Source of the DNA: an uncultured Psychroserpens sp.
GTDB taxonomy: Bacteria > Bacteroidota > Bacteroidia > Flavobacteriales > Flavobacteriaceae
Reading direction: 5' to 3'
Assembly: GCF_947492715.1 (NCBI RefSeq)
Contig: NZ_CANLNS010000006.1
Span: 1 to 64,000, forward strand
Length of the DNA stretch: 64,000 bases
Under the pieces are notes generated by a model that did no database searches, was not told the origin of the DNA, and saw only the letters and a list, made by a program, of their open reading frames with translations. Numbering within the stretch: the stretch's first letter is position 1; each line of letters begins with the position of its first letter. The translations under genes were made by a program, and so were the position numbers. Shown in pieces: positions 1-64,000 of the stretch.

Positions 1-136
1 TTTCAAGCTTTTTTTAAACTATTTTTTTTCAAACCCCACAACCCCTTATAATGAACGCTTTACAAACCTCTTTTTTTATAAAAGTTTATTTCTTTTACCG
101 AAATCACTCTTCATATAATATTATATATATCATCTA

Positions 137-167
137 TTGTATGGCAATATTTAACATACTATCTTTG
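137..167 (+). promoter_or_regulatory. Promoter of the thrS operon
   Basis: A TTG at 137-139 is followed after 20 bases by TATCTTTG at 160-167. This matches the Bacteroidota primary sigma consensus (TTG, about 19 bases, TAnnTTTG). It lies 26 bases upstream of the thrS ATG. No other plausible promoter is visible before infC, so it probably drives the whole translation operon. Confidence 0.7.
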
Positions 168-192
168 CCAACTTAATTATTAGGTCATTATT

Positions 193-2148
193 ATGATAGA
201 TATTACTTTACCAGATGGTACTATTAAAACCTTTGAAGAAGGAACAACTCCAATGGATGTCGCTAAGAGCATTAGTGAAGGATTTGCAAGAAATGTAATC
301 TCTGCAAGTTTCAATGATGAAATGATAGAAACATCCACACCATTACATATTAATGGATCATTAATATTGTATACATGGAGAGATCGAAAAGGAAAAGAAT
401 CTTTCTGGCATTCAACATCTCATGTTATGGCTCAAGCATTAGAAGAATTATATCCTAATATAAAACTAACACTTGGACCAGCAATTCAAGAAGATAAAGG
501 TAATGGGTTTTATTACGATATCGATTTTGGCGACCATTCTATTTCCGAAAAGGATTTCAAAGTAATAGAGAATAAAATGATGGAAATTGCTAGGGGTAAA
601 CATGATTTTAAAATGCGCCCAGTAAGTAAAGCCGAAGCGCTTTCATTATATAGGTCTCAAAATAATGAGTATAAAGTTGAAATGATTGAAAATTTGGAAG
701 ATGGAACCATCACTTTTTGTGATCATTCAAGCTTTTCAGATTTATGTAAAGGTGGACATATTCCAAATACGGGATTAATAAAAGCAGTAAAAATAATGTC
801 TGTGGCAGGTGCTTACTGGAGAGGCGATGAAAACAATAAGCAGCTCACTAGAGTTTATGGTATTTCATTTCCGAAGCAAAAAGAGCTAACCGAATATCTT
901 CAATTAATTGAGGAAGCTAAAAAACGAGATCATAGAAAATTAGGAAAAGAATTAGAATTATTCACGTTTTCCCAAAAAGTAGGACAAGGTCTTCCATTAT
1001 GGCTGCCAAAAGGGGCTGCATTACGTGAACGTCTTGAGAATTTCCTTAAGAATGCTCAGAAAAAAGCAGGATATGAAATGGTTGTAACCCCTCATATCGG
1101 ACAGAAAGAACTATATGTAACGTCGGGTCACTTCGCTAAATACGGAGAGGACAGTTTTCAACCCATAAATACACCAGCAGAAGGTGAGGAATTCTTATTG
1201 AAACCTATGAATTGCCCTCATCACTGTGAAATATATAACACACGACCTTTTTCTTATAAAGAACTTCCTAAACGTTATGCAGAATTCGGAACGGTATACA
1301 GATATGAACAAAGTGGTGAACTTCATGGCTTAACTCGAGTTAGAGGTTTCACGCAAGATGATGCGCATATATTTTGTACTCCAGATCAACTTGATAGTGA
1401 ATTTAAAGAGGTGATTGATCTCGTTCTATATGTTTTTGGATCGCTTGGATTTGAAAACTTTAAGGCACAAGTTTCCCTTAGAGATCCAGAGAATCCAGAA
1501 AAGTATATTGGTAGCGACGAAAATTGGAAAAAAGCTGAAGCTGCAATATTAAATGCAGCTATTGATAAAGGTTTAGACTATGTTGTTGAAACAGGAGAAG
1601 CTGCTTTCTATGGACCAAAATTAGATTTTATGGTAAAGGATGCCTTAGGTCGAAATTGGCAATTAGGAACAATTCAAGTAGATTATAATTTACCAGAACG
1701 ATTTGACTTGACGTATAAGGGCAGTGATAATGAGTTACATAGACCTGTAATGATTCATCGTGCACCTTTTGGAAGTATGGAACGTTTCATTGCTATTTTA
1801 TTAGAACATACCGGTGGAAATTTCCCTCTTTGGCTTATGCCAGAACAGGCAATTGTATTATCATTAAGTGAGAAATATGAAAAATACGCGGAAAAAGTTT
1901 TAAATTTGCTAGAAAATCACGAAATTCGCGCCCTCGCAGATAATAGAAACGAGACTATTGGTAAGAAAATCCGAGAAGCGGAAATGAATAAGATACCGTT
2001 TATGATTATCATTGGCGAGAATGAAGAAAAGGAAAACATGATTTCTGTTCGACAACACGGTGGGGAAGATTTAGGCATGATTAGTGTAGATGAATTTTCA
2101 GAAATTGTTGAAAGAGAAGTCAATAAAACATTAAAAACATTTAAATAG
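193..2148 (+). CDS. thrS: Threonyl-tRNA synthetase
   Basis: Class II aminoacyl-tRNA synthetase that charges tRNA-Thr in the cytoplasm. The 651 aa length is normal for full-length ThrRS. An N-terminal TGS domain (about 1-62) is followed by the editing domain with its metal-site motifs HSTSH (H73, H77) and CKGGH (C185, H189). The catalytic core carries the zinc ligand C341 in MNCPHH and the class II motif 3 region (HRAPFGSMER). The C-terminal 110 residues form the anticodon-binding domain. It is the first gene of the conserved thrS-infC-rpmI-rplT order, which supports the call. The ATG sits just downstream of a clear promoter. The stop is followed after 27 bases by the infC start. Confidence 0.97.
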   Translation: MIDITLPDGTIKTFEEGTTPMDVAKSISEGFARNVISASFNDEMIETSTPLHINGSLILYTWRDRKGKESFWHSTSHVMAQALEELYPNIKLTLGPAIQEDKGNGFYYDIDFGDHSISEKDFKVIENKMMEIARGKHDFKMRPVSKAEALSLYRSQNNEYKVEMIENLEDGTITFCDHSSFSDLCKGGHIPNTGLIKAVKIMSVAGAYWRGDENNKQLTRVYGISFPKQKELTEYLQLIEEAKKRDHRKLGKELELFTFSQKVGQGLPLWLPKGAALRERLENFLKNAQKKAGYEMVVTPHIGQKELYVTSGHFAKYGEDSFQPINTPAEGEEFLLKPMNCPHHCEIYNTRPFSYKELPKRYAEFGTVYRYEQSGELHGLTRVRGFTQDDAHIFCTPDQLDSEFKEVIDLVLYVFGSLGFENFKAQVSLRDPENPEKYIGSDENWKKAEAAILNAAIDKGLDYVVETGEAAFYGPKLDFMVKDALGRNWQLGTIQVDYNLPERFDLTYKGSDNELHRPVMIHRAPFGSMERFIAILLEHTGGNFPLWLMPEQAIVLSLSEKYEKYAEKVLNLLENHEIRALADNRNETIGKKIREAEMNKIPFMIIIGENEEKENMISVRQHGGEDLGMISVDEFSEIVEREVNKTLKTFK

Positions 2149-2175
2149 ATAAAGTTTAATTAAAATATATAAGCC

Positions 2176-2727
2176 ATAGCAATACGTAGACGACACAACT
2201 CTAAGCGAGTAGTAAAAGAAGATCAACACAAAATCAACTCTAAAATTAGAGCCGAAAAGGTAAGACTTGTAGGTGATAATGTAGACGTTGGAATTTACTC
2301 AACTAAAGAAGCGTTGGCCATCGCTGATGACCAAGGGCTAGATCTTGTTGAGATTTCACCAAAGGCTGATCCTCCTGTGTGCAAGGTAATGGATTATAAG
2401 AAGTTTCTTTATGAACAAAAGAAACGTGAAAAGGCACTTAAAGCAAAAGCCTCTAAGGTGACTATCAAAGAAATTCGTTTTGGTCCTCAAACAGATGACC
2501 ATGATTACGAGTTTAAAAAGAAGCACGCCGAGAAGTTTTTGAAAGATGGAGCTAAACTTAAAGCCTTTGTGTTTTTTAAAGGGCGTTCAATCATTTTTAA
2601 AGAACAAGGACAAATCTTATTATTAAGATTAGCTCAGGATCTTGAAGAATTAGGTAAGGTTGAACAAATGCCAAGATTAGAAGGTAAGCGAATGACCATG
2701 TTCATCGCACCAAAAAAAGTAAAATAA
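2176..2727 (+). CDS. infC: Translation initiation factor IF-3 (AUA start)
   Basis: IF-3 binds the 30S subunit and proofreads start-codon choice. From the ATA at 2176 the protein begins M-A-I-R-R-R, the usual flavobacterial IF-3 N-terminus, and runs 183 aa. The N-domain covers roughly residues 20-90 (including [18 protein letters not shown]), then a lysine-rich linker and the C-domain with [17 protein letters not shown]. There is no ATG or GTG in frame, an in-frame TAA lies at 2170-2172, and the first TTG (2314) would delete much of the N-domain. A non-AUG start therefore seems real. In E. coli infC also uses a rare start (AUU), which lets IF-3 limit its own synthesis. The same logic probably applies here, though I infer that. 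Confidence 0.92.
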
Positions 2728-2784
2728 ACGCTGAAAAGTTCAGCAGTAAGATAATAAGCGAAACGTAAATAAAACTAGGAAACA

Positions 2785-2982
2785 ATGCCTAAAATGAAAA
2801 CTAAATCAAGTGCTAAGAAACGTTTTAAACTAACTGGCACTGGTAAAATTAAAAGAAAGCATGCTTTTAAGAGTCATATCTTGACAAAAAAATCTAAAAA
2901 GCGTAAGCTAGCTTTGACTCATGACACTTTGGTACACAAAGCAGATGAGAACAATATTAAAACAATGTTACGTTTAAAGTAA
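2785..2982 (+). CDS. rpmI: 50S ribosomal protein L35
   Basis: Small, very basic 65 aa protein beginning [15 protein letters not shown], the diagnostic L35 N-terminus, and close to the usual 64-66 aa. It is a late-assembling protein of the large ribosomal subunit. It lies 57 bases after infC and 104 bases before rplT, the standard order. It is probably cotranscribed from the thrS promoter. No internal promoter matching TAnnTTTG was seen in front of it. Confidence 0.95.
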
Positions 2983-3086
2983 TAAGGTTTTAATCGGTTA
3001 AAACAAATTATAAACCCTGGAGTTAGGCAAAAGTATTTAGCAAGTGTCAAGAATTGACCGCCTACTACAAAAAAACAATTTAAGAA

Positions 3087-3431
3087 ATGCCAAGATCAGT
3101 AAATTCAGTAGCGAAAAGAGCCAGAAGAAAAAAGGTTCTTAAGCAAGCAAAAGGTTACTTCGGAAGACGTAAAAACGTTTGGACAGTAGCAAAAAATGCG
3201 GTTGATAAAGCGATGCAATATTCGTATAGAGACCGTCGAAACAAAAAAAGAACATTCCGTTCATTATGGATAATGCGTATTAATGCAGGAGCCAGACAAC
3301 ACGGAATGAGCTATTCTAAGTTTATGGGAAAACTTAAAGCTAACAACATCGAATTGAACCGTAAAGTTCTTGCAGATTTAGCTATGAATAACCCAGAAGC
3401 TTTTGAAGCAATAGTGAACAAAGTAAAGTAG
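3087..3431 (+). CDS. rplT: 50S ribosomal protein L20
   Basis: A 114 aa basic protein with the L20 signature ([16 protein letters not shown] near the start, then [11 protein letters not shown]-like and [15 protein letters not shown] motifs). It binds 23S rRNA early in 50S assembly and in several bacteria represses rpmI-rplT translation. Whether the 104-base leader between rpmI and rplT holds an L20-binding fold cannot be judged by eye. It is the last gene of the operon, followed by a strong terminator. Confidence 0.96.
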
Positions 3432-3470
3432 GGCGTTCGCCTAAATAATAACAACAATTCGCTTATAAAA

Positions 3471-3496
3471 CCGATTCAGAAATGAATCGGTTTTTT
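3471..3496 (+). terminator. Rho-independent terminator after rplT
   Basis: Perfect 7-bp stem CCGATTC / GAATCGG (3471-3477 and 3484-3490) with a 6-base loop, followed by seven T. It closes the thrS-infC-rpmI-rplT operon. Confidence 0.85.
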
Positions 3497-3593
3497 TATA
3501 TTGTTATATCAAAAGTTAAAGCTCTACATGCTAGATTTTAACAGTGAATTTCATTTTTTATAATTAACTTACCTCTCAATTAAAACTAATCAA

Positions 3594-6500
3594 ATGAAAT
3601 ACACACAACTCATCAAACTCCTCATTCTGCTAATTACTTTTAATGCCTTTTCCCAAGATAAGGACAAAGCTAAATCTTGGGACGTATCCAACCCCGAAGG
3701 TGATTGGGGTTTTAAAGAATTTAAATTATCAACTAATGAAGGAACATGGATGAACCTCGATGTAAGTCCTGATGGCAAGTCAATTGTTTTTGATATGTTA
3801 GGTGACATCTATAAGATAGATAGTAACGGAGGAAAAGCTACAATTCTAAGAAAAGGACTAGCCTTTGAAATACAACCTCGTTTTAGCCCTGATGGAAAAC
3901 ACATTTCCTTTACAAGTGATGCTGGTGGAGGTGATAATATTTGGGTTATGAATAGCGATGGTTCTAATGCTAAACAAATTACGAAAGAAAATTTTCGGTT
4001 ACTAAACAACGCCATATGGACACCAGATGGTAATTACCTTATTGCTCGGAAACATTTTACGTCTGGACGTTCACTTGGAGCAGGCGAAATGTGGATGTAC
4101 CATAAATCAGGAGGTAATGGTATTCAACTTACGAAAAAAAAGAATGCACAACAGGACGTTAATGAACCATCACTTTCTCCAGATGGCAAATACCTCTATT
4201 ACAGTGAAGATGTTTATCCTGGTGGTTTCTTTCAATACAATAAAGATCCAAATAGCCAGATTTATGCAATTAACCGATACGACATGGAAAAGGGAAAAAC
4301 CACTAGAATTACTGGTGGCCCTGGTGGTGCCGCTCGTCCTCAAGTGTCTAGAGATGGTAAAAAGTTGGCTTTTGTAAAACGTGTACGAACGAAATCCGTG
4401 CTTTATATACATGATTTAGAAACAGGAGAAGAATGGCCAATTTATGATCAACTTAATAAAGATCAGCAAGAAGCATGGGCCATTTTCGGTGTATATACGA
4501 ATTTTAACTGGATGCCAGATAATCAAGCTATCGTTATCTGGTCTGGTGGAAAAATAAAGAAGATAAACATTGACAACTTAGAGGTTACCGATATTCCTTT
4601 TCAAGTGGATACAACGATTAAGATTGCCAAAGCATTAGAATTTGAGAATCCTGTTTCTCCCGATACATTTGATGCTAAAGTAATGCGTCATGTTACGACC
4701 TCTCCAGACGGAAAATCAATTGTATTTAATGCCTTGGGACACCTTTATACTCAAAATCTACCTAACGGAAAAGCGCAACGATTGACATCTGGGTCTGATT
4801 TTGAATTCGAACCCACTTTTTCTCCTGATGGCAAAACAATAACTTATGTGACATGGAATGATGAAAATTTAGGCGGGATATATTCAATTCCTAGTACAGG
4901 TGGTACTGCAACAAAATTAACTTCCGAAAAAGGAATCTATCGAAACCCGGCGTACTCACACGATGGGAAAACTATCGTTTATCGCAAAGAAGGTGGAAAT
5001 AATGACCAAGGCAGAACATTTGCCAAAAAAACAGGATTGTACCTTATGAATGCCAATGGTACTAATTCAAAATTATTAACTCAAGAAGGTGATTTCCCTT
5101 TCTTTAATGCTGATGACTCTAGAGTTTTATATCAAAAAGGAGGGCTCTTTTTTGGTGCATTAACCAAAGAATTAAAAAGTATAGATCTAAATGGTTTTGA
5201 TGAACGCATTCTTGTAAAATCGAAACATGGTAATCGATTAGTTCCAAGTCCTGATGGAAATTGGATTGCCTTCGTTCATCTACACAAAGTTTATATGGCT
5301 CCTATGCCAAAAGCTGGTAAAACTCTAGATCTAACCGATAAATCTAAATTTATTCCTATCTCCAAGTTATCAAAAGATGCAGGCATCAATCTTCATTGGT
5401 CTAAAGACAGTAAGACAATTTATTGGACGCTTGGAAACATGTATTACGCTGCTGAGGCTTCTGAAGATGCAAAGATGAGCGAGAAAGGAATTAAAATCAA
5501 CCTTGAGGTTAAAACCGATAAACCCGAAGGTAGGATTGCCCTTCAAGGTGCCAGAATAATAACAATGGAAGGTGATGAAGTCTTAGAAAATGGTACCATT
5601 ATTATAAATAACAATATTATTGAGGCCATTGGAAACGCTTCAGATGTTTCGGTTCCATCAAATGCCAAAGTATACGACGTCTCAGGTAAAACTATTATGC
5701 CTGGTATTGTAGACGCTCATGCTCATATTGGTGGTTTTCGTTATGGACTAACAACTCAAAAACACTGGCAGTTTTATGCCAATCTAGCCTATGGAGTAAC
5801 TACTGCTCATGATCCTTCCGCTAATTCAGAAACTGTATTTGCACTTTCTGAATTGCAAAAAAATGGAACACTTGTTGGCCCTCGCCTCTACTCCACAGGT
5901 TTTATTCTTTATGGTGCCGATGGCGATTTTAAAGCGGTTATTAATAACTTAGAAGATGCGCGTTCTTCTATAAGACGAACAAAAGCCTTTGGAGCTTTAT
6001 CTGTTAAAAGTTATAACCAACCTCGACGCGAACAAAGACAACAGGTTTTACAAGCCGCTCGAGAAGAAGGCATTTTTGTAGTTCCAGAAGGAGGCTCTAC
6101 ATTCTATCACAACATCACCATGGTTATGGATGGTCATACTGGTGTCGAGCACAATATTCCTGTGGCTCCTGTTTATAAGGATGTACTAGAACTTTGGGGA
6201 CAGAGTAATGTAGGTTATACGCCAACATTAATTGTAAATTACGGAGGCATGAATGGTGAAATGTTCTGGTATCAAAACACCAATGTATGGGAAAATGAAA
6301 AACTACTGAAATATACACCAAGAAGTATTATTGATTCGCGATCAAGACATCGCATTATGATACCTGATGAAGAATATGAAAATGGACACATCTTGGTTTC
6401 TAAAACCTGTAAAGCCTTAAGTGATGCAGGTGTAAAAGTGAATCTTGGCGCTCATGGACAATTACAAGGATTAGGAGCACATTGGGAACTATGGTTGTTA

Positions 6501-6851
6501 CAGCAAGGTGGAATGTCAAATCACGAAGCACTGAAAGTGGCTACCATAAATGGTGCAGATTATATTGGAATGAGCGATGATATAGGTTCCTTGAAAAAAG
6601 GAAAACTAGCCGATTTAATCATTATGGATAAAAACCCTTTAGAGGATATACGAAATTCTGAAAGTATCGTTTACACCATGATTAATGGACGCCTTTACGA
6701 CACTGAAACTATGAACGAAATTGGAAACCATCCAAAAGAACGTACAAAATTCTACTGGGAAAACTCTAAATATAACCAAGCGTTTCCTTGGCACGAAGAA
6801 ACACAAAGTTTCACACGAGCCAACTGTGGTTGCCATGTTGGATCACATTAA
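3594..6851 (+). CDS. Secreted TolB-type propeller / amidohydrolase fusion
   Basis: A 1085 aa exported protein with a signal peptide (MKYTQLIKLLILLITFNAFS, cut near residue 21). Residues about 40-600 hold repeated PD40/WD40-like motifs of the type SPDGK, FSPDGKHISF and SPDGNWIAF, which build beta-propellers like that of TolB. Residues about 640-1060 form an amidohydrolase (imidazolonepropionase/dihydroorotase-like) domain with the metal motif DAHAHIGG, later histidines in EHN and GAHGQLQGLGAH, and the C-terminal strand GKLADLIIMDKNPLEDI. The substrate is unknown; related Bacteroidota proteins are annotated only as amidohydrolases. It ends in a short cysteine-containing tail (NCGCHVGSH), possibly metal-binding. 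It stands alone, with terminators on both sides. Confidence 0.88.
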   Translation: MKYTQLIKLLILLITFNAFSQDKDKAKSWDVSNPEGDWGFKEFKLSTNEGTWMNLDVSPDGKSIVFDMLGDIYKIDSNGGKATILRKGLAFEIQPRFSPDGKHISFTSDAGGGDNIWVMNSDGSNAKQITKENFRLLNNAIWTPDGNYLIARKHFTSGRSLGAGEMWMYHKSGGNGIQLTKKKNAQQDVNEPSLSPDGKYLYYSEDVYPGGFFQYNKDPNSQIYAINRYDMEKGKTTRITGGPGGAARPQVSRDGKKLAFVKRVRTKSVLYIHDLETGEEWPIYDQLNKDQQEAWAIFGVYTNFNWMPDNQAIVIWSGGKIKKINIDNLEVTDIPFQVDTTIKIAKALEFENPVSPDTFDAKVMRHVTTSPDGKSIVFNALGHLYTQNLPNGKAQRLTSGSDFEFEPTFSPDGKTITYVTWNDENLGGIYSIPSTGGTATKLTSEKGIYRNPAYSHDGKTIVYRKEGGNNDQGRTFAKKTGLYLMNANGTNSKLLTQEGDFPFFNADDSRVLYQKGGLFFGALTKELKSIDLNGFDERILVKSKHGNRLVPSPDGNWIAFVHLHKVYMAPMPKAGKTLDLTDKSKFIPISKLSKDAGINLHWSKDSKTIYWTLGNMYYAAEASEDAKMSEKGIKINLEVKTDKPEGRIALQGARIITMEGDEVLENGTIIINNNIIEAIGNASDVSVPSNAKVYDVSGKTIMPGIVDAHAHIGGFRYGLTTQKHWQFYANLAYGVTTAHDPSANSETVFALSELQKNGTLVGPRLYSTGFILYGADGDFKAVINNLEDARSSIRRTKAFGALSVKSYNQPRREQRQQVLQAAREEGIFVVPEGGSTFYHNITMVMDGHTGVEHNIPVAPVYKDVLELWGQSNVGYTPTLIVNYGGMNGEMFWYQNTNVWENEKLLKYTPRSIIDSRSRHRIMIPDEEYENGHILVSKTCKALSDAGVKVNLGAHGQLQGLGAHWELWLLQQGGMSNHEALKVATINGADYIGMSDDIGSLKKGKLADLIIMDKNPLEDIRNSESIVYTMINGRLYDTETMNEIGNHPKERTKFYWENSKYNQAFPWHEETQSFTRANCGCHVGSH

Positions 6852-6860
6852 AAAACATAA

Positions 6861-6896
6861 AATCCGGTTCTTGAAAAGAATCGGATTTTTTTATTC
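6861..6896. terminator. Bidirectional terminator between convergent genes
   Basis: Stem AATCCGGTTCT (6861-6871) pairs with AGAATCGGATT (6877-6887) with one G-U pair, followed by a T run. It lies between the amidohydrolase gene and the convergent cyclase gene, whose stop codon (6891-6893) overlaps the T tract. Confidence 0.75.
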
Positions 6897-7970
6897 TAAA
6901 TGAATGGCCGAAATATCTATGATTTCCTGCTTACCTTTTAGTTGAATTGCACCTAAGGTTTTTGAAGTATATATCCTGTTAAGGTCAATATCGTCTAATA
7001 AAGTATTAGATATTAATAAATTTTCATTGTAAGTATTGCATTCGTTTTGAATTCTGGATGTTGTATTAATGACATCACCATGATAAGCGATTTCCTTTTT
7101 TATGGTACCAACTTCGGCTACCATTAGCTGTCCTCCATGAAGTCCTGCTTTAAATCTTGGGTTTAAACCATACGTTTTTTGGTAATACTTTGAGCGCTTA
7201 GACAAAGTTTCTTGAAAAGAATAAAATAAGCCGATGCATCTATTATTTTTAATTCCATTTTTATAGGTCCAACTAATAACAGCTTCATCTCCCACATATT
7301 GATACACTTCTGCATCGTATCGTCGTAAGATTTTATTAAGATCAAAAAAGCAATCTTGAATGAACTGACTATACTTTTGATGACCTATTTGCTCTGCAAT
7401 TGCGGTAGAGTCTTTTAAATCTAAAAACATTAAAATACGTTTCTCCTCTTGAGGTTTTCTGTACTTTCCTAAGAGCATTTTGATAAAAACACCCGAACCC
7501 AATTTGTCATTGGCTATGCGTATAAATGAAAACACTAAAGATGTCAATAAAAAATATGTCGTACTAAGCCAAAACAAGGGATCTGTTCTCCACCAACCTG
7601 GTTCATTGGCCAAATCAATGTCCATTCGTTCTTCAGCAATAAACGTAATAAAACTTAATGAAATAATAAGTATCGATAAATAGATCACTAATTTTAGAAA
7701 AATAGATAATGCCAAATTAAGCCTCTGAGAAAAATACTTCTCAAAAGAAAATTCTACAACAGCATAAAAAACACCTATTATAATACCTAAGATTAAACCA
7801 AAGTCCAACCATTCGGTAATTGGAATAATATTTTTGGGATTTACATAAGCACTACCTTGTTCTTCGCCATAAGCGAAAAAACGAATAACAATAAACAATG
7901 TAGATGCAAAGCTCCAAAAAAAGACTGTGAATGCAAGGAGCTTTAAAAATTTAAAAAGGTTATACTTCAA
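6891..7970 (-). CDS. Membrane-bound class III adenylate/guanylate cyclase
   Basis: A 359 aa protein with about four predicted transmembrane helices in residues 5-160 and a class III cyclase homology domain from about 175 to the end. Key catalytic features are visible: the metal-binding Asp in FLDLKDST, the second Asp in YVGDEAVISW, and the N...R pair in HGDVINTTSRIQ. It should make cAMP or cGMP at the inner membrane. Which nucleotide it uses is not decided here. The start is TTG (7968-7970): no ATG or GTG occurs in frame back to the TAG of the upstream gene, and this start keeps the first helix. It lies 12 bases after a small EF-hand gene on the same strand, so both are probably one transcript. 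Confidence 0.85.
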   Translation of the reverse strand: MKYNLFKFLKLLAFTVFFWSFASTLFIVIRFFAYGEEQGSAYVNPKNIIPITEWLDFGLILGIIIGVFYAVVEFSFEKYFSQRLNLALSIFLKLVIYLSILIISLSFITFIAEERMDIDLANEPGWWRTDPLFWLSTTYFLLTSLVFSFIRIANDKLGSGVFIKMLLGKYRKPQEEKRILMFLDLKDSTAIAEQIGHQKYSQFIQDCFFDLNKILRRYDAEVYQYVGDEAVISWTYKNGIKNNRCIGLFYSFQETLSKRSKYYQKTYGLNPRFKAGLHGGQLMVAEVGTIKKEIAYHGDVINTTSRIQNECNTYNENLLISNTLLDDIDLNRIYTSKTLGAIQLKGKQEIIDISAIHLE

Positions 7971-7982
7971 AACTAAATGAGG

Positions 7983-8258
7983 CTAGTTAGCTTTTGAGAT
8001 TTCATCAACAGCAAATTTAAATTCTTTCCAATTTACTTGACCATCTCCATCTTTGTCATAACCTTCAATGAGTTTAGAAGACACTACACCTCTAATAAAA
8101 CCACTTATTTCAGCCTGTTTCAAAAGTGTCGCTATTTCTTTTTTTGAAAGTGCTCCATTTCCATTTTTATCAAAAAAATTGAAGGCATCTTCGGGGCTAT
8201 CAAAATGATTGGTAATCACAATTTGTATCTTTTTGAGTATTTTCTTTTTAGACGCCAT
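7983..8258 (-). CDS. Small EF-hand calcium-binding protein
   Basis: A 91 aa protein with two canonical 12-residue EF-hand loops: D30-E41 (DKNGNGALSKKE) and D68-E79 (DKDGDGQVNWKE). Both have Asp, Asn or Gly at the expected coordinating positions and a terminal Glu. There is no signal peptide, so it is probably cytoplasmic, like a bacterial calmodulin-like protein. It directly precedes the membrane cyclase gene (12-base gap), which suggests that it senses Ca2+ for, or together with, the cyclase. That link is inference. Confidence 0.85.
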   Translation of the reverse strand: MASKKKILKKIQIVITNHFDSPEDAFNFFDKNGNGALSKKEIATLLKQAEISGFIRGVVSSKLIEGYDKDGDGQVNWKEFKFAVDEISKAN

Positions 8259-8313
8259 AGTTTTGACAATTAGGTGAAACTAAAATTACAAAACTTTTAG
8301 CAAAGACGGTTAA

Positions 8314-9573
8314 TCAAGTCTTTTGCTTTTTCTTTTTGGCCGCAGGAAACAAAACATTGTTAAGAATGAGTCTATAACCGGGTGATGTTGGATGTAAATC
8401 TAATTCTGTTTTAGGATCACCAACTTTATGAGTATAATCTTCAGGGTCGTGACCTCCATAAAACGTAAAGAAGCCTTTTCCTTTAATACCATGAATATAT
8501 TTGGCTTCACCATTAGTTTTGTTTTCTCCCATTACCAAAACATTCGATTTTATTTCTTCCCGCGTAAACGAAGTCGTTTGTCCCATAAATCCTTTTACCA
8601 AAGCGGTATGATTCTGGCAAAGCATAGACGGAATTGGATCCCATTTTGCAGAAAACTCCATAAGAGAAAAATAATCTGTGGTTTTAGGTATGCGTCGTTT
8701 TCTCGTCATATCAATTGATGAAAACTCATATACATTTGGGCTCCTCTCTAATAGAAAGTCCTTAAACGCAAACGTTCTGTTATAGTCTATTTTATTTTGA
8801 TAACCTGCATCACTTCCATCACCATCAAACATAGGTTCACAAATATCAACACCATCGGCAGATAAGGCAATATCAAAGCTGTCTGTTGCACTACACATGG
8901 CAAACATAAAACCGCCTCCAATAACATAATCTCTTATTTTCTTTGCCACTGCTAATTTCTCCTCGGAAACTTTATCGTACCCTAATTTCGCCGCTAAATT
9001 TTCAGCTTCTTTTTTCTCTTGAATATACCAAGAAGCCGACCTATAAGCTCTATAAAATTTACCATACTGTCCCGTAAAATCTTCATGATGTAAATGCAAC
9101 CAATCATACAGCAATAAAGCATCCTTTAATACATCTTCATCATAAACCGTTTCATATGGGATTTCGGCATAGGTTAAAACCATAGTAACAGCATCATCCC
9201 AAGGCTGAAGTCCTTTTGGAGTATATACTGCTATTTTAGGAGCTTTCTCTAATACAACAGCTTCCATATTTTGCGACGGACTCGCAATCATGTTCAGAAT
9301 TTCTTCCGCTTTTGCATTAGAAATCACTTCAAAGCTAACACCTCTTATTTGGCATTCACGTTGGATTTCCTCAGAATCTGGTAATAAAAATGACCCTCCT
9401 TTATAGTTTAATAACCATTTTACCTTTAGTTGTTTTTCTAAGGTCCAATAGGTTACTCCATAAGCTTTTAAATGATTTTGCTGGCCTTCGGCATCCATTG
9501 GAATTAGAATATACGACGCATAAGACGACATCGTAACCAAGAGCAGCGTAAACAACACAATTATCTTTTTCAT
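8314..9573 (-). CDS. Secreted conserved Bacteroidota protein (often labelled asparagine synthetase B)
   Basis: A 419 aa protein starting MKKIIVLFTLLLVTMSSYAS, a clear signal peptide; the ATG at 9573 is preferred to a TTG 15 bases upstream. The body has mixed alpha/beta sequence with a class I glutamine-amidotransferase-like flavour (GGGFMFAMCSATDS and FYGGHDPEDYTHKV). From memory of databases, close relatives are labelled asparagine synthetase B, but I see no N-terminal Cys nucleophile and no ATP-PP loop. That activity is therefore not supported, and an exported protein could not do the cytosolic reaction. The protein ends in a lysine-rich tail. Function unknown. Confidence 0.7.
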   Translation of the reverse strand: MKKIIVLFTLLLVTMSSYASYILIPMDAEGQQNHLKAYGVTYWTLEKQLKVKWLLNYKGGSFLLPDSEEIQRECQIRGVSFEVISNAKAEEILNMIASPSQNMEAVVLEKAPKIAVYTPKGLQPWDDAVTMVLTYAEIPYETVYDEDVLKDALLLYDWLHLHHEDFTGQYGKFYRAYRSASWYIQEKKEAENLAAKLGYDKVSEEKLAVAKKIRDYVIGGGFMFAMCSATDSFDIALSADGVDICEPMFDGDGSDAGYQNKIDYNRTFAFKDFLLERSPNVYEFSSIDMTRKRRIPKTTDYFSLMEFSAKWDPIPSMLCQNHTALVKGFMGQTTSFTREEIKSNVLVMGENKTNGEAKYIHGIKGKGFFTFYGGHDPEDYTHKVGDPKTELDLHPTSPGYRLILNNVLFPAAKKKKQKT

Positions 9574-9691
9574 CGAAGATTTTTTCAATTTAATATCTGA
9601 AATATAGTCAAAAATTATCCCGAAGCGGTACGCTTTAATATAGTTTTAGGTATTTACTTGTTGAAATACATAATCTAAAAGATAACTCTAC

Positions 9692-10738
9692 TTATTTCTT
9701 AAGTGGCTTTATGGTTCGCTCTGGACCTGACAACAAGGAGGCAATAACTTTAGTACTCGGGAATTGTTCCAAAATAATTTTAATAAAAACAGTAATTGGA
9801 ATCGCCATAATGAGTCCTGGTATGCCCCAAATAAAGCCCCAAAGCATAAGCATTATGAGTACCGTAATCACATTAATCGAAAATGATTTTCCCATAAAAA
9901 TTGGCTCTAAAATTGCTCCAAACAAGACCTGTACACCTGTTATGGATAAAATAAAGAAGAACAACGTACTTGTTGGATCTAGTTCTACAAAAGCAAAGAT
10001 TGACAATAGTATTACCGAAATAAACGACCCTACCATTTGTACAAAGTTGATTAAGAACGCAAAAAGGCCCCAAAATATTGGGAAACTTACATCAAAGAAA
10101 ACACAAGCTAAACCAGTAAAAATTCCTGTTAACAGGCTAACCAAAAACTTAACTTTAATAAATGTAATTAAGTCCTTTTCAATTTTCATAAAAGCCTTTA
10201 TTGAGGTATGCTTACGTTTTAATATCGTATTATTTAAAACCTCATGCATATTGATGGATTCTGACAACCACAAAATGGTAAAGAATGTAATCATCAAAAT
10301 GTTGGTTAAAAATTTTCTAACAAAATCAAAGGTTGAACCAATGCTTTCTTTCTGGAAAAATCTTGCTAAGAACTTATCATCTCTATTGTATTCTAAACCA
10401 ACCTTATCCTGCATATATAACATAAGGTCATTGATTTTTACTTGGGCCTTGGCAAAGAATCCTGTGTCATTAGACAAAATTTGCTTGCTTGATAGCTGTA
10501 CCAATTCTACACCTATAAATACGCCAACACCAATAAGTGCAACAACAATAACAATACTCACTAATTGCGGTACGTTACGTCGTCCTAGCCATCGCATTAA
10601 TGGTAAAAACAATAACGCAATAAACATAGATGATATTAAAGGAATAAATATAAACGATAGGATTTTTAGTAAATAAAATACTAAAGGAACTACGATAAAC
10701 AGTAGTAGGATATTTGTAGTACGTCTTTGATCTAACAT
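9692..10738 (-). CDS. AI-2E family transporter (PerM-like permease)
   Basis: A 348 aa integral membrane protein with about seven to eight hydrophobic helices and the family layout. It has an N-terminal two-helix hairpin (residues 8-45), a third helix near 60-80, a soluble stretch around 85-135, and a C-terminal cluster including PIFWGLFAFLINFVQMVG and GFIWGIPGLIMAIPI-like motifs. Members exchange ions or small molecules; the AI-2 export role applies to E. coli TqsA and should not be assumed. It is monocistronic, with its own promoter in the dnaB gap. Confidence 0.88.
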   Translation of the reverse strand: MLDQRRTTNILLLFIVVPLVFYLLKILSFIFIPLISSMFIALLFLPLMRWLGRRNVPQLVSIVIVVALIGVGVFIGVELVQLSSKQILSNDTGFFAKAQVKINDLMLYMQDKVGLEYNRDDKFLARFFQKESIGSTFDFVRKFLTNILMITFFTILWLSESINMHEVLNNTILKRKHTSIKAFMKIEKDLITFIKVKFLVSLLTGIFTGLACVFFDVSFPIFWGLFAFLINFVQMVGSFISVILLSIFAFVELDPTSTLFFFILSITGVQVLFGAILEPIFMGKSFSINVITVLIMLMLWGFIWGIPGLIMAIPITVFIKIILEQFPSTKVIASLLSGPERTIKPLKK

Positions 10739-10767
10739 GAGGCAATTTTGTTTTTTAATAGCAAAAG

Positions 10768-10775
10768 CAAAGTTA
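10768..10775 (-). promoter_or_regulatory. Promoter -7 element of the AI-2E transporter gene
   Basis: On the minus strand this reads TAACTTTG, an exact TAnnTTTG match, 29 bases upstream of the start codon. No clear TTG partner is visible upstream. Confidence 0.5.
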
Positions 10776-10809
10776 GGCTATTATCTTGTGAAAATATCCT
10801 TAAAAATTC

Positions 10810-12351
10810 TTAAAATGGCACATCATTATCATCATTGTCTTCTGGCGTACCAAAGGCATCAGCCGCCGATGGGAAATTATCTGGCTTAAAAGTGTCGTCA
10901 TTTGCCGCTGCATTCATCTTAGAATGAAACTCTCCAAATGGAGTATCAAAATCATCAAGATTATCAAACTTACCTAAGTGACCGATGAACTTAAGTCTAA
11001 TATTTTCTAAACCACCATTTCTATGTTTAGCCACAATAAACTCACCTTGACCTTCTGTTGGAGAACGTTCTTCATCATCCCACTCTTCAATCTTATAGTA
11101 TTCTGGTCTATAAATAAAACTTACAATATCGGCATCCTGCTCAATCGCTCCAGATTCACGTAAATCTGAAAGTAACGGGCGCTTACTTCCACCACGTGTT
11201 TCAACAGCACGCGATAACTGAGATAAAGCAATAACCGGAACATTCAATTCTTTAGCCAATGCCTTAAGGTTACGCGATATCATCGAAATCTCTTGTTCAC
11301 GATTACCACCTTTTTGGCTTCCTCCTGCTGTCATTAATTGCAGGTAATCAATCATGATCATCTTAATACCATATTGAGACGCTAAACGTCGCGCTTTGGC
11401 ACGTAAATCGAAAATTGACAGGGATGGTGTATCATCGATAAACAATGGCGCTTTTTCTAAAGTTTTCACCTTTACATTGAGCTGTTCCCATTCATGCTTT
11501 TCCAGTTTTCCTGTTCTTAACTTTTCAGAAGACAATCCTGTTTCCGAAGAAATTAAACGTGTTATCAATTGTACCGATGACATCTCTAACGAGAAAAAAG
11601 CAACTGGAATATTAGTATTTACGGCAATATTTCTTGCCATGGTTAAGGTTAATGCTGTTTTACCCATACCTGGACGAGCCGCGACTATAATTAAATCACT
11701 AGGCTGCCATCCCGAAGTAAGTTTATCGAGTTTGGTAAATCCTGTCGGAATACCACTTAACCCTTCTTTATTGGAAATCTCTTCAATTTTCTTTTTCGCC
11801 TGAATCACCAAACTCTGAGCTGTTTCTGTAGATTTCTTTACGTTACCTTGGGTTACTTCATAAAGTTTGGCTTCGGCCGTATCTAATAAATCAAAAACAT
11901 CTTTAGTTTCGTCATAAGCTTCTTCTATAATTTCGTTTGAAATTTTAATTAAACTTCTCTGAATAAATTTTTGAAGAATGATACGTGCATGAAACTCAAT
12001 GTGCGCAGATGAAGATACACGTTGCGTCAATGAAATGAGGTAAAAATCACCTCCAACCATATCTAATTTTGCATCTTTCTTAAGTTGGGTTGAAACGGTT
12101 AATAAATCCACTGGTTCACTATTTTCAAATAATTTGAAAATAGCCTCGAAGATGTGTTTATGGGCTTCTTTATAAAAGGCATCAGGACTTAAAATATCGA
12201 TAACTTCATCAACACCTTTTTTGTCAATCATCATAGCTCCAAGCACAACTTCCTCTAAATCAATAGCTTGTGGTGGGATTTTGCCTTTTTCTAAGCTAAT
12301 TATGGTGCTTTTATCGACTTGATAGCCTTTTATTTGGTTGGGTTGCTTCAT
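10810..12351 (-). CDS. dnaB: Replicative DNA helicase DnaB
   Basis: A 513 aa hexameric 5'-3' replicative helicase. The N-terminal primase-interacting domain (about 20-125) opens with PPQAIDLEEVVLGAMMID. The RecA-like motor domain follows, with Walker A ARPGMGKTA, a Walker B region IKMIMIDYLQLM, and the C-terminal DLRESGAIEQDAD and AKHRNGG motifs. The acidic tail ending DNDDNDVPF is typical of Bacteroidota DnaB. There is no intein. The ATG at 12351 matches the usual N-terminus. Confidence 0.97.
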   Translation of the reverse strand: MKQPNQIKGYQVDKSTIISLEKGKIPPQAIDLEEVVLGAMMIDKKGVDEVIDILSPDAFYKEAHKHIFEAIFKLFENSEPVDLLTVSTQLKKDAKLDMVGGDFYLISLTQRVSSSAHIEFHARIILQKFIQRSLIKISNEIIEEAYDETKDVFDLLDTAEAKLYEVTQGNVKKSTETAQSLVIQAKKKIEEISNKEGLSGIPTGFTKLDKLTSGWQPSDLIIVAARPGMGKTALTLTMARNIAVNTNIPVAFFSLEMSSVQLITRLISSETGLSSEKLRTGKLEKHEWEQLNVKVKTLEKAPLFIDDTPSLSIFDLRAKARRLASQYGIKMIMIDYLQLMTAGGSQKGGNREQEISMISRNLKALAKELNVPVIALSQLSRAVETRGGSKRPLLSDLRESGAIEQDADIVSFIYRPEYYKIEEWDDEERSPTEGQGEFIVAKHRNGGLENIRLKFIGHLGKFDNLDDFDTPFGEFHSKMNAAANDDTFKPDNFPSAADAFGTPEDNDDNDVPF

Positions 12352-12463
12352 AACTGCGAATGTAAATAAATTGTGCCCTAAAATTGAATTTACGAAATTT
12401 TCAATCTTAACAGGTCTTCAACATTTTAACTGTTAATAACTTGATTATATTGTTAATAGCGCC

Positions 12464-12497
12464 AAAAAAAACTGAAACGAAACGTTTCAGTTTTTTT
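12464..12497 (-). terminator. Terminator downstream of accA
   Basis: Perfect 9-bp stem ACTGAAACG / CGTTTCAGT (12471-12479, 12483-12491) with a 3-base loop. A run on both sides reads as T in either direction. It lies just after the accA stop on the minus strand and before dnaB. Confidence 0.85.
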
Positions 12498-12517
12498 CAT
12501 CCGTTATTCTATAAGGT

Positions 12518-13471
12518 TTAACCTTTATAAACCCCCATCGCCAAGTATTTATCCATACGTTGATTTACTAAATCTTTTGGTGATAAGTTTTTAAGTTCTT
12601 CGTAATTTTTCTCGATGGCATCTTTTACTGCTTTAAAAGTTGCAGCTCTATCTGTATGCGCACCTCCTAAAGGTTCTTTAATGATGTTATCTACAATTTT
12701 TAACTTCTTCATGTCAGGAGCCGTTAACTTTAGTGCATCAGCCGCTTGTTCTTTATATTCCCAGCTTCTCCATAAAATAGAAGAACAAGACTCTGGAGAA
12801 ATTACAGAGTACCATGTGTTTTCTAACATCAATACTTTATCACCAACACCTATGCCCAATGCACCTCCTGACGCTCCTTCACCAATAATTATGGTTATAA
12901 TAGGAACTTTAAGGCGTGTCATTTCTAATATGTTTCTGGCAATAGCTTCTCCTTGACCACGTTCTTCTGCTTCTAAACCAGGATAAGCACCAGGAGTATC
13001 TATAAGCGTAACTACAGGAATACCAAATTTTTCGGCAGATTTCATTAAACGCAAAGCCTTGCGATAACCTTCTGGATTAGACATTCCAAAATTTCGATAT
13101 TGTCTTGTCTTGGTATTAAATCCTTTTTGCTGACCTATAAACATATAAGTTTGGTCTCCAATTTTACCCAAACCACCAATCATAGCTTTATCGTCTTTTA
13201 CATTACGATCACCATGTAGTTCTAAAAATGTTTCACCACATAACGCCTTAATATGATCTAGTGTGTATGGTCTATCAGGATGTCTAGATAGTTGAACACG
13301 CTGCCATGCCGTTAAGTTTTTGTAAATATCTTTTTTGGTTTCTAATAACTTCTTTTCAATTTTCTTGCAAGTTTGAGTTACATCTACATCACTCTCCTCT
13401 CCAATTAACTGACACTTTTCAAGCTGCTCTTGAAGTTCTTTTATAGGTAGTTCAAAATCTAAATATTCCAT
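12518..13471 (-). CDS. accA: Acetyl-CoA carboxylase carboxyltransferase subunit alpha
   Basis: A 317 aa subunit that, with AccD, transfers the carboxyl group from biotin-BCCP to acetyl-CoA to make malonyl-CoA for fatty-acid synthesis. The N-terminal region has the family's coiled segment; the crotonase-like core contains [18 protein letters not shown] and [17 protein letters not shown], with the final [11 protein letters not shown] segment. Length matches the family. No accD lies nearby, as is common in this phylum. Its own promoter sits in the gap upstream. Confidence 0.97.
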
Positions 13472-13517
13472 TGAAATTTTGATTTAATTCTTAATTAGTT
13501 GTTTAGTTAGTCAAGTG

Positions 13518-13525
13518 CAAATATA
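13518..13525 (-). promoter_or_regulatory. Promoter -7 element of accA
   Basis: Minus-strand TATATTTG, a perfect TAnnTTTG, 46 bases upstream of the accA ATG and in the short gap after the DMT transporter gene. It suggests accA has its own transcript. Confidence 0.5.
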
Positions 13526-13531
13526 AAAACT

Positions 13532-14446
13532 TTAATTGGGTTTACTTGTTAAGGTATTACCCTTTTTAATACTCTTTTTATTTTTTAGAATTCCATCGGC
13601 TAATACGGTTGCTAAAATTAAAAAAGCGCCATAGTAAAACTGAGTGCTCATTGTTTCTGTTTCAGGAAATAACAGCAGCGCCAAGGCAATACCATACAAA
13701 GGTTCTAGGTTATAAGTTAAGACCACAGTATACGGACTTATATACTTCATTACCTTAACAGATCCTATAAAAGCGTAAGCTGTACACACTGATGCCAGGA
13801 TCAAAATATAAATCCAATCCCATGTTTTTAGACTGAAAAACGCCATATCAAAACCACCCTCAAAAACTAAAATAAATATAGACAGGAAAACAACACCACT
13901 TATAAACTCATAAAACGAGATAATTGTGGCCGAATGCGTTTCGATAAATCTTCCATTAATAACGGCGAACAATGTTGAAAACAGCGCCGAAGAAACCCCT
14001 AAAATTATACCGTTAATATATTTTATTTCGCTCTGCGTAATTAATAAAACACCAAGTATAACAATTATTCCGAAGAGAATTTCATACCAAATGATACGGC
14101 GTTTATATATAAGTGGTTCAATAAAAGATGCGAAGAAAGCACCTGTAGAAAACATAGCTAAAGTAATAGATACATTAGACTGATTGATAGCTTCAAAAAA
14201 AGTAATCCAATGCAGTGCTATTATTATCCCAGCACCAAAAAATTTAAGTTTTGTCTTTACATCTAGCTTAATTTTTAATCTTATCATTTTAATGTAAAGG
14301 AACATTAAAATCCCAGCTATAAGCATACGATACCATACTAAGGCGGTAGAACCAATTGAAATTAGCTCACCTAAAATAGCAGTAAAACCGGCTATAAAGA
14401 CTAAAAAGTGTAAATGAAGATAATTTTTAAGCTTAACGTTTGGCAT
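13532..14446 (-). CDS. EamA/DMT-family transporter
   Basis: A 304 aa protein with about ten hydrophobic helices arranged as two five-helix repeats, typical of drug/metabolite exporters of the EamA family. The substrate cannot be told from sequence. Its start overlaps the 3' end of the upstream LptF/LptG-type gene by 14 bases, so the two are translationally linked in one transcript with tgt. Confidence 0.87.
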   Translation of the reverse strand: MPNVKLKNYLHLHFLVFIAGFTAILGELISIGSTALVWYRMLIAGILMFLYIKMIRLKIKLDVKTKLKFFGAGIIIALHWITFFEAINQSNVSITLAMFSTGAFFASFIEPLIYKRRIIWYEILFGIIVILGVLLITQSEIKYINGIILGVSSALFSTLFAVINGRFIETHSATIISFYEFISGVVFLSIFILVFEGGFDMAFFSLKTWDWIYILILASVCTAYAFIGSVKVMKYISPYTVVLTYNLEPLYGIALALLLFPETETMSTQFYYGAFLILATVLADGILKNKKSIKKGNTLTSKPN

Positions 14447-15503
14447 TATATAGCAGATAAGCCGCTAATATACCAAAAACGATATTAGGAAACCATACAG
14501 CTAACAAGGGAGAAAAACTAGATTGTTCTGCCATAACCCCAAAAACTTTATCGAAAAACACATAAATCATTGCAATTGTAATTCCGAAGGCAAGATTAAC
14601 TCCCATACCTCCTCTTCGCTTAATTGACGATACAGAAACGGCAATAATGGTTAAAATAAAAACAGCCACTGGCAAACTCCATTTTTTGTATTTCACCACT
14701 AAATAACGCCCAATATTAGATGAACCACTCTTTTCTTCTTTTTCAATAAAATCCAACAATTCTCCATACGATTTCGTTTCTGCGATGTACTCTTCTGGGG
14801 TGAGGTCATCTACATCGAAAGGAAGAATAGTATCCTTTCTACCAAGACTTTGAATGATATCATTATGCGGTCCAAAAATGCGTTTCGTATAGCCCATCAA
14901 ACGATAACTACTATCATTATTCTTGATAGAATTAGCCGTTATTTTATAAGTAAGTTTATTGCCTTCAAAATGCTCTAAACTAAAATTACTTCCAATCCCT
15001 GTCACTGGATTAAAACTACTCACAAAAATATAATCGTTGTCGTTTATTTGTTTGTAAATATTATTTGTTTGAACAATATTTTTATTGCTTTTTAAATACT
15101 TGTATTTAAATTGGTTAAACCCTTTACTTGCTTTAGGAGCAAGATATAATCCCATTAACAAGGCAAACCCTGCAATAATTGTGGCTCCAATCATATATGG
15201 TCTTAAAAACCTCCAAAACGATACTCCAGAACTTAAAAAAGCAACAATTTCAGTATTATTGGCCAGTTTGGAAGTAAACCAAATCACCGATAAAAATAAA
15301 AATATTGGAAATAATAGATTCGCAAAATAAATGGTAAAATCCAGATAATATTGAGCTACTGCTCCAAATGGTACTTCTCGTTCTAATATTTTACCAATTT
15401 TTTCAGCCAAGTTTACAGTTATCCCAATAGGAATAAACAGTAACAACATCATCAAAAATGTAAACAAATAACGCTTTAATATGTACCAATCTAATATTTT
15501 CAC
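14433..15503 (-). CDS. LptF/LptG (YjgP/YjgQ) family permease
   Basis: A 356 aa inner-membrane protein with three N-terminal helices (about 12-35, 55-75, 100-120), a periplasmic beta-jellyroll (about 130-265) and three C-terminal helices, as in LptG. The family forms the transmembrane half of the ABC machine that extracts lipopolysaccharide from the inner membrane. The GTG start (15501-15503) gives MKILDWYILKRYL, the usual family N-terminus. It follows tgt with a 2-base gap, a pairing common in Bacteroidota. Confidence 0.9.
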   Translation of the reverse strand: MKILDWYILKRYLFTFLMMLLLFIPIGITVNLAEKIGKILEREVPFGAVAQYYLDFTIYFANLLFPIFLFLSVIWFTSKLANNTEIVAFLSSGVSFWRFLRPYMIGATIIAGFALLMGLYLAPKASKGFNQFKYKYLKSNKNIVQTNNIYKQINDNDYIFVSSFNPVTGIGSNFSLEHFEGNKLTYKITANSIKNNDSSYRLMGYTKRIFGPHNDIIQSLGRKDTILPFDVDDLTPEEYIAETKSYGELLDFIEKEEKSGSSNIGRYLVVKYKKWSLPVAVFILTIIAVSVSSIKRRGGMGVNLAFGITIAMIYVFFDKVFGVMAEQSSFSPLLAVWFPNIVFGILAAYLLYNAKR

Positions 15504-15505
15504 AA

Positions 15506-16636
15506 CTATAAACGGTTATCCATTTGTTTTACCATTTTATCTTTCCATGTTCTAAAATCTCCTGCTAAGATATGTTTTCTAGCTTCTCTTACCAACCATA
15601 AATAAAATCCTAAATTGTGAATTGTAGCAATTTGCTTCCCTAGCAATTCATTAACTGTAAATAGATGTCTCAAATATGCCTTAGAGTATTCGGTATCCAC
15701 AAAAGTAATTCCCATCTCATCTATTGGAGAAAAATCATCTGCCCATTTTAGGTTTTTAATATTAATGGTTCCATAGGCCGTAAACAGCATACCATTTCTT
15801 GCATTTCTGGTTGGCATAACACAATCAAACATATCAACACCTAAAGCGATATTCTCCAAAATATTTATTGGGGTTCCTACACCCATCAAATACCTTGGTT
15901 TCTCCCATGGAAGAATATCACATACAACATCTGTCATGGCATACATCTCTTCTGCTGGTTCACCAACAGATAAGCCTCCAATTGCGTTTCCTTGGGCACC
16001 AGCATTAGCAATATACTCTGCAGATTGCTGGCGTAAATCTTTATATGTACTACCTTGAACTATTGGAAAAAACGTTTGTTCATAATCATATTTAAAAGGT
16101 GTTTTATCCAAATGTGTCAAACAACGTTCTAGCCACCTATGTGTCATATGCATTGAACGCTTGGCGTAATTATAGTCACACGGATAAGGTGTACATTCAT
16201 CAAATGCCATAATGATATCGGCACCTATACTTCGTTGTATTTCCATCACGTTTTCAGGTGTAAACACATGATAACTTCCGTCAATATGTGATTTAAACTT
16301 AACACCTTCTTCTTTGATTTTTCGGTTTGCCGACAACGAATACACTTGATAACCACCAGAATCTGTTAAAATATTTCTATCCCAGTTCATAAATTTATGC
16401 AGGCCACCAGCCTTTTCTAAAATTGGTGTTTGAGGCCTTAAGTATAAATGGTAGGTATTCCCTAAAATAATATCAGGATTGATATCATTTTTAAGTTCTC
16501 GTTGGTGCACACCTTTTACAGATGCAACAGTCCCAACTGGCATAAATATAGGCGTTTCAATTTGGCCATGATCTGTTGTAATCACACCTGCCCTAGCCTT
16601 ACTTTGAGAATCGCTCGCTTTTAATTCAAATTTCAT
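15506..16636 (-). CDS. tgt: Queuine tRNA-ribosyltransferase
   Basis: A 376 aa tRNA-guanine transglycosylase that swaps G34 for a queuine precursor in GUN-anticodon tRNAs. Visible motifs include the catalytic Asp in LTDSGGYQVYSL, the substrate-site region GADIIMAFDECTPYP, and DCVMPTRNARNG holding the second catalytic Asp. An ATG 24 bases upstream is possible, but it lies inside the -7 promoter box (16658-16665), so the start at 16636 (MKFELKAS) is preferred. One oddity: the usual CxCxxC zinc cysteines near the C-terminus are not seen, and that region reads TFVDTEYSKAYLRHLF. This zinc-less pattern should be verified against relatives. Confidence 0.95.
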   Translation of the reverse strand: MKFELKASDSQSKARAGVITTDHGQIETPIFMPVGTVASVKGVHQRELKNDINPDIILGNTYHLYLRPQTPILEKAGGLHKFMNWDRNILTDSGGYQVYSLSANRKIKEEGVKFKSHIDGSYHVFTPENVMEIQRSIGADIIMAFDECTPYPCDYNYAKRSMHMTHRWLERCLTHLDKTPFKYDYEQTFFPIVQGSTYKDLRQQSAEYIANAGAQGNAIGGLSVGEPAEEMYAMTDVVCDILPWEKPRYLMGVGTPINILENIALGVDMFDCVMPTRNARNGMLFTAYGTINIKNLKWADDFSPIDEMGITFVDTEYSKAYLRHLFTVNELLGKQIATIHNLGFYLWLVREARKHILAGDFRTWKDKMVKQMDNRL

Positions 16637-16657
16637 ATAAAAATGGTCATCAGTGGG

Positions 16658-16665
16658 CAAAGATA
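16658..16665 (-). promoter_or_regulatory. Promoter -7 element of the tgt operon
   Basis: Minus-strand TATCTTTG, a perfect TAnnTTTG, 21 bases upstream of the ATG at 16636. It would drive tgt, the LptF/LptG-type permease and the DMT transporter. Confidence 0.6.
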
Positions 16666-16803
16666 ATTATATCGATGTATTAAGGTCTTAAACATTTAAT
16701 AAAATTATACTCAGCATAACTCAAAACATAGAATCAAAATTTTGAATCTCATTTAAATTGTTAGCAACTGATTAAAATCGTTAATAAGTGACTCCTTTCT
16801 ATT

Positions 16804-16834
16804 TTTGATTAGCCTTTCGAAAACTTTATTTTTG
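16804..16834 (+). promoter_or_regulatory. Promoter of the transketolase operon
   Basis: TTTG ending at 16807, then exactly 19 bases, then TATTTTTG at 16827-16834. This is a full Bacteroidota promoter, 26 bases before the transketolase start. Confidence 0.7.
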
Positions 16835-16860
16835 AGCCTTAAATAACTTACTCTATTTAT

Positions 16861-17706
16861 ATGCCAAACACACAACAATTACAAGACTTAACAATTCAAG
16901 TTCGTAGAGACATTTTACGAATGGTTCACAAAGTAAATTCTGGGCATCCAGGAGGTTCATTAGGCTGCGCCGAATTTTTTGTAAGCCTATACCAGGACAT
17001 CATGGACCGAAATGACGGCTTTGATATGAACGGCATTGGTGAAGATCTTTTCTTCCTATCCAATGGCCATATTTCTCCAGTATTTTATAGTGTTCTAGCA
17101 CGTTCTGGTTATTTCCCAGTAAATGAATTAAATACATTCAGACTTATAGATTCTAGACTACAAGGTCATCCTACAACGCATGAAGGTTTGCCTGGTGTTA
17201 GAGTCGCTTCCGGATCACTAGGACAAGGATTTAGTGTTGCTTTAGGTGCTGCCGAAGCAAAAAAATTAAACAATGATAAACACCTAGTCTATAGTTTGCA
17301 TGGTGATGGCGAATTACAAGAAGGTCAAAACTGGGAAGGTATCATGTACGCTGCTGCCAACAATGTAGATAATATTATTTCTACTATTGATTTGAATGGT
17401 CAACAAATTGATGGTTCTACAGATGATGTTTTACCAATGGGAAGTGTTAGAGCTAAATTTGAAGCCTTTGGTTGGACTGTAGTTGATATTGAACAAGGTA
17501 ATGATATTGATGCTATCTTAGAAGGGATGGCTAAAGCCAAATCACTAACTGGAAAAGGAAAACCTGTTTGTGTTTTATTAAAAACCGTAATGGGTAATGG
17601 CGTTGATTTTATGATGCATACGCACGCATGGCATGGTAAAGCTCCCAATGATGAGCAATTAGCTATTGGATTAGCTCAAAACCCAGAAACCTTAGGTGAT
17701 TATTAA
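16861..17706 (+). CDS. Transketolase, N-terminal (thiamine diphosphate-binding) subunit
   Basis: A 281 aa half of a split transketolase, the pentose-phosphate enzyme moving two-carbon units between sugars. It has the family opening (MVHKVNSGHPGGSLGCAEF), the HPTTHEGLPGV and GSLGQGFSVALG segments, and the ThDP/Mg motif HGDGELQEGQNWE with downstream DLNGQQIDG. The partner C-terminal subunit is at 18412, not directly adjacent: a gene for a secreted protein lies between them. Confidence 0.95.
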   Translation: MPNTQQLQDLTIQVRRDILRMVHKVNSGHPGGSLGCAEFFVSLYQDIMDRNDGFDMNGIGEDLFFLSNGHISPVFYSVLARSGYFPVNELNTFRLIDSRLQGHPTTHEGLPGVRVASGSLGQGFSVALGAAEAKKLNNDKHLVYSLHGDGELQEGQNWEGIMYAAANNVDNIISTIDLNGQQIDGSTDDVLPMGSVRAKFEAFGWTVVDIEQGNDIDAILEGMAKAKSLTGKGKPVCVLLKTVMGNGVDFMMHTHAWHGKAPNDEQLAIGLAQNPETLGDY

Positions 17707-17707
17707 G

Positions 17708-18415
17708 ATGAAAAAACTATTAACAATACTCGTCATTTTCTCAATTGCATGTTGCTATGCTCAAGAGAAAACAATTACCATAGATTATACTGTTGAATAT
17801 CTTGCTCCAAACAAACGTAAAGGTACTAATGATACCATTACTGTTGGATTTGAAAAAAATGGTAAATACATATGGACAAACAGTAAAAGTCTTGCGAGAG
17901 ACCTTGGCAAATCTATGTTTAGAAGAAATGCTGAAATGTTGGAAAACGCAGAGTTAGCTATCATTTATGACACCGAAAAAGCAGCACTCATGATGTGTTT
18001 TCAGTCTGGAGAAAATGAACTTTTTATGAATTTTGAACTTTCGGCTTTAGTGCCGATGCCTTTTCCTTCTGAAGACGAAGAAGAATTCGAGTTAATTTCG
18101 GAAAACACTCAGGAAACCATAAACATCGCAGATAGAAAAGCAACGGTTTATGATGTTTATCCTTCACATAAAAATTCTGAGAAGATCTCTGTTGCTTTTG
18201 ATGACAGTTTGAAAGTAAAAAACAGTCAGTTATTCAAAAAGATCTTCGAACTAATGTTTGCTTCTAAAAACAATGCAAATCTGTTAGGTTTTAATATTCC
18301 AGACGGGCTTATCATGCAAGTAGCAAGCGATGACGAAACCATGATCAAAGCACATAAAGTAGATACAACGCAAAAAACAATCAACATTAATTACAGTTTC
18401 AAAATCAAAGAATGA
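17708..18415 (+). CDS. Secreted protein of unknown function inside the transketolase operon
   Basis: A 235 aa protein with a signal peptide (MKKLLTILVIFSIACCYAQ). The mature part looks beta-rich, with segments such as ITIDYTVEYL near the start and a C-terminal strand ININYSFKIKE. I do not recognise a family beyond a vague resemblance to periplasmic beta-barrel or lipocalin-like domains. It starts 1 base after the first transketolase stop region, and its stop overlaps the ATG of the second subunit (ATGA), so it must be cotranscribed. The ATG at 17708 is preferred to an in-frame alternative 12 bases upstream because it begins the signal peptide. Confidence 0.75.
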   Translation: MKKLLTILVIFSIACCYAQEKTITIDYTVEYLAPNKRKGTNDTITVGFEKNGKYIWTNSKSLARDLGKSMFRRNAEMLENAELAIIYDTEKAALMMCFQSGENELFMNFELSALVPMPFPSEDEEEFELISENTQETINIADRKATVYDVYPSHKNSEKISVAFDDSLKVKNSQLFKKIFELMFASKNNANLLGFNIPDGLIMQVASDDETMIKAHKVDTTQKTININYSFKIKE

Positions 18416-19365
18416 AAACATATACAAACTCAGGAAATAAAGACACACGCTCAGGTTTTGGAGCTGGATTAACAGAATTAGGTAAAACCAATGAAAATGT
18501 TGTTGCACTTTGTGCCGACTTGATTGGGTCTTTAAAAATGGATGAATTCAAAGCAAATCATCCTGAACGCTTTTACCAAGTAGGAATTGCAGAGGCCAAT
18601 ATGATTGGTTTAGCTGCAGGTATGACTATTGGTGGAAAAATTCCATTTACAGGAACTTTTGCTAATTTTTCTACTGGTCGTGTTTATGATCAAATTAGAC
18701 AAAGTGTAGCGTATTCTGATAAAAATGTAAAAATCTGTGCATCTCATGCCGGATTAACACTTGGTGAAGATGGAGCTACACATCAAATCCTAGAGGATAT
18801 TGGTTTGATGAAAATGTTACCAGGAATGACGGTTATTAATACCTGTGATTACAATCAAACAAAAGCTGCAACCATTGCCATTGCTGAACATCATGGCCCT
18901 GTATATTTACGATTTGGCAGACCTAAAGTAGCCAACTTTACACCAGAAGATCAAACCTTCGAAATTGGTAAAGCAGTTCAATTAACCGAAGGAAATGATG
19001 TTACCATTGTTGCTACTGGTCATTTAGTTTGGGAAGCGCTAGAAGCTGCAAAAACTTTAAATGAAAACGGAATTTCTGCTGAAGTCATTAATATTCACAC
19101 TATAAAACCTTTGGATGAAAAGGCAATTTTAGATTCTGTTGCTAAAACTAAATGTATTGTTACTGCAGAAGAACATAATTATTTAGGAGGTCTAGGTGAA
19201 AGTGTAGCTAGAGTGCTAACAAAACACCAACCAGCACCTCAAGAATTTGTGGCAACTAATGATACTTTTGGCGAATCTGGAACGCCAGCTCAGCTTATGG
19301 AAAAGTATGGTTTGAATGCAAATGCTATTGTAAAAGCAACCGAAACAGTCTTAAAGAGAAAGTAA
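18412..19365 (+). CDS. Transketolase, C-terminal (pyrimidine-binding) subunit
   Basis: A 317 aa partner of the 16861 gene. It contains the pyrimidine-binding domain (DTRSGFGAGLTELG, then FYQVGIAEANMIGLAAGM with the catalytic Glu) and the C-terminal transketolase domain (VTIVATGHLVWEALEAA, HTIKPLDEKAI, EEHNYLGGLGESVA). Together the subunits equal one bacterial transketolase of about 600 aa. The start overlaps the stop of the preceding secreted-protein gene. Confidence 0.95.
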   Translation: MKTYTNSGNKDTRSGFGAGLTELGKTNENVVALCADLIGSLKMDEFKANHPERFYQVGIAEANMIGLAAGMTIGGKIPFTGTFANFSTGRVYDQIRQSVAYSDKNVKICASHAGLTLGEDGATHQILEDIGLMKMLPGMTVINTCDYNQTKAATIAIAEHHGPVYLRFGRPKVANFTPEDQTFEIGKAVQLTEGNDVTIVATGHLVWEALEAAKTLNENGISAEVINIHTIKPLDEKAILDSVAKTKCIVTAEEHNYLGGLGESVARVLTKHQPAPQEFVATNDTFGESGTPAQLMEKYGLNANAIVKATETVLKRK

Positions 19366-19426
19366 TATTTTTCGTTTGGCAACGTTTTTGATACTATACA
19401 TCAAAATCACAAAAAACGAATATATT

Positions 19427-20017
19427 ATGAAGAAATTGATTATTAGCACGTTTTTATTAACGTTATTTTGTTTAGGCGCTTATGCGCAAACAGGAAGTGC
19501 ATTTGGTATTAAAGGTGGATTAAACTACAATGCCAATGGCGATTATTTTGAGTCTATAGGCGAAAATGCCCAAAATCCAGATCGTAATATTGGTTATCAT
19601 ATTGGGGTCTTCGGAAAGCTAGGTAACAAGCTCTATTTTAGACCAGAACTTATGTATACAAGCACAAAGAGTGATTATAACGATGATTCTTTTGACATGA
19701 AAAAACTTGATGCACCACTCTTAGTTGGCCTGAAGGTTATTGGGCCTGTAAGTGTATTTGGTGGTCCATCATTACAATACATTCTCGATACCGAATTTGA
19801 TGGTATTAGTGTGGATAATATAGAAAATGATTTCTCTATAGGATTGAATTTCGGTATTGGATTAAGTCTCAATAAAATTGGTATCGATTTACGATATGAG
19901 CGTGGCTTTAATGATAATGAAGCAAACTTTATTGGTAACAATTTAGGTGAAGGCGTTGTAAGTAGAATTGACACAAGACCAGATCAGCTTATTTTAAGTT
20001 TATCAATTGCATTATAA
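19427..20017 (+). CDS. PorT-like outer-membrane beta-barrel protein
   Basis: A 196 aa protein starting MKKLIISTFLLTLFCLGAYAQ (signal peptide). The mature part opens with GSAFGIKGGLNYN and shows alternating hydrophobic strands ending in DQLILSLSIAL, the pattern of small porin-like barrels of Bacteroidota (outer membrane beta-barrel, PorT family). Ligand unknown. It follows transketolase by 61 bases and may be read-through or independent. The ATG at 19427 is chosen because it begins the signal peptide. Confidence 0.8.
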   Translation: MKKLIISTFLLTLFCLGAYAQTGSAFGIKGGLNYNANGDYFESIGENAQNPDRNIGYHIGVFGKLGNKLYFRPELMYTSTKSDYNDDSFDMKKLDAPLLVGLKVIGPVSVFGGPSLQYILDTEFDGISVDNIENDFSIGLNFGIGLSLNKIGIDLRYERGFNDNEANFIGNNLGEGVVSRIDTRPDQLILSLSIAL

Positions 20018-20036
20018 AAGAGACCCGTTAAAAAAC

Positions 20037-20067
20037 GAAAAAGACGCCTAATGGCGTCTTTTTTTTT
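20037..20067. terminator. Bidirectional terminator
   Basis: Stem AAGACGCC (20041-20048) / GGCGTCTT (20053-20060) with loop TAAT, extended by A and T runs on either side. It separates the barrel gene from the convergent FKBP gene. Confidence 0.85.
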
Positions 20068-20090
20068 ATTGCTGTACTGAAGTTTCCCTT

Positions 20091-21035
20091 TTAAGAATCT
20101 TCATTTGTTTCTGTAGAGTCTGCATCTAAATAATTAGGAATCCCATCACCATCGGTATCATCATTAGTAGGATCTCCATCATTATTAATATCTTCGTTTG
20201 TAGTTAACACACCGTCACCATCATCATCTGCATCAAAGAAATTAGGCACGCCATCACCATCCGTATCATCATCATTAGCATTCATATTTTCATTTAAATC
20301 TTCTAGTTGAGAAGGTACACCATCATTGTCATGGTCATTAGCCTCTGCTCTATACAATTCAAACTTAAAAATAAGATTAGAATACACAGGTACACCAAAA
20401 GGAGGTGTTGAGAAATACGCTAACCCAGAAGGTAAAAACATAACGCCAAAACCATAATCGCTATATTGTACGGTACCATCAGGATTAATAGTAAAAGAAT
20501 CTGCCGTATTAAATTTTGTTAGCACGTTTCTCCAACCTTCAATAAGTCCTAACATATCAAAGGCAAAGTTTGGATTAACAGAACTATCAAACACCGTTCC
20601 ATCCATTAAATTTCCAGAGTACACAAACTCTGCTAAATCACTAAAATTAGGGCTATAATCACTTCCTCCCTGATTTAACTTTAATATGTAATATTCATAT
20701 TCGGTTTCCAAAAATGTCGTTGTGTACGTCTCAACAGCATCAATTAATAGGGTATTATCATCTGGATCTGGAAGTGGCAAATAATTACCATCATCATCTT
20801 GAGGCAACTCTGTAATTATAATGTCATCCATAGAATAGTCTCCAGGAGTTTCAAATAAGGATGAGTTGTAATAATGCGTTTCGAAATAATCTATTAAAGA
20901 GTCGTTATCAACAACTTGCTGTTCGGTTCTATCATTATCTGGGACAGGTACAAAATCTGGATCATCTGGCTTACAGGCAAAAAAAGATAATGCTGAAAGC
21001 GCGATAACCGCTGCTACATTTTTTAATTTCATCAT
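20091..21035 (-). CDS. FKBP-type peptidyl-prolyl isomerase lipoprotein with thrombospondin-3 repeats
   Basis: A 314 aa lipoprotein (signal peptide ending LSFFACK, lipobox Cys about residue 21). Residues about 120-230 resemble an FKBP domain: [23 protein letters not shown] and [15 protein letters not shown]. The C-terminal 80 residues are Asp-rich calcium-binding thrombospondin type 3 repeats ([19 protein letters not shown] and [14 protein letters not shown]). Members of this group act as envelope folding catalysts, and gliding protein GldI is a related flavobacterial case. Either of two adjacent ATGs (21035, 21032) may be used. Confidence 0.85.
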
Positions 21036-21051
21036 GATTAAATTTTTCTTT

Positions 21052-21069
21052 ATTCAAATAAATTTGAAT
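21052..21069. promoter_or_regulatory. Perfect 18-bp palindrome, possible operator
   Basis: ATTCAAAT, two bases, ATTTGAAT: 8-bp arms (21052-21059 and 21062-21069) in the gap between the divergent FKBP and S4-domain genes, 17 bases upstream of the FKBP start. It has the shape of a dimeric repressor site, but no bound factor can be named. Confidence 0.35.
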
Positions 21070-21114
21070 CGTTCAATATTGCTTATTTTTAACACGCAAG
21101 ATACAATAATATAA

Positions 21115-21122
21115 TATTTTTG
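21115..21122 (+). promoter_or_regulatory. Promoter -7 element of the S4-domain gene
   Basis: TATTTTTG, a perfect TAnnTTTG, 35 bases before the ATG at 21158. Confidence 0.5.
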
Positions 21123-21157
21123 TGCAATACAATTAACGTCAATTTCACAGTTTTAAT

Positions 21158-21544
21158 ATGCGAATAGATAAATACCTTTGGTGCATTAGATATTGTAAAA
21201 CGAGAAGTATTGCCACTAATGCGTGCAAAAAGGGTCATGTCAAGGTAAATGAGCAGGTTGTAAAACCCAGCAGAGAGGTCTACCCAACAGATAAAATAGA
21301 GTTTAGAAAAGACCAAATAACATATCAAATTGTTGTTAATGACTTACCTGAAAGTCGCGTTGGTGCAAAACTGGTAGATATTTATAGGACAGACGTTACC
21401 CCAAAAGAAGCGTTTGAGGCACAAGAACTCCTCAAATATTCTAAAGATTATTACCGTAAAAAAGGGACTGGACGACCAACGAAAAAGGATCGTAGAGATA
21501 TTGATGATTTTTATGATACTCCAGAGGAAGATATCCAAAATTAA
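21158..21544 (+). CDS. S4-domain RNA-binding protein (Hsp15-like)
   Basis: A 128 aa protein opening MRIDKYLWCIRYCKTRS, the diagnostic S4 RNA-binding start, with the DKIEFRKDQITYQI strand region. The C-terminal 45 residues are charged and rich in Lys/Arg, with RKKGTGRPTKKDRRDIDDF. In E. coli, Hsp15 binds 50S subunits carrying stalled peptidyl-tRNA; the same role is plausible here. It is followed by an independent promoter for the next gene. Confidence 0.88.
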   Translation: MRIDKYLWCIRYCKTRSIATNACKKGHVKVNEQVVKPSREVYPTDKIEFRKDQITYQIVVNDLPESRVGAKLVDIYRTDVTPKEAFEAQELLKYSKDYYRKKGTGRPTKKDRRDIDDFYDTPEEDIQN

Positions 21545-21569
21545 ATCGTTTTAATAACCGAACTCTTTT

Positions 21570-21577
21570 TATATTTG
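21570..21577 (+). promoter_or_regulatory. Promoter -7 element of the phosphoribosyltransferase gene
   Basis: TATATTTG, a perfect TAnnTTTG, 17 bases before the ATG at 21595. Confidence 0.5.
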
Positions 21578-21594
21578 AAGAAACAAATCAAAGT

Positions 21595-22098
21595 ATGAGT
21601 CATACTAAAAACATCATCTTAAATCATCAGGAAATCCAGCATAAAATAAAACGTATTGCTTACCAGATTTATGAAAGCAATGTTTATGAAGAAGACATTA
21701 TTTTGGCTGGAATTGAAAATAACGGCTACATATTAGCGAAAAAGCTAAAACAAACGCTTGAAAAAATTTCAGATTTAAATCCCATACTTTGTAAAGTTAC
21801 CATTGATAAAAAACAACCTTTATCTGAGATTAAAACCTCTTTAAAAGCTGAAGAATACACCAATAAGTCTGTTGTTTTGGTAGACGACGTCTTAAACTCA
21901 GGTAGTACTTTAATTTATGGTGTAAAACATTTTTTAGATGTACCTCTTAAGCAATTTAAAACGGCTGTTTTGGTAAATAGAAATCATAAGAAGTTCCCTG
22001 TAAAAGCCGATTTTAAAGGCATCTCATTGTCGACGTCATTACACGAACATGTTGAGATTATTTTATCTGGCAAGCAGCATGAGGCCTATTTAGAATAG
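21595..22098 (+). CDS. PyrR-like phosphoribosyltransferase
   Basis: A 167 aa type I phosphoribosyltransferase fold. The PRPP-binding motif VVLVDDVLNSGSTL lies around residues 97-110, with AGIENNGYILA earlier. The length and layout resemble PyrR or uracil/hypoxanthine PRTases. It may salvage a base or act as a regulator, and the sequence does not decide. It ends in a 9-base tail-to-tail overlap with aroK. Confidence 0.8.
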   Translation: MSHTKNIILNHQEIQHKIKRIAYQIYESNVYEEDIILAGIENNGYILAKKLKQTLEKISDLNPILCKVTIDKKQPLSEIKTSLKAEEYTNKSVVLVDDVLNSGSTLIYGVKHFLDVPLKQFKTAVLVNRNHKKFPVKADFKGISLSTSLHEHVEIILSGKQHEAYLE

Positions 22099-22608
22099 TT
22101 GGGCTATTAATTCTTCTACAACTTCGTCTACGTCTTTAGCGTCTGTTTTTATTGTTATATGGGCTTGCTCATAAAATGGCGCGCGTTCAAATAGATGCTT
22201 TCCTATAAATTCGTTTAAATTATCTTTAGACGTAATATGTGCAATTAATGGTCGTTGTGCTTTTTCAGAAAACAAACGATTAGATAAGCTTGGTATTAAA
22301 GCCTTAAGGTAAATGGTTTGCGCGTTGTTTGCATCTAAAAGTTTAGCCATATTATTTCCATAACAAGGTGTTCCTCCTCCTAAAGACACAACAGTATGCG
22401 ATGTTGCAAGAACATCATCTAAGTATTTATGTTCGGCTTTCCTGAAATAAATTTCACCTTTAGCATCAAAAATGTTGGAAATAGTAGATTCTTCCTTACT
22501 TTCTATAAAAGCATCAAAATCTATAAAATCGTAGTTTAAAACTTCTGCTAGTTTTTGACCAATTACTGATTTTCCAGAGCCCATATATCCAACTAAAAAC
22601 AATGTCAT
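22090..22608 (-). CDS. aroK: Shikimate kinase
   Basis: A 172 aa P-loop kinase that phosphorylates shikimate in aromatic amino-acid synthesis. Walker A GYMGSGKS occurs at residues 7-14, the shikimate-binding Asp pair region DFIDFDAFIE near 30-38, and GGGTPCYGN supplies the glycine-rich loop near 80. The lid Arg is in SEKAQRPLIAH. Length and motifs are typical. It overlaps the convergent PRTase gene by 9 bases. Confidence 0.94.
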   Translation of the reverse strand: MTLFLVGYMGSGKSVIGQKLAEVLNYDFIDFDAFIESKEESTISNIFDAKGEIYFRKAEHKYLDDVLATSHTVVSLGGGTPCYGNNMAKLLDANNAQTIYLKALIPSLSNRLFSEKAQRPLIAHITSKDNLNEFIGKHLFERAPFYEQAHITIKTDAKDVDEVVEELIAQLF

Positions 22609-22683
22609 TTTTTCGTTATAAATTGATTATTAAAAACATAAGATAATTAATCACAAAAAAACGAAAAAATATCTAAAAATTGG

Positions 22684-22714
22684 TTTGGAATATTAATTAA
22701 TCGTTTTATATTTG
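22684..22714 (+). promoter_or_regulatory. Promoter of tRNA-Lys
   Basis: TTTG at 22684-22687, exactly 19 bases, then TATATTTG at 22707-22714. This is an ideal Bacteroidota promoter, 23 bases before the tRNA. Confidence 0.75.
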
Positions 22715-22737
22715 CACCCTCGTTAGAGAAACTTATT

Positions 22738-22810
22738 GACTTGGTAGCTCAGTTGGTAGAGCATCTCCCTTTTAAGGAGAGGGTCCTGGGTTCGAGCCCC
22801 AGCCAAGTCA
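22738..22810 (+). tRNA. tRNA-Lys (anticodon UUU)
   Basis: Full cloverleaf of 73 bases: acceptor stem GACTTGG / CCAAGTC, D arm with AGCTCAGTTGGTAGAGC, anticodon stem TCTCC / GGAGA around loop CTTTTAA (anticodon TTT), T arm with GGTTCGAGCCC, discriminator A. CCA is not encoded. It is followed at once by a terminator. Confidence 0.97.
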
Positions 22811-22816
22811 CTTAAA

Positions 22817-22849
22817 AAGCCTAAGTATTTGATACTTAGGCTTTTTTTA
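22817..22849 (+). terminator. Terminator after tRNA-Lys
   Basis: Perfect 12-bp stem AAGCCTAAGTAT / ATACTTAGGCTT (22817-22828, 22832-22843) with a 3-base loop and a T run. Confidence 0.9.
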
Positions 22850-22971
22850 TGCAATCAATTGAGTAGTAATCTTTGGTGTTTATCCCTTTTAAAAAAAGGG
22901 GTTTTGGCTCTACCCTACTTTCTTATTTTACCAGATATTTGTTTTGATATTAATCTTAACTTGTACTTAGA

Positions 22972-23106
22972 ATGAGCAGCTATAGAGAAAAACTAGCCGA
23001 TAAAATACGCGATGGTTATAGTTGCAGGACTTTATTCTGGACCTATTTCATAATTATAGGTATCATTTTAGGGATTATTTTATACGCATTTTTTAGCTCT
23101 CGATAA
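22972..23106 (+). CDS. Small single-span membrane protein (44 aa)
   Basis: An ATG-started ORF of 44 codons. The N-terminal half is charged (MSSYREKLADKIRDG) with one Cys, followed by a hydrophobic helix (TYFIIIGIILGIILYAFF) and a short SSR tail. This is a plausible small inner-membrane protein with its N-terminus in the cytoplasm. It is the only coding-like content in the gap 22850-23288. No promoter of the consensus type is seen. No family recognised. Confidence 0.45.
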   Translation: MSSYREKLADKIRDGYSCRTLFWTYFIIIGIILGIILYAFFSSR

Positions 23107-23288
23107 CGCCTATACATTCTTGTTGACATTAAACACCTATACACTTCCTTTTTTTATATGGCAAATACATGTCATTCATGCGATTTTAAAAAAAAATTAA
23201 TTAATCCGATTTGATTTGGGTAACATTTTTATTCGTCTCGGAACTTTCAGGTAGTACTACTATTATTAAACCATAAAAATTAACTCGT

Positions 23289-24722
23289 ATGAAAACAAAA
23301 AAATTTAAAAAACTAGCACTATTAACGCTAAGCATGACTTGTCTGTTAAGCTTTCAGAATTGTTCTGAAGACAATATAGTGGAAGAAGAAGAGAATTTAA
23401 ACAGAAACGCTGTTATTGACAAACTACTTGAAAAAGGCTACGCTCTAGAAACTATTGTTGAGCTTGACAATTTCTTCTTAGTTGGAGGCGATTTAATGTT
23501 CTCTAAAGACATTAAAGACTATGCAGAGCAAGATGATCATTTAGACAGACACGCGCATACTAATAATTTAGTGTCTCAGGCTAATGTAACTTCAATGACT
23601 GTATTTGTAGACAACTCTATTCCGCAATTAGGACCTGATAATTGGCGAACTGAAATTAACCAAGCCATGGATGATTGGAGCAACATTCAGGATAACTGTA
23701 TCAACTTTACCTTAACTACCAATCCAAATGCTGATATCGTTGTAAGAAGTGATAACAATTCACTTCCGAACAATGTAATTGCTTCTGCTGGATTTCCAAA
23801 TGCAAATCAACCTCACAATGAAATATTGATTAATCTAAATTTTGACGGTAATACTACAGTTAGTACTGGACAAAAGCGCTATAATATGGTTCATGAATTT
23901 GGACATTGTATTGGTTTTAGACATACAAATTGGGATGCAAGAGGTGAAGGCGTTGGCCCTGTTGGTGCTAACCTTATACCAGGCACACCATCTCAAGATC
24001 CTAACTCTGTAATGAATGGAGGAACAGCGAACTTCACATGGAATGGCTTTTCTAGTTTTGATATTATTGCTGCCGACTTTTTATATGGTGGTTGCGCTGC
24101 TCCTAGCTTTACAATTTCTGGAGCAGAATATGCATGTAGATTTGACAACCTCACGTTTACAATAAACGGAATGGCACCATCAGTATCATCATGGACACAC
24201 TCTCCAAACTTACAATTCGTTAGTAGCAATGCTACGTCGCTTACTGTAAGTGTTCCTAGTGATAGTCGCGCTAGCGGATTTATAACGGCAAATTTCAGTG
24301 ATGGAACAAGTGTAACCAAAGACATCTGGGTTGGAAAACCACAATCTCCAGCGAGTATTAGTGGGCCATCAACAGTAAACACAGGTGCTTTAGTTAATTA
24401 TAATGCTGGTATTTCTCAAGGTGCCGAAGATTATGTATGGTGGTTACCTTATCCTTTTGATGTATCTAACCCTATCGACTATTTTTCTCAAAACTGGCAA
24501 ATGCAACCAACAGATCATAGAAACCTAACAGCAATGACTGGTTATGGTCAAAACGCTGGTTATGTTCAAGTTATGGGTAATAATCCTTGTGGAAGAGGAG
24601 GCGCTAAAATTATCTACGTGACACACGCTACTAGTGGTGGCGGTGGCGGCGGTGGTGGTGGTAATCCTAAAGACGGCGGAGGTATTCCTAGACAAGCTGG
24701 GAAACCTGTAAAAAAAGGGTAA
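23289..24722 (+). CDS. M57-type zinc metalloprotease lipoprotein with polyglycine tail
   Basis: A 477 aa lipoprotein (signal peptide ending LLSFQNCSED, lipobox Cys about 25). Residues about 95-270 form a metzincin-like protease with the complete zinc motif HEFGHCIGFRH (H202, E203, H206, H212), as in the dual-action HEIGH peptidases (M57) of Bacteroidota. A region of about 270-450 looks like Ig-like/PKD beta-sandwich material. The protein ends in a run of nine Gly codons (24636-24662) and a Lys-rich tail. It was probably exposed on the outer membrane or exported; no T9SS tail is seen. Confidence 0.85.
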   Translation: MKTKKFKKLALLTLSMTCLLSFQNCSEDNIVEEEENLNRNAVIDKLLEKGYALETIVELDNFFLVGGDLMFSKDIKDYAEQDDHLDRHAHTNNLVSQANVTSMTVFVDNSIPQLGPDNWRTEINQAMDDWSNIQDNCINFTLTTNPNADIVVRSDNNSLPNNVIASAGFPNANQPHNEILINLNFDGNTTVSTGQKRYNMVHEFGHCIGFRHTNWDARGEGVGPVGANLIPGTPSQDPNSVMNGGTANFTWNGFSSFDIIAADFLYGGCAAPSFTISGAEYACRFDNLTFTINGMAPSVSSWTHSPNLQFVSSNATSLTVSVPSDSRASGFITANFSDGTSVTKDIWVGKPQSPASISGPSTVNTGALVNYNAGISQGAEDYVWWLPYPFDVSNPIDYFSQNWQMQPTDHRNLTAMTGYGQNAGYVQVMGNNPCGRGGAKIIYVTHATSGGGGGGGGGNPKDGGGIPRQAGKPVKKG

Positions 24723-24751
24723 ACCATTTAGCACACTATTTATAAATTATC

Positions 24752-24788
24752 AAGGGTTAGACTTTAAATGGTCTAACCCTTTCTCCTT
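24752..24788 (+). terminator. Terminator after the metalloprotease gene
   Basis: Perfect 11-bp stem AAGGGTTAGAC / GTCTAACCCTT (24752-24762, 24771-24781) with an 8-base loop. The T tail is weak (TCTCCTTT). Confidence 0.65.
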
Positions 24789-24862
24789 TATACGCTTATA
24801 GCAATTATGATTTAAAGGTAATTTATGTGCGTAGTAAATTATGTTTTCTATATCCTTTTTTA

Positions 24863-24870
24863 TAGCTTTG
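24863..24870 (+). promoter_or_regulatory. Promoter -7 element of tRNA-Leu
   Basis: TAGCTTTG, a perfect TAnnTTTG, 16 bases before the tRNA. Confidence 0.55.
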
Positions 24871-24886
24871 CCGCAGCTTAAAAAAT

Positions 24887-24973
24887 GCGCACGTGGCGGA
24901 ATTGGTAGACGCGCTAGCTTGAGGGGTTAGTGGACATTAGTCCGTGGAAGTTCGAGTCTTCTCGTGCGCACCA
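24887..24973 (+). tRNA. tRNA-Leu (anticodon GAG)
   Basis: Class II tRNA of 87 bases with long variable arm. Acceptor stem GCGCACG / CGTGCGC, D arm with GGCGGAATTGGTAGACGC, anticodon stem CTAGC / GTTAG around loop TTGAGGG (anticodon GAG), T arm with AGTTCGAGTCT, and an encoded CCA at 24971-24973. Confidence 0.96.
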
Positions 24974-24982
24974 TAAAATCGA

Positions 24983-25018
24983 AAAAAGATGCTTGACTTA
25001 TGTTTAGCATCTTTTTTA
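24983..25018. terminator. Terminator between tRNA-Leu and the convergent gene
   Basis: Stem AAAAAGATGCT (24983-24993) / AGCATCTTTTT (25006-25016), ending in T run. It can serve tRNA-Leu and the minus-strand gene that ends at 25021. Confidence 0.8.
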
Positions 25019-25020
25019 TT

Positions 25021-25434
25021 TCAATCGAAAGGATGTAAGTCTGGTTCTAGAAATTCGGTCTTCGCTTTATCAGATTTAAAAATATCATAACTGTAATGAC
25101 GCCCTATCAAACCTTTAAAATTGGTCTTTAACTGAGGGGTTTCAGCAATAAAACTTTTAAAATCACGTGTTTTAGATCGTTTCATAAAATGGTAAACAGC
25201 CTTTATAGCCACAACCGTTACTGTTGTATGGTACTTATCTTTTGCACCAACATGTGCTACAAAATTTTGTAACTGATTTTGAATCGTTTCTTCGGCTTTT
25301 ATGAGTCCGAGATTATTAATATGAATCCAAGCCAATCGCAAATGTGCTTCATGACTAAATAATCCAGGATCTAACTTACAAGTTTCGAATTGGCGATTAA
25401 ATTCTTCATCAGAAAATTGATAATGTTCTTCCAT
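25021..25434 (-). CDS. Conserved small protein of unknown function
   Basis: A 137 aa soluble, helical protein without a signal peptide. It has a HEAHLRLAW segment around residue 29 and a KDKYHTTVTVVAIKAVYHFM segment in the middle, with several His that could bind metal. No family recognised with confidence. It follows the DUF4269 gene with a 14-base gap on the same strand and is likely cotranscribed with it. Confidence 0.7.
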   Translation of the reverse strand: MEEHYQFSDEEFNRQFETCKLDPGLFSHEAHLRLAWIHINNLGLIKAEETIQNQLQNFVAHVGAKDKYHTTVTVVAIKAVYHFMKRSKTRDFKSFIAETPQLKTNFKGLIGRHYSYDIFKSDKAKTEFLEPDLHPFD

Positions 25435-25448
25435 TCTATTTCATAATA

Positions 25449-25973
25449 TTAAATCTCAACTTTTAACAAGGCCTTATAAGGATCTCCTTTTAATCCTAAT
25501 AATTTAGCAAAGGCTGGTTCGGTTTTATAACCTTCTTTTTTTAGTGCAATAATCTTATCTCTAAACGCTAAACCTTTTGTCTTTAAAATCTTATACTCAA
25601 TAATCATATGCTTATAAGCGTTTTGCTGTAATACGGGTTTGTTCTGTGCGAAAATTTCAATTTTAAAGGACTCCTCCTGAAATTTAACAACAGTAGACTC
25701 TATGCCATCATAATAATCTGTTTGCTTTTGAAATCCTTTTTTATCTCCATATAAACTACTTATATTTAATGAGAACTCTTGATGATCTTCACATTGACAA
25801 ATAATATCTAAGTCGCTACTTGGTATATCAATTTCTATTGGAATTGTTCCTGACAACACAGGATTATATTGGCTGAGCCTCTCAAAAATTTTCAATGCCT
25901 TTAACACCTTATAAGCATTTTGTTGCCTAGGATTACCAGTAATTAAGTATTCTATGTTTGCAAACCAATCCAT
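25449..25973 (-). CDS. DUF4269-type nucleotidyltransferase-fold protein
   Basis: A 174 aa cytoplasmic protein. The opening (ITGNPRQQNAYKVLKALKI) and the motif SGTIPIEIDIPSSDLDIICQ, with an Asp-x-Asp pair of the nucleotidyltransferase type, match DUF4269 as I recall it. This would be a minimal nucleotidyltransferase; the substrate is unknown. It sits upstream of the 25021 gene. Confidence 0.75.
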   Translation of the reverse strand: MDWFANIEYLITGNPRQQNAYKVLKALKIFERLSQYNPVLSGTIPIEIDIPSSDLDIICQCEDHQEFSLNISSLYGDKKGFQKQTDYYDGIESTVVKFQEESFKIEIFAQNKPVLQQNAYKHMIIEYKILKTKGLAFRDKIIALKKEGYKTEPAFAKLLGLKGDPYKALLKVEI

Positions 25974-26144
25974 AATTTTAGAGTTCGTTTACCATTGAAG
26001 ACAAACAAACTATTCATCTTTATGATGATAAGGTAAAAAATAGTAAAACTATAAAAGTCGAATAATAAAGTCCAAATATGATGCATTGTTAACAGTTATA
26101 TCATTAAAAAAAGTATAAATCTGAGTTCTGTATTAAAAAAAGTT

Positions 26145-26168
26145 TATTTTTGTTTAACCTTTTTAAAC
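26145..26168 (+). promoter_or_regulatory. Promoter and operator of the CarH-like regulator gene
   Basis: A -7 box TATTTTTG (26145-26152) is overlapped by an inverted repeat GTTTAA (26152-26157), 5 bases, TTAAAC (26163-26168). The repeat covers the expected transcription start, just before the ATG at 26174. The same GTTTAAC half-site follows the -7 box of crtI, which suggests autorepression by the regulator. Confidence 0.5.
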
Positions 26169-26173
26169 TAAAA

Positions 26174-27073
26174 ATGAACAACATTAAGAGTACATTTAGT
26201 ATCAAAGATCTCGAGAATCTTACTGGCATAAAGGCACATACCATTCGGATTTGGGAAAAGCGCTATGACCTGTTACAGCCCGAGAGAACAGACACTAATA
26301 TTAGATGCTATAGCTTAGGAAATCTTCAAAAACTGCTTAACATCAGTTATTTAAACAATAATGGCTATAAGATTTCTAAAATAGCATCTTTAGATAGTAT
26401 GGACATTCCCAATTTGGTGAAAGAAGTTGCTCAAAACGACCAAACAAACAACCACGCTATTGATACCTTTAAGTTAGCGATGCTCAACTTTGATCAAAAA
26501 CTTTTTTATGATACCTATGAAGGTTTAGAAAAAGAGAAGACATTTATTGATATTTTTTATCAAGACTTTATGCCCTTGCTATCCCAAATAGGTGTGCTTT
26601 GGCAAACAGATACTATTACACCTGCTCATGAGCACTTTTTAACCTCATTAATAAGACAAAAGATCTTAATTAATACTGAAAAAATACAGTCTAAAAACCA
26701 AGTAGATACCAATAAAGTTTTTGTATTATACCTTCCTGATAATGAAGTTCATGAATTAGGTCTAATGATTATAAATCATGAGATCATTGCCAAAGGACAC
26801 CAATCTATTTTCTTAGGACAAAGTGTGCCACTTCATAGCCTTAAAGATATACTGGGCTATTATGATGACATTACCTTCGTTTCTTATTTTACAGTAAAGC
26901 CCGAAAAGGAAGACCTTAAGAAATATCTAAATGACTTTTCAGATCATTTATTAACTAAAACATCTGTGAGGCTTTGGATTATTGGCAGAATGCTCAATGA
27001 TATAGACAGAAATCAACTACCAAATCAAATTTCGCCTTTTGATACTATCGAAAGTTTGGTTAAAAATTTATAA
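26174..27073 (+). CDS. CarH/LitR-like MerR regulator with B12-binding domain
   Basis: A 299 aa transcription factor. Residues about 8-75 are a MerR winged helix (SIKDLENLTGIKAHTIRIWE). The C-terminal part matches the coenzyme-B12 light sensor CarH: W143 followed by nine residues then E153-H154 (the W-x9-EH helix-bundle motif) and E191-x-H193-x-x-G196, where His is the lower cobalt ligand. The later S-x-L and GG features of B12 domains are only partly kept (VSYFTV, WIIGR). CarH proteins bind DNA in the dark with adenosylcobalamin and release it on light. Position just upstream of crtI-crtB-crtZ-crtY fits that role. The ATG at 26174 is preferred to a TTG at 26150, which lies inside the promoter. 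Confidence 0.88.
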   Translation: MNNIKSTFSIKDLENLTGIKAHTIRIWEKRYDLLQPERTDTNIRCYSLGNLQKLLNISYLNNNGYKISKIASLDSMDIPNLVKEVAQNDQTNNHAIDTFKLAMLNFDQKLFYDTYEGLEKEKTFIDIFYQDFMPLLSQIGVLWQTDTITPAHEHFLTSLIRQKILINTEKIQSKNQVDTNKVFVLYLPDNEVHELGLMIINHEIIAKGHQSIFLGQSVPLHSLKDILGYYDDITFVSYFTVKPEKEDLKKYLNDFSDHLLTKTSVRLWIIGRMLNDIDRNQLPNQISPFDTIESLVKNL

Positions 27074-27091
27074 AAAACACATAATTAAAGT

Positions 27092-27128
27092 TAATTTTGT
27101 TTAACTTTTTATTAAATTTGTTAAACAA
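27092..27128 (+). promoter_or_regulatory. crtI promoter with 9-bp inverted-repeat operator
   Basis: A -7 box TAATTTTG (27092-27099) runs into TTGTTTAAC (27097-27105), then 14 bases, then its exact reverse complement GTTAAACAA (27120-27128), which ends at the crtI start codon. A second TAnnTTTG (27113-27120) lies between the arms. Binding here would block transcription. The GTTTAAC half-site is shared with the carH promoter. Confidence 0.6.
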
Positions 27129-28594
27129 TGAATAAAAGCATCTCCATAATTGGTTCTGGTTTTTCTGCTCTTGCGGCTTCTTGTTATTTAGCGCGAGATG
27201 GATACAATGTTACAATCTTTGAGAAAAACGAAACTATTGGTGGTAGAGCTAGGCAACTTCATAAAGACGGGTTTACCTTCGATATTGGACCAACTTGGTA
27301 TTGGATGCCTGATGTTTTTGAACGTTTTTTTGCAGATTTCGAAACGACTCCTGAAACCTATTATACCCTAGAGAAATTAAATCCTGCTTACAGTGTCTAT
27401 TATGGAAAAGATGATTTCATAACGATCGAGGATACTTTAGATAAAATATGCGCTGCCTTTGAGCGAGAGGAAAAAGGAAGTTCTAAAAAATTAATGTCCT
27501 TTATTGACACCGCCCAAAACAACTACGAAGTGGCGATAAAAGATCTTGTATATAGACCAGGCGTTTCTCCTTTTGAACTGGTGACACCTGTGACTATGAG
27601 AAAAATTGGTCAATTTTTTAGCACTATAAAAAAAGATGTTAGGAAAGAATTTAAAAACGACAGACTGGCCAAAATTCTTGAGTTCCCTGTACTGTTTTTA
27701 GGCGCCAAACCAGATAATACACCCTCATTTTATAGCTTCATGAATTATGCCGATTTCGGTATAGGTACCTTTCACCCAAAAGGTGGTATGTATCAAGTTA
27801 TAATGGCAATGGAATCATTAGCAAAACAGCTTGGTGTGGTTATAAAAACAAACCAACCAATAGATAAGATTGTCGTTAATAAAGGAAAAGCAACTGGAAT
27901 TGTTTCCAACGGAACGAGCTATGATAGTGATATTATTTTGAGTGGTGCAGATTATTATCATACCGAAACACTTTTAGATGCGAAATACGTTCAATATTCT
28001 AAAAGCTATTGGGAGAAAAAAACCTTTGCTCCTTCTTCCCTATTATTCTATGTAGGCTTTGATAAAAAGTTAAAAAATGTAAATCACCATACGTTGTTTT
28101 TTGATGTAGATTTCGAGAGACATGCCAAAGCTATTTACGACGCACCAAAATGGCCAGAACAACCATTATTTTATGCAAGTTTCCCCTCAATAACCGATAA
28201 TAATATAGCTCCGCAAGGAAATGAGGCCGGAATTTTTTTAATCCCGTTAGCCCCAGGCTTAGAAGATTCTAATGATCTTAGAGAGGCCTATTTTGAAAAA
28301 ATAATAGATCGTTTTGAAGATTTAACATCACAACGCGTTAAAAAAAATATTATATTTAAAGAGTCCTTTTGCGTCAACGATTTTATAAACGACTATAATT
28401 CGTATAAAGGAAATGCCTATGGAATGGCAAATACGCTCTTACAAACTGCATTTTTAAGACCCAAATTGAAAAGTAAAAAGGTAAATAATCTATACTTCAC
28501 AGGACAATTAACGGTTCCAGGACCAGGAGTTCCTCCCTCACTAATTTCAGGCAAATTAGTGTCAGAACTCATTAAAAAACACCACAGTAACTAA
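27128..28594 (+). CDS. crtI: Phytoene desaturase
   Basis: A 488 aa FAD-dependent desaturase converting phytoene to lycopene in four steps. The N-terminal dinucleotide-binding fold (GSGFSALAASCYLARDG, then FEKNETIGGRAR) and FDIGPTWYWMP are typical, as is the C-terminal signature YFTGQLTVPGPGVPPSLISG, the carotenoid-dehydrogenase pattern. It overlaps nothing and stands 2 bases before crtB. It is the first gene of the pigment operon. Confidence 0.95.
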   Translation: MNKSISIIGSGFSALAASCYLARDGYNVTIFEKNETIGGRARQLHKDGFTFDIGPTWYWMPDVFERFFADFETTPETYYTLEKLNPAYSVYYGKDDFITIEDTLDKICAAFEREEKGSSKKLMSFIDTAQNNYEVAIKDLVYRPGVSPFELVTPVTMRKIGQFFSTIKKDVRKEFKNDRLAKILEFPVLFLGAKPDNTPSFYSFMNYADFGIGTFHPKGGMYQVIMAMESLAKQLGVVIKTNQPIDKIVVNKGKATGIVSNGTSYDSDIILSGADYYHTETLLDAKYVQYSKSYWEKKTFAPSSLLFYVGFDKKLKNVNHHTLFFDVDFERHAKAIYDAPKWPEQPLFYASFPSITDNNIAPQGNEAGIFLIPLAPGLEDSNDLREAYFEKIIDRFEDLTSQRVKKNIIFKESFCVNDFINDYNSYKGNAYGMANTLLQTAFLRPKLKSKKVNNLYFTGQLTVPGPGVPPSLISGKLVSELIKKHHSN

Positions 28595-28596
28595 TT

Positions 28597-29436
28597 ATGA
28601 AAGCTATTTTTGATACCGTTTCAAACCAATGCAGTAAAACTGTTACTAAGTCGTACAGCACCTCTTTTTCATTAGCAACAAAAATGTTATCCAATACAAT
28701 TCGTCAGGATATTTATAACATCTATGGGTTTGTGCGATTTGCAGATGAAATTGTTGATACCTTTCATGACTACAATAAAGAGTTATTATTTAATAATTTT
28801 TCGACTGATTTAGAACTAGCACTCGAACATAAAATAAGTTTAAACCCTATTCTAAATTCATTTCAACACACTTACCATAAATATAATATTGACAAAGACC
28901 TTGTTGACGCTTTTATGAAAAGTATGCGATTAGACTTATACAAACAAAACTACTTAACCAATGATGAATATAAAGATTACATCTATGGTTCTGCCGATGT
29001 TGTTGGACTCATGTGTTTAAAAGTGTTTGTTAAAGGAGATCGAAACAAATACAATGCATTAAAAGATGCGGCGATGAGTTTAGGGTCTGCCTTTCAAAAA
29101 GTCAATTTCTTGAGGGATTTAAAAGCCGATTTTGAAGATTTAAACAGAACGTATTTCCCTAACACAGATCTTAGTCAGCTAGATGAAATTTCAAAGCAAA
29201 CCATTATTGATGACATTCAAAAAGATTTTGCTAAAGGATTACAAGGCATTAAAAAATTACCAATTGAAGCAAAGTTTGGGGTATTTATGGCCTATCGTTA
29301 TTATAGCCAATTACTTAAAAAACTTAAAAAAACACCTGCCTTAGAAATCAAATCAACTAGAATTAGAGTTCCTAACTATAAAAAGTTTGAACTCCTTACT
29401 AGAAGCTATGTCAAATATCAACTAAATTTAATGTAA
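28597..29436 (+). CDS. crtB: Phytoene synthase
   Basis: A 279 aa enzyme condensing two GGPP molecules into phytoene. Both Asp-rich motifs are present: VRFADEIVDTF (near 45-55) and NFLRDLKADFEDLNRTYFP (near 165-183). The opening SKTVTKSYSTSFSLAT is family-typical. It follows crtI by 2 bases. No crtE (GGPP synthase) is in the window, so its substrate must be made by a gene elsewhere. Confidence 0.95.
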   Translation: MKAIFDTVSNQCSKTVTKSYSTSFSLATKMLSNTIRQDIYNIYGFVRFADEIVDTFHDYNKELLFNNFSTDLELALEHKISLNPILNSFQHTYHKYNIDKDLVDAFMKSMRLDLYKQNYLTNDEYKDYIYGSADVVGLMCLKVFVKGDRNKYNALKDAAMSLGSAFQKVNFLRDLKADFEDLNRTYFPNTDLSQLDEISKQTIIDDIQKDFAKGLQGIKKLPIEAKFGVFMAYRYYSQLLKKLKKTPALEIKSTRIRVPNYKKFELLTRSYVKYQLNLM

Positions 29437-29440
29437 TCGT

Positions 29441-29890
29441 ATGCAGACAGTATTTTGGATTCTCATTTTTTTAGGCGTTTTCTGTACGATGGAATTTATG
29501 GCGTGGTTTACACATAAATACGTGATGCATGGTTTTTTATGGAGCCTACACAAAGACCATCATCATAAAGACCACAAAAGTTGGTTTGAAAGAAATGATG
29601 CTTTTTTTATATTCTATGCAGCGGTAAGCATGGGTTGTTTTTATCTTTGGAGTTATGAAGCTGTTTGGTTTTGCTTGCCCATCGGATTAGGAATTATGGC
29701 TTATGGAGCCACATACTTTCTGGTACATGACATTTTTATTCATCAGCGTTTTAAGTTATTTAGAAATGCAAATAATTGGTATGCAAAAGGAGTGCGTCGC
29801 GCTCACAAAATGCATCACAAACATTTAGGAAAGGACGACGGCGAATGCTTTGGGATGTTATTTGTTCCGTTCAAATATTTTAAAAAATAG
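29441..29890 (+). CDS. crtZ: Beta-carotene hydroxylase
   Basis: A 149 aa membrane di-iron hydroxylase adding 3-OH groups to beta-carotene to give zeaxanthin. The His clusters of the fatty-acid-hydroxylase superfamily are clear: HKYVMH, HKDHHH, HDIFIH, and HKMHHKH. About three hydrophobic helices lie between them. The size matches CrtZ, not CrtR or CrtW. Gap to crtB is 4 bases. Confidence 0.93.
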   Translation: MQTVFWILIFLGVFCTMEFMAWFTHKYVMHGFLWSLHKDHHHKDHKSWFERNDAFFIFYAAVSMGCFYLWSYEAVWFCLPIGLGIMAYGATYFLVHDIFIHQRFKLFRNANNWYAKGVRRAHKMHHKHLGKDDGECFGMLFVPFKYFKK

Positions 29891-29905
29891 TAGGCAACAT
29901 AATTT

Positions 29906-31054
29906 ATGACACATCGTTCCCATTTCGATTATATTATCATAGGAAATGGTCTGGCTGGTTTACAACTGGCTTTAAAATTAGCCTCGGATTCTTACTTCAA
30001 AAATCTACAGATTGCCCTTATTGATCCTATTGAAAAAAACACCAACGACAAAACTTGGAGTTTTTGGGATATCGAGCCATCACAATGGAATCATCTTACA
30101 CACAAGTCATGGACTAATGCATCGATTATCACTTCTAAAAAAAGGATTGATCTTCAGCTTAATCCATATGCCTATAAAACCGTTCGAGCTATTGATTTTT
30201 ATACAAACGCTTTAACTACTTTAAGAGCACATAAAACTATACATTTCATAAAAGAACGAGTTACCTCCGTTATTGACAATGACAATGTATCAGTCGTAAC
30301 AAATCGAAACACATACACAGCCTCACATGTATTTGATAGTCGTGTTCCTAATGAATTTACTGAAGCATCTAAGACACGTAATACTTCAATTATTCAACAT
30401 TTCAAAGGCTGGATGATTTCTACAGAAACCGATACATTTGATGATCAAAACGTAACGATGATGGATTACCGCCTGAAGGATGGAGAGCAAACCACCTTCA
30501 CCTATATTTTACCATTTTCGAAAAGGGAAGCCTTAATTGAGTTTACATATTTCACAGAACACCTTGTGGATGAACCTATCTACGATTCGTTTTTGAAAAC
30601 CTATATCAAAACTGTATTAAATATAGATGCTTATACTGTTCTAGAGGAAGAAACTGGACAAATACCTATGACCAGTTATAACTTTTCAAAACACAATACC
30701 AATAACATCACAAAAATAGGAACTGGAGGCGGATGGGTTAAAGGATCTACAGGGTATTCTTTAAAGCATACAGAAAAAAAAGTATCTCTATTAATTGAGA
30801 ATATAAAAAATGGAAAACCTCCATCTCACCAGTTATTTAAAAGGAAACATCGATTTTATGACAAGGTGTTTTTGAAAGTTTTAAAAGATGAAAATCATAA
30901 GGGCGAGTGGCTTTTCGAACAATTTTATAGCAAAAATTCGGTGCAGACTATGTTTAAATTTTTGGACGAAGAATCATCACTTTTAGAAGACTTGAAAATA
31001 ATGTCTTCACTATTTTCTTGGTCATTTATTAAAGCGTTTTTTAAAACGCTTTAA
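29906..31054 (+). CDS. crtY: Lycopene beta-cyclase
   Basis: A 382 aa cyclase forming the beta rings of beta-carotene. It opens with an NAD/FAD-binding fold (FDYIIIGNGLAGLQLALKLA), then NDKTWSFWD, a TFDDQNVTMMDYR-region and the central IPMTSYNF segment seen in lycopene cyclases. It is the last gene of the operon, overlapping the convergent thioredoxin-like gene by 14 bases. Confidence 0.92.
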   Translation: MTHRSHFDYIIIGNGLAGLQLALKLASDSYFKNLQIALIDPIEKNTNDKTWSFWDIEPSQWNHLTHKSWTNASIITSKKRIDLQLNPYAYKTVRAIDFYTNALTTLRAHKTIHFIKERVTSVIDNDNVSVVTNRNTYTASHVFDSRVPNEFTEASKTRNTSIIQHFKGWMISTETDTFDDQNVTMMDYRLKDGEQTTFTYILPFSKREALIEFTYFTEHLVDEPIYDSFLKTYIKTVLNIDAYTVLEEETGQIPMTSYNFSKHNTNNITKIGTGGGWVKGSTGYSLKHTEKKVSLLIENIKNGKPPSHQLFKRKHRFYDKVFLKVLKDENHKGEWLFEQFYSKNSVQTMFKFLDEESSLLEDLKIMSSLFSWSFIKAFFKTL

Positions 31055-31619
31055 GAGCGTTATCAAGTGTTTCAATAACGTGCTCACTATTCCAATCTGC
31101 AGCTCCTGATTTATCAATGATTATTTCCCCACTTCTATTAATAACAAACGTTCTAGGAATAGAGCTAACATCAAACGTTTTTGGGTAATTACTTATAGAT
31201 TGATAGACGTTAAAGCTATAACCTTCATGAACCATGAATTCGTATAATTTCTCTTTATCCTCATTAGAAACAAACAAAAACACAAGGTCATCATTAGATT
31301 TGAAATGTTGATACAATTTTTCTAGACTTGGCATTTCGGCTATGCAAGGTGGACACCAAGTGGCCCAAAAATTAATAACAATCACTTTTCCTTCTGCTGT
31401 TTTAAAATCAAATTGGTTTCCATTAATATCTTGTAAAGACCATTTGTAACTAGATAACTTAGTCCTTTCCGAAGCCTCAATAACAGACGGTTTCACAAAA
31501 AAAGCTATAGCCTTATTAACCACGACCTGAATAGGCTTACGCGTTTGAGGAATCAACATGAGCGCAATAACAACAAGAATAAGAAGGTTATAAATTTTTG
31601 ATTTTTTTGATTTCGTCAT
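31041..31619 (-). CDS. TlpA/ResA-type membrane-anchored thioredoxin-like protein
   Basis: A 192 aa protein with an N-terminal signal anchor (YNLLILVVIALMLIP) and a thioredoxin fold carrying the redox motif WCPPC within VINFWATWCPPCIAEMP. Such proteins reduce disulfides in the periplasm, for example in cytochrome c maturation. The ATG at 31619 gives MTKSKKSKIYN; another ATG lies 12 bases upstream and cannot be excluded. It overlaps the crtY 3' end. Confidence 0.87.
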   Translation of the reverse strand: MTKSKKSKIYNLLILVVIALMLIPQTRKPIQVVVNKAIAFFVKPSVIEASERTKLSSYKWSLQDINGNQFDFKTAEGKVIVINFWATWCPPCIAEMPSLEKLYQHFKSNDDLVFLFVSNEDKEKLYEFMVHEGYSFNVYQSISNYPKTFDVSSIPRTFVINRSGEIIIDKSGAADWNSEHVIETLDNALKAF

Positions 31620-31706
31620 AATATTAAACATAAGAAACGCACTACCAAATAGTCGGCAATGCGCTTCAAATCTAACAACAAAACTTTAAATATTGTAATC
31701 CCTAGT

Positions 31707-32579
31707 CTAGTTTCGTGTTACAGAGCCTGTTGGTAAAGACGATAGGTTTTGTCCAAAACTATGTGTCGATGGAGCAGTATCGTTACCAGCAGTACCCACT
31801 AAAGGCTTAAGAGCGAAAGGTGCTGGAGAATCATCTGGAACAGGTTCTACAGAAATCACTACAGTACGACCTCTAATATCTAAAGGAAATGTTTCTCCTG
31901 CAGGAGCATTTAAAAAGAAATCTTCACCAGGAATTGGAGGTCCCGCGTTATTTTCGGTTCCGCTAAATCCGTTTGAACTATCGGCAGTATCAAATTCGGT
32001 AAAAGTCCCTGTAGACAAAGGTCCAGACTCTCCTACTACCCAACCTTCATACGCCCAACCTTCTGGTAAAGTTGGCAAGTTAAAGTTTGGTGTTGGTGGC
32101 ATTCCTGGCGTACCAAACCAAACACCATATTCATCATTCATGTTATTTGTTCCTGTTTCATCAGTAGGTGTTCTTAAAAAGAACATTCCAGATGCCGAGC
32201 TAAAGTCTCCAATAAGTCCTGTATTAACTGCAGCAGAGTTACCTGCGAATTCACCTCTTAATACTTTTGTCGCAGCAGGAGCTGGATCTGGATCAACCGC
32301 TGGTTCTATTGAAAGCACAAATGCAGTTGCACTATTTAACTGTGCTGTATTCACTGAAAACGTCTGTGGAAAAGTTACACTCGTAAATGTTCCTGTAGAT
32401 ACAGGAGCTCCATTTACAATTATCCATCCTTCATAGACAAAATCACTTCCTAATGCTTCTAAACCATTAAGATTAAGAGTTAAGTCTGAGTTTGTAGGAC
32501 CATTGTTATCATCGTCGCTACTGCAAGAAGTGGCAAAAATTCCAAGTGCCAAAACTGCTAAAAACATTTTTTTAATCAT
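31707..32579 (-). CDS. Lipoprotein with two anti-sigma (RskA)-like repeats
   Basis: A 290 aa lipoprotein (signal peptide ending ALGIFATSCSSDDD). The mature part is a tandem duplication. The first copy (about 30-125) has FVYEGWIIVNGAPVSTGTFT; the second (about 165-265) has WAYEGWVVGESGPLSTGTFT. Each ends in SIEPAVDPDPAPA- or SVEPVPDDSPAPF-like strands. YEGW and (V/L)STGTF occur in the C-terminal domain of RskA anti-sigma factors. There is no transmembrane or zinc part, so it is not a working anti-sigma factor; the function is unknown. It stands upstream of the tlpA-like gene and downstream of the Crp gene, all minus strand. Confidence 0.75.
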   Translation of the reverse strand: MIKKMFLAVLALGIFATSCSSDDDNNGPTNSDLTLNLNGLEALGSDFVYEGWIIVNGAPVSTGTFTSVTFPQTFSVNTAQLNSATAFVLSIEPAVDPDPAPAATKVLRGEFAGNSAAVNTGLIGDFSSASGMFFLRTPTDETGTNNMNDEYGVWFGTPGMPPTPNFNLPTLPEGWAYEGWVVGESGPLSTGTFTEFDTADSSNGFSGTENNAGPPIPGEDFFLNAPAGETFPLDIRGRTVVISVEPVPDDSPAPFALKPLVGTAGNDTAPSTHSFGQNLSSLPTGSVTRN

Positions 32580-32672
32580 CGCTTATAATTTTAAAATTTA
32601 TACTTCAAAATTATAACTAGCTATTGTTATAAAATGTTAGCTATCTAACACAAGTGAAAAAAAATTAAACAA

Positions 32673-33344
32673 TTATGCAGAATGTTTAATGATTCTAATC
32701 TCTTTTCTATTAAAATTGATGTAGTTTTCTTCTTTAAGTTCATTAAGAAGAATATTTAATGTAGGCCTAGATGTTCCAATTAATGAGGCAATATCTTTTT
32801 GAGTATAAGGATGCTTGATAACATTATCACCTGTCTTGGGGCAGTCATAACCATAGTCGGCACACAGTTCATCCAAAAATTCTACTAAGCGCGTTTTTGT
32901 ATCTTTAAATAACAGTAATTGAAGTCTGCGTTCTAGTTTTTTGAATTTAAATCCAATAAATTTATACACCTTAAAACTAAACGTCTGGTTGTCTCTCATT
33001 AGGTCATGCATAGTCGTTACACCTATGGGACATATTGAAGTCGAGTTGTCTATAGACTGTGCAAATTCGTCACGTTTATTGTCACCCAATATCGCTTTCT
33101 CTCCAAATAATTCTCCCTTAGATAAAATAGCCTTTACAATTTCATCTCCATTGTCATTGTAGTAACCAATCTTAACTTTGCCTTTTTCTATTAAATAAAT
33201 TTTGTTTGCTGAATCATCTTCAAAGTAGATATAATCCTTTTTCTTATAAGCATCAAAATCATGATCCTTCTTATAAGACTTAAACTTATGAGGACAGAGT
33301 ACTTTAAATAGGTTAACATCGTCAAAGAACCACATTGACTGCAT
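32673..33344 (-). CDS. Crp/Fnr family transcriptional regulator
   Basis: A 223 aa regulator with an N-terminal cyclic-nucleotide-binding-type beta roll (KIYLIEKGKVKIGYYNDNGDE, then GELFGEKAIL) and a C-terminal winged helix with HTH segment TQKDIASLIGTSRPTLNILLNEL. Ligand residues cannot be assigned by eye, so it may bind cAMP or none. Its upstream flank has no consensus promoter that I could fix. A downstream link to the duplicated lipoprotein is possible. Confidence 0.88.
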   Translation of the reverse strand: MQSMWFFDDVNLFKVLCPHKFKSYKKDHDFDAYKKKDYIYFEDDSANKIYLIEKGKVKIGYYNDNGDEIVKAILSKGELFGEKAILGDNKRDEFAQSIDNSTSICPIGVTTMHDLMRDNQTFSFKVYKFIGFKFKKLERRLQLLLFKDTKTRLVEFLDELCADYGYDCPKTGDNVIKHPYTQKDIASLIGTSRPTLNILLNELKEENYINFNRKEIRIIKHSA

Positions 33345-33412
33345 TTGGGTGTGTTTTATTGTTAGATTTCTTAGACAGTCGTTATAACTTAAGAATCCTT
33401 ACATAAATTCAT

Positions 33413-33446
33413 AAAAAAAGCTCTTGATATCTCAAGAGCTTTTTTA
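33413..33446 (-). terminator. Terminator after the aconitase gene
   Basis: Stem GCTCTTGA (33420-33427) / TCAAGAGC (33432-33439), loop TATC, flanked by A and T runs. It lies just downstream of aconitase on the minus strand and also marks the start region of the Crp gene. Confidence 0.85.
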
Positions 33447-33463
33447 TATAAATAGAATTTCTG

Positions 33464-35734
33464 CTAAGCAGCATTTTCTTTTTTAATTAGATTTAAAGCC
33501 GATCCTTCATTATACCAATCAATTTGTGATTGATTATATGTATGATTTACTTTAATGGTGTCCTTGGTTCCATCGGCATGAACAACTTCAATTGTCAACT
33601 GTTTATCTGGAGCGAATTCATTTAAATCTAAGAAATTAAATGTATCATCCTCTTGAATTAAATCATAATCACTTTCGTTAGCAAATGTTAAACCTAACAT
33701 CCCTTGTTTTTTAAGGTTTGTTTCGTGGATACGTGCAAACGACTTTACAATGACAGCGGCAACACCTAGATGACGTGGTTGCATCGCTGCGTGCTCACGA
33801 GATGAACCTTCTCCATAATTGTGATCACCAACAACCACAGACTTAATTCCAGCTGCTTTATATGCTCTTGCTGTATCTGGTACTCCTCCAAACTCACCTG
33901 TTAATTGATTTTTAACAAAGTTTGTCTTTTCACCAAAAGCATTTACAGCACCAATTAAGGTATTATTAGCAATATTATCTAAATGCCCTCTAAAACGTAA
34001 CCATGGTCCTGCCATTGAAATATGATCTGTAGTACATTTACCAAAGGCTTTAATCAATAATTTAGCTCCAGTAATTTCATCTCCAATTGGTGTAAAAGGT
34101 GTTAAAAGTTGTAGCCTTTCTGAATCTGAGGCAACTTTTACTTCAACGCCACTACCATCTTCAACAGGTGCTAAGTATCCGTTATCATCAACCTCAAATC
34201 CTTTTGGAGGTAACTCCCATCCAGTTGGTTCATCTAACATCACTTCTTCTCCATTTTCATTGATTAACTTATCAGTTAATGGGTTAAAGTCTAAACGTCC
34301 AGCAATGGCAATAGCGGCTGTTAATTCGGGAGATGCAACAAAGGCGTGGGTATTAGGGTTTCCATCGGCACGTTTTGCAAAATTTCTATTAAAAGAATGT
34401 ACAATACTATTTTTAGGTGCATTTTTAGGGTCTTCATAACGCGCCCATTGTCCAATGCATGGTCCACAAGCATTCGTAAATATTTTAGCATCTAATTTTT
34501 CAAATATTTCTAAGATGCCATCTCTTTCAGTCGTATATCTTACCATTTCAGAACCTGGATTAATTCCAAATTCTGCTTTGGTTTTTAAACCTTTATCAAG
34601 TGCTTGCTGTGCCACAGAAGATGCACGAGATAAATCTTCATAAGACGAGTTAGTACAAGATCCTATTAATCCCCATTCTACTTTTATTGGCCAATCATTT
34701 TCTTTTGCTTTTTCAGACATTTCAGATCCTATAGCTGTAGATAAATCTGGTGTAAACGGCCCATTAAGTAATGGATTTAATTCTGATAAGTTAATATCAA
34801 TTACCTGATCAAAATATTGTTCAGGGTTAGCATAAACATCAGCATCAGCTGTTAAGTATTCTTTGATGGCGTTAGCAGCATCGGCTACATCAGGTCTATC
34901 GGTTGCACGTAAATAACGTTCCATAGATTCGTCATAACCAAATGTTGAAGTTGTTGCTCCAATTTCAGCTCCCATATTACAAATTGTACCTTTTCCTGTA
35001 CAAGACATTGCTGTTGCTCCAGGTCCAAAATATTCTACAATAGCACCTGTTCCACCTTTTACGGTTAAAATATCGGCTACTTTTAAAATAACATCTTTAG
35101 GCGCTGTCCATCCAGACAATTTACCTGTTAATCTCACACCAATTAACTTCGGAAATTTCAACTCCCAAGCCATACCAGCCATAACATCAACGGCATCTGC
35201 TCCTCCAACTCCTATCGCTACCATTCCTAGTCCGCCAGCATTCACAGTATGCGAATCGGTACCAATCATCATTCCTCCAGGAAATGCATAATTTTCTAAA
35301 ACTACTTGGTGGATAATCCCAGCACCTGGTTTCCAAAATCCAATACCATATTTATCTGACACAGATTCTAAGAAATTAAATACTTCATTACTTGTATTTA
35401 TAGCATGCTGTAAATCTGAACTTGCCCCGTTTTTTGCTTGAATCAAGTGATCACAATGTACCGTAGTTGGTACAGCCACCTTTTTCTTTCCTGCCTGCAT
35501 AAATTGCAATAGCGCCATTTGCGCGGTCGCATCTTGACAAGCTACTCTATCTGGTGCAAAATCTACATAATCTTTTCCTCTAGTAAATGCTTTAGTTGCT
35601 TTACCATCCCAGAGATGAGCATATAATATTTTTTCTGAAAGCGTTAGTGGTTTACCTACAATATCACGAGCTGCATCAACGCGCTCTGTCATATTCGAAT
35701 AAACCTTTTTTATCATGTCTATATCAAAAGCCAT
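33464..35734 (-). CDS. Aconitate hydratase
   Basis: A 756 aa aconitase of the mitochondrial-like class, interconverting citrate and isocitrate in the TCA cycle. It contains the family signatures [23 protein letters not shown], the 4Fe-4S cysteines (Cys in [11 protein letters not shown] and [10 protein letters not shown]), and the C-terminal swivel domain with [22 protein letters not shown]. Length fits. It is monocistronic. A -7-like box TAATTTTG lies at 35776-35783 on the minus strand. Confidence 0.95.
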
Positions 35735-35775
35735 AAGTAATATTTAAAAGGTTGATTTTCATTTTTAAAGTCATG

Positions 35776-35783
35776 CAAAATTA
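35776..35783 (-). promoter_or_regulatory. Promoter -7 element of the aconitase gene
   Basis: Minus-strand TAATTTTG, a TAnnTTTG match, 42 bases before the start codon. Confidence 0.45.
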
Positions 35784-35924
35784 CAAATTTTAAAACAAAT
35801 TAAAAAATATGTAATGAAATGTGAAAAACATTGAAAATAAATCAATGAATGATGATTTTTTAATCATTTAAATGAAAAATTAACAAATAAATAGCACTAA
35901 AATTATTAAATTAACAATTGAGGC

Positions 35925-37061
35925 TTATTTAAAATGATTCTTAATTTTCTCATGTTCACGGAGATTAGTCATTGGTCTTTCAAAAACCCTATACAAAAGA
36001 TAAGAAGCTCCAATAGTAATAGTGACATAACTTATCAAATAGATAATTAAACTGAGAGACGACAACCCTTCAGTAGGAAAAAAATGCTTCATTAATTGCA
36101 TTACCACAGCGTAATGAATCAAGTACATGGAATACGAAATTAGACTAATTAAAGTTACTGGTACGACTAGTACTTTTGGAGCACTTTTAATCTGAGACAA
36201 TACTGGTAGTGTTAATGTTATAGCGAGACTATTTATAGGTAAATACAGAACGTTCCAAAAAAACGGATAAGCCTCAATAAATATTTGTTTTGCAGGTACA
36301 ACAAAATTAAGTGCCACAAAAACCAATAGACCAATACTAAAAAACAAATACTTGTATCGTGTCCAAAACACGGTTTTATTTATGGCAATATATGCTGCCA
36401 GCACACCATAATAAATGGCATCAATTCTATAAATGGTAACTGCTTTTAGATTCACATTCCAGAACATCATAGTAGTTTGTGGATGATTGAAATAATAATA
36501 TGTTTTGGTCAAAAAGAACATAAAAATTATAAGTACGGTTATCATCAAAAATAGTTTAGGCCTACTAATCCTAAGTTTTAGAAATAGCGTCATATACAAC
36601 AGTAAAGGTCCAATAATATAAGCGAACTCTTCAATAGGCAGGCTCCAAGATTCTCCAAAAAACAGTGGCATTTCCCAACTAAAGTTTTGAATGAAGAAGA
36701 AGTATTGCCATAAAGACTCTGGCAGCTTCGTTCCTAAATAAAGCGCTAGAAAGATATTAAACACAAGAATCAAATAATAGTTTGGAAGTGTTCTAAACCA
36801 TCGCCTAACCCAAAAGTAAACCATATGTTTAGCGCTATAATTAGATGCTGTAAACAGTTTATAAATCAATCGACCAATCAAAAAACCACTTAGAACGAAA
36901 AAAATCTCTACACCAATAAGACCAGCAACACTCATCAAATCTGTAAAGATGTTTTTAGTATGCGGAAAAATCCAAACAGAATGAGAAGCAACTACCAGTA
37001 AAATGGCTATAGCTCGCATAATATCTAGACCAAAAATTCGGTTCTTGCAATTTACTTTCAT
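35925..37061 (-). CDS. Acyltransferase 3 family membrane protein (OafA-like)
   Basis: A 378 aa polytopic membrane protein with about ten helices. It begins NRIFGLDIMRAIAILLVVASHS, the family opening with the conserved Arg and catalytic His, and has FFVLSGFLIGRLIYKLF. The family transfers acetyl or other acyl groups to surface sugars or peptidoglycan; the acceptor is unknown. It is divergent from the copper-protein pair on the other side. Confidence 0.9.
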   Translation of the reverse strand: MKVNCKNRIFGLDIMRAIAILLVVASHSVWIFPHTKNIFTDLMSVAGLIGVEIFFVLSGFLIGRLIYKLFTASNYSAKHMVYFWVRRWFRTLPNYYLILVFNIFLALYLGTKLPESLWQYFFFIQNFSWEMPLFFGESWSLPIEEFAYIIGPLLLYMTLFLKLRISRPKLFLMITVLIIFMFFLTKTYYYFNHPQTTMMFWNVNLKAVTIYRIDAIYYGVLAAYIAINKTVFWTRYKYLFFSIGLLVFVALNFVVPAKQIFIEAYPFFWNVLYLPINSLAITLTLPVLSQIKSAPKVLVVPVTLISLISYSMYLIHYAVVMQLMKHFFPTEGLSSLSLIIYLISYVTITIGASYLLYRVFERPMTNLREHEKIKNHFK

Positions 37062-37098
37062 CCTAATCCAGCTATTTTTTTTATCATAAGGGTTTCAT

Positions 37099-37106
37099 TA
37101 CATTTG
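37099..37106 (+). promoter_or_regulatory. Possible promoter -7 element of the PHM-like/SCO pair
   Basis: TACATTTG, a TAnnTTTG match, 17 bases before the ATG at 37124. There is no clear TTG partner. Confidence 0.4.
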
Positions 37107-37123
37107 AATATACAGTTTTACTC

Positions 37124-38266
37124 ATGCGTAGAAGATCTAAATTTATACTAATTTTTCTGTTTTTAATTCTAGCAGCTGGATTTATTTATTTTAAATCCCT
37201 TAAAACAAGGCACCAAGAATTGATAAAATCTAAGATTTATTACACATTAAATTTGGTTGATTCTGAATGGAAAAAAGAACTAAATGATTCTGAAGTCATT
37301 TTCACGTCCCCAACATTTGTGATCAGTAACATTTATAAATCAATGGAAGGTCCTAAGTCTGATCAATATGTTGTTATTGACGACTCTAATGAAGAATTAT
37401 TGTACCTCACTGCCTTTAAAACCAACGCTATATCTTCTGATGAAGCTCGTAACCTTTCAAACGACTTTGTATGTCACACTAATTTCGAATATCGCGATGC
37501 CGAGCATTACAACCGTTGGAATATGACAGATCGCATCAATTCTCAATATCCAAGGATAACATCAATAAGTAATGGCGTTGAAAATTTTAAACTCCCAGAG
37601 GGTTTTGGGTTTCCGGTGTTCTCTAATGAACGTCTATTTATAAATGCGCAAGCTCTAAATCATAATATTACTGACTCCTCTTTTCATATTAAACACAAAA
37701 TTGAAATTGGATACACAAAGCACAGTCAAAAACCTTTAATTCCACTTCAGCCAAAAACTGTATTTATGATGTTTCCTTTTGATCCTAATAATCCCGATAA
37801 AGGACCAACTGAACAATTACCAAATGCTTGTATTCCTGTGGAAACAAAAAATCACACCTACATTGATACTAAAGGCAATCCGTTGTCTGGTCATTGGATT
37901 ATTAAACCAGGAAAACATAATTACGCGTATGACGCCTCTTCACAACTTCATATAAAGGACAGTATTAGGTTACATCAAATTACATCACATTTACATCCCT
38001 TTGCGAATAGATTTGTACTCAAAGACAAAACTACAAATCAAATTATCTACGATTGTAAGAGTGAAAATTTCGAGAATAAAATAGGTTTAAAACGAACACC
38101 TTCATTTTCTAGTGAAAAAGGTGTTTGGATGTATGAAGATCATACTTATGAGATGCTTCTTGAAGTTAACAATACAACAGATAAGGATCAAGAAATGATG
38201 GCTAGCATGGCTATTTTTTATTACGACGACGCTATGGAAAAAAAGATAAACGAACTCAAATTCTAG
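37124..38266 (+). CDS. Membrane-anchored protein resembling copper type II ascorbate-dependent monooxygenases
   Basis: A 380 aa protein with an N-terminal anchor (ILIFLFLILAAGFIYF) and an extracytoplasmic part. The pattern recalls the PHM/DBH fold: an N-lobe with C117-H118 and a later LPEGFGFPVFS...LNH180N segment, and a C-lobe with H289-x-H291 in SHLHPFANRFV, then a Met-rich strand (M358, M359, M362) in DQEMMASMAIFYY. In PHM the CuB site is H-x-H plus a downstream Met, which fits. The usual HHM of the CuA site is not clearly seen. The SCO1-type gene starts 4 bases downstream, which supports a copper role. Substrate unknown; the fold call is inference from motif spacing. Confidence 0.6.
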   Translation: MRRRSKFILIFLFLILAAGFIYFKSLKTRHQELIKSKIYYTLNLVDSEWKKELNDSEVIFTSPTFVISNIYKSMEGPKSDQYVVIDDSNEELLYLTAFKTNAISSDEARNLSNDFVCHTNFEYRDAEHYNRWNMTDRINSQYPRITSISNGVENFKLPEGFGFPVFSNERLFINAQALNHNITDSSFHIKHKIEIGYTKHSQKPLIPLQPKTVFMMFPFDPNNPDKGPTEQLPNACIPVETKNHTYIDTKGNPLSGHWIIKPGKHNYAYDASSQLHIKDSIRLHQITSHLHPFANRFVLKDKTTNQIIYDCKSENFENKIGLKRTPSFSSEKGVWMYEDHTYEMLLEVNNTTDKDQEMMASMAIFYYDDAMEKKINELKF

Positions 38267-38270
38267 TCTT

Positions 38271-38867
38271 TTGAAACTTCAAATTTTTATACTAGTATTT
38301 TTAGTGCTTATGTCTTGTAAAAAAGACACAAACGCACTCCCAATACTAAGTTACAATTATGTAAACGGAGCTAAAGAACTTTATAAAATTGACAGTTTCG
38401 AATTTACAAATCAGGATGGGAATTTGATCACATCCGATTCAACCAAAGGCTATGTGCATACCATGAATTTCTTCTTCACGAGTTGCCCTTCTATTTGTCC
38501 TCCTATGCGCAACAAGCAACACGAGATTGTAGATACTTTTTCTTCAGAAGAAAATTTCAAACAATACTCAATATCCATTGATTACAAAAAAGATAGCGTT
38601 GGTCAACTCAAGCAATACGCTACCATTCATGATATCGATTCTAAGCAATGGCAATTATTAAGAGGTACATCAGAAATACAATTAGAACTTTTAGCGAGTA
38701 GGTTAAAAACCAACTTTAAACCCAATGAAGATGGTACAGATTTTTATCATTCAAGCTATGTGGCACTAATAGATAAAGAACAGTATATTAGAGGGTTCTA
38801 TAATATCCTTTTAAATGAAGAAGTCGAACTTTTAAAAGACGATATTAAAACGTTATTGGACGATTAA
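38271..38867 (+). CDS. SCO1/SenC-type copper chaperone lipoprotein
   Basis: A 198 aa lipoprotein (LVFLVLMSCKKD lipobox) with the SCO motif TSCPSICPP, and a later YHSSY carrying the conserved His; these three residues bind copper in SCO1. It is a thioredoxin-fold protein that matures copper centres. The start is TTG at 38271: it is the only start that keeps the whole signal peptide, and it follows the previous stop by 4 bases. SCO proteins usually serve cytochrome oxidase, but here the partner is probably the neighbouring putative copper enzyme. Confidence 0.85.
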   Translation: MKLQIFILVFLVLMSCKKDTNALPILSYNYVNGAKELYKIDSFEFTNQDGNLITSDSTKGYVHTMNFFFTSCPSICPPMRNKQHEIVDTFSSEENFKQYSISIDYKKDSVGQLKQYATIHDIDSKQWQLLRGTSEIQLELLASRLKTNFKPNEDGTDFYHSSYVALIDKEQYIRGFYNILLNEEVELLKDDIKTLLDD

Positions 38868-38875
38868 AATGTCTC

Positions 38876-39841
38876 TCAATATTTACAAAACTCATAAATA
38901 CCTACAACGTCATTTAGCCGTATTTCCTTATTCAAATAATTACCTTCTAAATCATAAACCCTCATTAAACTATAAGGCTTATTCATGGACCATCCGTTTC
39001 TCAATGTATGACCAACTACTATCTCATTATCATTTAACTGGTAACCCCCTCTTGTTAAGAATTTATTCTTCAAATCTGAACTCATTTCTAGTGCAACAAT
39101 CTTCTTTTTCAAAGTGACTGGGTTCACAACAAATAACGAATTACTAAAATACTGAGTGTAAGCTAATTCATTGTTAATTTCAAAAGCATCATGGAGTCCT
39201 TCACACTTGAAATGTTTTATACATTTTTTCTGATCATCTAAAACAACGAGACCTCCATATCTTTTTTTATTGATCTTAAGTTTCTTTCTAATCTTATTGA
39301 ACCTTGCCGTAGATTTCCCTAAATAAGATATAAACATTCTTTTGGAGCTTTCATGAACACTGTTGATATGATGTTGATGGAGCAGCGAGTCTTTTTTAGT
39401 CATGATGTTATAGCTCGTTTCACTATCATAACTACTTTGTAGTGTTTTTTCTGTTTTCTTGTTTAATCCCCATCCAAACCAAAACGGTTCAACATGTTTT
39501 GATTTTAGGTCAACTTCAAAAACGGCATCGAGGTTTGTATTAGCTAAAAACAACTTATCATTTGTAACACACAAGCCATGAACATCAGAAAACTGATGAT
39601 GAGCAATCACCTCTTCAACTGTTAAACCAGGCAATGAAAACCTAATCAATCTATCCCATGTGGCCATCCAAAATTCATCATTCACACGCTTAACACCAGC
39701 AAAACCTAATTTGTTACTTGGAATATCTTCAGAAAACAACTCTTTGTATTGTCTTTTTTCAATGACTTCTCCTTTGTCAAAATCAACAATTACAAACGTC
39801 GGATAATCGAAATGCCCTCTAACTGTAACAATAAATTTCAT
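38876..39841 (-). CDS. Beta-propeller-like protein of unknown function
   Basis: A 321 aa protein without a clear signal peptide. It shows repeated short strands such as FIVTVRGHFDYPTF, DEFWMATWDRLIRF, DKLFLANTNLDAVFEVD and NELAYTQYFSNSLFVV, as in NHL or six-bladed propellers. Several His and Trp in a His-rich patch (LLHQHHINSVH) are odd. No family recognised. It ends tail to tail with the SCO gene (8-base gap), and lies 80 bases after the MoxR gene. Confidence 0.65.
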   Translation of the reverse strand: MKFIVTVRGHFDYPTFVIVDFDKGEVIEKRQYKELFSEDIPSNKLGFAGVKRVNDEFWMATWDRLIRFSLPGLTVEEVIAHHQFSDVHGLCVTNDKLFLANTNLDAVFEVDLKSKHVEPFWFGWGLNKKTEKTLQSSYDSETSYNIMTKKDSLLHQHHINSVHESSKRMFISYLGKSTARFNKIRKKLKINKKRYGGLVVLDDQKKCIKHFKCEGLHDAFEINNELAYTQYFSNSLFVVNPVTLKKKIVALEMSSDLKNKFLTRGGYQLNDNEIVVGHTLRNGWSMNKPYSLMRVYDLEGNYLNKEIRLNDVVGIYEFCKY

Positions 39842-39921
39842 ACTAAATAAGAATTACGTCAAAACCTAAAAATAAAACACTAGGTCAACTTGAGTACTAT
39901 AAATTCGAGGATAGGATACTA

Positions 39922-40875
39922 TTAAAATAGACTCTTAATGATTTGATCATCACTAATACCCTCGGCTTCAGCCTTATAATTTTTAATAATTCTATGACGA
40001 AGAATACCTGAAGCTACAGCCTGAATGTTTTCAATATCTGGTGAGAATTTACCATTAATTGCGGCATGTGTTTTTGATGCTAACACCAAATTTTGAGATG
40101 CTCTTGGTCCTGCTCCCCAATCTACAAACTCAGATACTAAATCTGATGCAGTAGATGTATTTGGTCTAGTTTTCGCCACCATACCTACGGCATACTCAAT
40201 AACGTTATCAGCCACAGGAATACGACGTATTACATTTTGAAAATCAATAATCTCTTGAGCTGTAAACAGTGCATTTACTTTAGCCTGTACATCTGTAGTG
40301 GTCGATTTTACCACTTCAACTTCCTCCTTGAACGAAGGGTAATCAAGATTAATGGCAAACATAAAACGGTCTAATTGCGCTTCTGGTAAAGGATAAGTTC
40401 CTTCTTGTTCAATTGGGTTTTGAGTGGCTAAAACGAAATATGGCAAACTCAGTTTATAATGATGTCCTGAAACTGTAACCGCTCGTTCTTGCATTGCTTC
40501 TAGCAAAGCAGCCTGTGTTTTAGGAGGCGTACGGTTAATCTCATCTGCCAAAATAATGTTTGCAAAGATGGGCCCTTTAATAAATTTAAACTGTCTGTTC
40601 TCATCTAGGATTTCACTTCCTAAAATATCGCTAGGCATTAAATCTGGTGTAAACTGAATACGTTTAAAATCTAAACCAAGCGCCTGAGCAATAGTATTAA
40701 CCATTAAGGTTTTTGCTAGCCCAGGAACACCGATTAACAAGGAATGTCCTCCAGAAAAAATAGAAATCAAAATCTGATTAACAACATCATCCTGTCCAAC
40801 AATAACTTTGGAAATTTCGGTTTTTAGGGCATTATATTTTTTTACAAACTGTTCAATTGCAGCGACGTCAGACAT
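39922..40875 (-). CDS. MoxR-type AAA+ ATPase
   Basis: A 317 aa AAA+ ATPase of the MoxR family, with the Walker A segment GVPGLAKTL, Walker B ILADEINRTPPKTQAALLEAMQE, and sensor ATQNPIEQEGTYPLPEAQLDRF. Members act as chaperones, often with VWA-domain partners, in assembly or maturation of envelope or metal enzymes. It is the last gene of the periplasmic folding operon, with a 1-base gap to the SurA-like gene. No VWA gene follows in this window. Confidence 0.93.
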   Translation of the reverse strand: MSDVAAIEQFVKKYNALKTEISKVIVGQDDVVNQILISIFSGGHSLLIGVPGLAKTLMVNTIAQALGLDFKRIQFTPDLMPSDILGSEILDENRQFKFIKGPIFANIILADEINRTPPKTQAALLEAMQERAVTVSGHHYKLSLPYFVLATQNPIEQEGTYPLPEAQLDRFMFAINLDYPSFKEEVEVVKSTTTDVQAKVNALFTAQEIIDFQNVIRRIPVADNVIEYAVGMVAKTRPNTSTASDLVSEFVDWGAGPRASQNLVLASKTHAAINGKFSPDIENIQAVASGILRHRIIKNYKAEAEGISDDQIIKSLF

Positions 40876-40876
40876 A

Positions 40877-42334
40877 TTATTTCTTTTCAGTTTTTAACCA
40901 GTTACTATTAAATTCACAATCTTTATAATCGTCAGAAATCTTCACATATGTATCATATATCTTTTCTTCTTGCCATTTCTGAATTTCTCTGAATTGCTTT
41001 TCCTGAAGCGCCAGATTTTTAATCTTTAAATAATCACGTGCAAAATCTGCTTTGTGTTCATCTACTCTATCAGTAACCGTTAATATTTTAAACTTAATAG
41101 GGTTTATTCTGTCTTGATCTTGTAATACCAAACTAATCTCATCATCCTTTAGGTCTTGAATCTGGCCATAAAGTTCTGGATCCATCTTTGTCAACTCCAT
41201 ACTAGAATCTTGAGTATATGGGTTGATAAGTTCTCCGCCATTATATTTAGTTTCTTTTTCATCACTAAACTCAAGAGCTGCATCTGCAAATGTTAGGTCA
41301 CCCGATTGGATACGATCTCTCACTTTAGTAATCTTTTCTTTAGCAGCCAATATTGAAGACTCTGTAATTTCTGGACGAATTAAAATATGTCTTACGTCAT
41401 ATTCCTGTCCTCTAATCTTCTCTAGTAATATAATATGATACCCGAAGTCTGTTTCAAAAGGTTCTGAAATTTCACCTTCTTGCAAAGAGAAAGCAACATC
41501 TCGAAATTCCTTTACCATTTGAGGACGTTTCCTGTTTAAGGTATACATACCTCCCTTACTACGTGCAGCCTTGTCATCAGAATAAAATACAGCCTTTGTA
41601 GTAAAGCTGGCTCCATTCTCAATAACATCTGCCTTATATTCTTTTAATTTATCAATAGCATCTTGCTTAGCTTCTTCACTAATTTCAGGAATTACCACAA
41701 TCTGAGCTACTTTAAGTTCTGTTCCAAATTCTGGTCTCTCCTCTTCAGGAATACTATTAAAATACTCTCTTACTTCCTCTGGAGTTACCTCAACATCTGC
41801 AATAATTTTCCTCTGCATGTCACCAGCAAGTTTTGCATTTTTGTTGATTTCAAACATTTCCTCACGTAAACTCTCTTCACTATCCTTATTATAAAACTCT
41901 AAAAGTTCTTTCATAGAACCTCCTTTTTGTTCTAAAAAGGTATTCATTTGCTGCTCTATATTAGAACGAATTTCTAATTCATTTACTGTAATACTATCTT
42001 GAATAGCATGATGTGCATAAAGCTTATCTTCCAGCAGTTTTCCGAAAAGTTGACATCTGGTAATCTCTGCTATAGAAACACCTCTGGCCTGTAGCTGAAT
42101 GTATTCTTTGTCGATATCAGAATCTAAAACCACAAAATCTCCAACAACAGCAGCAACGCCATCTACCTTTTTTCTGGCCGATGTTTGTGTTGAATCCATT
42201 TTCTTTTTAGAGTTATCTACTTCATCCTGAATAATCTCTTGCGCTAATGAAACATTTACAGTACATACGCATGCAATGATTGCCACGAGAACCGATTTAG
42301 TTGTAAACTTCAAATTGTTTGTTTTTAATTGCAT
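40877..42334 (-). CDS. SurA-like periplasmic peptidyl-prolyl isomerase
   Basis: A 485 aa exported chaperone. An N-terminal signal peptide (KFTTKSVLVAIIACVCTVNVSLAQ) precedes a SurA N-terminal helical domain (about 45-180, with VDGVAAVVGDFVVLDSDIDKEY) and two parvulin-type PpiC domains (about 195-300 and 300-410, with ARSKGGMYTLNRK and DVRHILIRPE). It would deliver outer-membrane proteins to the BAM complex. The ATG at 42334 is preferred to a TTG at 42355. It overlaps the end of the upstream gene by 38 bases. Confidence 0.9.
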   Translation of the reverse strand: MQLKTNNLKFTTKSVLVAIIACVCTVNVSLAQEIIQDEVDNSKKKMDSTQTSARKKVDGVAAVVGDFVVLDSDIDKEYIQLQARGVSIAEITRCQLFGKLLEDKLYAHHAIQDSITVNELEIRSNIEQQMNTFLEQKGGSMKELLEFYNKDSEESLREEMFEINKNAKLAGDMQRKIIADVEVTPEEVREYFNSIPEEERPEFGTELKVAQIVVIPEISEEAKQDAIDKLKEYKADVIENGASFTTKAVFYSDDKAARSKGGMYTLNRKRPQMVKEFRDVAFSLQEGEISEPFETDFGYHIILLEKIRGQEYDVRHILIRPEITESSILAAKEKITKVRDRIQSGDLTFADAALEFSDEKETKYNGGELINPYTQDSSMELTKMDPELYGQIQDLKDDEISLVLQDQDRINPIKFKILTVTDRVDEHKADFARDYLKIKNLALQEKQFREIQKWQEEKIYDTYVKISDDYKDCEFNSNWLKTEKK

Positions 42335-43148
42335 CTTTGGTAATATCTTTTTCAAGCTGTTTTATCAACTCTAATTTTCTTTTGTTAATTACAATCTGTT
42401 TAATGGTAGGTTTTACATACTCTAAAGGCGCTAGATCGTTTTGTGATAATACGTCTTTAATTTGCATCAAATATAGGTCTAATGAATCTTTGAGTTGTAC
42501 AAAATTAGATTTTTTTAACAGTTCTTTTTTGTTTTCAGAATTTAGAACATTAATTTTTTCGGTGATTTGTGACGCTTTAATCCACATTGAATCATTAAGT
42601 GAGAAGCTCTTAAATTGAACAGAGATAGAATCGAGATACCTTTTGTCTTCGGTATTAAACCTTCTAAATCGCTCTTCGATTTCATCTTCATTTATAGCAT
42701 TTTGAGGAATTGTAATATATCGAAACTTAACCAGTTCTTCATTGAGTTTAAACACTTCTTGGTTAGCTTCGTATACTTGCCTAGCTTGAGTTTCATCTAC
42801 GAGTGTATCGATACTTTTTATAACTAAAGCTTCTAAGTAAGCTTTGGTATACAAATCCATTTTATATTGATCGACCAACTTATTAAAATCAGATTGCTTT
42901 TGCTCTGGTAAATTTCGTTCTGCACCATCTAACAACAGTTGTTGTGTTGCCCATCGAATTATAAAACCACTTACAATTTGCGTGCTATCTTCTTTAGCAG
43001 TTCCGTCTGCCACCAAATCTTTAATATCTTCTTGATACAAGTAGTTTTCTCCTACTCTCGCCACAGGAATTCTATCATCTGCCTCTTTAAAAAAATCACA
43101 AGACACCAGCGCACATGCAAGAAGTATTAAAACAACTCTCTCCTTCAA
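42297..43148 (-). CDS. Lipoprotein of the periplasmic folding operon
   Basis: A 283 aa lipoprotein (MKERVVLILLACALVSCDFF). The body is mostly helical, with the parvulin-helper-like opening DRIPVARVGENYLYQEDI that resembles the start of PpiC/SurA proteins, but it lacks a visible PPIase domain. It is probably a chaperone-like partner of the two isomerases. It lies 2 bases after the large PPIase gene and overlaps the SurA-like gene. Confidence 0.8.
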   Translation of the reverse strand: MKERVVLILLACALVSCDFFKEADDRIPVARVGENYLYQEDIKDLVADGTAKEDSTQIVSGFIIRWATQQLLLDGAERNLPEQKQSDFNKLVDQYKMDLYTKAYLEALVIKSIDTLVDETQARQVYEANQEVFKLNEELVKFRYITIPQNAINEDEIEERFRRFNTEDKRYLDSISVQFKSFSLNDSMWIKASQITEKINVLNSENKKELLKKSNFVQLKDSLDLYLMQIKDVLSQNDLAPLEYVKPTIKQIVINKRKLELIKQLEKDITKDAIKNKQFEVYN

Positions 43149-43150
43149 AA

Positions 43151-45094
43151 TTAATTATTTAGTATTTGTTTTTTTACACGCTTCAAAACAGCGTTATTGT
43201 GCTTTATCTTAAAACGTTGATTTAATCCTTGTACCCAATTATCTTCAATAAAGCCTTGATAGTCACTAACAGCCTTTCCTCTAGCCTCATCTAGGGTTTT
43301 TGGTTGAGCAGGTAATATCCCATTCACTTTTATAACATGAAATGCGTCATTATGTTTGTATACTTTAGAAATACCTGCTTTAAAATCGAAGTCTTCAGGT
43401 AATGCTTGATTACCCGATTCAAAGATATCAGCTGTAGAAATCACGTTCAAATCATCTTTCGTATTCATTTGAGACATCACATCTTCTACCGAAGTACCAT
43501 TTTCAAGCTCTCGTTTTATCTTCTTCATCGTTTTTTCAGAAGCCGAAGACAATATAATCCCATCTACTCTATCTTTCCAAACGTACTTTGATCTATTATT
43601 TTCAAAAAACTCCTTTAACCCTAAAGTATCCTTAGAAGCTCTATTCCACACTTCTTTTTCCATTAAGTCAAACAATAGCAAACCATCGCGATATTCTTTT
43701 AAAACAAAAGCAAAATCTTCGTTTTCATATTCAAGATTATCTTCGTGATATTTTAATACTTGAGTTTCATAAAAAGCACTAAATTCAGTTTGAACTAAGG
43801 TTTTAATATTTGCCCTTCTATTGTAATATTTGCGCTGATTCTTCATTAAATAGCCTAGAAATTCTTTATTAGATATTTTTAAATCTCTAATAGTCATTAT
43901 CGTTGGGTCTCCATTAAAATCTTCAGGTGCCTTCCATGCTTGCTTAAAATAGGAGTCGTTCAAAATACCCTCGAAATAAGCCAGTTGATCATTATCTTTT
44001 TCAACCTTGTACTTTGCCGCTAATTTTTTAACCAATGCAGAATTAATGAGCTTGGATCTAGAATCTCGCTTTACCCTATTTTGAAGCTGAACCTTAACAT
44101 CTTCAAAAGGTTGTATTCCTGTTTTACGAATCAACTTTACAATATGCCAACCATAATCTGTTTTAAACGGTTTAGAGATATCACCTTCATTTTCTAAAGA
44201 GAACGCTACATCTTCAAATTCTTTAGAACTCAATTGTCCTCCTGTAAAAGGAGCCAATGCTCCTCCTTTTTTAGACGAACTTTTGTCATCCGAAAATTGT
44301 TTAGCTAAAGATTCGAATTTTTCCCCTTGTTCAATTTTCTTATAAATTTGATAGATTCTTTTTTCAGGAACCACAGTCGTATCTTTTTGTGTATTCGCCA
44401 CCATAATATGCGCAACTGTAGCTTCTCCTAGTGATTTACGCTTATCAAATACTTTAACTATATGATATCCAAACCGTGTTCTAAATGGCATGGACACTTC
44501 GCCTATTTCAGTATTAAACGCAACAGTTTCAAAAGGATATACCATTTTAAATCCTCCAAAGTAACCCAAATCTTCTGCAAAGATGGTTTTACCATCGTGC
44601 ACGTCTTTTTGTACTGTGGCATAACCCTCATTTAAAATACGTTCACGTAATTTTAAAAGTTGGTTGTACACGGCCGTAGTATCGGTCTCTGTTTCATCAA
44701 TTCTAACTAATATATGAGATGCTTTAACATCGTTAGTTGTTCTGTCATAAGCCTCTCTTACCAACGCATCTGTAACCTTATTATCAGACATGAAATTTCG
44801 CGTTAGCTGTTTTTTATAATTATTAAACTCTCTTAAGTAGTTAGGGTCTTTATCAAGATCTAATCGACGTGCTTCTTTAACCTTCAGTTGATAGTTAACA
44901 AAAAGATCTAGGTAAGCATCAATATCTTTCTGAGTTTCATCTTTGACTAAATCTAGATTTTTGTTATAAACTCTAATAAATTCTGTTGCCATAACAGGCT
45001 CTCCGTCTACCGTAAACAGCACATCCTTATCCTTAACTTGAGCTTGACTCATAAGGCTTAAACAAAGAAAAGCAGTTGTAACCAATAATTTCAT
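43151..45094 (-). CDS. Large PpiC-type peptidyl-prolyl isomerase
   Basis: A 647 aa exported PPIase (signal peptide MKLLVTTAFLCLSLMSQAQ). Two parvulin domains are visible: about 120-225 (ASHILVRIDETETDTTAVYNQ, then LGYFGGFKMVYPFE) and 225-330 (VAHIMVANTQKD, KKGGALAPFTGGQLSSKEFE). The C-terminal half is a helical extension with a possible third degenerate domain (about 500-600). It is the first gene of the four-gene operon and has a full promoter. Confidence 0.92.
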   Translation of the reverse strand: MKLLVTTAFLCLSLMSQAQVKDKDVLFTVDGEPVMATEFIRVYNKNLDLVKDETQKDIDAYLDLFVNYQLKVKEARRLDLDKDPNYLREFNNYKKQLTRNFMSDNKVTDALVREAYDRTTNDVKASHILVRIDETETDTTAVYNQLLKLRERILNEGYATVQKDVHDGKTIFAEDLGYFGGFKMVYPFETVAFNTEIGEVSMPFRTRFGYHIVKVFDKRKSLGEATVAHIMVANTQKDTTVVPEKRIYQIYKKIEQGEKFESLAKQFSDDKSSSKKGGALAPFTGGQLSSKEFEDVAFSLENEGDISKPFKTDYGWHIVKLIRKTGIQPFEDVKVQLQNRVKRDSRSKLINSALVKKLAAKYKVEKDNDQLAYFEGILNDSYFKQAWKAPEDFNGDPTIMTIRDLKISNKEFLGYLMKNQRKYYNRRANIKTLVQTEFSAFYETQVLKYHEDNLEYENEDFAFVLKEYRDGLLLFDLMEKEVWNRASKDTLGLKEFFENNRSKYVWKDRVDGIILSSASEKTMKKIKRELENGTSVEDVMSQMNTKDDLNVISTADIFESGNQALPEDFDFKAGISKVYKHNDAFHVIKVNGILPAQPKTLDEARGKAVSDYQGFIEDNWVQGLNQRFKIKHNNAVLKRVKKQILNN

Positions 45095-45168
45095 ATGTAT
45101 ATTTTAATTTATAAATGGGTTAGAACGCCCATTGTGCTAAAAACTTAAGTTTTATAAGCTAATTTCAG

Positions 45169-45198
45169 CAAAAATAACATAATTAGCACACAAAACAA
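45169..45198 (-). promoter_or_regulatory. Promoter of the periplasmic folding operon
   Basis: On the minus strand TTG (45196-45198), exactly 19 bases, then TATTTTTG (45169-45176). It is 75 bases upstream of the PpiC start, leaving a 5' leader of about 65 bases. Confidence 0.65.
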
Positions 45199-45374
45199 GT
45201 TGCTTTTTGCAAACGAATAGGATTCCTTTTTAGTATGAAATACATCTACGATGTCATTTATATTTAGATAAAAAATAGCCACTCGTCTAAAATTATGGTT
45301 ATTGAACTTTCATTAACATTGAGTTTCCAAAAAACTAACTACATTTAAAACTGAATAATCCCTCTAGATTCAAA

Positions 45375-45830
45375 ATGAAATACATTACAGAAATTAAGGT
45401 CAAAGTGCCATTGGATGAGTTCATAAAAAAAATGGATAATGTTGAAAACATGAAACATTGGCAGCGCGGATTAGTATCTGCTGAACATATTTCTGGAAAT
45501 CCTGGTGAGTTAGGTGCTAAAATAAAACTACGCTATAAATTTGGTAGACGTAACATGGAACTTATTGAAACCATAACCAAACGAAACTTCCCTAACGAAT
45601 TTCATGCTAACTACACATCCAAAAGCGTTCATAACGTTCAAAGAAACTATTTTGAGAAGACAAGTGACGGATTTACAAAATGGACTTCCAAAAGTGAATT
45701 TTTACCACTAAATTTGGTGATGAGAATTATGTTGTTTTTAATGCCAAGTTCATTTAAAAAGCAAACACTTAAATATATGCAAGATTTCAAAAATTTTGCT
45801 GAAGAAGGAACATCTGTCGCCAATGCGTAA
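45375..45830 (+). CDS. SRPBCC-fold protein
   Basis: A 151 aa protein with the START/SRPBCC (polyketide cyclase-like) pattern: a first strand YITEIKVKVPLDEFIKKMDN, then NMKHWQRGL and the C-terminal helix FKKQTLKYMQDFKNFAEEG. Such proteins bind hydrophobic ligands; the ligand is unknown. Its stop overlaps the next gene's ATG by 8 bases. Confidence 0.7.
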   Translation: MKYITEIKVKVPLDEFIKKMDNVENMKHWQRGLVSAEHISGNPGELGAKIKLRYKFGRRNMELIETITKRNFPNEFHANYTSKSVHNVQRNYFEKTSDGFTKWTSKSEFLPLNLVMRIMLFLMPSSFKKQTLKYMQDFKNFAEEGTSVANA

Positions 45831-46059
45831 ACTAAAACTAATTTGGGATTTTCGAGGCCCCGATGCTTTAAAAATTGCTGAACACCACGAAAAACATTTA
45901 AAAGAATATTGCGTTATTCAAAATACCAACTTTAATATTACTGGGTTTGAACAACGCTCTAACCTCCATTCTGTTGCATTTATGGTTGTTACAGATGATG
46001 AAATGAAACCTATCAGAGATGCACTTAAACCTCATCGAGGAGAAATATATTCAGAATAA
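45823..46059 (+). CDS. Small conserved protein of unknown function (78 aa)
   Basis: A 78 aa protein, MRKLKLIWDFRGPDA..., with a HHEKHL segment and a short C-terminal KPHRGEIYSE end. It resembles small alpha/beta proteins of Flavobacteriaceae. The ATG at 45823 overlaps the SRPBCC stop (ATGCGTAA), so the two are translationally coupled. No function can be assigned. Confidence 0.65.
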   Translation: MRKLKLIWDFRGPDALKIAEHHEKHLKEYCVIQNTNFNITGFEQRSNLHSVAFMVVTDDEMKPIRDALKPHRGEIYSE

Positions 46060-46064
46060 AAACT

Positions 46065-47918
46065 ATGAAAAAGCAAACACTTTTATACGCTCTAATCGTA
46101 TTAACAATGAGCTGTGAAACCGATAAAAAAACAGAAGATACAGCTTCCAAATATGTTGAAGAATCACATTCATACGCCAAACCTAACGAGTCTGTAATCA
46201 AGCATTTAGATTTAAATATAGATGTTAATTTTACAACTAAAACTATTGACGGAACAGCCACTTACACCATTGATACTAACAATGCTTCTGAAATTATTTT
46301 AGATTCAAAATTTTTGGAAATTGAAAGTGTTGAAGCCGATGGAAAAGCTACCAATTTTAATCTTGGAGACTTTGATGAACAGTTAGGACAGGCTTTGCAT
46401 ATAAGCATCGAAAATGATACCAAGCAAATTTCGGTTCATTACAAAACAACAGATAAAACAGAAGCCTTGCAATGGTTAAATCCGCAACAGACAGCAGATA
46501 AAACGCATCCATTTTTATTTACACAAGGTCAGGCCATTTTAACTCGCTCCTGGATTCCAATTCAGGATAGTCCTCAAATTAGAATTACCTACGATGCCAC
46601 TGTGAAAGTACCAAAAGAACTTATGGCAGTTATGAGTGCCGAAAATCCAAAAGAAAAAACCGTTGATGGTATTTACACGTTTAAGATGAAACAGCCAATC
46701 TCACCTTACCTTATGGCTTTAGCTGTTGGAGATATTGCCTATAAAGCAGTAAGTAACAGAACTGGTGTTTATGCTGAAAAATCTATGGTCGATAAAGCTC
46801 AAGCCGAGTTTAGTGACATGGAAAAAATGGTAGTTGCTGCCGAAAACCTATACGGAGATTATGATTGGGATCAATTTGACGTGATCGTCTTACCACCTAG
46901 CTTTCCATTTGGAGGTATGGAAAACCCAAGACTTACTTTCGCTACACCTACTGTTATTGCTGGTGATAAGAGCTTAACATCACTAATAGCTCATGAACTC
47001 GCCCACTCTTGGTCTGGAAATTTAGTAACCAATGCCACATGGAATGACTTTTGGCTTAATGAAGGTTTTACCGTGTATTTTGAAATTAGAATCATGGAAG
47101 CCCTCTACGGAAAAGATCGCGCTAATATGATTGCATTAATTGGAAGGCAAGATTTGGAAGAAGAAGTTGAAGGCTTTAAAGACGAACCAGAAATGACCAA
47201 ATTAAAATTGGATTTAACTGATAAAAATCCTGACGATGGCATGAACAGCATTGCTTATGACAAAGGTTATTTGTTCTTGAGAACTTTAGAGGAGAAAGTA
47301 GGTCGAGATAAATTTGATGCCTTTCTAAAAAATTATTTTAAGACCAATGCTTTTTCTACCGTAACAACCGAAGGCTTTATAGATTATCTTAATTCAAATT
47401 TATTAGAACCTAATGGGATTGATTTTAATGTAGACGAATGGGTGTATCAAGCTGGTGTTCCAAATAACCAGGCCATTATCGTATCTGACAAGTTTGAGAA
47501 TGCCAAAAACACTTTACAATCTTTTATAGATAATAAAACTGTAGATGCGTCAAAAACTTCTAATTGGACTACGCAAGAATGGGTACATTTCATTAGAAAT
47601 TTCCCTGAAACGATTACTACCGAAGATTTAAAACGTTTGGACGATGCCTTCGATTTAACTAATTCTAGTAATTCTCATATTGCTATGGTTTGGTATGAAC
47701 AAGCCATTAACCATGATTATCACGGAAATGACGTAGACCAACGTATTGAAGACTTTTTAATTCGCGTAGGAAGACGTTGGTATGTATCTACATTGTACAA
47801 GGCTTTTAAAAGAAATGACAAGGTTGATGACGCCTTAGCAATCTATAACAAAGCCCGAGCTAATTATCACTCGGTAACTGCCAATACTATTGATGACCTA
47901 TTGGGATACAACCAATAA
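46065..47918 (+). CDS. M1 family aminopeptidase lipoprotein
   Basis: A 617 aa zinc aminopeptidase with a lipoprotein signal (ALIVLTMSCETDKK). The zinc site HELAH (H310, E311, H314) with E333 of NEGFTVYFE makes the HExxHx18E motif. GGMENPR (the aminopeptidase GxMEN motif) is present upstream. The leukotriene-A4-hydrolase-like C-terminal helical domain completes the length. It cleaves N-terminal residues of peptides at the cell surface or periplasm. It starts 5 bases after the preceding gene. Confidence 0.95.
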   Translation: MKKQTLLYALIVLTMSCETDKKTEDTASKYVEESHSYAKPNESVIKHLDLNIDVNFTTKTIDGTATYTIDTNNASEIILDSKFLEIESVEADGKATNFNLGDFDEQLGQALHISIENDTKQISVHYKTTDKTEALQWLNPQQTADKTHPFLFTQGQAILTRSWIPIQDSPQIRITYDATVKVPKELMAVMSAENPKEKTVDGIYTFKMKQPISPYLMALAVGDIAYKAVSNRTGVYAEKSMVDKAQAEFSDMEKMVVAAENLYGDYDWDQFDVIVLPPSFPFGGMENPRLTFATPTVIAGDKSLTSLIAHELAHSWSGNLVTNATWNDFWLNEGFTVYFEIRIMEALYGKDRANMIALIGRQDLEEEVEGFKDEPEMTKLKLDLTDKNPDDGMNSIAYDKGYLFLRTLEEKVGRDKFDAFLKNYFKTNAFSTVTTEGFIDYLNSNLLEPNGIDFNVDEWVYQAGVPNNQAIIVSDKFENAKNTLQSFIDNKTVDASKTSNWTTQEWVHFIRNFPETITTEDLKRLDDAFDLTNSSNSHIAMVWYEQAINHDYHGNDVDQRIEDFLIRVGRRWYVSTLYKAFKRNDKVDDALAIYNKARANYHSVTANTIDDLLGYNQ

Positions 47919-47974
47919 ACATTTCATTCTAGAATAGTTTGTATCTTTAACCAAAGTACATTTATTCTATACAG

Positions 47975-48376
47975 ATGAAAAAGTTAGTCAATTCGGAAAC
48001 CAACAAAAATGTTGATGCATTTATAGATAACATAGACAACGCCACTAGAAAGGCAGATAGTAAGCTATTGGTTGATCTTATAAGAAACATAACAAAGAAA
48101 GAACCTAAAATTTGGGGAGCTCGCATTGTGGGTTATGGCAAATACGCTTACAAAAGAAAAAATGGTGACGAATTCGAATGGTTTAATGTTGGTTTTTCAC
48201 CTGGAAAAGCGAATCTCACTATTTATGTGATGTATGACATTAATGAGGAAGAAGCGCTCCTAAATCAGTTGGGCAAACACAAAACAGGACGAGGTTGTCT
48301 TTATATCAAAAAACTAGAAGATATAGACATAAACGTTTTAAAAAAAATCATTAAAAAAAGTGATAAATGGAATTGA
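47975..48376 (+). CDS. DUF1801-type protein
   Basis: A 133 aa protein with the DUF1801 pattern: a helical start (NVDAFIDNIDNATRKADSKLLVDLI), the central PKIWGARIVGYGKYAYK, FSPGKANLTIYV, and LGKHKTGRGCLYIKKLEDID. The fold resembles YdhG-type proteins; no function is known. It has no signal peptide and stands alone. Confidence 0.8.
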   Translation: MKKLVNSETNKNVDAFIDNIDNATRKADSKLLVDLIRNITKKEPKIWGARIVGYGKYAYKRKNGDEFEWFNVGFSPGKANLTIYVMYDINEEEALLNQLGKHKTGRGCLYIKKLEDIDINVLKKIIKKSDKWN

Positions 48377-48438
48377 TGTGTCGCCTCTATAAACGAATAA
48401 AATTAATTATATAGCCTTGTATACCATAACCTAAATTT

Positions 48439-48726
48439 ATGAACAAAAAACGCTATACTTTAGTTCTAGTTTTATTCTTTTTAACCATTTCTATCGTTAA
48501 AGCTCAATCTAAAGAAGCAAAATTTTAGAATTGGGTCGTTGAACACAAAATGGAACTCGAAGCCTTTATTAATTATAGAGGAAAAATGATTTTTTGTTGC
48601 GGTGAAATTATGAAAGAAAAAAACAAACTGACCTATTTCCTTAATAAGAATCAGCTCATTGATAGTCTTGTAATAGAAAGTCTAGAGACCGATAAAAAAA
48701 TGTCTTTTGAATATGAATACCAATAA
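48439..48726 (+). pseudogene. Small secreted protein interrupted by an in-frame TAG
   Basis: From ATG 48439 the frame encodes a signal peptide (LVLVLFFLTISIVKA) but stops at TAG 48526-48528 (codon 30). The same frame stays open for another 65 codons to TAA 48724-48726, with content typical of a soluble domain (NWVVEHKMELEAFINYRGK, CCGE, DSLVIESLE). A single base change (for example CAG to TAG) would explain it. It is either a recent pseudogene or a sequencing error. No family recognised. Confidence 0.55.
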
Positions 48727-48740
48727 AACAGGCTTTTAAA

Positions 48741-49295
48741 ATGAAGGTTTTGATATTTGGAGCTTCTGGTTCTGGAACCACAACTTTAGGAAACGAAATT
48801 GAAAGACAAATAGCGTTTAAACATTTAGATGTTGACCACTATTATTGGAAAAATACCGAACCACCATTTCAAGAAAAAATACCGCTAGACGAACGAAATC
48901 AAAATCTGAAAGCCGATTTTAAAACATTCGAGAACGTTGTTGTGAGTGGCTCAATGGTGAGCTGGGGAATAGAATGGCAAACGGCATTCGACATAGTTGT
49001 TTTTATAACATTAGATAATGAAAAAAGAATGGAACGGCTTAAAAATAGGGAAGCTGAACGCTATGGAAAACGACTGATAACGAATAAAAGCATTAAACAG
49101 AATTCAGAGGCATTTTTAGAATGGGCCAATCAATATGAAAACCCTAATTTTGAAGGTAGATCTCTAAAAATTCATAACAATTGGATCAAACAACTTAATT
49201 GCAAGATCATGAGAATTGATGGAGAGATTGAATTAATTTATAAGACAACAGAAGTAATTAACGCCATAAAAAACCACAAACCACATTGCAGATGA
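48741..49295 (+). CDS. P-loop kinase-like protein
   Basis: A 184 aa cytoplasmic protein with a Walker A motif GASGSGTTT at residues 7-15 and a shikimate/adenylate kinase-like layout (HLDVDHYYWKNTEPPF, then VVVSGSMVSWG and a lid with RLKNREAERYGKR). It probably phosphorylates a small molecule, not identified. Its stop overlaps the ATG of the next lipoprotein gene (ATGA). Confidence 0.75.
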   Translation: MKVLIFGASGSGTTTLGNEIERQIAFKHLDVDHYYWKNTEPPFQEKIPLDERNQNLKADFKTFENVVVSGSMVSWGIEWQTAFDIVVFITLDNEKRMERLKNREAERYGKRLITNKSIKQNSEAFLEWANQYENPNFEGRSLKIHNNWIKQLNCKIMRIDGEIELIYKTTEVINAIKNHKPHCR

Positions 49296-50053
49296 ACCTG
49301 AATACAATAAAAAATATTGGATTATTATTTTTGATGTTGTTATTGGCTTCATGCAATAAATATGCTCGTAAAAACTACCCTCAATTCGTCTCAAAACCTG
49401 AAAGCTACAAACATATAAATAGTTGTTATTCTGCTGACATCCAAAATTTGGATGACATTCCAATCGATGTAAAAAACAATGTTATCTCTTATCTTAAAAA
49501 CAGATTAGGTAATGATAATTTTCAAAAGCTAGAATTTGATCATGCTAATGTGCTATCTAATAGGCTTACAGACATTGAAACGATTAAAACCAAGGACAAC
49601 ATTTCGGCACTTCTAGGTGAAGAAGACAAAAGGAGTGATTGTGATACCATTTCGGCTTTCCCAATATACTCTGTAGTTTATCAGCTTAAAAACCCTGAAA
49701 TTGGAATTGAAAAAATTGGATTAAATGTAATGATCGACAACAACGGAAAAACCATTAAAGACATTGAATTTCCAAGAGCAGAATTTGTAGATATAATAAT
49801 ACCTATAGACTCTGTACATTCAGAGTTAATTCGTAGAAAAATACCCTCAAAAAACCTAACTATAGAATTGTGGTTCGACAAGAAAACGGAATCACTTTTT
49901 TGGTCGACCAACACCGTGGTTCGAAAAGGTAGTATTGCAGGACCTAGTTGTTTTCCTGAAATAGACTACCATTTTAAAATGAACGCCATAACAGGCAAAA
50001 TAACAACATATACTTTTGAAACACATGAAGACTATTTTGCCGAAAGATATTAA
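49292..50053 (+). CDS. Lipoprotein of unknown function
   Basis: A 253 aa lipoprotein (GLLFLMLLLASCNKY). The mature part includes CDTISAFPIYSVVYQ and C-terminal HFKMNAITGKITTYTF. No known domain recognised. The ATG at 49292 overlaps the upstream TGA, so the two genes are coupled. Confidence 0.75.
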   Translation: MNLNTIKNIGLLFLMLLLASCNKYARKNYPQFVSKPESYKHINSCYSADIQNLDDIPIDVKNNVISYLKNRLGNDNFQKLEFDHANVLSNRLTDIETIKTKDNISALLGEEDKRSDCDTISAFPIYSVVYQLKNPEIGIEKIGLNVMIDNNGKTIKDIEFPRAEFVDIIIPIDSVHSELIRRKIPSKNLTIELWFDKKTESLFWSTNTVVRKGSIAGPSCFPEIDYHFKMNAITGKITTYTFETHEDYFAERY

Positions 50054-50186
50054 CTCAATTTCGTCCTTATTAAAACCACTATAAACACTTCCCGTTTTTT
50101 TGAACTAAAGGTTTGCAAGCGTTTACTTTTTATTCTGACTACCGTAAAATTACGTTTAATCTTTACAAGATATGGCACTCAAATTA

Positions 50187-50339
50187 TCATCCTGTATGAC
50201 TGTAATAAGAAAATCCGCATCTTTCGCATGGTTCGCTAGGATGGCCTACAAAATGCCCACATTGTTCCGAATGTCCAGAATAACTCAATTCTTTTTTAAC
50301 GGTTTCAACCGTTGGTTCTAATGTTTGTTCTAGTTTCAT
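50187..50339 (-). CDS. Small cysteine/histidine-rich putative zinc-binding protein (50 aa)
   Basis: A minus-strand ORF of 50 aa. Its C-terminal half has C27, H29, H33, C38 and C41 in the pattern CGHFxGHPxEPCxxCG, which suggests a single structural zinc site. The N-terminal half (EQTLEPTVETVKKEL) is a plain helix. The intact motif in so short a frame makes it likely to be real. No family named. It is the only coding content of the gap 50054-50505; the rest shows no clear signal. Confidence 0.6.
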   Translation of the reverse strand: MKLEQTLEPTVETVKKELSYSGHSEQCGHFVGHPSEPCERCGFSYYSHTG

Positions 50340-50505
50340 AATTACCTGTTTAATTGTTTCTATAGCTACTCATCGTATCTATTTATAAATGTCACCAAAA
50401 CAAGCATTTAACTACTCTAAACCCCTCTGTATAGAATTCATTTCAATTCACTATCTTTCGCTTATATCCAAAACTTAAACATCAAAATAGGGCTTAAAAA
50501 AATTA

Positions 50506-51495
50506 ATGGAAGATAAAATACAGGACATATTTGGTTTGAAGTTAGATATAAATCAACGAAAAAAAAGTTACGACTTCATTGAAACATTTATCGAAACTAA
50601 TGTTACAGATTGGAGTACAGCTCCAGATACAGAAGCCGTTGAAATCGCATTTACAGAAACACTAAAAACGCTATCTAATAATGAGTTGGCTTTTTTATTA
50701 GTGCATTCAGGCTATATTCCAGAATTTTATGGGCATGATTCCTCTCAAGAAACACTATATTCAAAGCTGGTTGAATCCCTTGTATGCGAATGGGCCCAAA
50801 GAATTGGTTTTAGTGATACTGCATTACAAAAACAAAAGTCTAACAAAGAAGATGTAACTGTAAAAATTGACAATAATATCATCGTTTGCGACGCCAAGAG
50901 TTTTCGGCTTGGCAGAAGTCAAAAAGCCCCTAATGTCAAGGATGTCATAAAACAAGCGTCTTACATCAAATGGTTAGATCAATATGAAGATAATGAGTGT
51001 CGCGCAGGACTGGTAACCTTTCCATCACTATTGGATTGGAAGAACAATAGTGAAGCCTACCAATATTTTTCTGACCACCATTTACCTATTCTGTTTTTGT
51101 TCTATGAACATTTATCTTTCTTACTCATCTCTGACAGCTTTAATCATCAAACTATCATTGACCTATTACATAATTATGAAGATGTTTTTCCAGAGAGTTC
51201 TCGGCACAAAGCAGCTTATATTAATGGTCTTAATAATTCACTATTTCTGAGTCCAATAAAAGAAGTGCTCGATAATTTCCTTGAGCTTTCAGCTTTAGTC
51301 ATAAAGGAAAAAGTTCAGCATTCAATTCAACGAATTGAAGCAAAAGCAATAGAAGTAAAAGCAGCCATAGAAAGTCATATTAATGCCATGAAACTTGAGC
51401 AGTTAAGAGCATTTACATTTGAGGTAACTTATGAAAATGAATTTGGCCAAATGCTAAAACAGTTAGCCAATATTAAAGACTATAGACCACATTAA
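50506..51495 (+). CDS. HindIII-family type II restriction endonuclease
   Basis: A 329 aa nuclease similar to R.HindIII. The catalytic block is strikingly alike: D116 in KEDVTVKID, then D129-A-K131 followed by SFRLGR, matching D108 and D123-A-K125 SFRL of HindIII. Upstream SQETLYSKLVESLVCEWAQ and downstream LPILFLFYEHLSFLL also align. HindIII cuts A^AGCTT; the specificity here is unproven. It converges with the 51492 methyltransferase (4-base tail overlap), completing a restriction-modification locus. Confidence 0.9.
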   Translation: MEDKIQDIFGLKLDINQRKKSYDFIETFIETNVTDWSTAPDTEAVEIAFTETLKTLSNNELAFLLVHSGYIPEFYGHDSSQETLYSKLVESLVCEWAQRIGFSDTALQKQKSNKEDVTVKIDNNIIVCDAKSFRLGRSQKAPNVKDVIKQASYIKWLDQYEDNECRAGLVTFPSLLDWKNNSEAYQYFSDHHLPILFLFYEHLSFLLISDSFNHQTIIDLLHNYEDVFPESSRHKAAYINGLNNSLFLSPIKEVLDNFLELSALVIKEKVQHSIQRIEAKAIEVKAAIESHINAMKLEQLRAFTFEVTYENEFGQMLKQLANIKDYRPH

Positions 51496-53813
51496 ATCTT
51501 TGACAGAATAAGTCGTGAAACTTTAACGATTTCATTACTACTTCGTTTTGAGACTGTATTGAGGTTTAAACCACTCAAAGTCGAAAATATCTCAATCATA
51601 ACCGCTCTATCATTCTCATCAATTTGAGCTTTTGTCTTACTATTTCTTTTAAATTCTTCAAATAAAGCTATAGCTTTATAAAGTTGCGTGTTTTCGGGTA
51701 ATAATTGCGTGTCAATCTCATTTAATTGAATGATTTGGTTACGTTTCTCTGTATAGAGCCCGTTAGCAATCAACAAATTTGTATCGACCTCATTCTCATT
51801 CAAATATTTAGACAGATATGTTCTTGTAATATCGTCATAAATACCACTATTTCTGTGTATTGAAATTTTAGAATAATCCCTAATTACGTCTCTATAGGCA
51901 TCATCGAAACACTTTGCATTGAGAATCATATCCTTGCAAGCCAAAGCCGCCAAATAAATGACTTTATGACTCTCCAATATCTCTCCTTTTTGTACTTCGA
52001 TATCGAGAGCTGAGATGTCATCTGATACGCTTTTAATATGTGTTTTGTCTTTTTTCATTTTAAAAACAATAACACCATTTAGGGCTTCATAAGACATTGC
52101 CCTAGGTCTGGCAATACGCTCCATTTCCAGTGGTAAGCATTCATCAATAAATAAATTTGCATCTCTAATGGCTTCACCAATAACCTTCCAACCTTCAAAG
52201 GTTTTATGCGAATAAAGCATAAGTGCCTTTCCATTAGATTTCAGTACTCTATTGACTTCTTTTAGAACGTCTGTCATTAAACTTTGATAATGATTCTGAT
52301 CTTTACCATTTTTTCCTCCATTTGCGAGATCAACAATAGCTTCAGAGTTATGGTCGTTCTCTAAATTTGCAGACTCTGAAAATGTATGTTTTATAATAAC
52401 TTCAAACCAAGGTCTAAAGAATTCACTAAGTCCTGTATAGTCTATAGAATCAAAATAAGGTGGATCTGTAAGTACAATATCAATATACTCGTCTTTAAAA
52501 GGCAATGCTGCTGATGATCCTTTGATAATCTCAACTTTATGCTTTAAATCTATTGCCATAAACGTATTACAAACCCTATCTAACTTAGATCTAAGATTTG
52601 AACCCGATTTATAAAATGGATTCACTTCAATAAAATCCCATTTCATTCCTACTCCTGGTCCAGCCAAACTCCTCCCCGTTTGCTCATTTTGAGCTATCCA
52701 CATTGTTCCTTTGCTATTCCAATCTACAAGAAATTCAACAAGCGAAGTAAGGCCTAATACTATTTGTTTAGCTGTTTTTAAATCGTACACTTTGAGTAGT
52801 CGATTGTATTCATTTATGATTTCATCAATTAAACCTAACAAAATAACAAGCTGTCTATCGGTAAAAAAATCTGACGGTATTTTTAAATCATATAATGTTG
52901 GGTTTATTACGCCTCCCTTTTTTGTAACTATATTTTTTGGAAGTAATTGCTCTAGTCTATCTAATTCTAATGCAATAGACGCTTTATATTTGTTTAGATC
53001 CTCACCATCTCTACTATCAATTTTCCTATATGCTTTTTTTTCTTTTTCATTATGATAGCATATGGCAAAAGGCCTATAACCTAATGTATTGTTTACACAG
53101 TAATCTTTAATATCCTTAAAGCTGTTAACTACTCCGCATTTTGGACATTCAAATCCTTTTATTTTACTATTTGTAGTGGTGTCCTGTGTATCCTCAACTA
53201 TAGTTTCATTATGGTCAAAATAAATTGTTTTCTTCTTTTTCTTGCTTAAATACTTCAGACGTTTTAAATCAATTTCAGAATTACAATTAACACATTTTGA
53301 GATTTTCGAACAATATATCACATATGGGACATCTCCATTTAGATCAAAATACTTAGCATACTTTTTATTTAAGTTTTCAATAATAATTGTCCCAGAATTT
53401 CTCAATTTTTCAGAATAATCGGGTACCTCGATGGCATTAAATATTGTGTCTTGTAATAATGAAGCAACAGGATTTAATTCAGCAGAAAACGTTTGAAAAC
53501 CTAACCTAGAACTTTCAAAAGGTATCGAACCTCCACCTGCAAAAACATCAAGCACTTTTAAATCTGAGGTTTTAAAATCTTCGGAGAATTTCTTGAAATA
53601 CTTCGGCGCCGGATTAGTATCTGAAATCAAGCTAAGATCCACTTGAGGGTCCTTATTTTTACGTTTGAACATTTCCAGAATCAGGAGAGAACGCATGGCA
53701 GTTGTAGGTCGTCTTGCCCACCACACTTTAAGACTATTATAATGGTTTTTTCGCAAATATTTCTCTTTGACTCCAATTTCACTAATTATTTTACTAGTCA
53801 ACCTAACTTTCAT
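51492..53813 (-). CDS. Large DUF1156-like adenine-specific DNA methyltransferase with zinc-ribbon motifs
   Basis: A 773 aa methyltransferase. The start NHYNSLKVWWARRPTTAMRS resembles the HLWWARRP opening of DUF1156 proteins. The SAM motif FAGGG is at 91-95 and the catalytic DPPY at 450-453, so motif I precedes motif IV. Between them lie two CxxC pairs (C174/C177 and C223/C226), a likely zinc ribbon for target recognition or structure. A C-terminal region of 170 residues is unassigned. DPPY marks amino methylation of adenine or cytosine N4. It would protect host DNA from the convergent nuclease. M.HindIII, as I recall, is a much smaller enzyme. Confidence 0.88.
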   Translation of the reverse strand: MKVRLTSKIISEIGVKEKYLRKNHYNSLKVWWARRPTTAMRSLLILEMFKRKNKDPQVDLSLISDTNPAPKYFKKFSEDFKTSDLKVLDVFAGGGSIPFESSRLGFQTFSAELNPVASLLQDTIFNAIEVPDYSEKLRNSGTIIIENLNKKYAKYFDLNGDVPYVIYCSKISKCVNCNSEIDLKRLKYLSKKKKKTIYFDHNETIVEDTQDTTTNSKIKGFECPKCGVVNSFKDIKDYCVNNTLGYRPFAICYHNEKEKKAYRKIDSRDGEDLNKYKASIALELDRLEQLLPKNIVTKKGGVINPTLYDLKIPSDFFTDRQLVILLGLIDEIINEYNRLLKVYDLKTAKQIVLGLTSLVEFLVDWNSKGTMWIAQNEQTGRSLAGPGVGMKWDFIEVNPFYKSGSNLRSKLDRVCNTFMAIDLKHKVEIIKGSSAALPFKDEYIDIVLTDPPYFDSIDYTGLSEFFRPWFEVIIKHTFSESANLENDHNSEAIVDLANGGKNGKDQNHYQSLMTDVLKEVNRVLKSNGKALMLYSHKTFEGWKVIGEAIRDANLFIDECLPLEMERIARPRAMSYEALNGVIVFKMKKDKTHIKSVSDDISALDIEVQKGEILESHKVIYLAALACKDMILNAKCFDDAYRDVIRDYSKISIHRNSGIYDDITRTYLSKYLNENEVDTNLLIANGLYTEKRNQIIQLNEIDTQLLPENTQLYKAIALFEEFKRNSKTKAQIDENDRAVMIEIFSTLSGLNLNTVSKRSSNEIVKVSRLILSKI

Positions 53814-53969
53814 CCGTTCGAATAAATTTTCTTCAAATATAGTTCTTTACAAACATAGTTCTAAGCAAGATTAACAACTATTAAGAGGAGTAGATTATTA
53901 CGCGGTAGTTTGAAAAAAATTGTAACATTTCAATTAAATACGTATCATTATTTAGTAAACTGAATAGAA

Positions 53970-55211
53970 ATGATCAATAACCGCGTTTTCTCAATTATAC
54001 TCATCTTATGTACGTTATTAGTTAGTGCACAACCACTACAAGTTCCAGATTCGACCTACATAAACAAAAACATTAAATCTATTAATGTTAATACCAGCTA
54101 TAAAAATGGCAACTGGAATCCTGTTCTTAAACAAGTTAAAAACAAACGAATAGTGCTTCTAGGAGAACCAAATCATGGCTCGAAAGAAATATTTGAATCA
54201 AGGAATGATTTAATAAAAGCATTACACGAAAAATTAGATTTTAATGTCATCCTTTTTGAATCTGGACTAGGAGAACTCATTTCAATCAATTTGCAAAAAG
54301 AGACCTTAAACCCTACTGAAATGACCTATGGTTTTTTTAGTGGATGGCGAACATCAGAGTTTGTGGATCTTATGGAGTATATAAAAGCAAACGACATTTC
54401 AATAAGTGGTTTCGATGTTCAGCGTACAGGCAATTCGTTTGAGAACCTCATGAAAACGGAATTAAAAAGATTAGGTCTTGATGCCAATCAATTGTCACGC
54501 TTAGAAGCTCGTTTTTCCGAAGAAAAAAAGAAACTAACCAATAGAAAATCAATATTTGATTCTTTAAACAATTCTACCAATACACTCATAAAAGATTATA
54601 AACAACAACTTTCATCTATTGAACAGTTAGACAATAAATATTTAGATCACACATCTCATTTAGTTATAAGAACTATTAAAAACCGTATAAAATATCTAGA
54701 ATACTTTTTGGTTTTTGTGAAAGACAAAGATTGGAGTAAAAGATGGAAAGCACGAGACTCTATGATGTATTCTAATATGGATTGGCTTTTAAAAACTATT
54801 TACAAAAATCAAAAAGTAATAGTGATTGCTCATAATTTTCATATTTCGAAACATAATGTCAAGGAAGAAGTTATGGGAGAATTTCTCAAAAAAAAATATG
54901 GTTCTAAAATGTATGCTATAGGCGTGTTTGCTGGTAAAGGAAGTTTTTTTAATAACCGTGGACAAGAAGAGCAACTAAAACCAGTATCAGATATTGGTCT
55001 AGATATTAAACATGTCATACATCGACTAAACTCTAGAGTTGGTTTTTTGAACATTCCAAAAAAAGCCAATAAAAACACAAATTGGTTATTTAATGATATC
55101 ATCATAAATGATACATTCATTGACTTAAATGGTTCTAATCAAATGATTTTGTCTGAAAATTTTGATGGACTAATTTTTATTGACGAAATTTCACCGCCTA
55201 AAAAAATATAG
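53970..55211 (+). CDS. Erythromycin esterase family protein, secreted
   Basis: A 413 aa protein with a signal peptide (FSIILILCTLLVSAQ). The erythromycin esterase-like (Ere/Qns) fold is marked by RIVLLGEPNHGSKEIFESRNDL with the catalytic His and by VILFESGLGEL, later IAHNFHISKH. Family members hydrolyse macrolide lactones or other small esters; the substrate here is unknown, and the signal peptide argues against cytosolic resistance. It is the first of a row of plus-strand genes. Confidence 0.85.
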   Translation: MINNRVFSIILILCTLLVSAQPLQVPDSTYINKNIKSINVNTSYKNGNWNPVLKQVKNKRIVLLGEPNHGSKEIFESRNDLIKALHEKLDFNVILFESGLGELISINLQKETLNPTEMTYGFFSGWRTSEFVDLMEYIKANDISISGFDVQRTGNSFENLMKTELKRLGLDANQLSRLEARFSEEKKKLTNRKSIFDSLNNSTNTLIKDYKQQLSSIEQLDNKYLDHTSHLVIRTIKNRIKYLEYFLVFVKDKDWSKRWKARDSMMYSNMDWLLKTIYKNQKVIVIAHNFHISKHNVKEEVMGEFLKKKYGSKMYAIGVFAGKGSFFNNRGQEEQLKPVSDIGLDIKHVIHRLNSRVGFLNIPKKANKNTNWLFNDIIINDTFIDLNGSNQMILSENFDGLIFIDEISPPKKI

Positions 55212-55235
55212 CTATTTAGAAAACCCTTTGAACCA

Positions 55236-55778
55236 ATGAGTATTATACAGGACATAACCGAAAAATATTACGGTAAATATTCTGCAGAATCTGAGAAGAG
55301 TTTTAATAGCCCTGTTGGTAAACATTCTTTCCAGCAAAAAAAAGGCATTATAGAAATAGACGGAACAAAAATTAGTATCAACCTAAACGCTGTTAAAGGA
55401 GCAACTTATGGCACTGAACCTTTCAGAATTACACTTCATTTAAATAAAACTTACACTATTAAATTTAGTGCTTTTCCAAAATCTTTATGGCACCGATTCT
55501 TAGATTTTCTTATACCAAGTCGAGTAGTTTTGATACCAAAATCTGTTAGAAATCAATTTTTATTTGGTGGTGATAAAGACATCATAAAAAATATCGTTTC
55601 AGATGAAATTTTCATCAAAAATATAGCTAATGAAAAACTCTACATTGGAACCATGGCTAAACCAACGAATAAAATTATCTTAACTCCTGCCCATGGAATT
55701 AAAGACATGAAACAATTCGAAAAGTTCATTAGTATTTTGAAGTGTGTTCAAAAAACCATAGAAGAGAATGCGCCATAG
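55236..55778 (+). CDS. Protein of unknown function
   Basis: A 180 aa soluble protein without a signal peptide. Strand-like segments EIDGTKISINLNAVKGA and FRITLHLNKTYTIKF dominate, with a hydrophobic patch near LWHRFLDFLIPSRVVLIPK. No family recognised. It follows the esterase gene by 24 bases and may be coexpressed. Confidence 0.6.
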   Translation: MSIIQDITEKYYGKYSAESEKSFNSPVGKHSFQQKKGIIEIDGTKISINLNAVKGATYGTEPFRITLHLNKTYTIKFSAFPKSLWHRFLDFLIPSRVVLIPKSVRNQFLFGGDKDIIKNIVSDEIFIKNIANEKLYIGTMAKPTNKIILTPAHGIKDMKQFEKFISILKCVQKTIEENAP

Positions 55779-55874
55779 CAAACATAAATCAACTAAGTTA
55801 AAATCTTTCAGATTATTCTATAGTTTCATATATATTTACTAACTTAAATCCAAACAAGAACATAGTCAATTATT

Positions 55875-56546
55875 ATGAAATTTTTCAAATCATTTTTAAT
55901 TCTTACTGCACTATTTTTTCTAAAAAACGACTCCACGAAGGCGTATTATTTTCAGCTATCGGATTTAAGCACAAGTATCATTTTTAAATATGAATGTAAG
56001 TCTGATACTTCGAAAACAGAATATTGGAAATTAACATCAAACACCAAGAAAAACACTTTGATAACAGAAGCCTATTCAAACGATCTTAAAAAATATGAAT
56101 TCTTTGTAGAAGAGTTCAACTCTGATGGATCAAAAGTTTTAAAGTTTATTAGTTACCACTGGAATAAAATTGGAGAAATAGAAGTTATCAAAAACAATCT
56201 AAAAGAAGTAGATGTTTTTAAATGGAAAAAAGATCAAACCTACTGCTACTCATCAGAGTATATTGATGGAACATACGGAAAAGTGTCGTTCTCTAAATGC
56301 AGAACTTTTTTGAAAGAAGAGGTCTTAACCATCCTAGGAAAAGACTATCCCGTTCTCAAATTTAAAGGGGTTTATAAAACCAAAATCCCAGGCGCCAATT
56401 ATGACAATGAATACTATCAATATAGTTACTATGCTCAAGGGTTAGGACTAGTTAAAATGGAAAAGAACTACCCTAACGGAAAAACAACAGTATTAGAACT
56501 CACAGAGATTATATCAAATGACGATTGGGAAAAAAAACTAAATTAG
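55875..56546 (+). CDS. Secreted protein of unknown function
   Basis: A 223 aa protein with a weak signal peptide (FFKSFLILTALFFLKN). The mature part has alternating beta strands and two Cys pairs (C43, C-containing YCYSS and KCRTF). Strand pattern recalls periplasmic DUF-type beta-sandwich proteins; no family recognised. It lies 7 bases before the T9SS gene. Confidence 0.6.
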   Translation: MKFFKSFLILTALFFLKNDSTKAYYFQLSDLSTSIIFKYECKSDTSKTEYWKLTSNTKKNTLITEAYSNDLKKYEFFVEEFNSDGSKVLKFISYHWNKIGEIEVIKNNLKEVDVFKWKKDQTYCYSSEYIDGTYGKVSFSKCRTFLKEEVLTILGKDYPVLKFKGVYKTKIPGANYDNEYYQYSYYAQGLGLVKMEKNYPNGKTTVLELTEIISNDDWEKKLN

Positions 56547-56553
56547 ATAGTCT

Positions 56554-57990
56554 ATGATGCTTAGAATAAAAAAAAGGTTAGCATTATTGATTTTAACAGG
56601 AACTGTCATATCTATTCAAGGGCAAGTTCAAATTGGAGATGACATAGATGGTCTAAGCGCTGGTAACCTTTTTGGAAATAAAACGAGTATATCTTCTGAT
56701 GGGACCGTTGTTGCTTGCGTAGGTATTGGAAATGCTGGAGGACAAGGAAATATCCGTGTATTTAAAAACAATAATGGGGTTTGGAGTTTATATGGAACAG
56801 ATCAAAATGGTGCTAATTTTGGAGGCATTGGTGCTTATGATGTAAGTCTATCTGCAGATGGTAACACTTTAGCAATAGGTGGATGGTCTAATGCTGTGAG
56901 GTTATATACTTACGATGCTGTAACCGGTTTTTGGACACAGAAAGGTAATATTATTACAAATAATACTGGCGTAGGTACTTTTGGTTATAGCGTTAGCTTA
57001 TCAGCCGATGGAAATAAAGTGATCATTGGAATACCAGGATTAGGAACCCCTCCTCCACCTGAGTCCGGGATTATTCAAATATTTGAATATAATTCGGGCA
57101 CTTGGAGCCAACTTGGAAATAACATTGAAGGTTCTGTTTTTGCAGGTCATTCTGGACTTAGCGTAAATACATCTTCAGATGGCAATAGGATTGTAATCGC
57201 CAACTACGATTCGGTATTTATCTATGAGAACATTGCAGGTCAATGGACACAACTAGGAAACGAAATTATAGGCGACAATGTATCTGGGTTAGACATTAGT
57301 GACGTTGCCATCTCATCTGATGGTAATACTGTAGCTGTTGGAGAACCTGATTATAGCGATGCTTTTATTCAACGTGGACGTGTTAGAGTCTTTAATTACG
57401 AATCTGGAATATGGCATCAAATTGGTAGTGCTATTATGGGAGAAATAGCTTACTATCGAACAGGCTGGAGCGTGAGCTTATCTTCCAATGGAGACATATT
57501 GGCTATTGGAGAAATAGGCAGTATGAGTGGGTCTACTGACAAAGGACGTACACGAATTTTTAAAAACGTAGGTGGTTTTTGGTCCCAAATAGGAACTAAT
57601 ATTTTTGGTGAAGCGAATGAAGATTACTCTGGCTGGAGTGTAAGTTTGTCTGAAGACGCTAGTACACTTGCTATTGGTGCATCAAGAAATGACGGAAATG
57701 GAGATAATTCTGGGCACACCAGAATTTACAATTTGAGCGCATTACTGTCTGTGAACGATTTGATTCAATCCCAAATTAGTATGTTTCCCAACCCCGCTAA
57801 AGAAGAAGTTACAATTGAGTTGAATGACGCAACTACATTAAATACCGTAAATATCTATAATAGTTTAGGGAAATTAATTCGTACAGTTAACAACCTGATT
57901 ATTGATACATCAAAACTTGCTTCAGGCCTTTATTATGTTGAAATTAAAACCAATTTAGGCAAGGCAACTAAAAAATTAGTGATTCAATAA
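56554..57990 (+). CDS. T9SS-exported propeller protein
   Basis: A 478 aa protein with signal peptide (LALLILTGTVISIQG) and about six repeats of the form (L/S)SADGNTLAIGG...VRVFKN, each 50-60 residues, like the PQQ/FG-GAP-type propeller of flavobacterial secreted proteins. The C-terminal 75 residues are a type A T9SS sorting domain (MFPNPAKEEVTIEL, SLGKLI, ASGLYYVEIKT). It is probably anchored or released at the cell surface after CTD cleavage. Function unknown. Confidence 0.85.
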   Translation: MMLRIKKRLALLILTGTVISIQGQVQIGDDIDGLSAGNLFGNKTSISSDGTVVACVGIGNAGGQGNIRVFKNNNGVWSLYGTDQNGANFGGIGAYDVSLSADGNTLAIGGWSNAVRLYTYDAVTGFWTQKGNIITNNTGVGTFGYSVSLSADGNKVIIGIPGLGTPPPPESGIIQIFEYNSGTWSQLGNNIEGSVFAGHSGLSVNTSSDGNRIVIANYDSVFIYENIAGQWTQLGNEIIGDNVSGLDISDVAISSDGNTVAVGEPDYSDAFIQRGRVRVFNYESGIWHQIGSAIMGEIAYYRTGWSVSLSSNGDILAIGEIGSMSGSTDKGRTRIFKNVGGFWSQIGTNIFGEANEDYSGWSVSLSEDASTLAIGASRNDGNGDNSGHTRIYNLSALLSVNDLIQSQISMFPNPAKEEVTIELNDATTLNTVNIYNSLGKLIRTVNNLIIDTSKLASGLYYVEIKTNLGKATKKLVIQ

Positions 57991-58053
57991 AACTAACGTT
58001 CCTTTTATGGTCTTCATTCCGCATACCTTCTAAATGACCTAAACCTTAACAAC

Positions 58054-58629
58054 ATGATGTGGACATTTCAAACCGACATTTTAAACGAAGGGACTCTAAA
58101 GTTTCAAATTCATAATGATGGTAAAACCATTAGTTATCGTGATTGGATAGATCTCATTCAAAACTCGGTTGAGTTCTGTACATTTTATACAGAACTTTTA
58201 AGAACCTGTGATTTTAAAGGCTTCTTTTGGGAAGTGAAGCCAATCAATAAAAATGAACTCGATTTTGATTTCGAATTTGTTCTTGTTGAAGGCTCTAATT
58301 TAAAGTATTTGGTTGCCAATAGTTCTCGCTTCGAAAAGTACTTTACGCCACACGAGGATGTTGTTAGCTTTCCTAATCTTAGAGGTGATGCGCAACTGGT
58401 TGTACCTACGAAAATTTCAGAAGCAAAACACTACGCACATTTAGCATTATTCTTACGCCATGCACCTAAATCACAGATTTTATCATTCTGGAAAAAAGTA
58501 GGAACGACCTTTTCTCAATTTCTTGGAGAAGATAAAAAATGGCTAAGTACAGCTGGTTTAGGAGTTCATTGGCTGCATGTAAGGATAGATTCAAGCCCAA
58601 AATATTATAGGCATAAAGATTATAAATAA
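58054..58629 (+). CDS. DUF6940-like protein
   Basis: A 191 aa soluble protein. The C-terminal segments FPNLRGDAQLVVP and STAGLGVHWLHVRIDSSPKYYRH match my memory of DUF6940. HWLH and the YRH pair could form a metal site. Function unknown. No signal peptide. The start is one of two adjacent ATGs. Confidence 0.65.
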   Translation: MMWTFQTDILNEGTLKFQIHNDGKTISYRDWIDLIQNSVEFCTFYTELLRTCDFKGFFWEVKPINKNELDFDFEFVLVEGSNLKYLVANSSRFEKYFTPHEDVVSFPNLRGDAQLVVPTKISEAKHYAHLALFLRHAPKSQILSFWKKVGTTFSQFLGEDKKWLSTAGLGVHWLHVRIDSSPKYYRHKDYK

Positions 58630-58745
58630 ATTTACTTTAAGTTATTCTTCATTAGAATGACATCTCAATTAAGCTAGATTCTTTGTTTTCTTTTACTAAA
58701 TTAGTAGCTATAGAAAAGAACGAATAGCCAACATTATAAAACGAA

Positions 58746-59405
58746 ATGATAAACTTCTTCAACAAAAAAAAAGCTAATATCAACTCACTAACAATTCCTG
58801 ATCTTAATTGGACAAAACAACAAGACAATAAGACTATTAAACAATGGATTAACCCAGAGCAAAGTATTGCGCTGTCTTTACATTTCTTTGACTTAGAACC
58901 CGATTTGCCAACGATAAAAAATAAAGATGCTCTTAGAAATTTCTATAGAAATCAAATAGTTCAACACAATGGCGGCTTAGTTTTAGTAGATACAACGCAG
59001 CTAAAAACACATTCTGCTGTAAAAACTATATTCAAAATTCCTCAAGAACCTACTGGGATGGTTTATTTAGCATCCTTGACGATTCCTTTTAAGACCTGCA
59101 GTTATGTGGTGAAAATACAAGCTCCTGAGATTGGAATGACTGGAATGCGAGACACTGTAATTGTAGATAAACTTCTAGGTGAAGGAAAAATTTCATTTGG
59201 AGATGATGGCATTGAAAATTGGTTTTCGGATCCTTACGATAGTTCATTCACCGAAGGAACATTAATGAACAAATCTGAAGACGCTATTTACGATGTCGAT
59301 TTTCAAAATCATCCATTAACCTTAGCCAGACAATTAATCGCTCAACTAGAAGAAAATATTGGATTTAAACCTGAAATAGAAAAACTCATCCCATTCGGAA
59401 AATAA
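58746..59405 (+). CDS. Protein of unknown function
   Basis: A 219 aa soluble protein. Segments LHFFDLEPDLP and KTCSYVVKIQAPEIGMTG suggest an alpha/beta fold. No family recognised. It is followed by two more small genes. Confidence 0.6.
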   Translation: MINFFNKKKANINSLTIPDLNWTKQQDNKTIKQWINPEQSIALSLHFFDLEPDLPTIKNKDALRNFYRNQIVQHNGGLVLVDTTQLKTHSAVKTIFKIPQEPTGMVYLASLTIPFKTCSYVVKIQAPEIGMTGMRDTVIVDKLLGEGKISFGDDGIENWFSDPYDSSFTEGTLMNKSEDAIYDVDFQNHPLTLARQLIAQLEENIGFKPEIEKLIPFGK

Positions 59406-59419
59406 TTATAATTTCAACT

Positions 59420-59752
59420 ATGAAAACTTACAAGTCACTATTCTGGATGGCATGCCTTTCTTTTATAATACTATTGTGCTATTTCTATTTACGAAAGTTA
59501 GATTACGATTATGAAGTATCTTCAAAGACATGGGATATTCAAAATCATGAATATGACATTCGTATCATTGATGAAATCTTATCTAAATCTGATCAATCGA
59601 GGCATCAAATTGATAGTATTTTAAAAGGTCATTATCCGTCTGATGGTGATGGCTTTCGCCACGATGGAGACACCATATTTTTAAGCCAATCCAAACTGAT
59701 ATTTAAAAATGGACAATTAACTAACATCGCTAATCTATACGCTCGAGAATGA
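59420..59752 (+). CDS. Small membrane-anchored protein of unknown function
   Basis: A 110 aa protein with an N-terminal membrane helix (SLFWMACLSFIILLCYFYL) and a short charged domain with DGDGFRHDGDT. No family recognised. Its stop overlaps the next ATG (ATGA), so the two are coupled. Confidence 0.6.
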   Translation: MKTYKSLFWMACLSFIILLCYFYLRKLDYDYEVSSKTWDIQNHEYDIRIIDEILSKSDQSRHQIDSILKGHYPSDGDGFRHDGDTIFLSQSKLIFKNGQLTNIANLYARE

Positions 59753-60234
59753 ACGCAACCAACATAGATATTTACGACTTTAACTTCCTTATTGGAAAGT
59801 GGACCGTCCTAAATAAAAAATTAAAAGAACGCCTTAATAATTGTAATGAATGGACTGAGTTTCAAGCCGAAATGCAAACCAAACCATTTCTTAATGGATT
59901 AGGTTTGATGGATGAAATGAAATCATCACATTTTGGAGATGATTTTATCGGATTTAGTATTAGAATGGTAAACCCAAAAACCAACTCATGGACGATCTAT
60001 TGGGCAGACACTGCACATCCCGAAAATTATTTAAAAGAACAGGTTGTTGGCGAATTTAAAAACGGTATTGGTGAATTTTATGGTGAAGAAACTTATGAAG
60101 GTCGTTCCTACAAATTACGGTTTACTTGGACAAAACCATCCGAAAATACAGCACTATGGAAACAAGCCTACTTTGATGAGAAAAACAGCCAATGGGAAAC
60201 CAATTGGATTATGGAATTTACTAAGATGAATTAG
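59749..60234 (+). CDS. Small beta-rich protein (DUF1579-like)
   Basis: A 161 aa protein with a FDFLIGKW-like opening (DFNFLIGKWTVLN), SIRMVNPKTNSWTIYWAD and an ending WETNWIMEFTK. This lipocalin-like pattern recalls DUF1579; the assignment is uncertain. It overlaps the upstream gene. Confidence 0.6.
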   Translation: MNATNIDIYDFNFLIGKWTVLNKKLKERLNNCNEWTEFQAEMQTKPFLNGLGLMDEMKSSHFGDDFIGFSIRMVNPKTNSWTIYWADTAHPENYLKEQVVGEFKNGIGEFYGEETYEGRSYKLRFTWTKPSENTALWKQAYFDEKNSQWETNWIMEFTKMN

Positions 60235-60338
60235 GACATACACCATTTAATCAGGCTTTAACTAATTTTAGTAATATTAAATTTAGAAACGTTTGCGATG
60301 AATTTTTTATACTAGATTAAATATGCAATAAAGTAACT

Positions 60339-60866
60339 ATGATAACATTCAATTTAAATGAGGCTATTAATATCCTTGAAAGAACTCCTGAAACTGTAAG
60401 TTCTTTGCTTAATGGTTTACCAGAATCTTGGATAAAATCCAATGAAGGTGAAAATACTTGGAGTCCTTATGACATTATTGGTCATTTTATTCATGGAGAA
60501 AAAACAGACTGGATGGCACGTGCCAAAATTATTTTAAGCACATCCAATACTAAAACCTTTGAACCCTACGATCGGTTTGCACAACAACGTGAAGATCAAA
60601 ATAGACCAATTTCAGAATTACTAAACACATTCAAAATACTTAGAGACCAAAATCTTATGACGTTAAAATCACTTAATTTAGGTGTCGACGACCTCAATAA
60701 AACTGGTATTCATCCAGAACTCGGAGTCGTTACCTTACAACAATTGTTATCAGCTTGGGTTGTTCATGATTTGGCTCATTTAGCACAAATTAACCGTGTT
60801 ATGGCAAAACAATACGCAACTAACGTTGGCGTTTGGAAAGCCTACATGGGCATACTTAATCAATAA
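60339..60866 (+). CDS. DinB-family protein
   Basis: A 175 aa four-helix protein of the DinB/YfiT metal-binding group. The His triad is visible as GHFIHGE (near 47), and the C-terminal HDLAHLAQ (near 146-150). LERTPETVSSLLNGL opens the fold. Related proteins act in stress or thiol-dependent reactions; the substrate is unknown. It stands alone. Confidence 0.8.
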   Translation: MITFNLNEAINILERTPETVSSLLNGLPESWIKSNEGENTWSPYDIIGHFIHGEKTDWMARAKIILSTSNTKTFEPYDRFAQQREDQNRPISELLNTFKILRDQNLMTLKSLNLGVDDLNKTGIHPELGVVTLQQLLSAWVVHDLAHLAQINRVMAKQYATNVGVWKAYMGILNQ

Positions 60867-60890
60867 ATAATATATATTTAAATAAATAAA

Positions 60891-61784
60891 ATGAAAAAAC
60901 TCATACTTTTTTTTAGCATCATTGGGCTATCACAATTAGCTTGGTCACAAGATTTTTACAACGAATTTCTAGAACATTGTAAGACCAATGATACGGTTAG
61001 TCAACTAAAAGTTCTTAAACAATGGAAAACGTCAAACCCTAAAGACCCAGAACTTTATACGAGTTTTTTTAACTATTATTTTCTCAAATCTAAACAAGAG
61101 GTTATTGCATTAACCAACGATAAACCCAATGGAGATGGTTTGGCACTAAAAGACAGCCTTAATCAAACAGCTGGTTATTTAGGAGGTCAGATCATTTATA
61201 ATGCGAAAGATATTCAAAATGCAATGGAGGCCATTGATAAAGGCATTGCTTTATTTCCTGACCGTTTAGATATGAGATTTGGAAAAGTATATGCTTTAGG
61301 GCAAACCAAAAATTGGGCAGCATTTACATCAGAAATTATTAAAACCGTAAAACATTCTTCTCAAAATGATAATCGTTGGACTTGGACTAACGATGAAAAC
61401 AGAGAAGATGGTAAATCTTTACTCTTGTCATCTATTCAAACCTACCAGGTACAATTGTATAATACTGGAGATGATAAATTACTGAATAACATGAGAACCA
61501 TTGCCGAAGAGATTTTAAATTATTATCCAAATCATGTTGAGAGTTTATCTAATGTTGCTTTAACTTATATGGTAACGGGAGCATATGATGAAGGTCTTGA
61601 GTCCCTCTTTAAAGCTGAAAAGATAAATTCGAAAGACGCTATTGTTTTATCTAATATTGCCCATTGTTATAAATTAAAGGGAGATGCAAAAAAATCTATT
61701 GTTTACTATGAAAAGGTCATTGCTTTGGGAGATACACAGTACAAGAGCTATGCAGAGCAACAAATCGCAGAATTAAAACAATAA
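60891..61784 (+). CDS. Secreted TPR-repeat protein
   Basis: A 297 aa protein with a signal peptide (LILFFSIIGLSQLAWSQ) and tetratricopeptide-like repeats in the C-terminal half (VESLSNVALTYMVTGAYDEGL and AIVLSNIAHCYKLKGDAKKSI). It probably scaffolds protein-protein contacts in the periplasm. Partner unknown. Confidence 0.75.
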   Translation: MKKLILFFSIIGLSQLAWSQDFYNEFLEHCKTNDTVSQLKVLKQWKTSNPKDPELYTSFFNYYFLKSKQEVIALTNDKPNGDGLALKDSLNQTAGYLGGQIIYNAKDIQNAMEAIDKGIALFPDRLDMRFGKVYALGQTKNWAAFTSEIIKTVKHSSQNDNRWTWTNDENREDGKSLLLSSIQTYQVQLYNTGDDKLLNNMRTIAEEILNYYPNHVESLSNVALTYMVTGAYDEGLESLFKAEKINSKDAIVLSNIAHCYKLKGDAKKSIVYYEKVIALGDTQYKSYAEQQIAELKQ

Positions 61785-61798
61785 ATAGACCTGTTCTT

Positions 61799-62647
61799 AT
61801 GACCATAAATGTTCTAAAAAATATATCAACCAGTCAGCTATTAGCCACATTCAATCTGGCCTTTTCAGATTATTTTATACCATTTCGGCTTACATTAGAG
61901 CAGTTACAATATAAACTGCTAGCAGATCATACCGATTTAAATATTTCAGTTGGTGCATTTGATAAAGATAAGCTCGTAGGATTTATATGTCATGGCATCC
62001 AAACCGTAGGCACTTCCAAGTTGGTATATAATGGTGGAACAGGTGTAATCCCCGAAAAAAGAGGACATGGCTTAACGGCTAGAATGTACGATTTTATCAT
62101 TCCTGTTTTAAAAGAAAAAAATGTAGATGCCATTGTTTTAGAAGTCATTTCAACTAATACTCAAGCTATAAAATCTTATGAGAAAGTAGGTTTTAAAACG
62201 AAGAGAATGTTGCATTGCTATAAAGGAAATGTTACTATTTCTAAAGTGTCAAATGCTGTTGAAATTAGAGAATTATTATACTATGATTGGGAACTAATGG
62301 AATCGTTTTGGGATAGTACTCCCACGTGGCAAAATGCACCTCATGTTTTGAACAAACTAAAAAGCAACAATCATATTTTTGGAGCTTTCATTAACAAAAC
62401 TCTTGTAGGCTATGTTATTTATAATGCACAAAGTAAACGACTACAGCAAATAGCTGTGAATGCACGTTTCCGAAGACAAAACATAGCATCATCAATTATA
62501 CTGCATATTTCAAAAACATTTAGTCCAGACTTATCTATTATCAATGTTGATGAGCAATCTAAGTCTACCAATACCTTTTTACAAACCATTGGCCTTAAGC
62601 ATCACCTAAGTCAGTTAGAAATGAGATTAGACCTTAAAAAGCAATAA
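61799..62647 (+). CDS. GNAT family N-acetyltransferase
   Basis: A 282 aa acetyltransferase. The N-terminal GNAT domain has the acetyl-CoA loop PEKRGHGLTARMYDF and EVISTNTQAIKSYEKVGFKTKRM. A second, degenerate domain follows (about 150-280, with NARFRRQNIASSIILH). The substrate is unknown. It is followed by an ACT-domain gene 2 bases downstream. Confidence 0.85.
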   Translation: MTINVLKNISTSQLLATFNLAFSDYFIPFRLTLEQLQYKLLADHTDLNISVGAFDKDKLVGFICHGIQTVGTSKLVYNGGTGVIPEKRGHGLTARMYDFIIPVLKEKNVDAIVLEVISTNTQAIKSYEKVGFKTKRMLHCYKGNVTISKVSNAVEIRELLYYDWELMESFWDSTPTWQNAPHVLNKLKSNNHIFGAFINKTLVGYVIYNAQSKRLQQIAVNARFRRQNIASSIILHISKTFSPDLSIINVDEQSKSTNTFLQTIGLKHHLSQLEMRLDLKKQ

Positions 62648-62649
62648 AC

Positions 62650-63051
62650 ATGTCTGGAGAAACCAATTTAGTTCAACTTATAAAGGGTATGACACCACAA
62701 CTGCATAAAGGCAATTATGTGTTTTGTACAGTTAAGAATTTAGACCGAATAAAAAGAGACGATACTATTTGTGAATTTCAAGAAATTGAAGGCACAACTG
62801 TTGTTCTAGAACAAAGCAAAGCAGACGCACTAGGTCTTAATTATGATTACGTATCTTCATGGATCACATTAATGATACACTCATCGTTAGATGCTGTGGG
62901 CTTAACGGCAGTTTTTTCTAACGAATTAGCCCTAAATAATATCAGTTGTAATGTCGTTGCTGGTTACTATCACGATCATATTTTTGTAGACTCTAAGGAT
63001 GCTAGCAAAGCTATACACGTTTTACAGGAACTTTCTAAAACCTATAAGTGA
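62650..63051 (+). CDS. ACT-domain protein
   Basis: A 133 aa protein. Residues 1-60 include NYVFCTVKNLDRIKRDD, and the second half (about 65-130) matches an ACT domain (HSSLDAVGLTAVFSNELALNNISCNVVAGYYHDHIFV). Such domains bind amino acids. It pairs with the GNAT gene (2-base gap). Confidence 0.8.
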   Translation: MSGETNLVQLIKGMTPQLHKGNYVFCTVKNLDRIKRDDTICEFQEIEGTTVVLEQSKADALGLNYDYVSSWITLMIHSSLDAVGLTAVFSNELALNNISCNVVAGYYHDHIFVDSKDASKAIHVLQELSKTYK

Positions 63052-63055
63052 GACT

Positions 63056-63286
63056 TTATTTAGGATAGCGTTTCTGAATGTCTCTAATTAAATCTTCAAG
63101 ACCATTTAATTTCAACTCATATACTTGAGTAAGCATATCGCCTAGTTTCCCTTTTGGAAACCCTTTATTATGATACCATACAATATAATGCTCAGGTAAA
63201 TCGATAAGGTAGCGACCTTCGTATTTACCATATGGCATTCTGGTATGCGCTAATTTTATAAGAAAGGTTTTATCAGGTTGAAGCAT
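63056..63286 (-). CDS. DUF3820-type small protein
   Basis: A 76 aa protein with the DUF3820 core: MPYGKYEGRYLIDLPEHYIVWYHNKGFP. It resembles a small nucleic-acid-binding-like domain found near exonuclease genes, but no function is established. The ATG at 63286 is preferred; a start 27 bases upstream would overlap the neighbouring gene. Confidence 0.8.
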   Translation of the reverse strand: MLQPDKTFLIKLAHTRMPYGKYEGRYLIDLPEHYIVWYHNKGFPKGKLGDMLTQVYELKLNGLEDLIRDIQKRYPK

Positions 63287-63290
63287 GACC

Positions 63291-63833
63291 CTACTGAGAC
63301 TTGAAGTCTTCAAATTTTTTAAGTTCAGATTTCACAAACTCCGACCAAATGGCTTGCTGCTCTTTATTGATTGAATTCTGACTTTGAGTATCGTAGGCAT
63401 TCTGCATTTTTGCGAGATCTTCATTAGCTTTAACATGAACACGCCTAAGATCTTCTTTAATCTGTTGTGACATTTTAAGTCTTGAAATTTGATAGCGTAA
63501 TATCCTTACATGCAATTCTGTAATATCAAAGTGTAACTGTTCATGTGCTAAAATATGATCATCACCTTTGGCCTTTATATACCATGATTTTTCTGGGTAA
63601 AAATGTGCATTGGCTTGTGCTTTAAAACTCACCAATCTCTTATTACTTTCCTTAACAGAAAATGAGAATGTAATTCCAGAAGCAGTGACTGCGACGGCAT
63701 CTGTATTGGTGTCTACAGGACCTCTAAAATCAGCCCAGGTTAGTTTTTTTGATTCACTCCACGGAATCTTAACCTCATTGTTTTCGGGGACAATGAGTAC
63801 ACTCAATACAACAATTAAAATTCTTAATAACAT
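63291..63833 (-). CDS. DUF922 putative Zn-dependent protease
   Basis: A 180 aa secreted protein (signal MLLRILIVVLSVLIVPEN) of DUF922. It carries WADFRGPVDTN near the start and the HExxH motif in ILAHEQLHFDITELHVR, so a zinc peptidase role is plausible. It lies 4 bases before the DUF3820 gene and shares its ATG with the OsmC stop (TAATG). Confidence 0.82.
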   Translation of the reverse strand: MLLRILIVVLSVLIVPENNEVKIPWSESKKLTWADFRGPVDTNTDAVAVTASGITFSFSVKESNKRLVSFKAQANAHFYPEKSWYIKAKGDDHILAHEQLHFDITELHVRILRYQISRLKMSQQIKEDLRRVHVKANEDLAKMQNAYDTQSQNSINKEQQAIWSEFVKSELKKFEDFKSQ

Positions 63834-64000
63834 TAGTTCCAGTTAAAAGTGATATCCTTTTCGATATCAGGGTGTAAACTGTAATGCACAGGGCAAGTAT
63901 TTGCTGTACGTTCTAAAATTGTTCTTGTTTTTTTATCAGCTTCGAAAGGGAAGTCTAATACAACTTCAATTTTAGAAATACGTCTAGGATCACTAGCCAT
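63833..64000 (-). CDS. OsmC family protein, partial
   Basis: The C-terminal 55 residues of an OsmC/Ohr-type protein, cut by the window edge. The motif TANTCPVHYSLHPD holds the conserved Cys used for peroxide reduction. The first visible ATG (63998-64000) is probably internal. It ends in a TAATG overlap with the DUF922 gene, so the two are cotranscribed. Confidence 0.82.
   Translation of the reverse strand: MASDPRRISKIEVVLDFPFEADKKTRTILERTANTCPVHYSLHPDIEKDITFNWN

Follow-up and report, generated by a model that had tools for sequence, protein, structure and literature searches.

The methylases of the characterised HindIII isoschizomers are of one kind. M.HindIII, M.EcoVIII and M.LlaCI are described as beta-class N6-adenine methylases, with AAGCTT given as the target of M.LlaCI (available part of PMC5974420), and M.PsaI is a 306-aa enzyme of the same class, with R.LlaCI counted among the isospecific HindIII-type enzymes (available part of PMC12294265). 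A second group of relevance here is formed by the Hma and DUF499-centred BREX-related systems, the methylases of which carry a target-recognition insert after core strand 2 (available part of PMC12839542).

In this study, a stretch of 64,000 nucleotides (hereafter the window) was analysed, in which an earlier note had described a HindIII-family nuclease gene convergent with a large methylase gene. Both ORFs were found, with their stop codons overlapping by 4 bp. The features located were as follows.

47909..60312, no strand: variable stretch holding the pair, between syntenic flanks (comparison with congeners G541 and G539)
50506..51495, plus strand: HindIII-family restriction endonuclease, 329 aa (PF09518, PADLOC, PDB chains, R.LlaCI identity)
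50851..50898, plus strand: PD-(D/E)XK active-site stretch, D116 to D129-A-K131 (seven-member alignment; D...DAK stretch of PDB 2e52)
51492..51495, no strand: TTAA, tail-to-tail overlapping stop codons of both genes (ORF coordinates)
51492..53813, minus strand: DUF1156-type DNA adenine methyltransferase of 773 aa, putative modification partner of the nuclease (PF06634, PF01555, PADLOC)
52455..52469, minus strand: motif IV, TDPPY, aa 449-453 (invariant in 14 aligned copies)
53136..53294, minus strand: zinc-ribbon-like stretch, C174, C177, C223 and C226 (cysteines invariant in 14 aligned copies)
53529..53552, minus strand: motif I, LDVFAGGG, aa 88-95 (L88, D89, F91 and G93-G95 invariant in 14 aligned copies)
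53676..53786, minus strand: DUF1156 segment, aa 10-46 (PF06634 match)

The ORF listing of the window showed the nuclease gene to be intact. Its product matched Pfam RE_HindIII (PF09518) at 160.6 bits (6.3e-47; curated cut-off 25.3), PADLOC REase_II at 234 bits and the solved HindIII PDB chains at E 2.3e-8, and is, judged from these matches, a member of the HindIII endonuclease family PF09518. By sequence identity (41% over 265 aa), R.LlaCI of Lactococcus lactis pAW153 is the closest characterised nuclease relative found, and the LlaCI genes are convergent like those in the window. Across seven aligned family members E82, D116, D129, K131 and F133-R134-L135 were invariant, and A130 and S132 varied; E82, D116, D129 and K131 are what we take to be the catalytic residues of HindIII. 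The retained active site noted earlier (D116, D129-A-K131, SFRL) was confirmed, A130 and S132 being its variable positions in the family. The family and active-site residues are shared with HindIII, EcoVIII and PsaI, as is, we propose, the AAGCTT site.

The partner was confirmed as a 773-aa methyltransferase with a DUF1156-like start, since DUF1156 (PF06634) scored 25.8 bits over aa 10-46 and N6_N4_Mtase (PF01555) 27.6 bits over aa 444-591, above their respective cut-offs of 24 and 26.7. LDVFAGGG is presumably the AdoMet-binding motif I and TDPPY the catalytic motif IV, so that motif I precedes motif IV, the reverse of the beta-class order. The four-cysteine stretch sits within the insert separating the two motifs; we propose that it is part of a target-recognition insert and may bind zinc. 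LlaCI differs in having a 296-aa beta-class methylase, and a BLAST search with M.LlaCI gave no match to the 773-aa protein at E 0.1. By size, motif order and lack of BLAST similarity, the protein is not of the beta-class M.HindIII/M.LlaCI type, and in this the window is unlike HindIII, EcoVIII and PsaI, as the earlier note had supposed of HindIII-type systems. By phmmer, no PDB chain matched the methylase below E 0.19. A structure model (mean pLDDT 77.3, pTM 0.78) returned mostly generic methyltransferase folds from the PDB in Foldseek, none at E 0.001 or better; these matches say nothing on target recognition.

The pair is located in a variable chromosome stretch, which spans approximately 12.4 kb here; its counterparts in two congeners measure approximately 2.0 kb (G541) and 2.6 kb (G539). 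The HindIII-family nuclease was absent from 22 of 22 congeners in a profile search, and the window-type methylase was not found in the 22 by DNA search. At the pair, GC content did not change in any clear step, and scans of positions 50050-54000 for sigma-70 signals and terminators stayed near shuffle level.

The pairing is not confined to this strain. A nuclease-side search gave 15 cases including the window, all convergent (L043 being cut by a contig end), and L279 was additional, making 16 loci in a single orientation. The 15 further loci lie in Bacteroidota, Clostridia, Selenomonas and Coriobacteriaceae, on one archaeal contig end and on two viral contigs. A novel module pairing had been suggested; a printed description of it was not found in the limited literature searched. 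Many homologues with this pairing had been named in the earlier note as evidence against novelty, and comparison of the neighbours of other HindIII homologues bore this out, showing that the pairing is no one-off. The methylases of L032-L035 (L033 being from Flagellimonas flava DSM 22638) were 51-53% identical to that of the window. When 395 genomes of the same phylum were searched with a methylase profile, two candidates being scored per genome, the window's protein reached 907 bits and the next 305. Among 38 viral relatives of the methylase the two closest adjoin the nuclease, and the other 36 had no adjoining nuclease within the fetched flanks.

On the nuclease tree, the DUF1156 type was the most frequent partner within the LlaCI half, and loci outside that half were mostly R-M in tandem. 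Judged from this tree, methylase partners changed several times within the LlaCI half. Four of the 93 labelled nucleases, L044 and L115 (contig ends), L071 (truncated) and L091, had no adjoining methylase of the three kinds, and raw partner counts are inflated by the near-copies L017/L108, L019/L098, L062/L063, L087/L090, L112-L114 and L045/L046. The nuclease tree omits L020, in place of which the equal-length fragment L104 stands, and a 30-row tree omits the near-copy L038. The AU test concerned one clade, which was chosen after the first tree was known. The methylase alignment and tree were built without L043 (155 aa, cut at the contig end) and the later additions L279 and L280.

Evidence on the target came from site counts. 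The window contained 11 AAGCTT sites, including all five listed in the earlier note (5, 729, 11916, 22286 and 42020), against a dinucleotide-shuffle mean of 32.5, and none lay in 42845-64000. Genome-wide, 575 sites were counted in 4.20 Mb (137 per Mb), compared with 1346-2288 (396-628 per Mb) in each of 21 same-genus genomes of 3.1-4.9 Mb; the backwards control TTCGAA was not depleted. Among hexamers for which 8 or more sites were expected, AAGCTT was the most under-represented in 464 kb of the window's genome (rank 1 of 2057; 67 sites, 147.8 expected). In two congeners it took rank 27 of 1882 and rank 77 of 1980, and of 1865 hexamers compared none was more reduced in the window's genome relative to these two. 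It was among the four most under-represented of approximately 2000 hexamers in 6 of 9 sampled carriers of the pairing, the window's genome included, and mildly or not avoided in the other 3 (ranks 44, 659 and 1212); carrier G581, outside this sample, had 1241 sites in 3.9 Mb. In a lower-order (order-2 Markov) control on palindromes only, AAGCTT came 3rd of 63 in the window's genome. Its places were lower in G570 (11th of 60) and G578 (14th of 63), so that part of the signal in these two genomes is general palindrome avoidance. Far fewer HindIII sites than in relatives suggest that the cutter presumably still reads AAGCTT, and from family membership and site avoidance its specificity looks unchanged.

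On sequence evidence, it is highly likely that the pair constitutes a two-gene type II R-M system of HindIII specificity with the DUF1156 methylase as protector of AAGCTT. The nuclease would cut unmodified AAGCTT in incoming DNA, as its family and the avoidance suggest. The methylase would convert adenine in AAGCTT to N6-methyladenine, probably in each strand, and so protect the 575 sites remaining in the host. It would take the place of the small beta-class methylase of the characterised isoschizomers. The avoidance could instead be a trace of past activity of genes now silent, a reading that overlaps with the preferred one; a split nuclease frame in one relative (L034) is in its favour, and we regard it as unlikely for the window, where both frames are open, full length and intact in their motifs.

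Another possibility is that the nuclease reads AAGCTT and the protector is a methylase elsewhere, not the adjoining protein. The earlier note had named a conventional HindIII-type methyltransferase elsewhere as evidence against its view; searches with PF01555 and M.LlaCI found no small beta-class methylase of the M.HindIII/M.LlaCI type in the window's genome, rated 99.95% complete, and the DUF1156 protein is for this reason the best candidate protector. Apart from the DUF1156 protein, PF01555 matched only one protein there, and weakly (G000:C4, 21.7 bits); it was set aside as an RlmD-type rRNA methylase (TIGR00479, 258 bits; cut-off 183.55). The DUF1156 partner was the sole PF01555 match in each of G570, G571 and G578. 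The Microscillaceae MAG G572 encodes two methylases in addition to its pair: the first shares 43% identity with the beta2 kind and the second 26% with M.LlaCI. The own-genome search covered PF01555 and M.LlaCI relatives, and adjacency by itself is no proof of function, which gives another protector some room; recurrence of the pair in one orientation in several phyla makes it distinctly unlikely.

The earlier note also considered a shifted specificity. Both enzymes would then have moved to a site other than AAGCTT, and the unusual methylase would reflect this. The nuclease is just 24-30% identical to five aligned members outside the LlaCI half, and the methylase has no BLAST relationship to M.LlaCI. 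Against this, AAGCTT alone, among hexamers with enough expected sites, stands out as depleted, both within the genome and against two congeners, and in the alignment R.LlaCI is nearly identical to the window's nuclease along the active-site stretch and in the loop that follows. A shifted site, hard to square with such strong, motif-blind avoidance, was rejected as the main reading and is very improbable.

As to origin, the two-gene reading would have the methylase derive from the HmaB/BREX-related adenine methylase lineage, with which it shares the DUF1156 start, the adenine methylase core and the insert separating motif I from motif IV; this large insert, with its four-cysteine ribbon, would probably read the target. 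PADLOC MTase_II (PDLC03233) scored 250 bits on the methylase, more than the HmaB models (141 and 134 bits), and NCBIfam NF042963 gave 91 bits, far below its cut-off of 1000. PDLC03233 reached 662 bits on the HindIII-linked methylase of L047 (Selenomonas) and 700 on that of L042 (Coriobacteriaceae), showing that this kind is already filed as type II in PADLOC; the model names no nuclease partner or site, and the window's branch is far from it. Hma and BREX-related systems carry an SNF2-type helicase (HmaA) and a DUF499 ATPase (HmaC) beside the methylase, unlike the window, where judged by length no ORF of more than 773 aa occurs in 45-60 kb; the methylase would act without them, with a type II nuclease as its partner. 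In G073 and G137 the DUF1156 methylase adjoins proteins of HmaA and HmaC type, and in G329 one of HmaC type. A decayed Hma/BREX-related operon could have left the methylase behind as a stray HmaB, beside the nuclease by chance. This would fit these neighbours and the HmaB matches, but is extremely improbable and was rejected as the main reading, given its shorter length (773 against 905-1035 aa in G073, G137 and G329), its intact motifs, the lack of longer ORFs, and a 100/100 branch separating it and 13 other HindIII-linked copies from six HmaB-type rows, the only outgroup.

It is somewhat more likely than not that a DUF1156 methylase of the BREX/Hma lineage, in which helicase and ATPase partners are the rule, became an independent type II enzyme that methylates the palindrome AAGCTT through its zinc-ribbon insert, that AAGCTT recognition arose in it separately from the beta-class enzymes, and that three methylase kinds were exchanged as the nuclease family kept its site. 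The textbook HindIII family works with at least three methylase kinds, and its nuclease tree shows several changes of partner. Because the partners changed and the site apparently stayed constant, as indicated by the avoidance in most of the sampled carriers, the family offers a natural experiment on the survival of a toxic nuclease when its protector is replaced. It also provides a concrete predicted target, AAGCTT, for a methylase of the DUF1156/BREX lineage, which may be assayed with commercial HindIII.

In the window, two genes lie tail-to-tail, with the stop codon of each within a common TTAA:

50506-51495, + strand: HindIII-family nuclease, 329 aa (Pfam RE_HindIII)
51492-53813, - strand: DUF1156 methylase, 773 aa (DUF1156 and N6_N4_Mtase)

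The nuclease matched Pfam RE_HindIII at 6.3e-47 and crystallised HindIII at 2.3e-8, and it scored 234 bits against PADLOC REase_II. R.LlaCI, encoded by plasmid pAW153, was 41% identical to it over 265 aa, and residues E82, D116, D129 and K131 were invariant in an alignment of seven members. In the 773 aa protein, the DUF1156 and N6_N4_Mtase matches were both barely above the cut-off; the top PADLOC match was MTase_II PDLC03233 (250 bits) and the next was HmaB, the DUF1156 methylase of the BREX-related Hma operons (141 bits). The characterised HindIII-type systems presented in two publications (PMC12294265; PMC5974420) use beta-class methylases. Among the publications listed by the literature searches, none was recognised as describing a HindIII-type nuclease paired with a DUF1156 methylase; REBASE may record such a pair.

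Synteny with congeners extended up to about 47.9 kb and resumed from about 60.3 kb. The interval between these flanks was 12.4 kb in the window versus about 2.0 kb and 2.6 kb in congeners G541 and G539, respectively, and no DNA match covering the pair was found in 22 congeners among the matches listed. This suggests that the pair is cargo carried at a variable site in the chromosome.

Alignment of 14 methylase copies showed that C174, C177, C223 and C226, NEQ (376-378) and TDPPY (449-453) were invariant and that motif I (aa 88-95) was mostly so. The order of motif I, long insert and motif IV is consistent with that described for BREX-related methylases, in which the target-recognition insert is placed after core strand 2 (PMC12839542). 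The insert of the window methylase would bind zinc and read the target. In the methylase tree, a 100/100 branch split 14 full-length HindIII-linked copies from a small outgroup of six HmaB-type rows. With two candidates scored per genome, 47 of 395 same-phylum genomes, including that of the window, matched the methylase profile at 1e-10, the window protein scoring 907 bits and the runner-up 305. The DUF1156-type methylases of genomes G073 and G137 adjoined HmaA-type (SNF2-type helicase) and HmaC-type (DUF499 ATPase) proteins, and that of G329 adjoined an HmaC-type protein. On a viral contig (L281:2748-8577), a DUF1156 methylase (27% identity) immediately followed a 1054 aa ORF, the start of which we take to resemble a type I specificity subunit.

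Site avoidance was taken as an indirect assay of nuclease specificity. The window's genome had 575 AAGCTT sites in 4.20 Mb (137 per Mb), compared with 1346-2288 in each of 21 same-genus genomes of 3.1-4.9 Mb (approximately 396-628 per Mb, sizes being rounded). The backwards control, TTCGAA, was not low in the window's genome (1066 versus 298-1017 in the same 21). A motif-blind scan by maximal-order Markov depletion, covering 464 kb (the window and 20 stretches of two contigs) and leaving out hexamers with fewer than 8 expected sites, ranked AAGCTT first of 2057 hexamers, with 67 observed versus 147.8 expected. A few GC-rich palindromes in this genome had ratios below that of AAGCTT at tiny counts (for example CCGCGG, 1 versus 4.1 expected). 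The corresponding ranks in 200 kb samples from each of two congeners were 27/1882 and 77/1980; relative to these two, AAGCTT was reduced more strongly in the window's genome than any other of 1865 hexamers. A HindIII-family nuclease was found in none of the 22 congeners. Among the avoidance evidence, the comparison of the window's genome with its congeners has the heaviest weight.

AAGCTT was also counted in twelve further genomes with the pairing, and the hexamer scan was applied to samples of 100-400 kb from eight of them. Together with the window's genome (G000), the footprint was strong in 6 of 9 sampled genomes (rank 1 in G000, G574 and G577; 2 in G580; 4 in G570 and G578), mild in one (G575, 44) and absent in two (G573, 659; G571, 1212). 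Recent acquisition or low activity may account for such cases. In the other four carriers, raw counts were very few in G576 (48 in 2.1 Mb) and G579 (53 in 3.3 Mb), and were 990 in 6.8 Mb in G572 and 1241 in 3.9 Mb in G581. Such counts alone say little, because those of seven other family carriers, taken without composition control, lay anywhere between 13 sites in 1.1 Mb and 355 sites in 0.8 Mb. Under an order-2 Markov model of palindromes only, AAGCTT was 3rd of 63 in G000, but in G570 and G578 it was only 11th of 60 and 14th of 63, respectively; therefore, general palindrome avoidance contributes to the signal in some carriers. In 100 kb of G570, a Pseudobacter MAG (L199-L203), CATATG (0 versus 19.4 expected) and CAGCTG (1 versus 24.2) were depleted more than AAGCTT, which suggests other restriction systems there.

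As to what protects these sites, tblastn, run without a positive control of its own, found no M.LlaCI relative in the window's genome. Matches to PF01555 in that genome were limited to the DUF1156 protein and an RlmD-like RNA methylase; the profile gave 163-164 bits when scored against one representative each of the small methylase kinds. The DUF1156 partner was the sole match in each of G570, G571 and G578. Counter to this pattern, G572 had twelve matches, of which one was 43% identical to the beta2 kind and another 26% identical to M.LlaCI. In the twelve carriers, 30 of 45 PF01555 rows were compared.

Adjacent methylases were used to label 93 nucleases, comprising the best 80 of 251 relatives from genome contigs and 7 from viral contigs, both from a nuclease-alignment scan, the window and five other loci. 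The partners were beta1 (M.LlaCI-like) in 46, beta2 (about 270 aa) in 28, DUF1156 in 15 and none in 4. All 15 DUF1156 pairs were convergent, those outside the window being:

L032-L035: Bacteroidota; methylase 51-53% identical to that of the window
L041, L042, L045-L050: Clostridia, Selenomonas and Coriobacteriaceae; methylase identity about 30%
L043: archaeal contig end, partial
L111: viral contig

Scanning viral contigs from the methylase side yielded one more convergent pair, L279; among 38 viral methylase relatives, a nuclease lay in the fetched flanks of the closest two only, L279 and L280 (the contig of L111). The viral nuclease ORFs are 439 aa (L111:5581-6900) and 417 aa (L279:3226-4479, with a cysteine-containing stretch at its start), and may have an extra N-terminal domain. 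In Microscillaceae (L034:2944-4053), the nuclease looks broken, being split over two ORFs (236 and 116 aa), beside a full-length DUF1156 methylase. The Comamonas nuclease ORF (L071:5845-7602) is just 233 aa, has no adjacent beta1, beta2 or DUF1156 methylase and is followed by what is presumably an IS30-type transposase. On E. coli plasmid pF1059-3 (L011:2841-3746), a beta-class methylase ORF (63% to M.LlaCI) adjoins the nuclease; it is absent from the gene table and touches the record start, where the table omits genes.

In the 93-row nuclease tree, a quick search in which R.HindIII was not among the rows, a 100* branch separated an LlaCI half of 23 rows (15 DUF1156, 4 beta2, 3 beta1, 1 none) from the other 70 (43 beta1, 24 beta2, 3 none). 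Partner kind needed 8 changes on this tree (minimum 2) and 7 on a careful 30-row tree; both outputs carried long-branch warnings. A single clade of all DUF1156-partnered nucleases, a group named after seeing the first tree, was rejected (p-AU 2.2e-6). The window nuclease grouped at 80/91 with that of Leyella stercorea (L031:5156-6975), which is 50% identical to it but has a small beta2-type methylase upstream, in tandem, a clear partner difference among near relatives. Together, the nuclease and methylase trees indicate one methylase subfamily and several partner changes, without assigned direction. The nuclease would cleave DNA at AAGCTT and the DUF1156 methylase would methylate the same sequence, and the function of the pair is probably that of an ordinary type II restriction-modification system at AAGCTT; its parts are unusual, the methylase being of BREX lineage, and the pairing is recurrent in nature.
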